Assembly (NCBI GenBank): GCA_009786985.1
Contig: WRGW01000104.1
Span: 1 to 40,652, forward strand
DNA length: 40,652 nt
Reading direction: 5' to 3'
From: Oscillospiraceae bacterium
GTDB lineage: Bacteria; Bacillota; Clostridia; Oscillospirales; Ruminococcaceae
The position numbers were made by a program, and so were the translations under genes. Below the pieces are notes generated by a model. That model saw only the letters and a list, made by a program, of their open reading frames with translations. It was not told the DNA's origin and did no database searches. Below are positions 1 through 40,652 of this stretch, one piece after another. Positions within the stretch are counted from its first letter, which is position 1. Every line of letters starts with the position of its first letter.

Positions 1-1
1 G

Positions 2-511
2 AGATTACAAGCCCTGAAAGCCAAGAAAGGCTTCACCCTCGTTGAGTTGATTGTTGTTATTGCAATCATCGGAGTACTCGCAGCGATTCTGATTCCGCTT
101 TTGATGAACCACGTGACAAGTTCACGTATTAGCTCGGCGGATTCTGATGCGGCAAACATTTTCAGAGCAGCAGCGGCTGAAATCACTCGACTTGATTCAA
201 GAAATGACCCCATCACTGAAACCGCAATCAGAGATGCTGTTGAAGCTGCTATGGGAGATGACGTTGAAGACGGAGTCAGAAACATCCAATACTTTGGGGA
301 TGGAGACGGCAACCTCGTTGGGATTCTTTACAGGATAACAGGAGTAATGCCGTCAGGTGAAGCTGCGTGGGATAGAGATGAGGGACGTACTCGTACGAGG
401 ATTTGGGGCATTTACGGAAACGAAGGCGCTGGAGCTTTTAGATTCGACGACGACGACGGTGGCGGCGGCGGTGGCGGCGGCGGTGGCGGTGATTCGACCG
501 AGACCGACTAA
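2..511 (+). CDS. Type IV pilin-like / pseudopilin protein (5' end outside window)
   Basis: The reading frame is open from the first bases of the window, so the start codon lies upstream and only the last ~169 residues are seen. The visible N-terminus has the prepilin peptidase site KKG|FTLVE followed by a hydrophobic helix (LIVVIAIIGVLAAILIPLL), the hallmark of class III signal peptides of type IV pilins, pseudopilins and competence pilins. The mature protein would be held in the membrane and processed by a PilD/ComC-type peptidase. The C-terminal part is acidic and ends with four Asp, a run of 11 Gly and a short polar tail. The Gly run is encoded by a 12-bp DNA repeat of GGT/GGC codons and may be slippage-prone. 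Which pilin subclass it belongs to cannot be told because the pilus operon is not visible. Confidence 0.85.
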   Translation, partial: RLQALKAKKGFTLVELIVVIAIIGVLAAILIPLLMNHVTSSRISSADSDAANIFRAAAAEITRLDSRNDPITETAIRDAVEAAMGDDVEDGVRNIQYFGDGDGNLVGILYRITGVMPSGEAAWDRDEGRTRTRIWGIYGNEGAGAFRFDDDDGGGGGGGGGGGDSTETD

Positions 512-515
512 ACGT

Positions 516-612
516 AATGTTCGGTAACACCGCAGGGCAAGCCCTGCACCCCTCTCTGCTTCGCGCGTGAGAACCGACGCAGAGTGTCGGGGTATTACAC
601 CCGAACTTTCAA
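516..612 (+). repeat. Cloverleaf-like 3' UTR repeat element, copy A (short form)
   Basis: Starts 5 nt after the pilin stop codon. It begins GTTCGGTAACACCGCAGGGC and ends GGTATTACACCCGAAC, two imperfectly complementary ends that can form a closing stem. Inside are GCAGGGC/GCCCTGC, a CTC...GAG hairpin and CCGAC/GTCGG. Two other copies occur at 30745-30878 (minus) and 36161-36295 (plus). This copy lacks a ~37-nt internal hairpin module present in the other two. An intrinsic terminator follows at once. Confidence 0.85.
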
Positions 613-614
613 TA

Positions 615-648
615 AAAATCGGTTAGCATATCGCTAACCGATTTTTTT
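615..648 (+). terminator. Intrinsic terminator, probably bidirectional
   Basis: Stem AATCGGTTAGC / GCTAACCGATT with a 5-nt loop, a T run downstream and an A run upstream. It ends the pilin transcript. On the minus strand it overlaps the last codons of the small gene at 623-829. Confidence 0.85.
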
Positions 649-829
649 CATTGTTGTTTGGCTTTGACTTTTTCCATTTTTCAAACTCATTCATTACATC
701 TTCAACGTCTTCTTTTTCCATTGATGCTTTGGTATGTGCTATTTTGGTATAAATATCCCCAGTGTATTCTGCCAAAAGCAATTTGAACAAACTGCTTTTC
801 TCAGCGTGGCGTGTTTCTGTTTGTATCAT
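623..829 (-). CDS. Small hypothetical protein (68 aa)
   Basis: Unrecognised small, charged, helical protein beginning MIQTETRHAEKSSLF and carrying the acidic stretch MEKEDVEDVMNEFEKWKK. Start chosen at the ATG at 829 because a strong ribosome site (GGGAGGTAGG) lies just upstream and a promoter lies ~23 bp further (852-881). Small proteins with an 'M-E-x-E-D-V' segment are common in Firmicutes, but no function is inferred. Its last codons run into the terminator hairpin shared with the pilin gene. The near-identical promoter of the next small gene suggests both are expressed alike. Confidence 0.65.
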   Translation of the reverse strand: MIQTETRHAEKSSLFKLLLAEYTGDIYTKIAHTKASMEKEDVEDVMNEFEKWKKSKPNNNEKNRLAIC

Positions 830-851
830 GTTCCTACCTCCCTCTGTAACC

Positions 852-881
852 ACTACACCACATTTTGGCGGGTTTTGTCAA
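852..881 (-). promoter_or_regulatory. Sigma-A type promoter of the 68-aa gene
   Basis: Minus strand: TTGACA, 18-bp spacer, TGTAGT, with TGTGG just before the -10. The spacer AAACCCGCCAAAATGTGG is nearly identical to that of the promoter at 1137-1165. The expected start of transcription is ~15 nt before the ATG. Confidence 0.75.
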
Positions 882-922
882 GGATTAGGGCGAGAGGCTG
901 TGGAACTTTTCTGTGGGTGGGT

Positions 923-1114
923 TTATTCGCTTTGTTCGGTAGAGTGTGTTTGTGTGAACGTATCACGTTCTTTCTCAGGCAAAAGATTTCGTAATTTTTT
1001 CGAGGCATCTTTTTTGTCCTTGGCTTCATCTACAATATTAACCGCCATTTTTATGATGGATTTAAACTGATAATCAGTCATAATATCGCACCTTTCAATG
1101 GTTGCAGTATCCAT
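923..1114 (-). CDS. Small hypothetical protein (63 aa)
   Basis: Unrecognised small charged protein. The central part (MTDYQFKSIIKMAVNI, then VDEAKDKKDASKKLRNLL) resembles short helical proteins often seen in Clostridia accessory regions, judged from memory only. Two starts are possible: ATG at 1114 with AAAAGGGGGTG upstream, or ATG at 1081 with GAAAGGTG upstream giving 52 aa. The longer one is used because it has the better ribosome site and fits the promoter at 1137-1165. No function is proposed. It could form a set with the 68-aa gene, since both have the same promoter type and orientation. Confidence 0.65.
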   Translation of the reverse strand: MDTATIERCDIMTDYQFKSIIKMAVNIVDEAKDKKDASKKLRNLLPEKERDTFTQTHSTEQSE

Positions 1115-1136
1115 AACGAACACCCCCTTTTGTATC

Positions 1137-1165
1137 ACTATACCACACTTTGGCGGGTTTGTCAA
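1137..1165 (-). promoter_or_regulatory. Sigma-A type promoter of the 63-aa gene
   Basis: Minus strand TTGACA, 17-bp spacer, TATAGT, with TGTGG before the -10. The spacer AACCCGCCAAAGTGTGG differs from that at 852-881 by one substitution and one base of length, so the two promoters look duplicated. Confidence 0.8.
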
Positions 1166-1206
1166 GGCTTCGGGCAAGGGATTGTGCAACTTTTCGGATA
1201 AAGAGA

Positions 1207-1236
1207 AAACTGTGGTCAAAAGACCACGGTTTTTCG
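1207..1236. terminator. Hairpin between divergent promoters, terminator-like
   Basis: AAACTGTGGTC / GACCACGGTTT with an AAAA loop and a T run on the plus side. It lies between the leftward promoter at 1137-1165 and the rightward promoter at 1285-1313, so it may insulate the two units. Confidence 0.6.
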
Positions 1237-1284
1237 GTTCATGAATGTTGTTTGGCTTTATTACAATGACTTTATATAAATCTA

Positions 1285-1313
1285 TTGACAATGTGCAAAA
1301 ATTGTGGTATAAT
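1285..1313 (+). promoter_or_regulatory. Consensus promoter of the small secreted-protein operon
   Basis: Perfect TTGACA, 17-bp spacer ending TGTGG, perfect TATAAT. It is followed 19 nt later by AAAGGAGGGG and the TTG start at 1349. Confidence 0.85.
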
Positions 1314-1348
1314 CATAATAATTTATATCGAAAAAGGAGGGGTTGATT

Positions 1349-1516
1349 TTGACTAAACCAGAAATGGTGGCTATTTTCACGTCATTAAATGAACTTAATG
1401 ACTTAAAACAATACGAAGCTATGGAGCGAATTATCAAGCGTGTGTTGATGGAGTGTTGTGAAAAAAGCGACCCTACAATCAAAGAACCGACATTAAAATC
1501 GACACCTAAATCTTAG
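1349..1516 (+). CDS. Small hypothetical protein (55 aa), TTG start
   Basis: Unrecognised 55-residue protein beginning MTKPEMVAIFTSLNELNDLK and ending in a Thr/Pro/Lys-rich tail. The TTG start is supported by a very strong ribosome site (AAAGGAGGGG, 6 nt spacing) and by the consensus promoter at 1285-1313 directly upstream. It is probably cytoplasmic: no signal peptide or membrane helix is seen. First gene of an apparent operon with the secreted proteins at 1566, 1735 and 2631. A regulatory or leader role is possible but unsupported. Confidence 0.65.
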   Translation: MTKPEMVAIFTSLNELNDLKQYEAMERIIKRVLMECCEKSDPTIKEPTLKSTPKS

Positions 1517-1565
1517 CCAAACAAGAGTATGCCCCGAGCGAACTCGACTTTTGGAGGGATAGGGT

Positions 1566-1733
1566 ATGATAAAGCGAATTGTGGCTTTAATTGCAGTGGT
1601 TGCTTTTACAGTCACGTCAATTATGGCAGATATGGTTGCATCAACCGAAGTGTATGTTTGTCCTGCGTGTGAGCGTGTTGATTGTAGCGGTATAAATCCA
1701 CGGTATCGCAGTTCGTGTGTTTTGGGGGTGTGA
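1566..1733 (+). CDS. Small secreted cysteine-containing protein (55 aa)
   Basis: Begins MIKRIVALIAVVAFTVTSIM, a typical Sec signal peptide, leaving a mature peptide of ~30 residues with C-P-A-C, a Cys-Ser pair and one more Cys near the end. The ribosome site GGAGGG lies ~7 nt before the ATG. The stop codon overlaps the Shine-Dalgarno region of the next gene, whose ATG starts 1 nt after the TGA, so the two are coupled. Cys-x2-Cys motifs also occur in the dockerin-like proteins at 1735 and 9602. No family recognised. Confidence 0.65.
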   Translation: MIKRIVALIAVVAFTVTSIMADMVASTEVYVCPACERVDCSGINPRYRSSCVLGV

Positions 1734-1734
1734 T

Positions 1735-2634
1735 ATGAAGAAATTTTTGTCTACTTTAATTGCGATTATAATTATGGCGTTAGTATTTGTTACACCTGCA
1801 ATGTCACTGCCGTGTGGAAGGTGTGGAGCTAAACAATATGGCGATTGGCTATTTGATGTGTTCCATTACGGTCATAGGGTGGTTGCGGAAATAATTGGTT
1901 ATACTGGCACAGAAACCAATATAACGATTCCCTCTGAGATTGGGCAACTTATGGTTGAGGAGGTCTCTTTGTCGTCGTCGTGTCCATCCGAACTCTGTTT
2001 GAAACGTAACTTATATGTTGAAACGGTGGTTATACCTTATGGAATTACGCACATTGGAGAGCTTTCTTTTCAGTCCCTTAGAGGGGTTGTAATTCCTAAC
2101 AGTGTTAACCATATTTCTGGTAGTAATAGCCTGGCGTTTAGAGAAGGCACGTTTAGTAACACCTCCCTTTCTACAGTAATAATTCCTAATAGAGTCTGGC
2201 ATATTGGTAGTGGTGCTTTTGCAAACACGCCTCTCCTCACAAGTGTAGTGTTTAAGTCCCCCACACCACCAAGGTCATTAGGAAATATTTTTTACAACAG
2301 TGCTTTACAAACCATTTACGTCCCTCTCGGTGCATACAACGCCTATCGAGCTATTCCGCAATTCAGCGAGTTTGATATTGTAGAAGTCACTTGTAACTTC
2401 TGCTACAACTGCGATTTCTGTAAAAGTAAAGATTTTAGGAGAAGTCAAATCTCCGTCAACATAAACACCGCCTTGCAAATCCTCCGCTACCTCGTAGACC
2501 TCCCGAATGAGGCGACAATCAGAATGCACGATTTCAACGACAATGGCGAGATTGATATTGATGACGCTCTTCAGGTATTGAGGTATCTTGTTGGGTTACC
2601 AAGCGAGATTGGTGTCTGGAGGAATAGGGTATGA
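1735..2634 (+). CDS. Secreted BspA-type leucine-rich-repeat protein with dockerin-like C-terminus
   Basis: 299 aa. A signal peptide (MKKFLSTLIAIIIMALVF, cleavage near PAMS-LP) is followed by LRR_5/BspA-like repeats (residues ~85-215: VVIPYGITHIGELSF, VVIPNSVNHIS, VIIPNRVWHIGSGAF, IYVPLGAYNAY). Next is a short Cys cluster (C-N-F-C-Y-N-C-D-F-C), then two dockerin-like segments: a degenerate one with TALQILRYLVDLP and a clear one with DFNDNGEIDIDDALQVLRY, matching a Ca2+-binding dockerin/EF-hand loop. Such proteins bind surfaces or other secreted proteins. The start at 1735 is chosen because the signal peptide begins there and GGGGGTG lies upstream; a TTG 18 nt earlier is less likely. The C-terminal architecture is shared with the gene at 9602-11569, suggesting a common cohesin-like or sorting partner (inference). 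Confidence 0.8.
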   Translation: MKKFLSTLIAIIIMALVFVTPAMSLPCGRCGAKQYGDWLFDVFHYGHRVVAEIIGYTGTETNITIPSEIGQLMVEEVSLSSSCPSELCLKRNLYVETVVIPYGITHIGELSFQSLRGVVIPNSVNHISGSNSLAFREGTFSNTSLSTVIIPNRVWHIGSGAFANTPLLTSVVFKSPTPPRSLGNIFYNSALQTIYVPLGAYNAYRAIPQFSEFDIVEVTCNFCYNCDFCKSKDFRRSQISVNINTALQILRYLVDLPNEATIRMHDFNDNGEIDIDDALQVLRYLVGLPSEIGVWRNRV

Positions 2635-2952
2635 GAATAGTTTTGTCTTTATTGGTTGTAATTTTTAGCGAGTTTGGTGATTCCAGTTTCGGCAACATCA
2701 CCACCTACTTTGCAAGACCATCTACAATTTTGGGTTGTCGAAAGGTCTGCTGAATTGCAATCTGTCGCTAAGAATATTGTAGGCGAGAAATGTTTGACAC
2801 GGGAGCTTGTCGAGGCTTTTTTTGTGCAATATGTACAAATCCCCCACTCCAGATTTTGCTCTGGAATGGGGGCAAAGCTACTTTGTGGACATAAACAGCT
2901 TTCCGACACCTTTAATAATCGGAAGCCCAGCAGCAAACGCCAATACAATTAG
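2631..2952 (+). pseudogene. Frameshifted small secreted-protein gene
   Basis: An ATG overlaps the stop of the upstream LRR gene (ATGA) and has GGAGGA 7 nt before it, so translation should start here. The first frame reads MRIVLSLLVVIF and then leaves the signal peptide, ending after 40 codons. Removing one T from the 5-T run at 2662-2666 restores MRIVLSLLVVILASLVIPVS followed by an Ala-x cleavage site and a polar mature protein (TSPPTLQDHLQFWVVERSAE). The restored frame runs to 2952, but its last third passes through a repeat/hairpin segment (2817-2872) and overlaps the ATPase gene, so the original end may lie before ~2820. It may be a true pseudogene or a sequence error. Confidence 0.5.
2817..2872. 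repeat. Repeat-associated hairpin, likely terminator of the ATPase gene
   Basis: The segment TTTTTTGTGCAATATGTACA (2818-2837) recurs at 8243-8265. It is followed by a hairpin CCCCCA-C-TCCAGA / TCTGGA-A-TGGGGG (2841-2872) six nt from the ATPase stop codon. The recurring flank plus a C5-6/G5-6 hairpin links it to the elements at 7242-7276 and 8243-8314. No long T tract is seen, so termination is likely but not certain. Confidence 0.6.
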
Positions 2953-5205
2953 AATAGTTTCGCTACCCAGAGGAACGCTCTGCAAAATCGAAGAAAGCCA
3001 CGTAGTTCCCATTGCGACGGCGATAATTGCGGCAGAGGCAAATACCGCTAATACAAGATGTGGGTTGTTGCGATATCGTGCGTTAAAAATCCCACGATTT
3101 TTGTCCTTACACTCAAACACGAACACTAGTTGCGATAAGCCGAGGGTTGCCATAGCAGCAGTTCGAGCGTATTCTACACCAAAATCAAGGCTAATATAAT
3201 ACGCACCGAGTGTGCAAAGTGCTATTGCGATTCCACGCATGACTATGCCAAAAAACATTCCTCCTGCGAATATACTTTCTTTGCTTTTACGCGGTTTTTG
3301 TTCCATGACTTTGTCGGTAGAAGGTTCCATACTAAGTGCGATTGCTGGTAGTCCATCGGTTACTAAATTGATTAACAAAATTTGAATCGGGATTAGCACC
3401 AACGGCATTCCAAGCAACATCGCTACAAACATTGTAAGAACTTCACCTATGTTAGACGATAGCATATATTTAATCGATTTTCGGATGTTATTATAAATCG
3501 TTCGCCCTTGCTCAATTGCGTTTACGAGTGTTGCGAAATTATCGTCAAGTAGGACTAATTGTGCCGCCTCTTTGGTGACATCTGTGCCTTGAATTCCCAT
3601 CGCTACACCAATTGCGGCCTCTTTAACAGCTGGTGCATCATTGACACCGTCCCCAGTCATGGCCACTATGTTGCCTTCTGCTTTGAGGGCTTTTACTATT
3701 CTTAGCTTGTCGGCAGGGCTCATCCTCGCATGGACTTCTGTAATCCCTGCTTGTCGTGCGATTTCTTCGGCGGTATTCTTATGGTCGCCGGTCAGCATAA
3801 TCACACGAATGCCCGCCTTTTTACACTTACGTACGGCGGTTTTAATTTCAGGGCGTAGCGGGTCAGATAATCCCGCTATTCCTACAAAAGTTTCGCCTCG
3901 AGAGAAGGCCAAGCATCGTAATCCTTTTTTAGTCATGCTTTCATATGCTTTGCGAATTTTGGTGATTTGAACTGAACTTAAATTAGTACGGCATTTGGGC
4001 AAAATCGCTTCGAGTGAACCTTTTAACCATTTGTCGCCGTTTACTGTCACCGACATAAATTGTGCCGAACTATCGAAAGGGATTTCATCGGTGCGAGTAC
4101 AACCATTTGTGTTGACTTGGCTAAGTTCGGCGTATTCCATAAGTGCTATTTCAGTAGGGTCGCCTAAATAACTACCATCAGGTTGTTTGAGAGCGTTGTT
4201 ACAAAGTGCCGCACATTTTTGAAGGTTTGATAAATTATGCGAATTTGTGCCACTGTCCGAATCTGGTGTCCAAGTTTCGGTGACTTTCATCTTGTTTAGA
4301 GTGAGCGTCCCAGTCTTGTCTGTGCAAATTACGTTGGCACAACCCAACGTTTCGACTGAGTGTAGTTTGTTCACCAAAGCCCTTTGCTTATAAATTCGCC
4401 TGACCGCTAACGCTAACGAAATCGTCACCACCGCAGGCAAGCCTTCAGGAATCGCCGCAACAGCAAGTGAAATTCCAGTGAACAACATATCAAAAATTCT
4501 GTAACCTTGAATCACGCCAAGAACGCTTACCGCAATACATACAACAATACAAATTACACCGATGGTTCGACCGAGTTCGCCTAATCGTTTTTGAAGTGGC
4601 GTTTTCTCATCGCTGGTTTCAGAAAGCATACTTGAAATTTGCCCCATCTGCGTTTTGAACCCAGTTTGCGTTACAGTGGCGAGAGAATGCCCTCTTACAA
4701 CAGAAGTCCCCATAAAAATTTCATCTCCGTTGGATTTCTGCACTGGTAGGCTTTCTCCGGTAAGTAGTGACTCGTCTACCTGAAAAGCCATCGGATTATT
4801 AAGCCTACAATCGGCTGGAATACGTGAACCAGCCTCAAGCCGAACCACATCGCCTTTTACGATTTTAGATGATTCAATTTGAACCACTTTCCCATCACGA
4901 TAGACTGACGCACTCGGGGCGGATAGTTTCTTGAGTGCCTCAAGCGTCTTTTCCGCACGGTATTCTTGAATGAATCCTAGAATTGCGTTTAAAACAACCA
5001 CTATCACAATCGCAGTTGCATCTAAATATTCACCCATGATAAGAGAAACCGCAGTTGCGATTAAAAGAATAATCACCATTACATCTTTGAACTGTCCTGC
5101 AAAAAGCTGGTGCGGTTTGATTTTGTTGCCTTGTGCAAGTATGTTTTCGCCATCTTGTGAAAGCCTTTTTTGAGCCTCCACCTCCGAAAGTCCGATTTTT
5201 TTCAT
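2878..5205 (-). CDS. Ca2+-transporting P-type ATPase (SERCA-like)
   Basis: 775 aa integral membrane pump that would export Ca2+ (possibly Mn2+) from the cytoplasm using ATP. All key P-type ATPase motifs are present: TGES in the actuator domain (LLTGESLPV), the phosphorylation site CTDKTGTLT, MLTGDH, and the hinge TGDGVNDAP. M4 has PEGLP and M6 has N-L-V-T-D, the Ca2+-site signatures of type II pumps. The N-terminal LSEVEAQKRL segment is the cation-ATPase N domain. At 775 aa it is about 100 residues shorter than typical bacterial SERCA-like pumps, mostly in the nucleotide-binding domain. Start ATG has AAGGAG 9 nt upstream. The upstream DNA contains repeated CGCTTGTA/GCTTGTC boxes of unknown role. 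Confidence 0.93.
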   Translation of the reverse strand: MKKIGLSEVEAQKRLSQDGENILAQGNKIKPHQLFAGQFKDVMVIILLIATAVSLIMGEYLDATAIVIVVVLNAILGFIQEYRAEKTLEALKKLSAPSASVYRDGKVVQIESSKIVKGDVVRLEAGSRIPADCRLNNPMAFQVDESLLTGESLPVQKSNGDEIFMGTSVVRGHSLATVTQTGFKTQMGQISSMLSETSDEKTPLQKRLGELGRTIGVICIVVCIAVSVLGVIQGYRIFDMLFTGISLAVAAIPEGLPAVVTISLALAVRRIYKQRALVNKLHSVETLGCANVICTDKTGTLTLNKMKVTETWTPDSDSGTNSHNLSNLQKCAALCNNALKQPDGSYLGDPTEIALMEYAELSQVNTNGCTRTDEIPFDSSAQFMSVTVNGDKWLKGSLEAILPKCRTNLSSVQITKIRKAYESMTKKGLRCLAFSRGETFVGIAGLSDPLRPEIKTAVRKCKKAGIRVIMLTGDHKNTAEEIARQAGITEVHARMSPADKLRIVKALKAEGNIVAMTGDGVNDAPAVKEAAIGVAMGIQGTDVTKEAAQLVLLDDNFATLVNAIEQGRTIYNNIRKSIKYMLSSNIGEVLTMFVAMLLGMPLVLIPIQILLINLVTDGLPAIALSMEPSTDKVMEQKPRKSKESIFAGGMFFGIVMRGIAIALCTLGAYYISLDFGVEYARTAAMATLGLSQLVFVFECKDKNRGIFNARYRNNPHLVLAVFASAAIIAVAMGTTWLSSILQSVPLGSETILIVLAFAAGLPIIKGVGKLFMSTK

Positions 5206-5283
5206 GAACTGTAACTCCTTCGCTTGTACTATACGCTTGTATGCTTGTCTAAAGCATATGAGGACAAGCGAGATAGTATTACT

Positions 5284-5323
5284 ATATTAAACCGCAACAA
5301 AACGCTTGTGTTTTTTCGGTTTT
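5284..5323. repeat. Dispersed hairpin repeat (CCGCAACAAAACGCTTG family), copy 1
   Basis: The 28-nt core from 5292 (CCGCAACAAAACGCTTGTG, T6, CGG) recurs with one difference at 32580-32607, and its flank ATATTAA also recurs. It forms a weak hairpin (AAACCG/CGGTTT). It lies between the divergent ATPase and phosphate-transporter genes, directly before the PhoP-box array. Confidence 0.7.
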
Positions 5324-5368
5324 ACAAAAGCCTTACCTAAACCTTACTTTTTCTTACATAATCTTTAC
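5322..5368 (+). promoter_or_regulatory. Probable PhoP-box array upstream of the Na+/Pi cotransporter
   Basis: Five TTAC boxes begin at 5322, 5333, 5344, 5354 and 5365, a spacing of 11, 11, 10 and 11 bp on the same face of the helix. This matches the known Firmicute PhoP pattern of TTHACA-like repeats with one-turn spacing, and it ends 10 bp before the -35 of a gene for phosphate uptake. PhoPR control under phosphate limitation is therefore likely (inference). Confidence 0.7.
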
Positions 5369-5378
5369 GTAAACTTTG

Positions 5379-5407
5379 TTGAATTTTATAAAAACACGTG
5401 GTATAAT
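5379..5407 (+). promoter_or_regulatory. Promoter of the Na+/Pi cotransporter gene
   Basis: TTGAAT, 17-bp spacer, TATAAT with TG two bases before the -10 (extended -10). A leader of ~35 nt leads to the ATG at 5450. Confidence 0.75.
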
Positions 5408-5449
5408 CGTTTTGTAAAGACAAAAAACAAAAATGTGAGGTAAAAGATT

Positions 5450-7120
5450 ATGAGTTTTATGGAAATAGCAAAGCTGGTTGCAGCATTAGCACTATTCCTT
5501 TACGGAATGAAGCTGATGGGAGAGGGGTTAGAAGCTGCTGCAGGTTCTAAGTTTAAGAAAATTCTCGGTTGGTTCACTAAAAACAGATTTTTGGCAGTAG
5601 CAACGGGTGCGTTACTTACAGCAATCATCCAAAGCTCGTCGGCGACTTCGGTTATGACGGTAGGTTTTGTAAATTCTGGGCTCTTGAATTTAGTACAAGC
5701 CGCTGGCGTAATCATGGGTGCAAATATCGGTACGACTATTACTGGTTTAATAGTTTCGTTAAATGTCGGCGATATTTCGTATATAGCGATTGCAATCGGT
5801 TTATCAATTATGATTGTTGCGAAAAAACCGTCACTCAAATACAGAGGGCAGATTTTAGCAGGGCTCGGGATACTCTTCTTCGGTATGCTTATGATGACAG
5901 ATATTTTACGCCCTCTTAGAACGAACGAATTTGCTGTGTCCCTCTTTGAATACGCAAGCAACCCACTAATCGGCATCTTAGTTGGAATTGTTGCTACTGC
6001 CCTGTTCCAAAGTTCATCTGCTGTTACTGGTATAGCAATCGCACTCGGAATGTCTGGGGTATTAGGGTTACAAGGTGCGATGTTTATCACGTATGGTGCA
6101 AATATCGGTACTTGTTTCACAGCACTAATCTCGACCATTGGTGCATCACGAACTGCTAAACGTGCGGCGATTCTTCACCTTATATTTAACTGTATGGGTG
6201 TGATTTTATTCACCTTTATCACTCTAATGCCGTTTGGGTATATCAACTTTATCGAAACCACCTTTGCAGCAAGTGAAGCCGCAGGCGAAATTGACCCTGA
6301 TGCATTGTTCCCACACGTTGGTAGGCAAATTGCAATAGCGAATATATTCTTTAACGTCAGCACCACTATCGTTTTGCTACCGTTCTTAAAAGGAATTGTA
6401 AAAATCGCAACACTTATTGTTCCAGTGCGTGAAAACGAAGGAGATTCAGAAAAGTTAGTCCATCTCGATTCAAGGATGCTTACTATGCCTAAAGTTGTTG
6501 TTGAACAAATTCGAAGTGAAGTGGAGCGTATGGCAAGATTAGCTCTCGACAACTATCGGCTTTCAGTAGATATGTTCTTAAATCGAAACACCAAACTCGG
6601 AGAACAAATCAAGAAAAATGAAAAGACAATTAACTTCTTAAACCACGAAATCACTAAATATCTTGTACGTGTAACTGCAATGGAACTCGAAGAGTCTGAT
6701 CGAAAACTAATTGGCTCGTTCCATCATGTGTTAAATGATATCGAACGAATCGGCGACCATGCCGAAAACATCATGGAATTTAGTATGCCGTTTATCGAAA
6801 ATAAAAAGCTTTTCTCTGAAGTTGCGGTTGAAGAATTGCGAAAATTATCTAAAGAAGTTGACACAGTGTTAGAAAACGCAATCGAATATCTTGTAAGCCA
6901 AAAAGAAGATTATGACGAAATAGCTCAAATCAAAATCATGGAAGATGAAATTGACGGCGAAGTCGAAACGCTCAAAAATAATCACGTCCAACGTTTGGAA
7001 CAAGGAGTTTGCACACCAGAGTCTGGAATGCTCTTTGTAAATATGCTTGGCGATTTCGAGAGGGTTTCTGACCATGCCTCCAACATCGCAACTTATCGTG
7101 GTAAAAAGAAAGCCAAATAA
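5450..7120 (+). CDS. Na+/phosphate cotransporter with PhoU-like C-terminal domain (NptA family)
   Basis: 556 aa, the usual length of bacterial NptA-type proteins. Residues ~1-320 form the membrane transporter with two inverted Na_Pi_cotrans repeats, each with the QSSSA signature (AIIQSSSATSVM and ALFQSSSAVTGIA) and GANIGT motifs. Residues ~340-550 are a helical cytoplasmic PhoU-like domain (LIGSFHHVLNDIERIGDHAE, and later LGDFERVSDHASNIA). It would import phosphate with sodium at the cytoplasmic membrane, the PhoU part tuning activity. The upstream PhoP-box array and extended -10 promoter agree with a phosphate-starvation gene. Convergent with the gene at 7355. Confidence 0.92.
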   Translation: MSFMEIAKLVAALALFLYGMKLMGEGLEAAAGSKFKKILGWFTKNRFLAVATGALLTAIIQSSSATSVMTVGFVNSGLLNLVQAAGVIMGANIGTTITGLIVSLNVGDISYIAIAIGLSIMIVAKKPSLKYRGQILAGLGILFFGMLMMTDILRPLRTNEFAVSLFEYASNPLIGILVGIVATALFQSSSAVTGIAIALGMSGVLGLQGAMFITYGANIGTCFTALISTIGASRTAKRAAILHLIFNCMGVILFTFITLMPFGYINFIETTFAASEAAGEIDPDALFPHVGRQIAIANIFFNVSTTIVLLPFLKGIVKIATLIVPVRENEGDSEKLVHLDSRMLTMPKVVVEQIRSEVERMARLALDNYRLSVDMFLNRNTKLGEQIKKNEKTINFLNHEITKYLVRVTAMELEESDRKLIGSFHHVLNDIERIGDHAENIMEFSMPFIENKKLFSEVAVEELRKLSKEVDTVLENAIEYLVSQKEDYDEIAQIKIMEDEIDGEVETLKNNHVQRLEQGVCTPESGMLFVNMLGDFERVSDHASNIATYRGKKKAK

Positions 7121-7160
7121 GGGCATAAAATGGGGGAATTCATTTCCCACACTTTATGCC
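7121..7160 (+). terminator. Hairpin after the Na+/Pi cotransporter gene
   Basis: GGCATAAA-x-TGGG / TCCCA-x3-TTTATGCC starts immediately after the stop codon. No long T tract follows, so it may be a 3' stabiliser rather than a terminator. Smaller hairpins follow at 7294-7309 and 7312-7329, before the convergent gene. Confidence 0.5.
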
Positions 7161-7241
7161 TGACGTAGGCAAGCCAAATAAGATGCCCGTAAGCGGAGCT
7201 AGGACATTGCCGTTAGGCAGGTACAACCATCACTTAAAACA

Positions 7242-7276
7242 ATCCCCCATTCTCGATTAAATCAAGAATGGGGGAT
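7242..7276. repeat. CCCCCATTCT hairpin repeat, copy 1 (bidirectional terminator-like)
   Basis: Perfect 12-bp stem ATCCCCCATTCT / AGAATGGGGGAT around the loop CGATTAAATCA. The same loop and stem recur in a longer form at 8262-8314. It lies between the convergent genes 5450-7120 and 7355-7933. Confidence 0.8.
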
Positions 7277-7354
7277 CACTTATATACTTTCCATTAAACC
7301 CTCGTTTAATCTCCCTTTCGCAAAAAGGGAATCCTCCGAAGAGGTGGTAATGAA

Positions 7355-7933
7355 TTATCCAGCTCCATGCCATCCAACAGGGGCATTTTGTGAAATCCGA
7401 ACTGAATTTACTGTTATAGGAAGGGCACTATTACTCCAGTTATGCAAAGTAAGTGAATAGTTCGCAGTTGTTGGTGCACGGAAAGCACCACGAACCCAAG
7501 AAACTTCGGCAGTTGAATTGTTCACAACTGTACCAAGTGATGCAGAAGTGTTTCTATGAATGACCTGCTGAATAAGTGCTCTTCTCCCAAGAGTGTAACT
7601 AAAAACAAGATTCCAATTTGCAGGTACAACCCACCCATACTGACCAGAAGGTCTAAAAGTCAAAGAACCGTTGCGTGGTATCGAAAACGTTGTGGATAAT
7701 GGTTCAAAATTTCGCTGTGTCAAATAACCAAGTTCAAATTCGCCAGATTCTACATGGTTTCCATTTGCATCAGTGATAACAAAATGTATCGGTATTAGTA
7801 ATTCTGTATCTGTGCTGGAATAGTCTTCGTCGTTGTTTGCCACAATTGAACTTGAGCTCAAACACAACCCCAATACATTTACTGCCATACTAATACACAC
7901 CGACAATAATAAAACTTGCAATTTTTTCTTCAT
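7355..7933 (-). CDS. Hypothetical secreted protein (192 aa)
   Basis: No known family recognised. An N-terminal signal peptide (MKKKLQVLLLSVCISMAVNV) is followed by a Ser-rich linker and a mainly beta-rich domain with segments such as FVITDANGNHVESGEFELGY and SLTLHNWSNSALPITVNSVR, as in small extracellular beta-sandwich domains. The Cys in LGLC is not a good lipobox because Leu precedes it, so type I signal cleavage is more likely. The ribosome site is weak (AGGTGA). The MITE-like element at 7974-8136 lies directly upstream and may have replaced or carry the promoter. Confidence 0.65.
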   Translation of the reverse strand: MKKKLQVLLLSVCISMAVNVLGLCLSSSSIVANNDEDYSSTDTELLIPIHFVITDANGNHVESGEFELGYLTQRNFEPLSTTFSIPRNGSLTFRPSGQYGWVVPANWNLVFSYTLGRRALIQQVIHRNTSASLGTVVNNSTAEVSWVRGAFRAPTTANYSLTLHNWSNSALPITVNSVRISQNAPVGWHGAG

Positions 7934-7973
7934 GACTTCACCTGTTACCTTTCGTCTACAATATTTTTATTTT

Positions 7974-8136
7974 AGGCAACACCGCACAATTCGCAACGCA
8001 CAATCTACTTGCATATTTTAGGCTCTACTGCGTTGATTTTTGCTTAAATATCTTATGGTTATTCGCACAAAAATCGCCTTGTATAGCCTAAAATTTGACA
8101 GCGCATCTTGCACGCTGGAATTGTGCGGTGTTGCCT
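7974..8136. mobile_element. MITE-like element, copy 1 (163 bp)
   Basis: Bounded by 19-bp terminal inverted repeats AGGCAACACCGCACAATTC. It contains internal inverted segments (ATTTTAGGCT/AGCCTAAAAT) and no convincing gene. A homologous element in the opposite orientation lies at 8565-8712, sharing the ends plus internal blocks (CGCACAAT, ACTTGCATATTT, GCTTAAATATC, ATTCGCAC). TTTA directly flanks both ends and might be a target duplication, but this is weak. It sits upstream of the 192-aa gene. Confidence 0.8.
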
Positions 8137-8217
8137 TTATTATATCGCATATTATAGACTTTGTCAAGAGATTTCCAAATAAATTTAATCAAATTTGGAG
8201 AAATCGGCATACTGCAC

Positions 8218-8233
8218 AAAAAAAAAAAAAAAA
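8218..8233. repeat. Run of 16 A
   Basis: Uninterrupted homopolymer between the MITE-like element and the hairpin at 8262. On the minus strand it is a T16 tract ~30 nt beyond that hairpin. Its length is probably variable or error-prone. Confidence 0.9.
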
Positions 8234-8242
8234 TAGGTTCGA

Positions 8243-8314
8243 TTTTTTGTGCAATATGTATAAATAACAATCCCCCCATTCTCGATTAAATCAAGAATGG
8301 GGGGATTGTTATTT
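8243..8314. repeat. CCCCCATTCT hairpin repeat, copy 2, terminator of the 64-aa gene
   Basis: Perfect 21-bp stem (8262-8282 with 8294-8314) and the loop CGATTAAATCA identical to copy 1. The preceding TTTTTTGTGCAATATGTA is shared with 2818-2835. It lies 20 bp after the stop of the leftward gene at 8335-8529. Confidence 0.8.
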
Positions 8315-8334
8315 AGCTTAGAAAACAAAAGCGA

Positions 8335-8529
8335 TTATTTTTCAGAAGTGTTTTTGTCATCTGTACCAGTTCCGAAGAAATGCTCAAATTCCTCATCATC
8401 AACTTCTGTATCGAAATCGTCAAATTCCACAAATCTTTCTCGTCTTCTCTTGCGAATCAGTGCAACTGCTACAGCCACGCCGATTAACAACGCCACAACA
8501 CCGAATATAGCTACCCCTAAACCTTTCAT
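8335..8529 (-). CDS. Small single-pass membrane protein with acidic tail (64 aa)
   Basis: Begins MKGLGVAIFGVVALLIGVAV, one hydrophobic helix, followed by the basic stop-transfer stretch RKRRRER and a cytoplasmic tail rich in Asp/Glu/Phe (EFDDFDTEVDDEEFEHFF). The topology is probably N-out/C-in by the positive-inside rule. The ribosome site GAAGGAAGG is upstream of the ATG. It lies between two MITE-like elements and is followed by a strong hairpin. No family recognised; a small envelope or stress protein is possible but unsupported. Confidence 0.6.
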   Translation of the reverse strand: MKGLGVAIFGVVALLIGVAVAVALIRKRRRERFVEFDDFDTEVDDEEFEHFFGTGTDDKNTSEK

Positions 8530-8564
8530 TTTACATACCTTCCTTCTTTTTATACGTTTTGTTA

Positions 8565-8712
8565 AGGCAACACCTGCACAATTCCAGCGTACACTATAGC
8601 CAGACGAGGCAATTTTCGTGCGAATGTTCGTTGATATTTAAGCGAAAATTAACGAAGCATGGATACAAATATGCAAGTGGATTGTGCGTTTGTGAATTGT
8701 GCAGTATTGCCT
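8565..8712. mobile_element. MITE-like element, copy 2 (148 bp, inverted relative to copy 1)
   Basis: Ends AGGCAACACCTGCACAATTC and, on the other strand, AGGCAATACTGCACAATTC. The reverse complement aligns with 7974-8136 along its length, with several short gaps. No gene is seen inside. It lies just upstream of the 64-aa membrane protein gene. Confidence 0.8.
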
Positions 8713-8801
8713 AAAAACACTATAACTCTATTATACCGCATTTATTGTGATTTTTCAAGTGTTTTAGCACAATTAAAACAAAATTTTTCTTAAATATACA
8801 T

Positions 8802-9578
8802 CTAAATATTACCAGTAAGGTTCATTATAATAGAAATTGCTGCGATTGGTGCTGTTTCAGTTCGCAAAATCCGATTGCCCAGAGTTGCGACTTTCCAGCC
8901 GTTTTCGCAAGCGAGCTTGACTTCATCAGGCTCGAACCCGCCTTCGCTCCCGATTATTAGATTTATTGTTTTACTATTATAATCATCGCCGCATAAAATT
9001 TCGTTTAATTTTTTGCCACCACATTCATAGAATATTATGCCCAGATGTGCGTCGTTATATTCGTTGAGTGCTTCACGAATATTTATAGGGGATTTTTGAT
9101 TAGCTATAGATATTTTTGGAACACGCCCGCGTCCACATTGCTTCGCCGCCTCGTAAGCGATTTTATTCCAACGCTCAACTTTTTTTGAAAAAACTTTTTC
9201 ATCAGGACGTGAAACACATCGCCTTGAAACAAGCGGGACTATTTCAGACACACCAAGCTCAACCGATTTTTGTACAACAGAATCAAACTTACTGGATTTC
9301 GGCAAACACTGAAACAGCCGTAGATGAATGCTCGGTTCGGCTTGATTAGTATGCTTTTCGAGAATTGTGAATATGCACTCACTATCGTTTATATGAGCGC
9401 CTACCAATTCGCTATTTAATTCACAGAGAAAATCCACTCCGTCTTCGCACAAAACAACTTTATCGCCAGATTTCAAGCGTAATACTTGTTTGGCATGGCG
9501 TAAATCTTCAGGGTTAAGGTTCATGTCGGACGTAAAGAATCGCGGGTAACGCCACCAGAGATTTGAATTTTCGTTCAT
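8802..9578 (-). CDS. rsmE: 16S rRNA (uracil1498-N3)-methyltransferase RsmE
   Basis: 258 aa from the ATG at 9578; a GTG nine bases earlier (9587) gives 261 aa, but the GGAAAGG box then sits only 3 nt away. RsmE methylates N3 of U1498 in 16S rRNA within assembled 30S subunits using SAM. It has the N-terminal PUA-like part (RYPRFFTSDMNLNPEDLRHA, then KQVLRLKSGD) and the C-terminal SPOUT domain with deep trefoil knot signatures: SVELGVSEIVPLVSRRC, IGSEGGFEPDEV and LGNRILRTETAP. The latter two are the SAM-binding knot motifs of this family. It follows the 655-aa secreted protein gene by ~23 bp in the same direction. Confidence 0.93.
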   Translation of the reverse strand: MNENSNLWWRYPRFFTSDMNLNPEDLRHAKQVLRLKSGDKVVLCEDGVDFLCELNSELVGAHINDSECIFTILEKHTNQAEPSIHLRLFQCLPKSSKFDSVVQKSVELGVSEIVPLVSRRCVSRPDEKVFSKKVERWNKIAYEAAKQCGRGRVPKISIANQKSPINIREALNEYNDAHLGIIFYECGGKKLNEILCGDDYNSKTINLIIGSEGGFEPDEVKLACENGWKVATLGNRILRTETAPIAAISIIMNLTGNI

Positions 9579-9601
9579 TGATTGCACTAACCTTTCCGTT
9601 G

Positions 9602-11569
9602 TTATGCTCTTGTTTGACCTTCATCGGAATTTAGTGTACTTGGCAAGTCAACAAGATACCGCAAAATCGCCAAGGCATCTGCTATTGTTATGTTTCCACC
9701 TGGATTTGTAATCGCTGCTGCCGCTCGTGAGTTGTCGCTGTCATCAATCGGGCTAGATAAGTCAACGAGGTATCGAAGAATTGCGAGTGCATCAGCAATC
9801 GTAATGTTTCTACCACCAGTTACATGCCCGAACCCATATTCGCCACCGAGGAATCCGCATCTGTTACAGTTTTTGCATTCACACTGTGATGTAATTGGGG
9901 GATTACAACGCTCACAATCATCAAAATTGCAGGGTGTTGGTGGAATAGTGATAAATTCTTCTTCAATTTCAGAACAGGTTTGCATGAAAATACATATTCT
10001 CCATCTGTGCTGAACAAATTCTTGCATACATATATGACGTCTTAAATTGTTCCAATCACCGAATACACAAGAACATTGCACAACCACTGGGCAAGAACAA
10101 TCTGAGTTTTCACAGACAGGACAGACTTCTACGATTTCATCTAAGCACGCAAACGCAATACAATCTTCGATTGCACTTCCGCAATTGATGCAGAAGTTGA
10201 TAAAAGAGCAATCGTCATTACACTCTTCAGTGGTCAGACCGCAAATGTGACAGTAAACCATGATACAATTATTGAAACATTCCCTCCATAAGTCACCGCA
10301 AAACGGACATATTCTGTTCTCGTATGGCGTATCAAAAAAATCATCCCATCCATCGCAGTTCGCTTCGCATTCAGAGAAAGGCTCGTCGCAAAACGGACAG
10401 TCTAAACAAGAGTACATACAATTAACAATACTACACGCTTCACAATATTCAAGGTGTTCGCAACTAAAATCGCATTCATCAATCGTTTCACCACAAATTC
10501 CGCAGAAATTTAGACAATCTTCATTACAATTGGTTCTGCGACAATGCCAACAACAGTTATCGCCGAAACAATCTGGTTCTCCACACCAGTAGCAACTCCA
10601 TTCAGGGCAGTCGATACCACCGTGGCAATCGGGATTTTCGCAACGCAAACACGATTCTATATCTCTACCGAAAAAGATTTCGGTATGCGGCAAGGCTTGT
10701 CGTAATTCTTCTACTTGTTCTAAAGTTAGTGGAGTTCCATATAAATACAACGTTTCTAAATTTATAAGCGATTTTAGCGGAGTGACATCATTTATTCTGG
10801 CATAAGATAAGTAGAGCCTTCTAAGCTCGGTTAATCCGCCCAAAGCCGTGACATCGGTGAATCCGCCGTTAAAATCCCATAAATATAAAGTTCGCAGTTC
10901 TGTAAATCGTGCAAACATTGAAATGTCATTAAATCCATTCCCACCAGCCCATAAGTGATTGACGTTTTCGGAAATTTCGCCGTTTTCGAGCATTTCTAAA
11001 AGTTCATTTGAGGTCAAATCATTTTCAGAGATGTTATAGAAAACACAGTTGCAATCGTCCCAAAAGCAGTATTGCCCCATTCTTAACATCGCGTTATCTT
11101 CACCGAGGATTTCGACTAAAATCGAGCCGCTCAAGTTGTCGTTACGGATTGCACCTGACACTTGTAGCCAAGTCATACCCTCCCATCCGCTATACGCATA
11201 GTCGGATAAATCAACTTTATAAACACCGTCATAGCCTAAATAGCAGAAATTCCTATCTTGCCAGCCAGTTAATTCTGGAGCAGTGTTCCATGCAACAGCA
11301 ACGCAATTTGTGCAGATTTCGCCATCATCTTGGTCAGAACATTGTCCCACAATGTCGAACGTAAATCTAACTCCTCTGATTAGTGCAAAGTTAATCGGAT
11401 TTTCAGCAGCATTACCAGCCACGTGTTTCTGAAAATCCCAACCCCAGCCAGCTTCACCTACTATGTCCTCGACAATAAAAGTCGCCGTTGTTGGCAGAAT
11501 TATTTGGCTTATAATCAGAGAAAACGATAATAGAATTGCGAGTGGTTTTTTTAGTGTTTGAATTTTCAT
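9602..11569 (-). CDS. Large secreted LRR / cysteine-rich repeat / dockerin-like protein
   Basis: 655 aa from the ATG at 11569, which has GAAAGG 9 nt upstream and opens a signal peptide (MKIQTLKKPLAILLSFSLII). Then come an N-terminal unknown domain (~30-190); internalin-like LRRs (~205-290: LRTLYLWDFNGGFTDVTAL, LRRLYLSYARINDVTPL, LETLYLYGTPL); a long cysteine-rich region (~305-580) with more than 45 Cys, mostly as C-x2-C-x(5-8)-C-x3-C units (CGICGETIDECDFSC, CPFCDEPFSECEANC, CHICGLTTEECNDDC); and two dockerin-like repeats (NITIADALAILRYLVDL twice). It is predicted to be extracellular or on the cell surface. The Cys units look like tandem zinc ribbons or disulfide-knitted modules; which one is not clear. 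The C-terminal repeat resembles that of 1735-2634. Confidence 0.8.
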   Translation of the reverse strand: MKIQTLKKPLAILLSFSLIISQIILPTTATFIVEDIVGEAGWGWDFQKHVAGNAAENPINFALIRGVRFTFDIVGQCSDQDDGEICTNCVAVAWNTAPELTGWQDRNFCYLGYDGVYKVDLSDYAYSGWEGMTWLQVSGAIRNDNLSGSILVEILGEDNAMLRMGQYCFWDDCNCVFYNISENDLTSNELLEMLENGEISENVNHLWAGGNGFNDISMFARFTELRTLYLWDFNGGFTDVTALGGLTELRRLYLSYARINDVTPLKSLINLETLYLYGTPLTLEQVEELRQALPHTEIFFGRDIESCLRCENPDCHGGIDCPEWSCYWCGEPDCFGDNCCWHCRRTNCNEDCLNFCGICGETIDECDFSCEHLEYCEACSIVNCMYSCLDCPFCDEPFSECEANCDGWDDFFDTPYENRICPFCGDLWRECFNNCIMVYCHICGLTTEECNDDCSFINFCINCGSAIEDCIAFACLDEIVEVCPVCENSDCSCPVVVQCSCVFGDWNNLRRHICMQEFVQHRWRICIFMQTCSEIEEEFITIPPTPCNFDDCERCNPPITSQCECKNCNRCGFLGGEYGFGHVTGGRNITIADALAILRYLVDLSSPIDDSDNSRAAAAITNPGGNITIADALAILRYLVDLPSTLNSDEGQTRA

Positions 11570-11697
11570 GATTTTTTGCCTTTCTTGTAATCGCACGATT
11601 GTTTTAGTTTTTGATATGCTTTGTATATAACACGCTTTGTGTTCTCAAAAAGTTGCATAAATTACCGTGGGACTAGTTGTAATCTTCTTTAGAACAG

Positions 11698-13875
11698 TCA
11701 ATGTGTTTCGTACCAAGAAAGTCCGCATCGTACATCGACAGCTAAATCGATTCCGACTTCTTTACCAGCGGCGAGCATTTGGCTTTCGACAATCGCAGCG
11801 ACCTGTTCGGCAAAAGAAGCGTCAGCTTCTACAATCAGTTCATCGTGAATCTGCAAAATCAGCTTTGCATTAATGCCAGATTGTGCCAGATTTTCGTTTA
11901 CTTTCAACATAGCAATTTTGATTATGTCAGCTGCCGTCCCTTGAATCGGCGTGTTCTTGACGATTCGTTCACCAGCATTTCGTGTGACGTGGTTAGATGA
12001 TTGTAATTCTGGCACATGGCGAACTCTCCCGAGCATAGTTTTGACATAACCGTCACGCTTAGCTTTTTGAATTACGTCATGCAAATATGCACGAACACCG
12101 TCATACGTGTCAAGATAACGCTCGATATACGCTTTTGAATCGGCGTTAGTCACTGGAATGCCGAGTGCCTGCAATTCTTTGGTTAGCGAAAACGCCCCCA
12201 TTCCATACACAATTCCGAAATTGACGGCTTTTGAAGCACTCCGCATTTCGCGTGTGATTAGACTCTGTTCTACTCCAAAAATTTGTGACGCTGTAATTGC
12301 GTGAATGTCTGCACCAGACTTAAAAGCGGCAAGCATAGTCTTATCACAAGAAATCGCAGCGAGTACTCTAAGTTCGATTTGAGAATAATCTGCGTCTACT
12401 AAAACTTTACCCTCGTCAGCTATAAAGAACCGTCGCATGACACGCCCACGTTCTGTTCTAACTGGAATGTTTTGAATATTCGGTTCAACTGACGAAATTC
12501 GCCCAGTTCGAGTTTCGGATTTATAGGTGGTATGAATTCGAGAGTTTTCGGGATTAACACACTTGAGCAAACCCTCCACATAAGTTGAGTTCAGTTTGGA
12601 TAACGCACGATACTCTAAGATTAGCGGGATTATTTCATGCTTATCAGCGAGTGATTCCAGCGTTTCGATGTTTGTTGAATACCCAGTCTTAGTCTTTTTA
12701 CCGTGCGGAAGTTCTAATCCGCCATCTGCCGTGTTAGTGAACAAGAGTTCGCCGAGCTGTTTTGGAGAAGCTACATTAAATTCTCGCCCAGCCAGCTTAT
12801 GAATTTGTTTGGTAAGTGTTTCGAGTTGTGGAACAAGTTCTTTTCCGAACTGCATAAGTCCTGCCACATCCACTTTTATTCCGACACGTTCCATATCACG
12901 GAGTACGCCATCTAAATCCTGTTCGAGTTGTATAATACGTTCACTGTCTTGTGCTATTTCAGAATTTTCAATAGAGTTTGGCGATTCGCTTGTTGGAATT
13001 GTACTTGTGGTAACCGGTACAATCTTCAACTTACGAGCAAGCGATTGTAACTGAAGCTCTCCCAACATTTTAGCTAGCTTTTGAGCTTCACCAACGGTAA
13101 TTCGATAACTCTCAAGTTCGGTGTCGAGCGGAACATCGATTTTAATTATGCCAAGTTCACGGCTCAAAAAACAATCATCTTTGCCTTTTTCGAGTTTTGT
13201 GCGAACGCCGTTAGCTATATTCAGGCTATCAAGGTTTTGATAGATATAATCAACCGTCTTGTATTTGGTAATGAGTGAAAACGCCGTTTTCTCTCCAATT
13301 CCAGCAACTCCTGGTATATCGTCAGAAGTATCCCCCATCAATGCTTTAATTTCGATAAACTGTAGTGGAGTAATTCCATACTTTTCGGAGATTGTTTCAG
13401 GAGTATAGAGAACACTTTCTTTAGTACTTTGTAAAGCCACCGTAACATCGCCAGCAATCAACTGAAAAGAATCTCTGTCACCAGTGGTGATGATTTTGTG
13501 ACAGTCAGCGATTTTTGACAAAGTTCCGATTAAATCATCAGCCTCATACCCTGCGAGTTCTACACGTTTGATTCCCATATAATCAAGCATTTCTTTGATA
13601 TACGGCATTTGCATGGCGAGTTCTTCGGGCATACCTTTGCGACTTTTTTTGTAGCCATCATATAATTTATGCCGAAAAGTCGGTTTTCGCAAGTCGAAGG
13701 CTACTGCGATATATTCGGGGTTTAGCTCGCTTCTTAACTTTAGCAGGGTTGTGAAGAATCCAGAAATCGCATTAGTGAACACACCGCTTTTATTAGAAAG
13801 CAGCTTGATTGCGTAAAACGAACGATTGATTAAAGAGTTACCGTCGATTAATAATAGCTTTTTTTCGCTGTTCAT
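11698..13875 (-). CDS. polA: DNA polymerase I lacking the 3'-5' exonuclease domain
   Basis: 725 aa, against ~850-930 in most bacteria. Residues 1-285 are the 5'-3' nuclease (FEN) domain with the acidic metal ligands ([46 protein letters not shown]). Residues ~316-725 are a complete family A polymerase: motif [13 protein letters not shown] helix [14 protein letters not shown], motif [12 protein letters not shown]. Between them is only a ~30-residue Ser/Thr/Pro-rich linker, so the ~190-residue proofreading domain is absent rather than merely inactive. The enzyme fills gaps and removes RNA primers. Its ATG overlaps the uvrA stop (ATGA), so the two repair genes are translationally coupled. Confidence 0.95.
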
Positions 13876-16703
13876 AAAAGCACCTTCTTAAGCTCTTCTC
13901 CAGTATACGAACTTTTACAGTTAGCAACCTCTTCTGGTGTGCCGATTGCGACAATTGTCCCACCTTTGTCGCCACCAAATGGACCTAAATCGATTACATA
14001 ATCGGCGGTTTTAATCATGTCAAGATTATGTTCAATTACAACAACAGTGTTCCCATCTCCGATTAGCTTTTGCAACACTTCAATTAGTTTATGAACGTCC
14101 GCCGTATGAAGACCAGTTGTCGGCTCATCGAGGATATAAATCGTTTTACCAGTGCTACGTTTGGAAAGCTCAGTAGCGAGTTTTACTCTTTGAGCTTCTC
14201 CACCCGAAAGTGTCGTTGCAGGTTGCCCGATTTTGATATATCCTAATCCCACATCGTATAATGTGTTTAGTTTTTTGGCAATTCGTGGGATTGTCGCAAA
14301 GAACTCCATTCCCTCCTCCACCGTCATTTGCAAAACATCGTAAATATTTTTGCCTTTGTATCGAATTTCGAGGGTTTCGCGGCTGTAGCGTTTACCTTTG
14401 CAGACTTCGCACGGGACATATACGTCCGGCAAGAAGTGCATTTCGATTTTGATAATTCCATCGCCTTCGCACGCTTCACACCGCCCTCCTTTTACGTTGA
14501 ACGAAAATCTCCCAGGTCCGTAACCTTTCATTTTTGCTTCAGTAGTTGAAGCAAAAAGGTCACGAACGTCGGTAAACATACCAGTATAAGTCGCTGGATT
14601 AGAACGTGGGGTTCTTCCTATTGGCGATTGGTCAATGTCGATTACCTTGTCTAAATGCTCTGTTCCGAGGATTTTTCTAAAAGCACCAGCTTTAGTTCTT
14701 GCACGATTTAATCGGTTAGCTAAATGTTTGTGTAAAACTTCATTAATGAGTGAGCTTTTTCCGCTCCCCGAAACGCCAGTGACGCAAGTAAACACTCCGA
14801 GCGGTAGTTTGACATTGATGTCTTTAAGATTATTTTCACGTGCACCTGAAATTGATAGCATTCGATTTTTGTCAATCGCACGTCGTTCTTTAGGGACGGG
14901 GATTTGTTTTCGCCCAGATAAATACTGACCTGTGATTGAACTCTCACAAGCCTTAACTACGTCCATAGTGCCAGCACATACGATTTCGCCACCGTGAATA
15001 CCTGCACCAGGTCCTATATCTACGATATAATCGGCGGCTTTCATGGTTTCTTCGTCGTGTTCTACTACTATAAGAGTATTGCCTAAATCTCTAAGTTTTT
15101 TGAGGGTGGAAATCAGCTTGTTATTATCTCGTTGGTGAAGCCCGATACTAGGCTCATCCAAGATATACAAAACGCCCATCAAAGAACTCCCAATTTGGGT
15201 GGCGAGCCGAATACGCTGGCTTTCGCCGCCAGAAAGTGTTCCAGCTGAGCGTGAAAGACTGAGATAATCAAGACCTACGCTTTTTAAAAAGCCTAATCGT
15301 TCTTTGACTTCTTTTAGAATAGGTTCACCAATTACGCTGTCACGCTCCGACAATTCAAGGTATAGTTTGCGCGAAAAGTCAAGTGCATCAGAAATGCTTA
15401 GTCTGCAAAACTGTTGGATATTGATTCCCCCAACAGTCACGGCGAGGGCTTCGTGGTTAAGGCGTTCGCCCTTACAGTCAGGGCAAGGCACTTCACTCAT
15501 ATACTGGCTGATTTCATCGCGAGAATAGTTGCTTGTAGTATCACGATGACGACGTTCGAGATTGTGTACTAACCCTTCAAAATCGCCGTCATAAAAAGTA
15601 GTTCCACGTTCAAACACTCGTTTTAGTTTGATTTTTTTGCCTTTACTTCCGTATAACAAAATGTCAATAACTTCACTCGAAAGTTCATTCACTGGAACGT
15701 CAACCGAAAAGCCGTAATGTTTAGCCAAACCGTCAATATACATCTGGCAAATCGAACCATCGGTATAGTTCCAACCAGATGCTTTGATTGCACCGTCACG
15801 AATAGTCAAATCTTTATTAGGGAGTAACAATTCAGGGTCAACCTTCATAAAAACGCCAAGCCCCGTGCATTTTTTACAAGCACCGTAAGGATTATTAAAT
15901 GAAAACATTCGAGGAACAAGCTCTTCAATTGACGTGCCATGTTCAGTGCAAGCGTAATTTTGGCTGAAATGTAGCTCTTTCTCAGAATCACCATCAACGT
16001 CAACATAAATATTCCCACCTGCAAGCCCACCCGCAATTTCAAGTGAATCAGTTAAGCGGGAATGAATATCATCTTTGATTATAAGTCGGTCAACAATAAC
16101 TTCGATGTCATGCTTTTTATTTTTGTCGATTTTAATGCTTTCTTCGAGTTCATAAATGCTACCATCAATTCTCACTCTAACATAACCTTGTTTGCGTAAT
16201 GACTGTAGTTCTTTGGTATACTCACCCTTGCGTCCGCGAACAATTGGTGCCATCACCTGAATTTTGGTTTTAGAAGGAATCTCCATAATCTTATCAACAA
16301 TCTGGTCAATAGTTTGCTGCTTGATTTCAGCGTTACAAATCGGGCAATGTGGGATTCCGATTCGGGCGTACATCAGCCTAAGATAGTCATAGATTTCGGT
16401 AACAGTCCCCACTGTTGAGCGGGGGTTGCGTGAAGTAGTCTTTTGGTCTATAGATATAGCTGGAGAAAGACCCTCAATGCTATCGACATTAGGTTTTTCC
16501 ATCTGCCCTAAGAACTGGCGTGCATAAGAAGACAAGCTCTCGACATATCGACGCTGACCATCTGCGTAAATCGTATCGAAAGCTAAGGAAGATTTTCCGG
16601 ACCCAGACACCCCAGTCATAACAATCAGCTTGTCCCGTGGAAGTTCTAAATCAACGTTTTTAAGATTATGCTCTTTCGCACCTTTGATTATTAATTTTCG
16701 CAT
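13872..16703 (-). CDS. uvrA: Excinuclease ABC subunit A
   Basis: 943 aa, full length. UvrA finds bulky DNA lesions and loads UvrB in nucleotide excision repair. It has the two ABC ATPase modules with Walker A motifs ([19 protein letters not shown], and [16 protein letters not shown]), two ABC signatures ([24 protein letters not shown]) and Walker B segments ([26 protein letters not shown]). Zinc-module cysteines are visible ([33 protein letters not shown]). It starts 9 bp after pyrD and overlaps polA by 4 bp, so repair genes are appended to the pyrimidine operon. No LexA-type operator was noticed in front of it. Confidence 0.97.
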
Positions 16704-16712
16704 AAATGTTTA

Positions 16713-17681
16713 TCACCATTGCCTAACTTTACCGACAATTTCGCTTCCTAAATCTTTGATGTTGTGAGTGTTCATATAATGCTCAATCCCTCCGATGATT
16801 TTTAGTGGGGAGTATGGGTCGCTTATAATCACAGTTCCGATTTGCACTGCTTTTGCACCCGCTAACATCATCTCGACTGCATCGTCCGAAGTCATTACTC
16901 CACCCATTCCTACTACGTCAATTTTTACGGCGTTTGCTACCTGCCATACCATTCGTAAAGCTACTGGAAATACAGACGCACCAGATAAACCACCAACGTT
17001 GTTTCTTAGAATTGGGCGATGTGTTCTGATATCAATCCGCATTCCAAGTAGTGTGTTGATTAAAGATACTGCATCTGCACCCTCAGATTCAACTGCACGC
17101 GCTATTTCGCATACATCAGAAACATTCGGGGTGAGCTTTACCATGAGCGGTTTCTTAGTAACGGCACGTACCGATTTGGTGACTCTTGCGGCACTCTCTG
17201 TACTAACTCCCCACGCTGCACCGCCTTCTTTGACATTTGGGCAGGAGATATTTAGTTCTAACATAGAAATGTCAGATTTATCCAACCTTTCAGCAGTCTT
17301 GACATAATCGTCAAGAGTAGCACCTGCAAAATTTGCAATTACGACAGTGTCTGGTCGATTTTTACCAATAGGTGCTTTGCAAGCCTCGTTCATAAAAGGC
17401 AGATGCTTTTGCAAAAACACATCAATCCCTGGGTTTTGTAAACCTACCGAATTAAGCATACCGCTCGGCGTTTCGGCGATTCGTGGTGGAGGATTGCCCT
17501 CCCTAGGCTCAAGTGTTAGCCCTTTACAAGAAATTCCGCCGAGAATGTTAATAGGGTATAGCTCATTATAATCTTCGCCGAACCCATACGTTCCAGATGC
17601 GGCAATAATCGGGTTCGGAAAAGTCACCCCCGCTACTGTTACGGATAAATCGCGTTTTTTACGTCTGTTTCTCATGCTCAT
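16713..17681 (-). CDS. pyrD: Dihydroorotate dehydrogenase B (NAD+), catalytic subunit
   Basis: 322 aa, class 1B enzyme oxidising dihydroorotate to orotate in de novo UMP synthesis, working as a heterotetramer with PyrK. FMN-barrel motifs are present: [25 protein letters not shown], the active-site Cys segment [22 protein letters not shown], and the phosphate-binding [19 protein letters not shown]. The start overlaps the pyrK stop by 4 bp (ATGA). A second Met lies two codons in. The N-terminal Arg/Lys-rich extension RNRRKKRD is slightly unusual. Confidence 0.96.
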
Positions 17682-18442
17682 AACACAACCTCCCTACCGT
17701 CGAATACTGGTCCGTCTTTGCACACACGTTTCATGCCAGTGAGGGTCTTGCAGGCACAGACAACGCAAGCACCTACTCCACACCCCATACGTTCTTCGAG
17801 TGAAACTTCACAGCGAATATCGCGCTTAACGCATTCAGTAATCACGGCTTTTAGCATAGGTTCAGGTCCGCATGAATACACCATATCAACATCGCCTTTG
17901 TCGAGTTCTTCGACCAAGGGTGTGGTGACTTGTCCGCGAAACCCAACGCTTCCATCATCTGTGCAGGTGATTACGTGAGAATCCACACGCTTAAAATCGC
18001 CCTCTAATATGATTTTATCATAACTCCTGAAGCCGAGAATGGCTGTCGAACTTTCCCGCATTTCTTTGGCAATTGCAAGCAGTGGAGGAATACCTATTCC
18101 GCCACCAACAAGGATTACACGCCTGTCATCAGCGATTTCATCGGGTAGGGTGAACCCATTCCCAAGCGGTGCAATCATATCAATATTATCGCCGACATTT
18201 ATGCCCGTGAGTTTCGCAGTTCCGCTACCTCTAATCTCGAATACGATTTTTAGGCTGTCGTTACGTCGGTCAATTTCGCTAATCGAAATAGGGCGACGCA
18301 ACGTAAATCCGTCGATTTTGATATGCACAAATTGCCCAGGGCGAACTAATTCCACCACATCAGGGCAAAGAATTTCGTACGAATAAATTCCCGCTGAAAT
18401 AGCAGTTTTTTCGATTACTGGATACGCTCCACATTTGTACAT
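17678..18442 (-). CDS. pyrK: Dihydroorotate dehydrogenase B electron-transfer subunit
   Basis: 254 aa ferredoxin-reductase-like protein with FAD and [2Fe-2S] that passes electrons from PyrD FMN to NAD+. The FAD-binding segment is LRRPISISEID, the NAD-binding segment LVGGGIGIPPLLAIAKEM, and the cluster Cys pattern is C-x4-C-x2-C-x-C...C in MGCGVGACVVCACKTLTGM and its continuation RVCKDGPVF. Directly followed by pyrD with a 4-bp overlap. A 200-bp gap with structured repeats separates it from the membrane protein gene upstream, so pyrKD may also have its own promoter. Confidence 0.95.
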   Translation of the reverse strand: MYKCGAYPVIEKTAISAGIYSYEILCPDVVELVRPGQFVHIKIDGFTLRRPISISEIDRRNDSLKIVFEIRGSGTAKLTGINVGDNIDMIAPLGNGFTLPDEIADDRRVILVGGGIGIPPLLAIAKEMRESSTAILGFRSYDKIILEGDFKRVDSHVITCTDDGSVGFRGQVTTPLVEELDKGDVDMVYSCGPEPMLKAVITECVKRDIRCEVSLEERMGCGVGACVVCACKTLTGMKRVCKDGPVFDGREVVL

Positions 18443-18470
18443 GATAATTTTCCCTTTCTTGCAAATCGAG

Positions 18471-18550
18471 AGCGGAGGTGTCAGTGGCTCTGCCCATTAG
18501 GCAATTTGATGGCTAACTCGTCGAGCTAATCTCGCAGAGCCGCCTCTGCT
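18471..18550. repeat. Intergenic hairpin upstream of pyrK
   Basis: GGCTCTGC (18486-18493) pairs with GCAGAGCC (18534-18541), extended by GGAGG with CCTC outside. It lies 30-110 bp before pyrK on the transcribed strand, so it would be in the pyrK mRNA leader. It might be regulatory; no T tract is seen on the minus strand. Confidence 0.45.
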
Positions 18551-18587
18551 GTCTCGTAGGGGTTAGCTTAAAGAGTTTTGCATGCCG

Positions 18588-18650
18588 TCGAGATAGCCCA
18601 CTACAGACGAGCAAAGCTCGTCTGTAGTGGCATACTTTTGTTTTGCTAGT
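18588..18650. repeat. CAGACGAGC hairpin repeat, copy 1
   Basis: Perfect 15-bp stem CCACTACAGACGAGC / GCTCGTCTGTAGTGG (18598-18630) with an AAA loop. Flanks GTCGAG on the left and ATACTTTTGTTTTGCTA on the right recur around the hairpin at 21503-21551. The T-rich side is on the plus strand, while the genes here run on the minus strand. Confidence 0.8.
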
Positions 18651-19179
18651 CCTCCGTAAACGTGATTTTCATTTTCCCTTTAGATTTAGTCGCTGCAGCA
18701 CGGATTCTAATTCGTGTAAATGTGATGATAATCCCCATCAAAACAAAGTGCATTAAAGCATGAATGCGAAATTCGGGATTACGCATAATAAAACTTAGAT
18801 GAATGCTCATAAGTTCAAAAATCGAAACAAAAGCGAGAATCCTTATAAGCAAAACTGCATACACCCATATATCGAATTGTCGCTGATTAAGTTCAGTCTT
18901 TTTAGCATAGATAAGTGGCAAAACAATCCCCGCAACATAAATTAGCAATGCTAACACTCCCCACACAATCATTGGGTAGGGATTAGCGGTGATTCGGTCA
19001 GCGTGTTCGGTGATTCGGATTTGTTCATTAAAAGAATAGATTTGTACAATATCATCTATAATCGCCATTATAACAAGATACAACATAAACAACCCGAATA
19101 AATCGAGAAGGAATTGCACAAATTGATAATTACGTTTGGTTTTTGTGTCTGTTGAGGCGTTGTTAGAATTCTTTTTCAT
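18646..19179 (-). CDS. Hypothetical four-helix membrane protein within the pyr operon
   Basis: 177 aa with about four membrane helices (FVQFLLDLFGLFMLYLVIMA; IVWGVLALLIYVAGIVLPLI; VYAVLLIRILAFVSIFEL; HALMHFVLMGIIITF), a Lys/Asn-rich N-terminus and a Lys-rich C-terminus. No family recognised. It lies 18 bp after pyrF in the same direction and before pyrK, so it is co-transcribed with pyrimidine genes. A transport or sensing role linked to pyrimidines is conceivable but unsupported. Its 3' end overlaps the flank of the hairpin repeat at 18588-18650. Confidence 0.65.
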   Translation of the reverse strand: MKKNSNNASTDTKTKRNYQFVQFLLDLFGLFMLYLVIMAIIDDIVQIYSFNEQIRITEHADRITANPYPMIVWGVLALLIYVAGIVLPLIYAKKTELNQRQFDIWVYAVLLIRILAFVSIFELMSIHLSFIMRNPEFRIHALMHFVLMGIIITFTRIRIRAAATKSKGKMKITFTED

Positions 19180-19197
19180 TAGACCTCCTTTTGATGC

Positions 19198-20226
19198 TTA
19201 TTTACTTAGATTTATTTCACGACACAAATCGTCCTTCATAGCGAGAGCCGCTCTAAAAGCTGCTCCTGCGAAATCATGTTCGTTTTCGCCAGCATTCTTG
19301 TACGCTGCGATAATTCCACGTGAGCTGTTGACTATTCCACCAAGTCCGTTTGAATCAAAAGCAGCCGCTATATCTTTAGCAGTTCCGCCTTGAGCACCAT
19401 ACCCCGGAATCAAGAAAAAAGTCTTCGGCATCTTTGCACGTAGTTCTTTGATTTGTTCAGGATAAGTTGCCCCTACTACTGCACCTACTGCTGAATATCC
19501 ATGTGTGCCAATTGTATCTGAACCCCAGTTTTCGACCATGCTGCCCATATGTTCATAGACTGGAATACCGTCAATACATTTGTCTTGCAATTCGCCCGAC
19601 GATGGATTAGACGTTTTTACAAGAACAAAAATACCTTTATCATTAGAGGCACAAGCATTGACAAAAGGTTTAACCCCATCAGTTCCGAGATAGGCATTAA
19701 CGGTCAACGCATCAGCAGGAAAAGGGGCGTATTCATTTGGTGCGAGTAATTGACCATATACACGTTTTTCCTTTTTATCGTTTTTTTCACCCTTGCCTTC
19801 TTTTTTAAGCTTGACTGGTTTGGTCGAAATTGGAGTTTTGCCAGTACTCTTAATAGTAACACTCCCAAGAAATGCCGAGGCGTACCCCTCCGCTGTAGAA
19901 CCTATATCACCTCTCTTAGCGTCTGCTATAACATACATACCGCGTTCTTTGGCGTACTCTACCGTCTTGTAAAATGCTTTGATACCTTCAACTCCGAGTG
20001 CTTCATAAAAAGCGAGTTGTGGTTTTACTGCTGGAACAATCGGACATAAAGCATCAATCAAACCTTTGTTGAACTTGTATACAGCTTTTGCTGCGGCTTT
20101 GAGTGTTTCGCCATTCTTTTGATATTCTTTTTCCTTGAGGTAGGTCGGAACTAAGTCCAACGCTGGGTCAAGCCCTACTACTGTTGGGTTTCCAGTTTTG
20201 ATTATTCTTTCGATTAGTCTATCCAT
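19198..20226 (-). CDS. pyrF: Orotidine 5'-phosphate decarboxylase with a lysine-rich insert
   Basis: 342 aa type 2 OMP decarboxylase, catalysing the last step to UMP. The N-terminal GLDPALDLVP and catalytic ADAKRGDIGSTA (Lys104) identify it, with LTVNAYLGTDGV, VLVKTSNPSS and PGYGAQGG completing the barrel. Residues ~126-163 form an extra low-complexity Lys/Glu/Gly segment (VKLKKEGKGEKNDKKEKR) within the loop after the catalytic motif, making the protein ~40 residues longer than usual. It overlaps pyrC by 8 bp. Confidence 0.94.
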   Translation of the reverse strand: MDRLIERIIKTGNPTVVGLDPALDLVPTYLKEKEYQKNGETLKAAAKAVYKFNKGLIDALCPIVPAVKPQLAFYEALGVEGIKAFYKTVEYAKERGMYVIADAKRGDIGSTAEGYASAFLGSVTIKSTGKTPISTKPVKLKKEGKGEKNDKKEKRVYGQLLAPNEYAPFPADALTVNAYLGTDGVKPFVNACASNDKGIFVLVKTSNPSSGELQDKCIDGIPVYEHMGSMVENWGSDTIGTHGYSAVGAVVGATYPEQIKELRAKMPKTFFLIPGYGAQGGTAKDIAAAFDSNGLGGIVNSSRGIIAAYKNAGENEHDFAGAAFRAALAMKDDLCREINLSK

Positions 20227-21412
20227 CTTTATACACTACCTTTCCATCTAATACAGTATATTTTATTTTACCTTTTAGTTCCATGCCCTTAAAACAAGTA
20301 TTACGGCTTTTTGATTGTAATTTGTCGGGGTTGACAATCCAGCTTTGATTTAAGTCAACAATCGCCAAATCAGCGGTTTCGCCTACTTTAATCGTTCCAC
20401 CAGAAATGCCGAGAATTTTTCGTGGATTGACGCAAAGTAACTCTACAATTCGCTCTAACGAAACGTTATCTTTGTGGAATAGACGAGTTAGTGTAATCGG
20501 GAGTAGCGTTTCAAGTCCCAATACACCGTTAGGCGGCTCCGAACTCTGTTTTTCTTCTGGCGAATGTGGTGCATGGTCAGATGCGATACAATCAGCCTCA
20601 CCCGAAATGAGTGTTTGCAACATCGCTTGAACATCTTCAGGCTCACGCAATGGTGGATTCATTTTATAATCAGCATCCACACAATCAGTTTTAGTGAGCG
20701 TAAAATGATGTGGTGCGATTTCGTAAGTGATTTTAGCACCTTCACTGATTGCTGTTTGAATGCTCGATAACGCAACCTTAGTCGAAACGTGAGCTATATG
20801 GACTGGTACACCTAGTTCTTTAGCTAACCGAACTTCACGAGCAGTCATTTCGTTTTCAGGTTCACAGTGTGAGATGATTGCTAGCCCTTCTGTTTTAGCG
20901 TTCTGCATAGCTTTTGACATAAAGTCATCACTTACAACCGGCATTCCATCGTCTGAAATAGCGATTGCACCTGCTTTTTTTAGCACCGCAAAATCGGTGA
21001 GCTTTTCGCCTTTCAGCGAATGTGTAATTGCACCACACACATAGATTTTTGATTTTAGCTTTTTATTATAAGAACGTTCAATAATATTTTGGACAGTTTC
21101 AGGAGTATCAATCACAGGAGTGGTATTTGGCATACATAAAAGCCCAGTCACCCCTCCAGTAGCGGCTGCGTTTGTTCCAGATTGGAGGTCTTCCTTATAA
21201 GTTTGCCCAGGGTCACGCAGATGCACGTGCATATCAAAAATTCCAGGTAAAATCGTAAGTCCAGTACAGTCGATTATTTGAGTGTCGCTTGAAATTTCGA
21301 GATTTTCGCCAATCTCTTTTATTACACTGTCTTTAATTAAAACATCGTTTTTTACGCCATTACCGCTATGTTCTGATGCTACGACCGTTCCGCCTTTTAG
21401 TAATAAAGTCAT
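20219..21412 (-). CDS. pyrC: Dihydroorotase
   Basis: 397 aa amidohydrolase of the class I/multifunctional-like type, cyclising carbamoyl aspartate to dihydroorotate. Metal and substrate motifs: HVHLRDPGQTYKED (zinc His and substrate Arg), MPNTTPVIDT, ISDDGMPV, ISHCEPE, HIAHVSTK and the catalytic-Asp segment ASDHAPHSPEEK. First gene of the leftward pyrC-pyrF-membrane protein-pyrK-pyrD unit. AGTAGGA lies before the ATG. The upstream region holds a large hairpin repeat at 21503-21551. No clear PyrR-type attenuator was found. Confidence 0.96.
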   Translation of the reverse strand: MTLLLKGGTVVASEHSGNGVKNDVLIKDSVIKEIGENLEISSDTQIIDCTGLTILPGIFDMHVHLRDPGQTYKEDLQSGTNAAATGGVTGLLCMPNTTPVIDTPETVQNIIERSYNKKLKSKIYVCGAITHSLKGEKLTDFAVLKKAGAIAISDDGMPVVSDDFMSKAMQNAKTEGLAIISHCEPENEMTAREVRLAKELGVPVHIAHVSTKVALSSIQTAISEGAKITYEIAPHHFTLTKTDCVDADYKMNPPLREPEDVQAMLQTLISGEADCIASDHAPHSPEEKQSSEPPNGVLGLETLLPITLTRLFHKDNVSLERIVELLCVNPRKILGISGGTIKVGETADLAIVDLNQSWIVNPDKLQSKSRNTCFKGMELKGKIKYTVLDGKVVYKDG

Positions 21413-21489
21413 TGAATTTCCTACTTTGTTAAATTATTAGATTTTATCTGGACAGCTATTTATTGTAACATAAAAAGCAGTTCGCTTGA

Positions 21490-21562
21490 AGAGTGCTTCG
21501 TCGAGTATCCCCACTTCAGACGAGCAAAGCCCGTCTGAAGTGGGGATACTCTTGTTTTGCTA
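21490..21562. repeat. CAGACGAGC hairpin repeat, copy 2
   Basis: Perfect 20-bp stem from GAGTATCCCCACTTCAGACG (21503-21522) to 21532-21551 with a 9-nt loop. Homologous to 18588-18650. At one stem position A-T in copy 1 becomes T-A here, and the added C-G pairs also keep pairing. It lies between divergent pyrC and the kinase/helicase-like operon. Confidence 0.8.
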
Positions 21563-21640
21563 TTATAACATAAAAATCTGAATATGTCAAGCACTGTAAA
21601 GGCTTTTTTGAAATTTCAATAACTTATGTTGTCAAAAGTA

Positions 21641-21669
21641 TTTACAATTCGCTCAAAATATGATATACT
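21641..21669 (+). promoter_or_regulatory. Upstream promoter (P1) of the kinase/helicase-like operon
   Basis: TTTACA, 17-bp spacer, TATACT with TG one base before the -10 (extended -10). It would give a leader of ~65 nt that includes the full AAGGGGGGAG ribosome site (21727-21736). Confidence 0.75.
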
Positions 21670-21695
21670 TTTACTATGCGTTTTGTGCGTTGCGT

Positions 21696-21725
21696 TTGAC
21701 AAGTCATAAAAGTAAGGTTTATAAT
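21696..21725 (+). promoter_or_regulatory. Downstream promoter (P2) of the kinase/helicase-like operon
   Basis: Perfect TTGACA and TATAAT with an 18-bp spacer. The expected start (~21732) is only ~11 nt before the GTG start and inside the ribosome site, so P2 transcripts of the first gene would have a truncated leader. Confidence 0.7.
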
Positions 21726-21742
21726 GAAGGGGGGAGCTTTAG

Positions 21743-23800
21743 GTGTTTAATGAAAAATTTGTTGAGTTATTAAAAAACTATCCCGATGCTGTTCATTTGC
21801 GAAAAAAGCTGGTGGCACTACTGAAAGACATCTTCCCGCGGGAAGCTAAGCGAACCCGACTCCTCATAAATCTTCACGAACTTTTGATTGCTGACGAAAT
21901 CGAAAAAGCAGATATGATTGACGATAGATTCGCCTTTCGATATGTAAAACGCTTGGTGGAAGATTTTGGGGTGGGAGAACCTAATGCAATCTGGGCGGTA
22001 TGTGTCTGGTGTACGTGTTATGGGGAAGGTATTCTTGGTAAATCTTGTAGAATTAATATCGTTGAAGATACTTTCGCTTACGCCGATGATTACACAAATA
22101 ATGAGTTCGATTTCCCGGGAAATGAAAACGAGTTTAATACATGGACTACTGAGGTGACTTCGAGTATTTCAGTAGGTAACGCTGTTTTGCGTGACGGAAT
22201 CAGCGGTGTTACAAACATCACTGCTACCGAACTTGACGAAAGTGGAAACGAACCGTTTGGTTATTATCGAAACGTGTCATACAAAAAGCGTGGTAACAAG
22301 ATTTTTGTTCCATGTGCTATGGGTGAAAGCGAATACGGATATTTCATTTGCGGAATGCTTGAGAGCAAGCGTTGCGTTCACCCATATGCCAATGTTTATG
22401 CCGTTGTGTACAATTATCTTTTGCGCAGTTCTCGTATGAGAGGAGACGATAAGCCTAAGTTTTTCAAAGCTCTTGAGATGCCGTTTGAAGTCGATTATTC
22501 AAATGTATTTCGGATTATGACTGTTGTTTTACAGCTTATTAAAAACAACTATATTTCTGATTCAGCGGTGAACTTTAGATATGATGGTGATGTCACCGAA
22601 CTCAAATGTGCGTTGCTTGTACTCAACAATTATGCGGAATTGTTCTGCCGATTAATCGGGCTTAAACCTTGTCCGCCGCTCAAAATTTCTGATGAGTGTA
22701 AAGCAATCAACATATCGTTTATGAAAAAAAGCGGGGTGTATATCGAAAACAACAAAATCCCGTACAACGCCCGTGAATTATGGCGAGGTCAGAAAATCAA
22801 CTATAGGCTGACTAAAGCTAATATCATTGATTTACAATATATCTTAGAAGAAATATCGGATTTTCATGTTTTTAGAGATGGGCAATTTGACGCTCTCAAA
22901 AAAATGTTATCATTTAATGAACATTCGATGTGTTCTATGCCGAGTGGTAAAGGGAAATCTTTGCTGTTCTGTTTGGCATCGTTATTGCAACCTGTTCCGT
23001 TTTTTGTAATGGCTCCTAACTTTGAAATGATTCGTGAGCAAATTAGCAATTTAAGAAGTGTCCATAACTTTGATAATTTTTCTTTTTTGGATTTCCAATG
23101 TGAAACGGTGGAGTTCGATTTTTCAAATTTTGAAATCAGTAACAGTTTGCTTTTTATGACTTATGATTGTTTTAGAAAATCCAGCACTGGCATTAGTGGG
23201 GGTTCTCTAGCAAAAATCAACGGAATTAACGGAATTAACCATCTATCATATGTGGTTCTTGACGAAAGGCATTGTCTTGCTAATTGGAAGTTAGAGATGC
23301 CGTTTGAAAAAATAGGTAGCTTAGTTGCCAAGGCACATTATGAGGCTAATTCTGATGCTGAAGGCATTTTAGAAAATCGTTCAATTGGGGTTGGGTATAA
23401 AAACCTTAAAAAGCTCGAACTTTTTTGCGATAAAAATGTAGTGAACAGACGCTATTCGTACAGTTTTGATTTGATTTTATTTTTAGCAAAACTGCGGTTT
23501 GAAGATGTTTTTGACCATGAACGCTTAGAGCGGATTATGACAAAAGTATTAAAGAAAGACTTTATAGCTTTTATAAGTGCGGTCGTGAGAATTTATGAGT
23601 TTTGTGGCAATGAAATGCGATTTGAAATCCATAACAGCCTGGGTCTAAAATTGCAAAAATGCGGTATGGAATATTCAAAACTATTTGACCTTATATATTT
23701 ATCATCTAAAAAAGATTTGATTTATTACGGTGTACTTGCGACAAGACTAAATCGGCAGTTTGCCCCCAAAAAGCACAATCACCTTGAAAGGAGTTCATAG
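21743..23800 (+). CDS. RecQ-like protein with only the first helicase lobe
   Basis: 685 aa, GTG start with AAGGGGGGAG 6 nt upstream. Residues 1-~105 form a helical domain (LLKNYPDAVHLRKKLVALL, later AIWAVCVWCTCYGEG) resembling helical adaptor domains seen in bacterial signalling/conflict proteins, judged from memory. Residues ~110-370 are not recognised. From ~375 the protein follows RecQ helicases: F-R-D-G-Q (377-381, motif 0), MPSGKGKS (399-406, Walker A), FFVMAPNFEMIREQI (motif Ia), VVLDERHCLANW (DExH box at 507-510, compare DEAHCISQWG). The TAT motif III and the whole second RecA lobe with motifs IV-VI are not seen; ~165 unrelated residues follow. It may bind nucleic acid and ATP as a sensor rather than unwind processively. 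First gene of the six-gene unit. Confidence 0.7.
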   Translation: MFNEKFVELLKNYPDAVHLRKKLVALLKDIFPREAKRTRLLINLHELLIADEIEKADMIDDRFAFRYVKRLVEDFGVGEPNAIWAVCVWCTCYGEGILGKSCRINIVEDTFAYADDYTNNEFDFPGNENEFNTWTTEVTSSISVGNAVLRDGISGVTNITATELDESGNEPFGYYRNVSYKKRGNKIFVPCAMGESEYGYFICGMLESKRCVHPYANVYAVVYNYLLRSSRMRGDDKPKFFKALEMPFEVDYSNVFRIMTVVLQLIKNNYISDSAVNFRYDGDVTELKCALLVLNNYAELFCRLIGLKPCPPLKISDECKAINISFMKKSGVYIENNKIPYNARELWRGQKINYRLTKANIIDLQYILEEISDFHVFRDGQFDALKKMLSFNEHSMCSMPSGKGKSLLFCLASLLQPVPFFVMAPNFEMIREQISNLRSVHNFDNFSFLDFQCETVEFDFSNFEISNSLLFMTYDCFRKSSTGISGGSLAKINGINGINHLSYVVLDERHCLANWKLEMPFEKIGSLVAKAHYEANSDAEGILENRSIGVGYKNLKKLELFCDKNVVNRRYSYSFDLILFLAKLRFEDVFDHERLERIMTKVLKKDFIAFISAVVRIYEFCGNEMRFEIHNSLGLKLQKCGMEYSKLFDLIYLSSKKDLIYYGVLATRLNRQFAPKKHNHLERSS

Positions 23801-23805
23801 GAAAA

Positions 23806-24867
23806 ATGTATAGCAATATTGAACAGTTGGAAAAAGAAATCGAAACCTTTAAAGCGAATTTATCTGATTCGAACGAGCTTATGCAGATGATGAAAGTTCT
23901 CGCAACTTCCGCATCAAAACAAAATAATGCTTTGCAAGAACAGCTTGGTGAGGTTTCAAAGGTTGTCTCAACAGTTCCAGAAACAATTAGGGGAGACTAT
24001 GCGGAGTTACTTCAGGGGTTTTCGCAGAGCAAATCAGCTTATGAGGCGTATATTACCGCAATTAAAAACAGCGTTACTGAAATAAACGTACTACCGTCAA
24101 AACTTGAACAGGTTAATATTGATTTGCTCAAAAAAGCACTTTCAAAGCTACTTGATGTTCAGGCGGTTTCACAAAAAGATTTACAGAAGTCTAACGAAGA
24201 ATTTTGTAAACAAATCTCAGAATACAAATCTCATATTTCGAGCCTTGAATTAGAACTCAAAACGGTGAGTGACTCGTTTGAACAAAAACACGACGAGTTT
24301 TTGCAATTGATTTCGGGGTTAAGTCCTGAAAATCTTCAGAAACTTGAAAGCCTTGAAAACATTCAAGTACTCTGTCAAGAAAACGCTGATGCTATTGCAA
24401 AAATAGAAGTGACTCAAATTCAAGAACATGAGAAATTACTCGCACAAATTGCCAGCACTCAAGAAGCGTTTGCCAATATAAAAAATGAAGGTTCTTCTAG
24501 CGAAAACGATGTATTAAATAAAACAGTTTTGAGTATGCAAAAAGAACTCACAAATCTGCAAAATGAAATCGAAAACTGGCGTGAATGGGAAAGCCAAGGT
24601 AGGCAGGCGGAACTAGAAAAAATCGATGAGATGGAGAGCGGAATTACAAATGCTGTTTCGGAATCTGTAACCTCGCAAATTGCACGGCTTGAGAGGACTA
24701 TTATGGTTAATAGCAGTAAGATTGACGTGATTTCATTAGCCCTCGAAAAATTAGACAAACAAAATGAAGCTGAGGACACTAAAAGCCCATACCAGCGATT
24801 GTTACCGATTTATATAGGGTTAGGGGCGACAATTTTGTTGTCTTTTGTGTCTTTATTTATACGTTAG
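23806..24867 (+). CDS. Coiled-coil protein with C-terminal membrane anchor
   Basis: 353 aa. Residues ~1-320 are almost entirely heptad-rich and charged (IEQLEKEIETFKANL, LSKLLDVQAVSQKDLQKSNE, MQKELTNLQNEIENWREW), predicting long coiled coils. The last ~22 residues form one membrane helix (LLPIYIGLGATILLSFVSLF), so the protein is probably tail-anchored with the rod in the cytoplasm. No Cys or enzyme motif is seen. It starts 5 nt after the helicase-like gene, whose 3' end supplies the GAAAGGAG ribosome site, and ends where the ribosome site of the kinase gene begins (TAGGAG). It may scaffold the complex at the membrane (inference). Confidence 0.75.
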   Translation: MYSNIEQLEKEIETFKANLSDSNELMQMMKVLATSASKQNNALQEQLGEVSKVVSTVPETIRGDYAELLQGFSQSKSAYEAYITAIKNSVTEINVLPSKLEQVNIDLLKKALSKLLDVQAVSQKDLQKSNEEFCKQISEYKSHISSLELELKTVSDSFEQKHDEFLQLISGLSPENLQKLESLENIQVLCQENADAIAKIEVTQIQEHEKLLAQIASTQEAFANIKNEGSSSENDVLNKTVLSMQKELTNLQNEIENWREWESQGRQAELEKIDEMESGITNAVSESVTSQIARLERTIMVNSSKIDVISLALEKLDKQNEAEDTKSPYQRLLPIYIGLGATILLSFVSLFIR

Positions 24868-24873
24868 GAGTAT

Positions 24874-26208
24874 ATGGTGTTTGATAGTATATTTACAGAA
24901 GGCGATGCCCTCGTGTCTGATATGGGAAATAGATATGAGATTATACGCAAACTCGGCGAAGGTGGACAGGGAACTGTTTATGAAGTTGAAGATTCAAACG
25001 GAGAAAAGCACGCTCTAAAGTGGTATTTCAAAAAATTCGCTACTGATAAACAAAAAAATATAGTCGAAAACTTAGTCAGGCTCGGAGCTCCTAATAGCAC
25101 TTTTTTATGGCCTGAAGATATTATCTATGGTGAAGATAACGACTCAGTTTTTAGATTCAGTGTAGGTGCTTTTGGATATGTAATGCCACTCAGACCACCT
25201 AATTATAGAGGTATCATTGATTTGATGAAACGCCGTGCTGAACCGTCATTCAAAAATTTATGCAAAGCGGCGTTCAGCCTCACCAAAGGATACGAACGTT
25301 TACATGAAATGGGGTTGGCTTATGGCGATATTTCATTTGGGAACTTGTTTTTTGACCCGAATAGTGGCGAAGTTCTGATTTGTGATAATGACAACGCATC
25401 TTACTCTAACGAAGAAATGTCGGTTTATGGAACGCCCCGTTTTATGGCTCCTGAAATTGTAATCGGCAAAGCACGCGCTTCACGTAATACTGACTTGTTT
25501 TCGCTTTCGGTGTTGTTGTTTAATATATTCATGCTAAGCCACCCCTTGGAAGGCGAACAAGAAGTCAAAATCAAATGTATGGACATCCCTGCCATGAACC
25601 GTATTTATGGGCATAACCCTGTGTTCATCTTCGACCCGAAAAATAGCACTAATCGACCAGTGACTGGAGTTCACGACAATGCACTAATCTATTGGGAGTT
25701 ATACCCTGCACGTTTGCGCGAACTGTTCACTAAGGCTTTTACCATAGGTCTAAAAGAACCGCAAAGACGTGTTACCGAAAAAGAATGGAAGACCGCACTC
25801 GCCAATATGGCGTTCGGAATAACCCCATGTTCGTGTGGGGCAGAGAACTTTTATGATATGCAGGCGGTTCAGAGTGGAAAAGTTCTCACTTGTTGGAACT
25901 CACAGTGTCGCAAACAACTCACTACACCGAGTGTATTTACCTGTGGGAAAAACCAAGCGGTTTTGCAAAAAGGTGCAATTTTATATTCGCATCACATCAA
26001 TAATGATTATGATATTGACACAGTTGTAGGAACAGTAGTTCAAAACCCTAATAACCCCAATCTATGGGGAATCCGCAATGATAGCAAAACTAACTGGACT
26101 TATATCAAAGCAGACGGAACACAAATCCCAGTCGCACCTGGGAAAAGTGCAATGATTGTAAAGGGTGCGAAATTGAATTTTGGTTTAGATATTGGAACTT
26201 TTATTTAA
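24874..26208 (+). CDS. Serine/threonine protein kinase with C-terminal zinc ribbon (TerY-P type)
   Basis: 444 aa. Residues ~20-310 are a protein kinase: Gly loop GEGGQGTVYEV (28-38), ALKW with Lys49, catalytic loop Y-G-D-I-S-x2-N (D152, N157), metal-binding D-N-D (171-173) and APE (192-194). The HRD Arg and DFG Gly are replaced, as in other kinases of this bacterial group, but the Asp and Lys residues needed for catalysis are present. Residues 319-345 carry C-x-C...C-x4-C, a zinc ribbon. The last ~90 residues are a beta-rich domain (LWGIRNDSKTNWTYIKADG). Followed by vWA and PP2C genes, the combination known as the TerY-P triad. Start ATG at 24874 with TAGGAG. Confidence 0.9.
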   Translation: MVFDSIFTEGDALVSDMGNRYEIIRKLGEGGQGTVYEVEDSNGEKHALKWYFKKFATDKQKNIVENLVRLGAPNSTFLWPEDIIYGEDNDSVFRFSVGAFGYVMPLRPPNYRGIIDLMKRRAEPSFKNLCKAAFSLTKGYERLHEMGLAYGDISFGNLFFDPNSGEVLICDNDNASYSNEEMSVYGTPRFMAPEIVIGKARASRNTDLFSLSVLLFNIFMLSHPLEGEQEVKIKCMDIPAMNRIYGHNPVFIFDPKNSTNRPVTGVHDNALIYWELYPARLRELFTKAFTIGLKEPQRRVTEKEWKTALANMAFGITPCSCGAENFYDMQAVQSGKVLTCWNSQCRKQLTTPSVFTCGKNQAVLQKGAILYSHHINNDYDIDTVVGTVVQNPNNPNLWGIRNDSKTNWTYIKADGTQIPVAPGKSAMIVKGAKLNFGLDIGTFI

Positions 26209-26225
26209 TGAAGGAGATTTAGATT

Positions 26226-26942
26226 ATGGCTGGATTAAAAAGACCGGGCGGCGAACTTTCAAGCAGACCTCTTCACTTTATCTGGATGGTTGACTGTTCG
26301 GGTTCAATGTTTGGCGAAAAAATAGGAACGGTGAATCACGCTATTCAGGATACTATCCCTGAAATGCTTGATGCCGCCAATAATAACCCTTACGCACAAC
26401 TCCTTGTTAGAACTTTACGGTTCTCTGATGGAGCGTCGTGGGTAACAACTACACCGACTAAAATCGAAGAATTTGCATGGAGCGATTTGGAAGCGGATGG
26501 TGTCACTAACTTAGGTGCAGCACTAAACTTGCTTTCAGCACAGCTGACTATTCCACCGATGAGTGATAGAGCTTTGCCTCCAGTAATAGTACTTTTGTCG
26601 GACGGTCAGCCAACTGATGATTATAAGACCGAGCTTAGTAAGTTATTAAGCCTTCCATGGGGAAAAAAAGCGGTAAGAATTGCAATTGCAATCGGCGGAG
26701 ACGCTGATAAAGAAGTGCTTGCCGAATTTACAGGTAACAAAGAGCTTGTCCTAGAAGCTAAGAACCGCGAAATGCTTGTTAAGATGATTAAATGGGCATC
26801 TACTGCTGCGTCAATGGTATCCTCGCCAGCAAGCCAGAGTGTTGATAGAGAGTCAACGGCAGTTACTGACAGTGACACTCCGCTTATGGTAGATTTAGAC
26901 ACCCTCCCGAGTTTAGGTGCGGATGATGCTGATGTCTGGTGA
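26226..26942 (+). CDS. TerY-like von Willebrand factor A domain protein
   Basis: 238 aa, mostly a single vWA domain. The MIDAS metal site is complete: D-C-S-G-S (23-27), Thr in GVTNLGAAL, and Asp in VLLSDGQPTDDY. vWA domains of the TerY class bind a partner through the metal ion and are thought to be phospho-regulated by the kinase/phosphatase pair. The C-terminal ~40 residues are acidic and Ser/Thr-rich, a possible phosphorylation target (inference). GAAGGAG lies 8 nt before the ATG. The 3' end overlaps the phosphatase gene, so expression of the two is coupled. Confidence 0.9.
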   Translation: MAGLKRPGGELSSRPLHFIWMVDCSGSMFGEKIGTVNHAIQDTIPEMLDAANNNPYAQLLVRTLRFSDGASWVTTTPTKIEEFAWSDLEADGVTNLGAALNLLSAQLTIPPMSDRALPPVIVLLSDGQPTDDYKTELSKLLSLPWGKKAVRIAIAIGGDADKEVLAEFTGNKELVLEAKNREMLVKMIKWASTAASMVSSPASQSVDRESTAVTDSDTPLMVDLDTLPSLGADDADVW

Positions 26943-27762
26943 GCAGATAGACATTATTAAAGCACGAGTTCGAGGCGCTTCACACAAACTCAAAGGAATT
27001 GAATGCCAGGACAGTTTCAAAATTAGCCAAATGGGGGAGGTGACCGTTCTCGCAGTTGCCGATGGTCACGGTAGCGATTCTTGCCCGCATAGCAGAACTG
27101 GCTCTGAAATTGCTGTAAATGTCTTTCATTCCTTGATGAAAAAATATTGCCTTGTGTATTCTCATGACGCTGATTCGCCCAAAACGCTGGAGGCTTATTT
27201 TAAGCGAGAGGGTAATCATGCGATTGCAAAAGCGATTGAAAATGAGTGGAAAAGCCGTGTTGAAAATAATTATCGTAAGCGTTTAGGTTCTGGCAATTTA
27301 GGTGACGCAAAAATCCTTCCGCAAATTTGGAAATTGCATGGCACTACTTTGTTAGGGCTTGTAATCACGCCAACTTTTTATTTTGCTTTTCGATTAGGTG
27401 ATGGTGATTTGCTTTGTATCAATCATGATGGTGTGGTGTCTGATTTAGTGATTGACGAAAAAATTCTCGGTGTAGAAACTCACTCACTTAGTCGCGAAAA
27501 TGCGTGGGAAAAATCTCGCACATCTACCATCAGCACTGGTGAAATGGATGTGGGGAGGAACTTTGCGTTCATGTTATCGACTGATGGATTTTCAAACAGC
27601 TATCCTACCGAAGAGGCTTTTTACCGTACTTGCCTTGATTATTATTCGGCGATTAAGGAACACGGTGCAGAGATTGTCCAGAAAAATCTACGGAAATGGC
27701 TCGAAGAAACAAGCAAAGACGGTAGTGGCGATGATATTACTGTCTTGTTTGCTGTTGTGTAA
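26932..27762 (+). CDS. PP2C-type protein phosphatase
   Basis: 276 aa from ATG 26932; starts at 26917 (GTG), 26923 and 26926 are also possible and all overlap the vWA gene. It would remove phosphate from Ser/Thr of the partner kinase or vWA protein. PP2C metal-binding motifs are present: G-I-E-C-Q-D-S, VADGHGSDS (Asp44), FRLGDGDLLCI, LSTDGFSNSY and the C-terminal GSGDDITVLFAV. It belongs to the compact PP2C form that accompanies TerY-P kinases. No membrane or extra domain is seen. Confidence 0.9.
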   Translation: MSGEQIDIIKARVRGASHKLKGIECQDSFKISQMGEVTVLAVADGHGSDSCPHSRTGSEIAVNVFHSLMKKYCLVYSHDADSPKTLEAYFKREGNHAIAKAIENEWKSRVENNYRKRLGSGNLGDAKILPQIWKLHGTTLLGLVITPTFYFAFRLGDGDLLCINHDGVVSDLVIDEKILGVETHSLSRENAWEKSRTSTISTGEMDVGRNFAFMLSTDGFSNSYPTEEAFYRTCLDYYSAIKEHGAEIVQKNLRKWLEETSKDGSGDDITVLFAVV

Positions 27763-27801
27763 AGTTAAACGAAGGAGTTTGGGGGAAGTTATTCTCCATT
27801 T

Positions 27802-29244
27802 ATGAATGAATACATGGAACAATTATTATTACTGGCATCCGTAATAGTTTTAATCTCGATTTTTTTATGTAAAGGGATGTATAGATTTGGCGTGCCATCT
27901 CTACTAATTTTTATTCTTATAGGAATGGCACTCGGTTCTGACGGATTAGGTGGAATTTATTTTGATAACTTTTTATTGACACAAAACATATCGTCGATTG
28001 CACTGGCGATTATTATGTTCTTCGGCGGATTCGGAACTAAATGGAGTACTGCACGCCCGATTGCAGTTAAAGCGGTTCTACTCTCGAGTGCGGGAACGGT
28101 TATAACCGCACTTGTAACATCGGTGTTTGCTATGTGGATTTTAGGGGTGAGTTTTCCTTTTGGATTACTTTTTGGTTCGGTAATCGCTTCAACCGATGCG
28201 GCGAGTGTCTTTTCGATTTTGCGTTCGAGGCGACTAAATCTCAAAAATGGATTAGCCCCCCTACTCGAAATTGAGAGCGGGAGTAATGACCCTACTGCTT
28301 TTTTGATGACGATTTTTTCGATTACACTTATCATGGCGGACGGTTCGTCAACTGGCGAACTTGCGATTTTTCTTATACAGCAGGTTATTATCGGAGGCGC
28401 GATTGGTGTCTGCATAGCTTTTGTATTGGTGTTCGCACTAAACAAATTAAACCTTGAAATGACTGGGATGTATCCTCTACTAATCATGGCTTTTGTAATT
28501 GCAGGATATTCGTTAGCGATGATTGTTGGTGGAAACGGCTTTTTGTGCGTTTATCTAATCGGAATCATCAGCGGTAATTTGAAGACAATTCAAAAATTAA
28601 GCCTTGTGAAATTTTTTGATTCAATTGCGTGGTTTATGCAGATTATGCTGTTTATTGTATTAGGTTTATTAGCATTTCCATCACAAATTCCTAATGTGGC
28701 ATTATCTGGGGCGTTGTTGGCATTGGCGATTATGTTCGTAGCGAGACCGATTGCGGTTTTTGGGATTTTGAGCTGGTTTAAAGTCCCTATTAAACAACAG
28801 CTTTTTGTATCTTTTGTGGGGCTTAGAGGAGCCGCATCGATTGTATTTGCAATTTTTGTTGTGGCACGAATGGGTTCAGATGCGGTAGGATATGATATTT
28901 TTCATATCGTTTTCATAGTATCATTATTTTCTATTGCTTTGCAAGGAACTTTGCTCCCGACTTTGGCAAGAAAGCTCGATTTAGTAGAGTGTGACGGTGA
29001 TGCTGTTTTACGAACTTTTAACGACTTTCAGGAGCAGAACCTCGCCGATTTAATAGAATACACTGTTTCGGAACAACATCATCTAGCGAATAAAAAAATT
29101 ATCGACGCTAATATACCAGACGATGTTTTAGTGGTTATGCTTAGACGACACGGGAAATTTATCACACCTAACGGTGCAACTAAAATCATGCCTGGTGACG
29201 TATTAGTTCTTAGCGGCAATAGTTTTGATTTTCTTGAAAGCTAA
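27802..29244 (+). CDS. NhaP2/CvrA-type cation/proton antiporter
   Basis: 480 aa CPA1-family antiporter with ~12-13 membrane helices (residues ~5-400) and a C-terminal cytoplasmic TrkA-C-like domain (~415-478, DDVLVVMLRRHGKFITPNGA, ending PGDVLVLSG). The ion-site motif ESGSNDP (158-164) and ASTDAASVFSIL are typical of NhaP2-like K+(Na+)/H+ antiporters. It exchanges monovalent cations for protons. The TrkA-C domain suggests control by a ligand. It begins 39 bp after the phosphatase gene; GAAGGAG lies ~24 nt before the ATG, farther than usual, with GGGGGAAG in between. The hairpin at 29246 follows at once, so it is probably the last gene of the unit. Confidence 0.9.
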   Translation: MNEYMEQLLLLASVIVLISIFLCKGMYRFGVPSLLIFILIGMALGSDGLGGIYFDNFLLTQNISSIALAIIMFFGGFGTKWSTARPIAVKAVLLSSAGTVITALVTSVFAMWILGVSFPFGLLFGSVIASTDAASVFSILRSRRLNLKNGLAPLLEIESGSNDPTAFLMTIFSITLIMADGSSTGELAIFLIQQVIIGGAIGVCIAFVLVFALNKLNLEMTGMYPLLIMAFVIAGYSLAMIVGGNGFLCVYLIGIISGNLKTIQKLSLVKFFDSIAWFMQIMLFIVLGLLAFPSQIPNVALSGALLALAIMFVARPIAVFGILSWFKVPIKQQLFVSFVGLRGAASIVFAIFVVARMGSDAVGYDIFHIVFIVSLFSIALQGTLLPTLARKLDLVECDGDAVLRTFNDFQEQNLADLIEYTVSEQHHLANKKIIDANIPDDVLVVMLRRHGKFITPNGATKIMPGDVLVLSGNSFDFLES

Positions 29245-29245
29245 G

Positions 29246-29341
29246 ATATTAAGCCTTACAAAACGCCAAGCGTTTTGTAAGGCTTAATATTGTGCAACCG
29301 AAACAGGCACTTTTTGAGCAATACTGAACATTGAACAGGCT
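29246..29341. repeat. Terminator hairpin plus dispersed-repeat tail
   Basis: Perfect 21-bp stem (29246-29266 with 29270-29290, beginning ATATTAAGCCTTACAAAACG) and a CAA loop, 1 nt after the antiporter stop. The tail (GAAACAGGCAC, T5, GAGCA, ...GAACAGGC) resembles the tail of the element at 32571-32700. It probably ends both the rightward operon and the convergent spoIIP transcript. Confidence 0.8.
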
Positions 29342-30565
29342 CTAAGGCAACTCAGCAAGTGTAGTAAGCAGATTACCGATACTCTCACCGAGAAGTCGCC
29401 CAGAAATTAGCGTTTGGTCGAGAGTGTTGCCGTGCGTTCCAACTTCGATTAAGAGAGAGGCTGGTGTCAAATGTTGATTATAGTTGCTGTACTTAAACCA
29501 TAACGCACGTGTAATTCCGGGGTGGTCATTTTCTAATTGTGATTGAAGCCTGTTAGCAAATCGGAAATTGTGCATAAAATTAGGAACTCCCCATTCACCA
29601 TTATCAGCAGCGGAAATTATCATGATTTGTGCCGCCTCACCGTGCGTTGTATTAGTGACTGCTGCTACTGGTGCCCCGTTTGATTCGACAGCATCGCGAT
29701 GAATGTCAAGCACTATATTGATTGATGGATAACGCTCCAAAATCGTAGTAATCGTTTGCTCACTTCTGCTATACGAACCGTTAAATACGGGATAATCGTG
29801 GATTGTTCCGTCGTGTACAACTCCGAATCCCGCACGTGCGATTTCTTCGGCGATTACTGCTCCTATTGCCACGATGTTTTTATCTGCATCAAGTGAGCGG
29901 AAAGTGTCGCTGACTTCGGCAAAACTTTCAGTAGTATGAGTGTGGATAATCAGAACTTGAGGCTCACTGATATCCGCCTTAATCCCAAATGTGAGAGGAA
30001 GCCTGCTTTCATACAACAGCCGTGCGGCCGAAATAGAACGTGAACCATTGCGAACTTGTCCGCCGTCATACAAATGTACATAATTCCCTGCAACCGATGG
30101 GCGAAAAGTCCTCCGCACGATTGTACCTTGATATGGAGAATATGCAGCATCCTCACCAGACCGCCTGACTGTGATATTTTGAGAAATCACTGGTGCTGTA
30201 ATTGGCTCGGATTCTGAGTCTGAATCTTCGATTTCTTCAGGTTCTTCTGTTTCTTCGAGTTCTTCAAAATTGAGTTCGACTGGAGTATACAGCATAAGCG
30301 TTCCATTGTTAATCGGTTCATTTTCTATGAGTTCGGATAGTTCAGACAACAAAGGTGAAAACTCGTAATGTTCCGTAACGAGTTTGGTGTTGAACAATAG
30401 TGCGTTTGCTCTGTCTAACGTGTTAATCATTCGGTTAGACAGGTTTGCGAAAAAGCTTGAATCAAAGCTCCCACTATTCGGGAACGCTACTATAGGCGAA
30501 ATCACGATTGCGAGCATTCCGCCGAACACTCTTGCCATTGTTTTGTTGAGTCGTATAATCTTCAT
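29342..30565 (-). CDS. spoIIP: Stage II sporulation protein P
   Basis: 407 aa. SpoIIP is the peptidoglycan amidase/endopeptidase that acts with SpoIID and SpoIIM during engulfment of the forespore. An N-terminal membrane anchor (FGGMLAIVISPIVAFP) and a long acidic linker are followed by the catalytic C-terminal half with VLIIHTHTTESF, the metal-ligand segment NIVLDIHRDAVESNG, and LLIEVGTHGNTLDQ. The ATG is preceded by AAAAGGAGTG. It stands alone between terminators. Its presence is the best evidence for an endospore-forming lineage. No clear sigma-E promoter could be assigned. Confidence 0.93.
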   Translation of the reverse strand: MKIIRLNKTMARVFGGMLAIVISPIVAFPNSGSFDSSFFANLSNRMINTLDRANALLFNTKLVTEHYEFSPLLSELSELIENEPINNGTLMLYTPVELNFEELEETEEPEEIEDSDSESEPITAPVISQNITVRRSGEDAAYSPYQGTIVRRTFRPSVAGNYVHLYDGGQVRNGSRSISAARLLYESRLPLTFGIKADISEPQVLIIHTHTTESFAEVSDTFRSLDADKNIVAIGAVIAEEIARAGFGVVHDGTIHDYPVFNGSYSRSEQTITTILERYPSINIVLDIHRDAVESNGAPVAAVTNTTHGEAAQIMIISAADNGEWGVPNFMHNFRFANRLQSQLENDHPGITRALWFKYSNYNQHLTPASLLIEVGTHGNTLDQTLISGRLLGESIGNLLTTLAELP

Positions 30566-30695
30566 GTTACATTTTCACTCCTTTTAGTTTCATACTTCGC
30601 TTGTACGATTACATAGCAGTTAAAAATAAAATGCTTTGCATTTTCAACTTAACTGATTATATGAAAAAGGAGTGTTTTTTAGACGTGCCAATAAA

Positions 30696-30734
30696 TCAAA
30701 AATCGGAGGTGTTGCTCACACCTCCGATTTTTGA
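30696..30734 (-). terminator. Intrinsic terminator of the 135-aa zinc-ribbon protein gene
   Basis: Perfect 16-bp stem TCAAAAATCGGAGGTG / CACCTCCGATTTTTGA, A/T-flanked on both sides. Follows repeat copy B on the minus strand. Confidence 0.85.
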
Positions 30735-30744
30735 TTTGAATTTA

Positions 30745-30878
30745 TTGAAAGTTCGGGTGTAATACCCCGACGCTCTGCGTCGGTTCGCGCGAGCGAAGCG
30801 AGAGGGGTGCAGGGCGAATCTGTCAAGCAGGCAAAGCCTGCTCTTCGAGAGCTTTGCCCTGCGGTGTTACCGAACATT
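30745..30878 (-). repeat. Cloverleaf-like 3' UTR repeat element, copy B (long form)
   Basis: Minus-strand copy lying between the stop codon of the leftward gene 30893-31300 and its terminator. It has the same ends (GTTCGGTAACACC ... GGTATTACACCCGAAC) as copies A and C and contains the extra module AGCAGGCAAAGCCTGCT. P4 is CCGACG/CGTCGG. With the terminator it fills most of the 30566-30892 gap; the rest, next to spoIIP, holds only a small AAATGC/GCATTT hairpin. Confidence 0.9.
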
Positions 30879-30892
30879 GAAAACCAACAGAG

Positions 30893-31300
30893 TTAACCAG
30901 TTTGCCGTCCAAGAATTTTGCCTAAATAATCAATAATCAGTGCAAAACCGAAGAGCATCAACCCACGCTCAGCACCGTTGATAAAAGAGCTTATAATGTG
31001 ACCCAATCCGTCAACGAATGAAATGTCGTCAAAAAATCTGATAACATAATGAAAACCGCCTAAAAACACCCACGCAAACACGATTACACCAGTGATTTTA
31101 AGTAATAAAGATATATGTTTTATGATTGCTGAATCAGCCGTAGCACTAAGTTTTCCAGCAAAAGCACCTACTTCAGCAGCAGTGATTGTTGGTGCTACTT
31201 GTTGTGGTTGTAGTTGAGGTTGTGATGCCACTCCAGCACACCCGTTCAGACAAACACCACCTTCTGGTATTTGAGTTCCACATTTTGGACAAAATTTCAT
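30893..31300 (-). CDS. Zinc-ribbon membrane protein (135 aa)
   Basis: The N-terminus is a zinc ribbon (MKFCPKCGTQIPEGGVCLNG, with a fourth Cys just after), followed by a Gln/Pro-rich linker and a membrane part with two hydrophobic stretches (LLLKITGVIVFAWVFLGGFH and GLMLFGFALIIDYLG). Such 'zinc-ribbon domain' membrane proteins are widespread in Firmicutes with mostly unknown roles. A consensus promoter lies at 31378-31406, and its 3' UTR carries repeat copy B and a terminator. Confidence 0.8.
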   Translation of the reverse strand: MKFCPKCGTQIPEGGVCLNGCAGVASQPQLQPQQVAPTITAAEVGAFAGKLSATADSAIIKHISLLLKITGVIVFAWVFLGGFHYVIRFFDDISFVDGLGHIISSFINGAERGLMLFGFALIIDYLGKILGRQTG

Positions 31301-31377
31301 GATTTTTCTCTCTTTCGTTTATTGTTAAATAACTTACCTATAAATAATTTTCTTAAAAGAAATAATTTCAATTATAT

Positions 31378-31406
31378 AGTATACAAGCTTTTTTAGAATA
31401 TGTCAA
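31378..31406 (-). promoter_or_regulatory. Promoter of the zinc-ribbon membrane protein gene
   Basis: Minus strand TTGACA, 17-bp spacer, TATACT. It gives a leader of ~70 nt to the ATG at 31300. Confidence 0.8.
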
Positions 31407-31473
31407 GTGATTTGCGGATATTTTGTCGAAAAACCTTGAAATTAAAAAATATAAAATATTTTTCAAAAACCTA

Positions 31474-31502
31474 TTGACATATCTAAAAACTTGGTGTATA
31501 AT
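31474..31502 (+). promoter_or_regulatory. Consensus promoter of the ABC transporter operon
   Basis: Perfect TTGACA and TATAAT with a 17-bp spacer containing TGG near the -10. The palindrome at 31501-31533 overlaps its start site. The promoter is divergent from that at 31378-31406. Confidence 0.85.
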
Positions 31503-31533
31503 AGTAAACATAGTAATATTATATGTTTACTAT
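31501..31533. promoter_or_regulatory. Palindromic operator candidate at the ABC operon start site
   Basis: Perfect 12-bp arms ATAGTAAACATA / TATGTTTACTAT separated by 9 bp. It begins within the -10 box and covers the transcription start, the classic place for a repressor. It could instead form a 5' mRNA hairpin. No TPP or other riboswitch motif was seen here. Confidence 0.6.
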
Positions 31534-31564
31534 GAATTAAATCGAAAAAGAAAGGAGATTGAAC

Positions 31565-32551
31565 ATGAAAAATTCAATCACACGTACATTTAAGTACACA
31601 TTCACCAAAACACACAGACTAATCGCAGTTACCGCTACCTTGACACTATTTTTAACGCTGATGGCGTTCATGGCTGGCTGTAATAATGAAAGCAATAATT
31701 CACGTATTATTGTAGCTGATGCACGCACTACTCATCACTTAAACCTTTACGTGGCATATGAATTAGGCTTTTTCACCGAACGCGGGCTTGATGTTGAAAT
31801 CATTCAGGTTGACGATTTGTCAGCGGCACGGGATTTAGTAGTTTCGGGCGGAGCTGATGTGTTCTGGACTTGTCCTACGGTTGCAATTGCCGCAATTGCT
31901 AATGGCGCACCGCTTCAAACAATCGCACAAGTAAAGGCACCATGCACCAGCGTTTTGCTTGTGCCAGAAGATTCGCCGATTCAAACTCTTGCTGATTTAG
32001 ACGGGAAAGACATTGCTGGTGCTTCACCAACGTGTGAGGCTGTGATTTCGCTTGATTTAGCGGCGAACGAGGCGGGTGCATCATTTAATCTACAAAACAT
32101 GAGTGGTGGTGCTGCGATTGCAGCTCTTCAAGCAGGTGCGATTGACGGTGCGATTTTGGAAGAACCTCAAGCAAGTATCGCTGAACTTGCAGGGTTTAAG
32201 GTGCTATTCCGTGAGGTTGCTGAAAGTGTTCCTTGCCGTACAATTAACGCCAGCAATTCGGCGATTTCAAACAATGCTGATAATTTAATTAAGTTTATTC
32301 AAGCGGTTGACGAGGCTAATTCAGTTATTCTTGCCGACCCAATTGCCGAAAATATCGTTGACATCGCTGTAGAGTACACTGGTGCACCTAGTGAGGCTGT
32401 AATTCACGGTAATCATTTGTTATTATTTGATACAAAAATTTTGTCTGATGGGTTATTTATGCTCGCCGATGAGTTGGTTAATATGGGTGATATCAGTGAA
32501 AATCCACGCTACAATATGTTTGCAGATATTTTTAGAGGTATCACATGGTAG
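31565..32551 (+). CDS. ABC transporter substrate-binding lipoprotein (NitT/TauT/ThiY-like)
   Basis: 328 aa. The signal peptide ends in a lipobox (LMAFMAGC), so the protein is anchored outside the membrane. The mature part is an NMT1/SsuA-like periplasmic-binding fold: YVAYELGFFTERGLDVEI, GGADVFWTCPTVAIAAIANG, LADLDGKDIAGASP and GAIDGAILEEPQASIAEL. Ligands of this family include aliphatic sulfonates, taurine, nitrate and thiamine precursors; the sequence does not decide. Start ATG 31565 has AAAGGAG 7 nt upstream; an in-frame TTG at 31559 lies too close to it. First gene of an operon with permease and ATPase. Confidence 0.9.
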   Translation: MKNSITRTFKYTFTKTHRLIAVTATLTLFLTLMAFMAGCNNESNNSRIIVADARTTHHLNLYVAYELGFFTERGLDVEIIQVDDLSAARDLVVSGGADVFWTCPTVAIAAIANGAPLQTIAQVKAPCTSVLLVPEDSPIQTLADLDGKDIAGASPTCEAVISLDLAANEAGASFNLQNMSGGAAIAALQAGAIDGAILEEPQASIAELAGFKVLFREVAESVPCRTINASNSAISNNADNLIKFIQAVDEANSVILADPIAENIVDIAVEYTGAPSEAVIHGNHLLLFDTKILSDGLFMLADELVNMGDISENPRYNMFADIFRGITW

Positions 32552-33528
32552 CTACAATCAAAGGTGGTATAATATTAATCCGCAACAAAACGCTTGCGTT
32601 TTTTCGGATTAATATTGTCCATCTGTTACGGTTGCCTTTCGTGAGAAAGGCGAGAAACAGGGACATTTTGAGCATTGAAACACCCGAACAGCTTTGCTGT
32701 GAGGTGCAAGAGTTTCATTGTGGAGCAATAAAGCGGATTTTGCGAGAAATCACAAGTTTTCTAAAAGGTGCAATTTTGAACACTTTCACACCTGCTTTTT
32801 TGGTGATTTTAGTGCCACTGCTCTTGTTGTGGGAATTATTGCCGCGATTTGGAATTGTTAATTATGCTCTGATTCCGTCATTAAGTACGGTACTGCTCAC
32901 TTTTTGGGAAATGCTTGCTCAAAGACAGTTTTTGCACGATATTGGTGACAGTATGGTAAAGTTTTTTGCAGGGCTTGGCTTGGCGATTGTGGTAGCCGTT
33001 CCGCTTGGTGTGATTACTGGATGGAATGTCGCAATTCGCAAACGCATACTTCCGCTTTTTCAAATGCTTTCACCTATTCCGCCACCTGCATGGGTTCCGA
33101 TTACAATCATCTTTTTTGGAGTAGGATTTCCTATGCAAACTTTCCTGATTTTCCTTGGTAGCTTTTACCCGATTTTGTTCAACACTTTTGGAGCGGTTAA
33201 AGATACCGAACCACGATATTTAGCGAGTGCAAGGTCATTTGGTGCAAGCGAATTTACGCTGATTCTACGAGTTTATATTCCTTCGGCTTTAGGCGCGATT
33301 ATCATGAGTATTAGGAGCGGGGTTTCAGCAGGGTTAATAATGCTTGTAATCGCTGAAATGTACGGTGGGAGTTCGGGCATAGGTTTTGTCTTAAACGAAG
33401 CGAGGAGTTTTTTCAACGTACCACGTATGATGGTGGGGATGATGACACTCGGTTTTATAGGCTGGTTTTTAGTCGAGATACTTAAATACGCCGAGTCTAA
33501 ATTAGTTGTATGGAAAGGTGGGAGATAG
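32545..33528 (+). CDS. ABC transporter permease (SsuC/TauC type)
   Basis: 327 aa from an ATG that overlaps the previous stop by 7 bp and has AGAGG upstream. The last ~250 residues are a normal BPD_transp_1 permease: WELLPRFGIVNYALIPSLST, five to six membrane helices, and the EAA-type loop PRYLASARSFGASEFTLILR. The first ~75 residues match no permease and are encoded largely by a dispersed hairpin repeat (32571 to ~32700). An in-frame TTG at 32776 with AAGGTG 5 nt upstream would give a 250-aa protein of usual length, so the true start may be there. It works with the neighbouring binding protein and ATPase. Confidence 0.88.
   Translation: MVATIKGGIILIRNKTLAFFRINIVHLLRLPFVRKARNRDILSIETPEQLCCEVQEFHCGAIKRILREITSFLKGAILNTFTPAFLVILVPLLLLWELLPRFGIVNYALIPSLSTVLLTFWEMLAQRQFLHDIGDSMVKFFAGLGLAIVVAVPLGVITGWNVAIRKRILPLFQMLSPIPPPAWVPITIIFFGVGFPMQTFLIFLGSFYPILFNTFGAVKDTEPRYLASARSFGASEFTLILRVYIPSALGAIIMSIRSGVSAGLIMLVIAEMYGGSSGIGFVLNEARSFFNVPRMMVGMMTLGFIGWFLVEILKYAESKLVVWKGGR
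32571..32700. repeat. Dispersed hairpin repeat within the 5' part of the permease gene
   Basis: Stem AATATTAATCCG / CGGATTAATATT (32571-32616) enclosing the 28-nt core also found at 5292-5319 (CCGCAACAAAACGCTTG). It is followed by a GCCTTTC/GAAAGGC hairpin and a tail (GAAACAGGGACATTTTGAGC) related to 29300-29341. The segment looks intergenic in origin. Confidence 0.75.
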
Positions 33529-33530
33529 TT

Positions 33531-34418
33531 ATGTACGCAATCAATGTAGACAACGTTACAAAGTTTTTTTCGGTCATAAATGAAGATAAGACGGCATCTG
33601 GATTTACTGCGGTATCGTCTGTATCTTTAAAAATCGAGACTGGGAAAATAATCAGCTTGCTTGGTCCATCAGGATGTGGTAAAACAACTTTTTTGGAAAT
33701 GCTCGGTGGGTTACAAGCCCCTACCGAAGGGAGCGTTTATGTAGATGGAAAATTAGTCTTAGAAACGCCCCCTTCTATCGATTCTACCAAGAAAGAAAAG
33801 CGGGCGTATAAACGAAAGTATCGTTTCATTTCACCTCTCGCTAACTCGATGTGGAGAAATCGACCTAAACACGACATAGCGATGATGTTTCAAGATTACG
33901 CAGTTTTTCCGTGGATGACAGTGTTTCAAAACGTGATATTTGCACTGAAATTGCGAAACGTTCCTAAAAGAGAACGCCGTGAACGTGCGTTGCATCAACT
34001 AAAAAAAGTCGGGCTTGATAATGCACTTAGCAAATATCCAGCACAACTTTCTGGTGGTATGAAACAAAGATTGGCGTTAGCACGAGCATTAGCTGTTCAA
34101 CCTAAAGTGATTCTTATGGACGAACCTTTTGCGGCGGTTGACATACTTACTCGTGAACGATTACAAGATGAACTATTAAAGTTAATAGACGAAACCGATA
34201 TCACTATTGTTTTGGTAACGCATGACATTAGTGAAGCGGTATATTTGTCAGATGAAATTGTAGTATTTTCGGCGAACCCAGGGACTATTCGTAATAAATT
34301 CACGCTCGACATTAAACGACCACGACGACGCAACTCCTCTGAAGCACTGGAGTATGAAGAACGTATTCAATCGCTGTTAAAATACGAAACTAAACACTTA
34401 GGGGATTATGCAATTTAG
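33531..34418 (+). CDS. ABC transporter ATP-binding protein (SsuB/TauB type)
   Basis: 295 aa from the ATG at 33531 (GGGAG upstream, 2 nt after the permease stop). Walker A LLGPSGCGKTT, Q-loop MMFQDYAVFPW, signature LSGGMKQRLALARAL, Walker B VILMDEPFAAVD and the H-loop LVTHDISEAVYLSDE are all intact. An insert of ~30 Lys/Arg-rich residues (TKKEKRAYKRKYRF) lies between Walker A and the Q-loop, more than is usual. It energises uptake by the permease of the same operon. Confidence 0.93.
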   Translation: MYAINVDNVTKFFSVINEDKTASGFTAVSSVSLKIETGKIISLLGPSGCGKTTFLEMLGGLQAPTEGSVYVDGKLVLETPPSIDSTKKEKRAYKRKYRFISPLANSMWRNRPKHDIAMMFQDYAVFPWMTVFQNVIFALKLRNVPKRERRERALHQLKKVGLDNALSKYPAQLSGGMKQRLALARALAVQPKVILMDEPFAAVDILTRERLQDELLKLIDETDITIVLVTHDISEAVYLSDEIVVFSANPGTIRNKFTLDIKRPRRRNSSEALEYEERIQSLLKYETKHLGDYAI

Positions 34419-34437
34419 TTTTTTTAGAGCCTGTCGC

Positions 34438-34466
34438 TTGACTTTTAATTCATTTTGAAGTATAAT
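34438..34466 (+). promoter_or_regulatory. Promoter placing the start site on the ATG (leaderless mRNA candidate)
   Basis: TTGACT, 17-bp spacer, TATAAT ending at 34466. The ATG of the next gene is at 34473, exactly where transcription should begin, and there is no Shine-Dalgarno sequence. Confidence 0.7.
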
Positions 34467-34472
34467 GAGTTT

Positions 34473-35699
34473 ATGAATAATCAAACGAATGCAGATGTAA
34501 TAATCATAGGTGGTGGTGTGTCAGGGTTTACCACCGCCTATTTTTTGAAACAAAGCGGTCTCAAAACGTTACTTTTCTCTGGAAAAATTTCACCACTCAA
34601 AAAACTTTCGATTACCGGAAAAGGGCGGTGCAACCTCACTAATGATTGTGACGTTGACACTGTCTTACAGAACATATTCAAAAACTCCGCTTTTATGCGG
34701 AGTTCGCTGAACGCTTTCCCTCCAGAATCGGTTATGCAGTGGGTAAAAACTGAGCTGAAAATCCCACTCAAAACCGAACGTGGAGGGAGGGTTTTTCCAT
34801 GCTCTGACAAAGCAAGTGATATTGTGGAAGCGTTACAATGTTCGCACAACACTCAAGTAGTTAGTGAGGGTGTTGCGAAATTGTTGGTATCTGAAATTTC
34901 AGATAGTCCACAAATCAACGGTGTGAAGACTTCAACCGGAATAGAGTATTACGCCCCGAAAATACTCATCGCAACTGGAGGGGTGTCGTATCCTAAAACA
35001 GGCTCAACTGGTGACGGCCACTCATTCGCTAAGCAGGTGGGGCATTCGATTGTTCCGTTAAATCCAGCACTCGTACCTTTTGAAACTTCGGAAAATTGTT
35101 CAGACTTAGCGGGTCTATCACTCAAAAACGTACGACTTACTTTCGGGAAATTTGTCGAGCAAGGCGAGATGCTATTTACGCATTTTGGAGTAAGCGGTCC
35201 ACTTGTTTTAACTGCAAGTTGTTTTTCACACACCCTCCCGCATGAGCTTAGCATAGACCTAAAACCTGCGTTAGATGCTGAAACACTCGACCGCCGACTT
35301 TTGCGAGAATTCAGCGAAAACAAGAACCGTCAACTCAAGAATATCCTGCCAGCGTTGCTTCCAGAAAAACTAATCAAAGTTTTTGGTGAGCGTTCTGGGC
35401 TAAGCGAAAAACGTGCCTGTGAAATCAGCCGAGAAGAACGCCGAAATTTGTTGGAGCTTTTTAAGAATTTCCGACTAACTGTAATTAAACTCCGCCCTAT
35501 GGAAGAAGCGGTGATTACAAATGGAGGTGTCAACGTTAAAGAAGTGAACCCTAAGACCATGCAATCAAAAATCGTCAAAGGTTTGTATTTTGCTGGTGAA
35601 GTTCTGGACATAGCTGCATTTACTGGTGGATTTAATTTACAGATTGCGTTTTCGACTGCATTTGCAGCGGCTCGTGGAATCGAAATGGAATTTTCTTGA
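34473..35699 (+). CDS. NAD(P)/FAD-dependent oxidoreductase of the BaiN/HI0933 family
   Basis: 408 aa flavoprotein. The N-terminal Rossmann motif VIIIGGGVSGFTTAYFLKQS binds FAD. SITGKGRCNLTND is the conserved family motif after it. The C-terminal FAGEVLDIAAFTGGFNLQIA closes the FAD site. The family includes BaiN, proposed to act on bile-acid intermediates, but most members have no proven substrate. Start ATG 34473 was chosen because the Rossmann fold begins 11 residues later. The mRNA appears leaderless: the -10 box is 6 nt away. It is separated from the ABC operon by its own promoter. Confidence 0.88.
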   Translation: MNNQTNADVIIIGGGVSGFTTAYFLKQSGLKTLLFSGKISPLKKLSITGKGRCNLTNDCDVDTVLQNIFKNSAFMRSSLNAFPPESVMQWVKTELKIPLKTERGGRVFPCSDKASDIVEALQCSHNTQVVSEGVAKLLVSEISDSPQINGVKTSTGIEYYAPKILIATGGVSYPKTGSTGDGHSFAKQVGHSIVPLNPALVPFETSENCSDLAGLSLKNVRLTFGKFVEQGEMLFTHFGVSGPLVLTASCFSHTLPHELSIDLKPALDAETLDRRLLREFSENKNRQLKNILPALLPEKLIKVFGERSGLSEKRACEISREERRNLLELFKNFRLTVIKLRPMEEAVITNGGVNVKEVNPKTMQSKIVKGLYFAGEVLDIAAFTGGFNLQIAFSTAFAAARGIEMEFS

Positions 35700-35780
35700 A
35701 CTTTTTGCAACTTTTACGGGGTTTGAAGCGTGTTATGTACAGAAGTGTTTAAAAATCGGCGAATCGAAAGGAGTTTTATT

Positions 35781-36155
35781 ATGAAAAACAAACAAGACAA
35801 ATTACAAGAGTGGGGGGAGCTTTTCCATCACATAACGTTTTGGTTTGCGGTCGATGATGAAAAAATGAACGAACTCCGTATAGAAATTGAAATGGCAGTA
35901 GCTGATATTCTTCATAATAATATAGACAACCCACTCATTTCACAAATTGGCTTAAGTGCGTTTGCATTTGTCGGAGCAGGTCCGCCCGTACTAGTGCCAG
36001 TAGTTGAAACTGGTAATTCGCAATGGACACGAATAGTTGTCCCATCACCGTTACATTCGACACAAGAATTCACATTAGAACAAGCTCAAGCGTGGGCAAA
36101 TATTGTGGGAGAGTATTTAGTGCCTTTACAGTTGTCGAACCTCCAGTCCGCATAG
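35781..36155 (+). CDS. Hypothetical protein (124 aa)
   Basis: Begins MKNKQDKLQEWGELFHHITF with AAAGGAG 7 nt upstream. It is a soluble, acidic protein with a Pro/Val-rich middle (FVGAGPPVLVPVVETG) and a helical C-terminus. No signal peptide, membrane segment or known motif is seen. Its 3' UTR carries repeat copy C and a terminator. Function unknown. Confidence 0.65.
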   Translation: MKNKQDKLQEWGELFHHITFWFAVDDEKMNELRIEIEMAVADILHNNIDNPLISQIGLSAFAFVGAGPPVLVPVVETGNSQWTRIVVPSPLHSTQEFTLEQAQAWANIVGEYLVPLQLSNLQSA

Positions 36156-36160
36156 CAAAG

Positions 36161-36295
36161 AATGTTCGGTAACACCGCAGGGCAAAGCTCTCGAAGAGCA
36201 GGCTTTGCCTACTTGACAGATTCGCCCTGCACCCCTCTCGCTTCGCTCGTGAGAACCGACGCAGAACGTCGAGGTATTACACCCGAACTTTCAAC
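36161..36295 (+). repeat. Cloverleaf-like 3' UTR repeat element, copy C (long form)
   Basis: Starts 6 nt after the stop codon of the 124-aa gene and is in the same orientation as it. It is ~95% identical by eye to copy B, including the internal hairpin module, and ends 1 nt before a terminator. P4 here is CGACG/CGTCG. Confidence 0.9.
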
Positions 36296-36325
36296 AAAGG
36301 GTCGCCTAAGATATGGCGACCCTTT
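36296..36325 (+). terminator. Intrinsic terminator after repeat copy C
   Basis: Stem AAAGGGTCGCC / GGCGACCCTTT with an 8-nt loop. It lies between convergent genes (35781-36155 and nadC) and can serve both. Confidence 0.85.
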
Positions 36326-36345
36326 ATCTATATTTACATTTGTGA

Positions 36346-37224
36346 TTAAATCAATCTCAGACTAATATCAAATGCCCGCACCGAATGCGTCAACGCACCG
36401 ATGCTGATTATGTCTATGCCAGTGCTTGCGACTTCTGCAATGTTTTCGAGTGTGACGTTCCCGCTCGCTTCAAGTTTTGCGGTATGGCTATGAGCGTTTG
36501 CGATTTTGACTGCCGTTCTCATCTCCGAAACGTTCATGTTATCGAGCATGATTATATCTGCCTTTGCATCGAGCGCTTGTGTAAGCTGTTCTAAATCACG
36601 AATCTCCACCTCCACAACAATTGTATGCCCCGTGCGTTCACGAACGGTTTTGATTGCGTTAGAAATCGAACCAAAAGCATCAATATGGTTATCTTTAAGC
36701 ATCACCGCCTGCGAAAGGTTGTAGCGATGATTGCTCCCGCCTCCACACAAAACCGAATATTTTTGCAAAGCACGAAGCCCCGGGAGAGTCTTGCGAGTGT
36801 CCGATATTTGACATTTTGTACCAGATTTTGTTGCCTCTAACACACATTTGTTGGTGTAAGTTGCAATTCCACTCATATGCTGTAGAAGGTTCAAAGCGGT
36901 ACGTTCGCCTTTTAGAACTGCCGTCGCTTCACCCGAAATTTCAGCGATTACATCTCCCAATTTTACAGTTTGACCGTCTCTGAATAAAGGCTTACAATTG
37001 CAACTTCGGTCAAGCAATTCAAACACTCTGAGTGCAATATCAATTCCTGCGATAACGCCATCTTCTTTTGCGGTGAGCGTAGCTTTGACACGCCCATCAC
37101 AATCACCCAGTTCAGGGAGCAGGTCTGTCGTGACATCGATATAATTAACATCTTCGGTTAATGCAGTTTTTATGACATCGTCTATATAAAATTTTGAAAG
37201 TTTGGGTAATGTTCGAGGTTTCAT
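36346..37224 (-). CDS. nadC: Nicotinate-nucleotide pyrophosphorylase (quinolinate phosphoribosyltransferase)
   Basis: 292 aa. It converts quinolinate and PRPP to nicotinate mononucleotide, the committed step of de novo NAD synthesis. Family motifs: ERTALNLLQHMSGIAT, DTRKTLPGLRALQKYSV, GGGSNHRYNLSQAVMLKDNH, LEASGNVT and IDIISIGALTHS. The start overlaps the nadB stop by 4 bp. nadA, the usual third member, is not in the window. Confidence 0.96.
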   Translation of the reverse strand: MKPRTLPKLSKFYIDDVIKTALTEDVNYIDVTTDLLPELGDCDGRVKATLTAKEDGVIAGIDIALRVFELLDRSCNCKPLFRDGQTVKLGDVIAEISGEATAVLKGERTALNLLQHMSGIATYTNKCVLEATKSGTKCQISDTRKTLPGLRALQKYSVLCGGGSNHRYNLSQAVMLKDNHIDAFGSISNAIKTVRERTGHTIVVEVEIRDLEQLTQALDAKADIIMLDNMNVSEMRTAVKIANAHSHTAKLEASGNVTLENIAEVASTGIDIISIGALTHSVRAFDISLRLI

Positions 37225-38825
37225 ATAATTTCCTCCGAATTGATTTGTTCCTTATGCTTTAAAACGTCTCGTAAAATCAAATAAGCGATTATTGCCAATG
37301 ATTTCGCTTCAACAAAATCTGGGGTTAGAGCGTAGTTGCCGTTAGTGAGCTGTTCTTTAATTTCGATTATACGACTAAAATTTTGTTTAGAGGCGTTGTA
37401 GTTTGGATTTACAAAAAACGATTCCTGCATAAGCTCACGAATTTCGGTTCGGAGTCCGTCTGGCAATGTTTGAATTTCCCGGGAAATTGTGGTGTTATCA
37501 ACACGAAAATCAAGATTTTGTGGATTTATGGTCTGATTTGATGGTATTTGAGCAAAAAAGGTCTTTGAGGGTTGCCATAGTTCGTTAATACGTTCTGCCG
37601 CTAATCGACTGAAGACCAATGCTTCTAACAAAGAATTACTTGCAAGGCGGTTGTTACCGTGAACACCAGTAAAAGCACATTCACCAATTGCATACAATTT
37701 TTTTACACTTGTAAGTCCGTGTTCGTCAACCTCGATTCCTCCCATCAAATAATGTTGACAAGGATAAATCGGGACTGGTTCTTTCGATAAATCGTAACCC
37801 CTTTGTTTGAGACCTTTATAAATCATCGGGAATCTACCTTTAACAAAATCAGGTGATAAGTGTGAAATGTCAAGATAAAAGTTTGATGAATTTGTGCGTT
37901 CTTGTTCTTTTAGAATACAGCACGAAACGACGTTACGTGGGCTTAATTCTGATTCACCGTATCGGTTCAAAAACGGTTCTTTATCCTTATTGTAGAGTTT
38001 TGCACCCTCTCCCCGAACAGCTTCGCTGATTAAAAACGATTCTCTCGACTTATCTGAAAACGCAGTAGGGTGGAATTGTATAAGGTTCATGTTAGTAACG
38101 ACTGCTCCAAGTTCATGAGCAAAGGCGATTCCGTCGCCAGTGGCGATTGCAGAATTAGTTGTGAAGTTATAAACACGCCCGATTCCGCCAGTCGCTAATA
38201 TGCAGATTGGGGCGGAGTAGTAGTGAACGTGTTGCGTGGTTTGTGAAATCTGCGAATCGTCTGAGTCTGGTGGTTCGTTTTTGACGCAAGCAAAAAAAGC
38301 ATGGTCGTGCTTTTCCAAGCTGAGCAAATGTGCGTATTGTAAGCAAGTAACGTTCGGTAGAGTAGCGACTTTTTCGATTAACGCTGTCACAATCGAATGA
38401 CCAGTGCTATCCTTGCAGTGGGCGATTCGCTTTCGAGTGTGTCCGCCCTCAATACAGAGTGCCAGACCACCCTCTGATTCATCAGTATCAAATTCAACGC
38501 CAAGCCTGATTAATTCTTCGACATTTTCGGTTCCACGCTCGACTAAAATTCGCAGATTATGAAGATTGTTTTGATGATTGCCTGCTTTTAGAGTGTCGTT
38601 TATATGTATTTCGACATCGTCGTCGTTTTGATTTAAAACGGCAGCAATGCCACCCTGTGCTAAAGCGGAATTGCACAAAGTAAGTTCTTTCTTCGATAAT
38701 AGCAAGACTTTTAGGTCACGTTCTAAGTTAATTGCCGCATACAACCCAGAAATTCCCGCTCCGACTATAATAACATCGAATATTGCGGTTAATTTGTTCA
38801 GGTTATTCGGTTCATAATTTTTCAT
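37221..38825 (-). CDS. nadB: L-aspartate oxidase
   Basis: 534 aa FAD enzyme oxidising aspartate to iminoaspartate; under anaerobiosis fumarate serves as acceptor. Motifs: N-terminal IVGAGISGLYAAINL, SALAQGGIAAVL, EGGHTRKRIAHCKDSTG, LATGGIGRVYNFTTNSAIAT, the succinate dehydrogenase-like QFHPTAF and SEAVRGEGAKLYN, and GVHGNNRLASNSLLEALVF. It overlaps nadC and starts 9 bp after the S4-domain gene. Confidence 0.96.
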   Translation of the reverse strand: MKNYEPNNLNKLTAIFDVIIVGAGISGLYAAINLERDLKVLLLSKKELTLCNSALAQGGIAAVLNQNDDDVEIHINDTLKAGNHQNNLHNLRILVERGTENVEELIRLGVEFDTDESEGGLALCIEGGHTRKRIAHCKDSTGHSIVTALIEKVATLPNVTCLQYAHLLSLEKHDHAFFACVKNEPPDSDDSQISQTTQHVHYYSAPICILATGGIGRVYNFTTNSAIATGDGIAFAHELGAVVTNMNLIQFHPTAFSDKSRESFLISEAVRGEGAKLYNKDKEPFLNRYGESELSPRNVVSCCILKEQERTNSSNFYLDISHLSPDFVKGRFPMIYKGLKQRGYDLSKEPVPIYPCQHYLMGGIEVDEHGLTSVKKLYAIGECAFTGVHGNNRLASNSLLEALVFSRLAAERINELWQPSKTFFAQIPSNQTINPQNLDFRVDNTTISREIQTLPDGLRTEIRELMQESFFVNPNYNASKQNFSRIIEIKEQLTNGNYALTPDFVEAKSLAIIAYLILRDVLKHKEQINSEEII

Positions 38826-38834
38826 AAGCAGTCA

Positions 38835-39080
38835 TTATGCCCCTAACACCTCATACATTTCGGCGGCACCATCTTTGCCGATTGTTTCCGCCAAACTACG
38901 TACTTTTGCCTTCATTGGTGAACGCCCCATATTGATTTCAATAACATCACCAATTTTAACGCTGTAAGACGCACGTGCAATTTTACCGTTAACGACAATT
39001 TTGTCAGCGTCACAGGCTTCATTCGCTACCGTTCGGCGTTTAATCAAGCGTGACACCTTTAGATATTTGTCAAGTCGCAT
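38835..39080 (-). CDS. S4-domain RNA-binding protein (RqcP/YabO type)
   Basis: 81 aa consisting of one S4 domain: MRLDKYLKVSRLIKRRTVAN, followed by VNGKIARASYSVKIGDVIEI. Size and sequence fit RqcP (YabO) of Bacillus, which binds 50S ribosome-nascent chain complexes and assists RqcH in alanine tailing during ribosome-associated quality control. Heat-shock protein Hsp15 is a relative. It is 3 bp after the GH105 gene and 9 bp before nadB. Confidence 0.85.
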   Translation of the reverse strand: MRLDKYLKVSRLIKRRTVANEACDADKIVVNGKIARASYSVKIGDVIEINMGRSPMKAKVRSLAETIGKDGAAEMYEVLGA

Positions 39081-39083
39081 ATC

Positions 39084-40127
39084 TTAAATTTCCTCGACTT
39101 CCTCTCCACCAGCATTACAACTCCCACTCCACGTGTGCATCATTATATATGCCGCTTGAGCTTCGGCAGAAGTCCCCAGTGTTTTGAAGTGAGGCGAACC
39201 GCAGACATCTCTAATTATTCCGAATTTATCGACTTTGTTTTGAACAGCTTTGTATACCTTGTCAGCTTTAACAAGATATTCAGGTTCAAGCCAGCCTTCA
39301 AGAATGCCTCTATAGATAAAAGTCGCTACCATCATAGCAGAAGTTGCATCTTCAAAAGACGTGTCATCGTCAAGCGTGTCATGGAAAAATCCAGATTCAC
39401 ACTGTTTTTCAAGCATCGCATCAAGCAATTTTTTGCTTTTTTGGACATACTTCATTCTTACAACCGCATTAGCCGCAGCATCAGGGCTTGTAGATTGTGC
39501 AGGGTCAGTTATAGTAATCAATCGTGCAAGTCCAAGTAATGCCCACGCATTACCAGTAGCCCAAAGTTTTGGGCGGACATATTTTTCGTTTTCGGCATCG
39601 TAAATATGATATAACAATCCTGTTCCTAATCGATTAGTCTTCAAATCGCTGAGTGCTTCAAAATATCCGTCTATTTGTTTTTGAGCCTCAGTAAGCTCCC
39701 CCATTAGTGCTAAAAATGGCACGAGCATATAAATCGAATCTACCCAGATTTGTTTTGGTGAAAAACCTTCTTCAAAAGAAACGGTGTTATGACAAATCAA
39801 GCCAGTGTTCGTTCGTGGAGCATCTTTCATAAGATATTTTAGCATTTTTTCGGCAGCGGTTTTGAACACCTCATCACCAGTATGTTCATAAGCACGCCAG
39901 ACGACTTCGCCATTTGATGCGGGGTCAGTAACAGCAATCGGTTCACCAACCATAGCTAGTCTACCATCTTCGATTTGTCTTGAAACAGCCTCATACGCCA
40001 TTGCGATATAAGTAGAGGTTTCGTCAGCCTCAAACAACGCTTGTGCACAGACACCTTGCTCCCACGGCAAACGCTGAACGCAGAGCATTGCGGTTTTGAC
40101 TTTGTCGTAAATGTTATTTTTTTCCAT
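39084..40127 (-). CDS. Glycoside hydrolase family 88/105-like protein
   Basis: 347 aa (alpha/alpha)6-barrel protein. GH105 enzymes (YteR/YesR type) release unsaturated uronic acid from rhamnogalacturonan or related oligosaccharides made by lyases. Visible motifs are SPKQIWVDSIYMLVPFLAL with the catalytic-type Asp, PKLWATGNAWALLGLARL and SAEAQAAYIMM. No signal peptide, so it acts in the cytoplasm on imported sugars. GGAGGT precedes the ATG. First gene of a leftward operon with rqcP-like and nadBC. Confidence 0.82.
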   Translation of the reverse strand: MEKNNIYDKVKTAMLCVQRLPWEQGVCAQALFEADETSTYIAMAYEAVSRQIEDGRLAMVGEPIAVTDPASNGEVVWRAYEHTGDEVFKTAAEKMLKYLMKDAPRTNTGLICHNTVSFEEGFSPKQIWVDSIYMLVPFLALMGELTEAQKQIDGYFEALSDLKTNRLGTGLLYHIYDAENEKYVRPKLWATGNAWALLGLARLITITDPAQSTSPDAAANAVVRMKYVQKSKKLLDAMLEKQCESGFFHDTLDDDTSFEDATSAMMVATFIYRGILEGWLEPEYLVKADKVYKAVQNKVDKFGIIRDVCGSPHFKTLGTSAEAQAAYIMMHTWSGSCNAGGEEVEEI

Positions 40128-40156
40128 GTAACCTCCACAATTATAGAAAATAAGAA

Positions 40157-40349
40157 GCTGTTCTCATTTAGCCTAAACCTTGACGATTTTCGAGAGAATT
40201 TTTCGTCAGACAAGGTGAATTTTGCCCTATCAAGCAGGCAAAGCCTGCTCTCATGGGCTTAGCAGTAGGCTTTGTGCCTTTCGAGAAAATTCAACGCAGT
40301 ATGGTGAAAAATTCGCCGAAAATCGGCGGTGAACAGCTATGAGAACAGC
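40157..40349. mobile_element. MITE-like inverted-repeat element (193 bp)
   Basis: Bounded by 11-bp inverted repeats GCTGTTCTCAT / ATGAGAACAGC, with partly complementary interior (TCGAGAGAATT near the left, CGAGAAAATTC near the right). A nested central hairpin lies at 40223-40259 (GCCC...AGCAGGC-AAA-GCCTGCT...GGGC). No gene is seen. It occupies the gap between the GH105 gene and the tRNA. Confidence 0.55.
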
Positions 40350-40407
40350 CTCCAATAGACCTCCCCCTAATAATCCTACGCAAGAAGTCTATTCGTCTTG
40401 TTTATCG

Positions 40408-40482
40408 GGTGGATAGTGGGAGTTGAACCCACGACCTCCAGAGCCACAATCTGGCGCGCTAGCCAACTGCGCCATACCCACC
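40408..40482 (-). tRNA. tRNA-His (anticodon GTG)
   Basis: Minus strand: acceptor stem GTGGGTA/TATCCAC with the extra G at -1 opposite C73 that is diagnostic of tRNA-His; D arm GGCGCAGTTGGCTAGCGC; anticodon loop ATTGTGG with GTG; T arm GTGGGTTCAACTCCCAC. The 3' CCA is not encoded. Confidence 0.95.
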
Positions 40483-40595
40483 ATATTTGTACAGGCGACT
40501 TCCGAAAACCTTCTGCACGTTTTTGCTGTACCAGCTTTCGCCGTCATTTCACCCAAAAAAGCCTCGACAAAACACAAAGTTTGCCTACGTTTTTC

Positions 40596-40648
40596 GTGCA
40601 AAGCCCATCAAGGGCAGGCTATGCCTGCTCGACTGGGCTTAAGCACGT
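40596..40648. repeat. Nested hairpin related to the AGCAGGC module
   Basis: CGTGC-AAAGCCC...GGCAGGC-TAT-GCCTGC...GGGCTT-AA-GCACG. The interior resembles 40223-40259 and the module inside repeat copies B and C. Located upstream of tRNA-His at the window edge; no gene is seen from 40483 to the end. Confidence 0.6.
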
Positions 40649-40652
40649 TCAA

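Follow-up and report, generated by a model that had tools for sequence, protein, structure and literature searches.

A cassette of five genes lies within the 40,652-nucleotide stretch of Oscillospiraceae DNA analysed here (the window). It joins a kinase, a vWA protein and a PP2C phosphatase to P1, a truncated RecQ-type helicase with a conserved domain at either end (P1N and P1C), and to P2, a membrane coiled coil. As read from the sequence, the order of the five genes is conserved, P1N is linked to kinase-vWA-PP2C triads, and the window helicase has lost its second lobe and the corresponding motifs. The best explanation, which we rate at a probability of about 0.6, is that of a TerY-P-like switch coupling interchangeable proteins through P1N, with the window P1 serving as a membrane-tethered adaptor. 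The kinase-vWA-PP2C signalling set is known; what is added here is the P1N coupling domain, a membrane protein and a former helicase reduced to half a motor.

According to this mechanism, kinase, vWA and PP2C would form a reversible-phosphorylation switch, bound by P1N acting as a common docking domain of about 90 aa. The protein coupled in this lineage would have been a RecQ-type helicase flanked by P1N on the N-terminal and P1C on the C-terminal side; P2 is encoded beside it and may be bound by P1C, while kinase and phosphatase would set the state of P1 or of P2. On the best reading the window P1 would no longer be able to unwind DNA and would at most bind ATP. In the ancestor, the full-length protein probably acted upon DNA that was damaged or of phage origin, and we infer a defence role for the cassette.

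Gene order and limits of the cassette

Six plus-strand ORFs (685, 353, 444, 238, 276-281 and 480 aa) span positions 21743-29244 with spacings of +5, +6, +17, -11 (counting PP2C from the ATG at 26932) and +39 bp, flanked by leftward pyrC-like and spoIIP-like ORFs named by eye. The preliminary description had reported this rightward arrangement with its short or negative spacing, tandem promoter-like sites, terminal hairpin and pyrC/spoIIP flanks, all of which we confirmed. The sites are consensus matches only, the sigma-70-type scan having returned 37 of them against a shuffled mean of 24.0 (sd 5.3), and the plus-strand side of the hairpin has no clear T-run. Pfam domains comprise a DEAD lobe 1 only (P1 residues 381-527), Pkinase, VWA, PP2C_2, and Na_H_Exchanger with TrkA_C. 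The flanking ORFs of the window that were read look ordinary by eye.

Table 1. Features of the gene set in window coordinates.
Feature	Position	Strand	Basis
Tandem sigma-70-type promoter-like sites, putative (10/12 at 21641-21669, 12/12 at 21696-21725)	21641..21725	+	consensus scan
P1, 685 aa: P1N, middle, truncated RecQ lobe 1, P1C	21743..23800	+	ORF list, Pfam, alignments
P1N, ~90-aa domain common to triad-linked proteins	21752..22060	+	found in 93 ORFs
P1 middle region of helicase-type P1 proteins	22295..22852	+	alignment A7
Remnant RecQ-type RecA lobe 1; motifs 0, I, Ia, II kept	22841..23332	+	Pfam, alignment
P1C, C-terminal domain, persisting even without helicase	23462..23782	+	alignments
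P2, coiled coil, conserved N-terminal motif, C-terminal membrane helix	23806..24867	+	alignment, hydropathy
Ser/Thr kinase, C-terminal zinc-ribbon-like cysteines and C-terminal extension	24874..26208	+	Pfam, alignment
TerY-like vWA, RPGG type, MIDAS intact, C-terminal DVW tail	26226..26942	+	Pfam, alignment
PP2C phosphatase, ATG 26932; ORF opens at GTG 26917	26932..27762	+	Pfam, ORF list
K+/H+ antiporter-like gene, outside conserved unit	27802..29244	+	NF003716
Hairpin of 21-bp stem and 3-nt loop; antiporter and spoIIP converge on it	29246..29290	.	sequence scan

P1, P2, kinase, vWA and PP2C occur in identical order in three further genomes of the genus (four in all), with all five ORFs open, so that the earlier association of a RecQ-like protein and a coiled coil with the triad was upheld: the P1-P2 pair is kept with it in all four. 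The downstream genes differ in the three other cassettes and the antiporter is absent from each. Of the six-gene unit proposed previously, the five genes that recur in order thus stand, whereas the grouping of all six was not borne out, since the antiporter is missing from these three cassettes. The unit consists of five genes and the antiporter is a separate neighbour. The latter is a K+/H+ antiporter by its score with NF003716 (549.8 bits, cut-off 355). No other cassette gene adjoined its homologues in the three neighbourhoods opened; the nearest homologue (genome G678, locus L236) has, by eye, a TerY-C-like ORF some 5 kb away, in a genome where no vWA was found. The other cassettes and these neighbourhoods speak against the antiporter as output, and a six-gene system with such an output was rejected.

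By its domain content, the kinase-vWA-PP2C triad is TerY-P-like. The vWA matches Pfam VWA at 29.4 bits (cut-off 23.8) and its DCSGS, T94 and D126 are invariant in the four cassettes, as in TerY-P; PADLOC TerY gives a weak, partial match (E 5.5e-4). The kinase (Pkinase, 71.9 bits) also agrees with that of TerY-P, with a predicted zinc ribbon, and a paired-cysteine pattern defined by a loose regular expression is found in it and in 80/85 kinases. PP2C (PP2C_2, 121.1 bits) is adjacent on the same strand, again as in TerY-P. Identity to the window in the other cassettes is 66-76% for vWA and 53-65% for the kinase, and MIDAS and kinase catalytic-loop residues are invariant. Common to TerY-P and the window are the MIDAS vWA, PP2C, a kinase with a predicted C-terminal zinc ribbon, gene adjacency and an association with DNA-processing systems; the window differs by its RPGG-type vWA, the additional P1N protein and P2, and by having no TerY-C among the five. 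TerY-P triads were described by Anantharaman 2012 and Gao 2020, as cited in an excerpt of PMC11090510, and an excerpt of PMC10889362 reports that TerY-P protects PAO1 from phage. The triad that had been put forward, and its ties to conflict systems in the literature, are supported. PMC2176072 was rejected as a TerY source, its "TerY" being Trichodesmium locus tags. In CoCoNuT type II and III-A loci, according to the same excerpt of PMC11090510, the triad stands alongside helicase and coiled-coil proteins, a likeness to the window; in contrast, no McrB, McrC (McrC/Cnu nuclease) or HEPN match was found in the six proteins of the window.

P1, its helicase remnant and P2

The preliminary description had seen a one-lobed RecQ-like protein in P1. 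Only DEAD lobe 1 is indeed present, but it is not free-standing: it is set between conserved end domains. In P1 relatives from Syntrophaceticus and from a Ruminococcus MAG the same end domains enclose a complete RecQ-type helicase of two lobes, and at L089 and L090 P1N accompanies a two-lobed helicase (DEAD plus Helicase_C). A stand-alone one-lobed RecQ was therefore rejected, because the homologues hold both lobes between the same ends. Aligned with L089 and L090, the window P1 has no lobe 2, no motifs III-VI and no RecQ aromatic loop; it thus departs from a RecQ helicase, with its two RecA lobes, motifs 0-VI and aromatic-rich loop. The best solved-structure match of L090 is 1oyw, Escherichia coli RecQ. 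From RecQ, DpdF and PsyrT helicases the window P1 differs by its single lobe and by the added P1N, middle region and P1C; lobe 1 matches DpdF and PsyrT weakly, and the DpdF equivalog scores 11 bits where the Dpd system requires 550. Among 398 genomes of the phylum, the P1 middle region matched only its own genome and, marginally, one sequence with two stops.

Alignment of a P1 size series (1056, 685, 600, 517 and 188 aa) reveals progressive loss of the helicase with the ends kept: the L096 protein has lost Walker A and the L097 protein the whole helicase, in both cases with the other four genes intact, and P1N, with part of P1C, outlasts the helicase. In full-length proteins lobe 1 is the best conserved part (129/182, versus 34/99 for P1N), and between the window and L088 it falls below P1N (75/145 against 69/105). 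The p values for this shift, which come from few sequences, are 0.028 for window-L088, 0.14 for window-L096 and 0.11 for L088-L096. Constraint thus appears to have moved away from lobe 1 in the truncated forms.

These observations bear on two other explanations. In the first, put forward earlier, foreign or damaged DNA would be detected by the RecQ-like protein, the signal passed on by the triad and the output delivered by the antiporter. Lobe 1 retains Walker A and DExH residues, so residual ATP binding may matter; triad loci repeatedly bear helicases of RecQ, UvrD and DUF4011 type (62 of the 98 neighbours listed were scanned); and the antiporter begins only 39 bp downstream, across a gap with no listed plus-strand promoter-like site. 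However, with lobe 2, the aromatic loop and motifs III-VI gone, and with relatives dropping the rest while keeping the ends, a DNA-sensor role in this genome is not supported. With the antiporter findings described above, this reading is very improbable. That the unit is a decaying defence system, whose helicase went because selection on the entire unit relaxed, would fit the stepwise loss and the lower conservation of lobe 1 among truncated forms; we consider it unlikely given the five open ORFs in four genomes, the conserved triad, and the survival of P1N and part of P1C beyond the helicase.

P2 has a peak mean hydropathy of 2.06 from residue 332. Like Zorya ZorA it combines a coiled coil with a membrane segment, and it matches ZorA3 weakly (E 8.3e-5); it differs in having no MotA/ExbB-type Pfam match and in that its strongest membrane helix is C-terminal. 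Its ZorA-, DruC- and Lmu-like matches were judged to be coiled-coil matches. The pairing of P1C with P2 was sought in triad-anchored loci only.

P1N and its link to triads

P1N, whose conserved residues include D, L and W, has no convincing match in Pfam, NCBIfam or PADLOC. The earlier reading had missed both conserved end domains of P1 and the wide occurrence of the N-terminal one. Genome-wide searches served as the control for linkage to triads. P1N is present at 59/81 vWA loci of a first set, and at 56/72 where kinase, vWA and PP2C were all found; some of the 22 loci without it are cut by contig ends. In a second set, 20 loci from the best-scoring vWA matches of the family, only 7 carry it. 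A four-sequence model returned 12 non-own matches from 396 family genomes (395 other), of which 9 directly adjoin kinase-vWA-PP2C, 2 a triad-type kinase and 1 neither. A 58-sequence model matched 1/253 other genomes of the phylum, with three copies all around one triad, and within this sample, among matches listed at E 1e-5 or better, P1N is rarely found in genomes that lack a triad. Across 20 whole genomes, 24/29 matches lie within about 11 kb of a vWA match, many of these copies being already in the model, and the other 5 have no triad gene within the 9-15 kb fetched around them.

P1N is fused to helicases or to LRR, beta-helix, SH3, FGE-sulfatase or WD40 parts. Partners of helicase type also turn up repeatedly at these loci; of the 62 neighbours scanned, 3 match models of PsyrT and DpdF, the best with an E below 1e-48. 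The frequent binding or repeat payloads (FGE-sulfatase 13, beta-helix 10, LRR_5 6 and SH3_3 6 of 93), like the ordinary flanks of the window, would suit a housekeeping module for stress or envelope signalling in which P2 places the kinase at the membrane, rather than phage defence. This is a possibility, albeit a doubtful one: the cassette is patchily spread (4/71 genus genomes) with differing downstream genes, a helicase at L086 carries a nuclease domain (MTES_1575), and antiphage activity of TerY-P is published (excerpt of PMC10889362).

In the coupling model that we prefer, a broader proposal has in our view even odds. P1N would be an undescribed docking domain defining a modular triad platform across several bacterial phyla, with RecQ, UvrD, LRR, beta-helix, SH3, FGE-sulfatase and WD40 payloads; in this genus stepwise deletion of the helicase, with both docking ends preserved, would have made an adaptor out of an enzyme, and the DVW tail of vWA may be a docking peptide. 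To our knowledge, it is not known how TerY-P triads choose their regulated targets. A direct, testable answer is offered by a domain that links varied partners to many of the RPGG-type triads examined, and P1N can serve as a sequence tag in the search for further sensors and effectors under triad control. With the P1 size series it also becomes possible to ask what a helicase-bearing system still requires in the absence of its motor.

Distribution and mobility

Of the 71 genus genomes searched, 8 have a vWA match and 4 of these hold all five genes. No empty pyrC-spoIIP site was seen in five neighbourhoods (L238-L242) from the 63 genus genomes in which pyrC was matched, because these held other genes or ended. 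A first scan of genome contigs with P1 gave no match, and when vWA was searched for in 196 class genomes at a strict E of 1e-20, only the own genome matched. Carriage by mobile elements was considered and rejected. No relative of the P1 middle region was found in viral contigs; vWA has one relative there (L245) and one in phage records. Plasmid matches to P1 (14 records) cover solely residues 332-515, the helicase part. Those to vWA number 2273 records, the best place of each below 60% identity, and the 20 listed are annotated as vWA, TerY or TerY-C, or are unannotated.

A five-gene unit and its surroundings

The preliminary description had read six genes as one unit; all six, with their gaps, promoter-like sites and hairpin, were confirmed. 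Five of them, encoding P1 (685 aa), P2 (353 aa, a coiled coil with a C-terminal membrane helix) and a TerY-P-like triad of kinase, vWA and PP2C, recur in identical order in three other genomes, G003, G041 and G047, but the sixth, encoding the antiporter, is not next to them in any of the three. The conserved unit is this five-gene set, termed the cassette below. When P1 was searched against 99 relatives, its own genome included, matches not confined to the helicase part came from these three same-genus genomes (L019, L020 and L021, respectively). By Pfam, P1 carries DEAD lobe 1 as its sole domain, the triad proteins match Pkinase, VWA and PP2C_2, and the last of the six matches Na_H_Exchanger with TrkA_C (a K+/H+ antiporter by NCBIfam, 549.8 bits); P2 falls below the cut-off of every Pfam family.

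Downstream of the other three cassettes we read by eye queA-like, gyrA/parC-like (cut by the contig end) and pfkB-like ORFs. Among 71 genus genomes, eight have a vWA match (E 1e-15), four of them being the cassette genomes, and 30, own included, have antiporter homologues. No other cassette gene was found within the 14-15 kb fetched around the three closest antiporter homologues opened (L235-L237). In one of the three, G678, where no vWA was matched, an ORF that looks TerY-C-like by eye lies some 5 kb away from the antiporter homologue, the closest one of all. Other minor features include a large serine-recombinase-like ORF, recognized by eye in G047 some 3 kb downstream of its cassette, and the hairpin palindrome before pyrC, a dispersed REP-like repeat. 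The 59 matches of this repeat in its own genome include tandem clusters as well as opposite-strand readings of the same palindrome.

Coordinates of features at the cassette and at related loci
Feature	Locus	Position	Basis
vWA C-terminal DVW tail	window	26931-26942	loose regex
Palindromic repeat before pyrC	window	21490-21580, 18586-18648	
Large serine-recombinase-like ORF	L021	16640-18232	by eye
TerY-C-like ORF	L236 (G678)	249-1112	by eye
DUF4011 superfamily helicase with MTES_1575 nuclease	L086	3796-9258	
Neighbour, 51% identical to the L086 protein	L100	11521-17061	

P1, a helicase between two end domains

P1 had been described as a one-lobed RecQ-like protein, a reading revised by its relatives: from sequence, the helicase part is flanked by two end domains, P1N and P1C. 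The vWA scan of named genomes supplied L089 (Syntrophaceticus schinkii, an 808-aa ORF overlapped by a 254-aa ORF) and L090 (an uncultured Ruminococcus MAG, P1 of 1056 aa), and both DEAD and Helicase_C are present in L090 and in the 808-aa ORF. The best solved-structure match of L090 is 1oyw, which we take to be E. coli RecQ (residues 349-685, E 5.5e-31). Aligned with L089 and L090, P1 of the window and of L088 (G003) retains what we take to be motifs 0, I, Ia and II and lacks the aromatic loop, motifs III-VI and lobe 2. Walker A and Ia are gone as well from L096 (G041), and in L097 (G047) both the middle region and the entire helicase are lost, leaving P1N and a shortened P1C. P1 of the window should be unable to unwind DNA.

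A tree built from kinase, vWA and PP2C, covering 35 of the 41 loci tried, groups the four cassettes in a single clade (support 0.998) that excludes L089 and L090; support is weak for the node joining the window and L088 (0.498) and for the sister group (0.565). The simplest explanation is that parts of the helicase were lost several times. An assembly error behind the missing lobe 2 is unlikely, because its boundary is nearly identical in the window, L088 and L096. When the full-length proteins of L089 and L090 are compared, lobe 1 is the most conserved part (129/182) and P1N is poorly conserved (34/99). The comparison of the window with L088 gives the opposite ranking (lobe 1 75/145, P1N 69/105, p=0.028), with the same trend below significance for window-L096 (p=0.14) and L088-L096 (p=0.11). 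Isolate names, as we read them, suggest a termite-gut origin for L088, L096 and L097.

Distribution of P1N and its linkage to the triad

A P1N model, with the P1s of the four cassettes as its training set, was iterated on 101 vWA loci (80 of 84 relatives from the named-genome scan, the window and 20 family loci), and P1N was found in 93 ORFs, a 1119-aa ORF of L102 being marginal (1e-3). It is present at 59 of the 81 loci of the first set (window included), at 7 of the 20 family loci, and at 56 of the 72 first-set loci with all three triad genes. Of the 93 ORFs, 80 have it near the N-terminus and 11 near the C-terminus; in the remaining two it lies elsewhere. Among 58 non-redundant members, Pfam gave no match at E 0.01 and NCBIfam and PADLOC two single-member matches each; solved structures gave no convincing match (best E 0.0069). 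The partner domains, among the first 25 of 93 Pfam families, include FGE-sulfatase (13), Beta_helix (10), LRR_5 and SH3_3 (6 each), DEAD (5), Sel1 (3), UvrD-helicase (2) and WD40 (1). In L086, a protein with C-terminal P1N directly follows the DUF4011/MTES_1575 protein.

Linkage was also measured genome-wide. Outside the own genome, the four-sequence model had 12 matches among the 396 family genomes searched (a number that counts the own), nine directly upstream of kinase-vWA-PP2C, two beside a triad-type kinase only and one beside neither. With the 58-sequence model, one other genome among 254 of the phylum was matched, its three copies all around a triad. The same model gave 29 matches in 19 of 20 whole genomes (G000, G047 and 18 in which chosen vWA loci lie). 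Counted by eye, 24 of them are no more than some 11 kb from a vWA match, 23 of these near a vWA of the window's RPGG type; the 9-15 kb fetched around the other five held no triad gene. This last test is the weakest of the three, because many of its P1N copies were already in the model. In two g253 genomes the triad is seemingly split, P1N and kinase lying together and vWA on another contig (G525, L247 versus L074, with PP2C also on the vWA contig; G653, L248).

In open-licence PMC literature we found no description of P1N, nor of a triad accompanied by P2 and a RecQ-type protein. Judged against that literature, the cassette would be a variant TerY-P system whose most novel part is P1N.

P2 and a possible mode of action

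Among triad-anchored loci, P1C occurs in six and the P2 N-terminal motif in seven; in the six common to both, P1C directly precedes P2, and in the seventh, L093, the contig begins just upstream of P2. Since this 82-aa P2 is hardly more than motif and membrane helix, the motif and membrane anchor appear to be the essential parts of P2. What the sequences themselves show is the make-up of the cassette, its gene order, the lost motifs and the genomic linkage. In the proposed mechanism, P1N would dock its protein onto the triad, whose kinase and PP2C would determine the state of that protein, and P2 may keep it at the membrane via P1C.

A defence role for the cassette may be proposed by analogy with its relatives and with published TerY-P systems. 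Helicases were found at other triad loci in scans of 62 of the 98 listed neighbours, and a nuclease-bearing helicase also occurs at such a locus. Published work places TerY-P triads within CoCoNuT loci (PMC11090510), finds TerY-P grouped with genes for helicases and nucleases in H. pylori (PMC4978471) and reports that TerY-P protects in PAO1 (PMC10889362; PMC7699616).

By a loose regex, 96 of the 104 vWA ORFs end in an acidic residue (or Asn) and tryptophan, mostly DVW, a candidate docking tail. Just upstream of the kinase, L086, L089, L090, L094, L095, L098 and L102 carry a 124-179-aa gene, missing from the window cassette, that looks PH- or GRAM-like by eye (the L098 copy was recognized by size only); Pfam gave no match for the copies in L090 and L102. 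Relatives of the vWA were also seen on viral DNA, in one IMG/VR contig (L245, 47% identity) and one phage record (MT835511.1, 33%).
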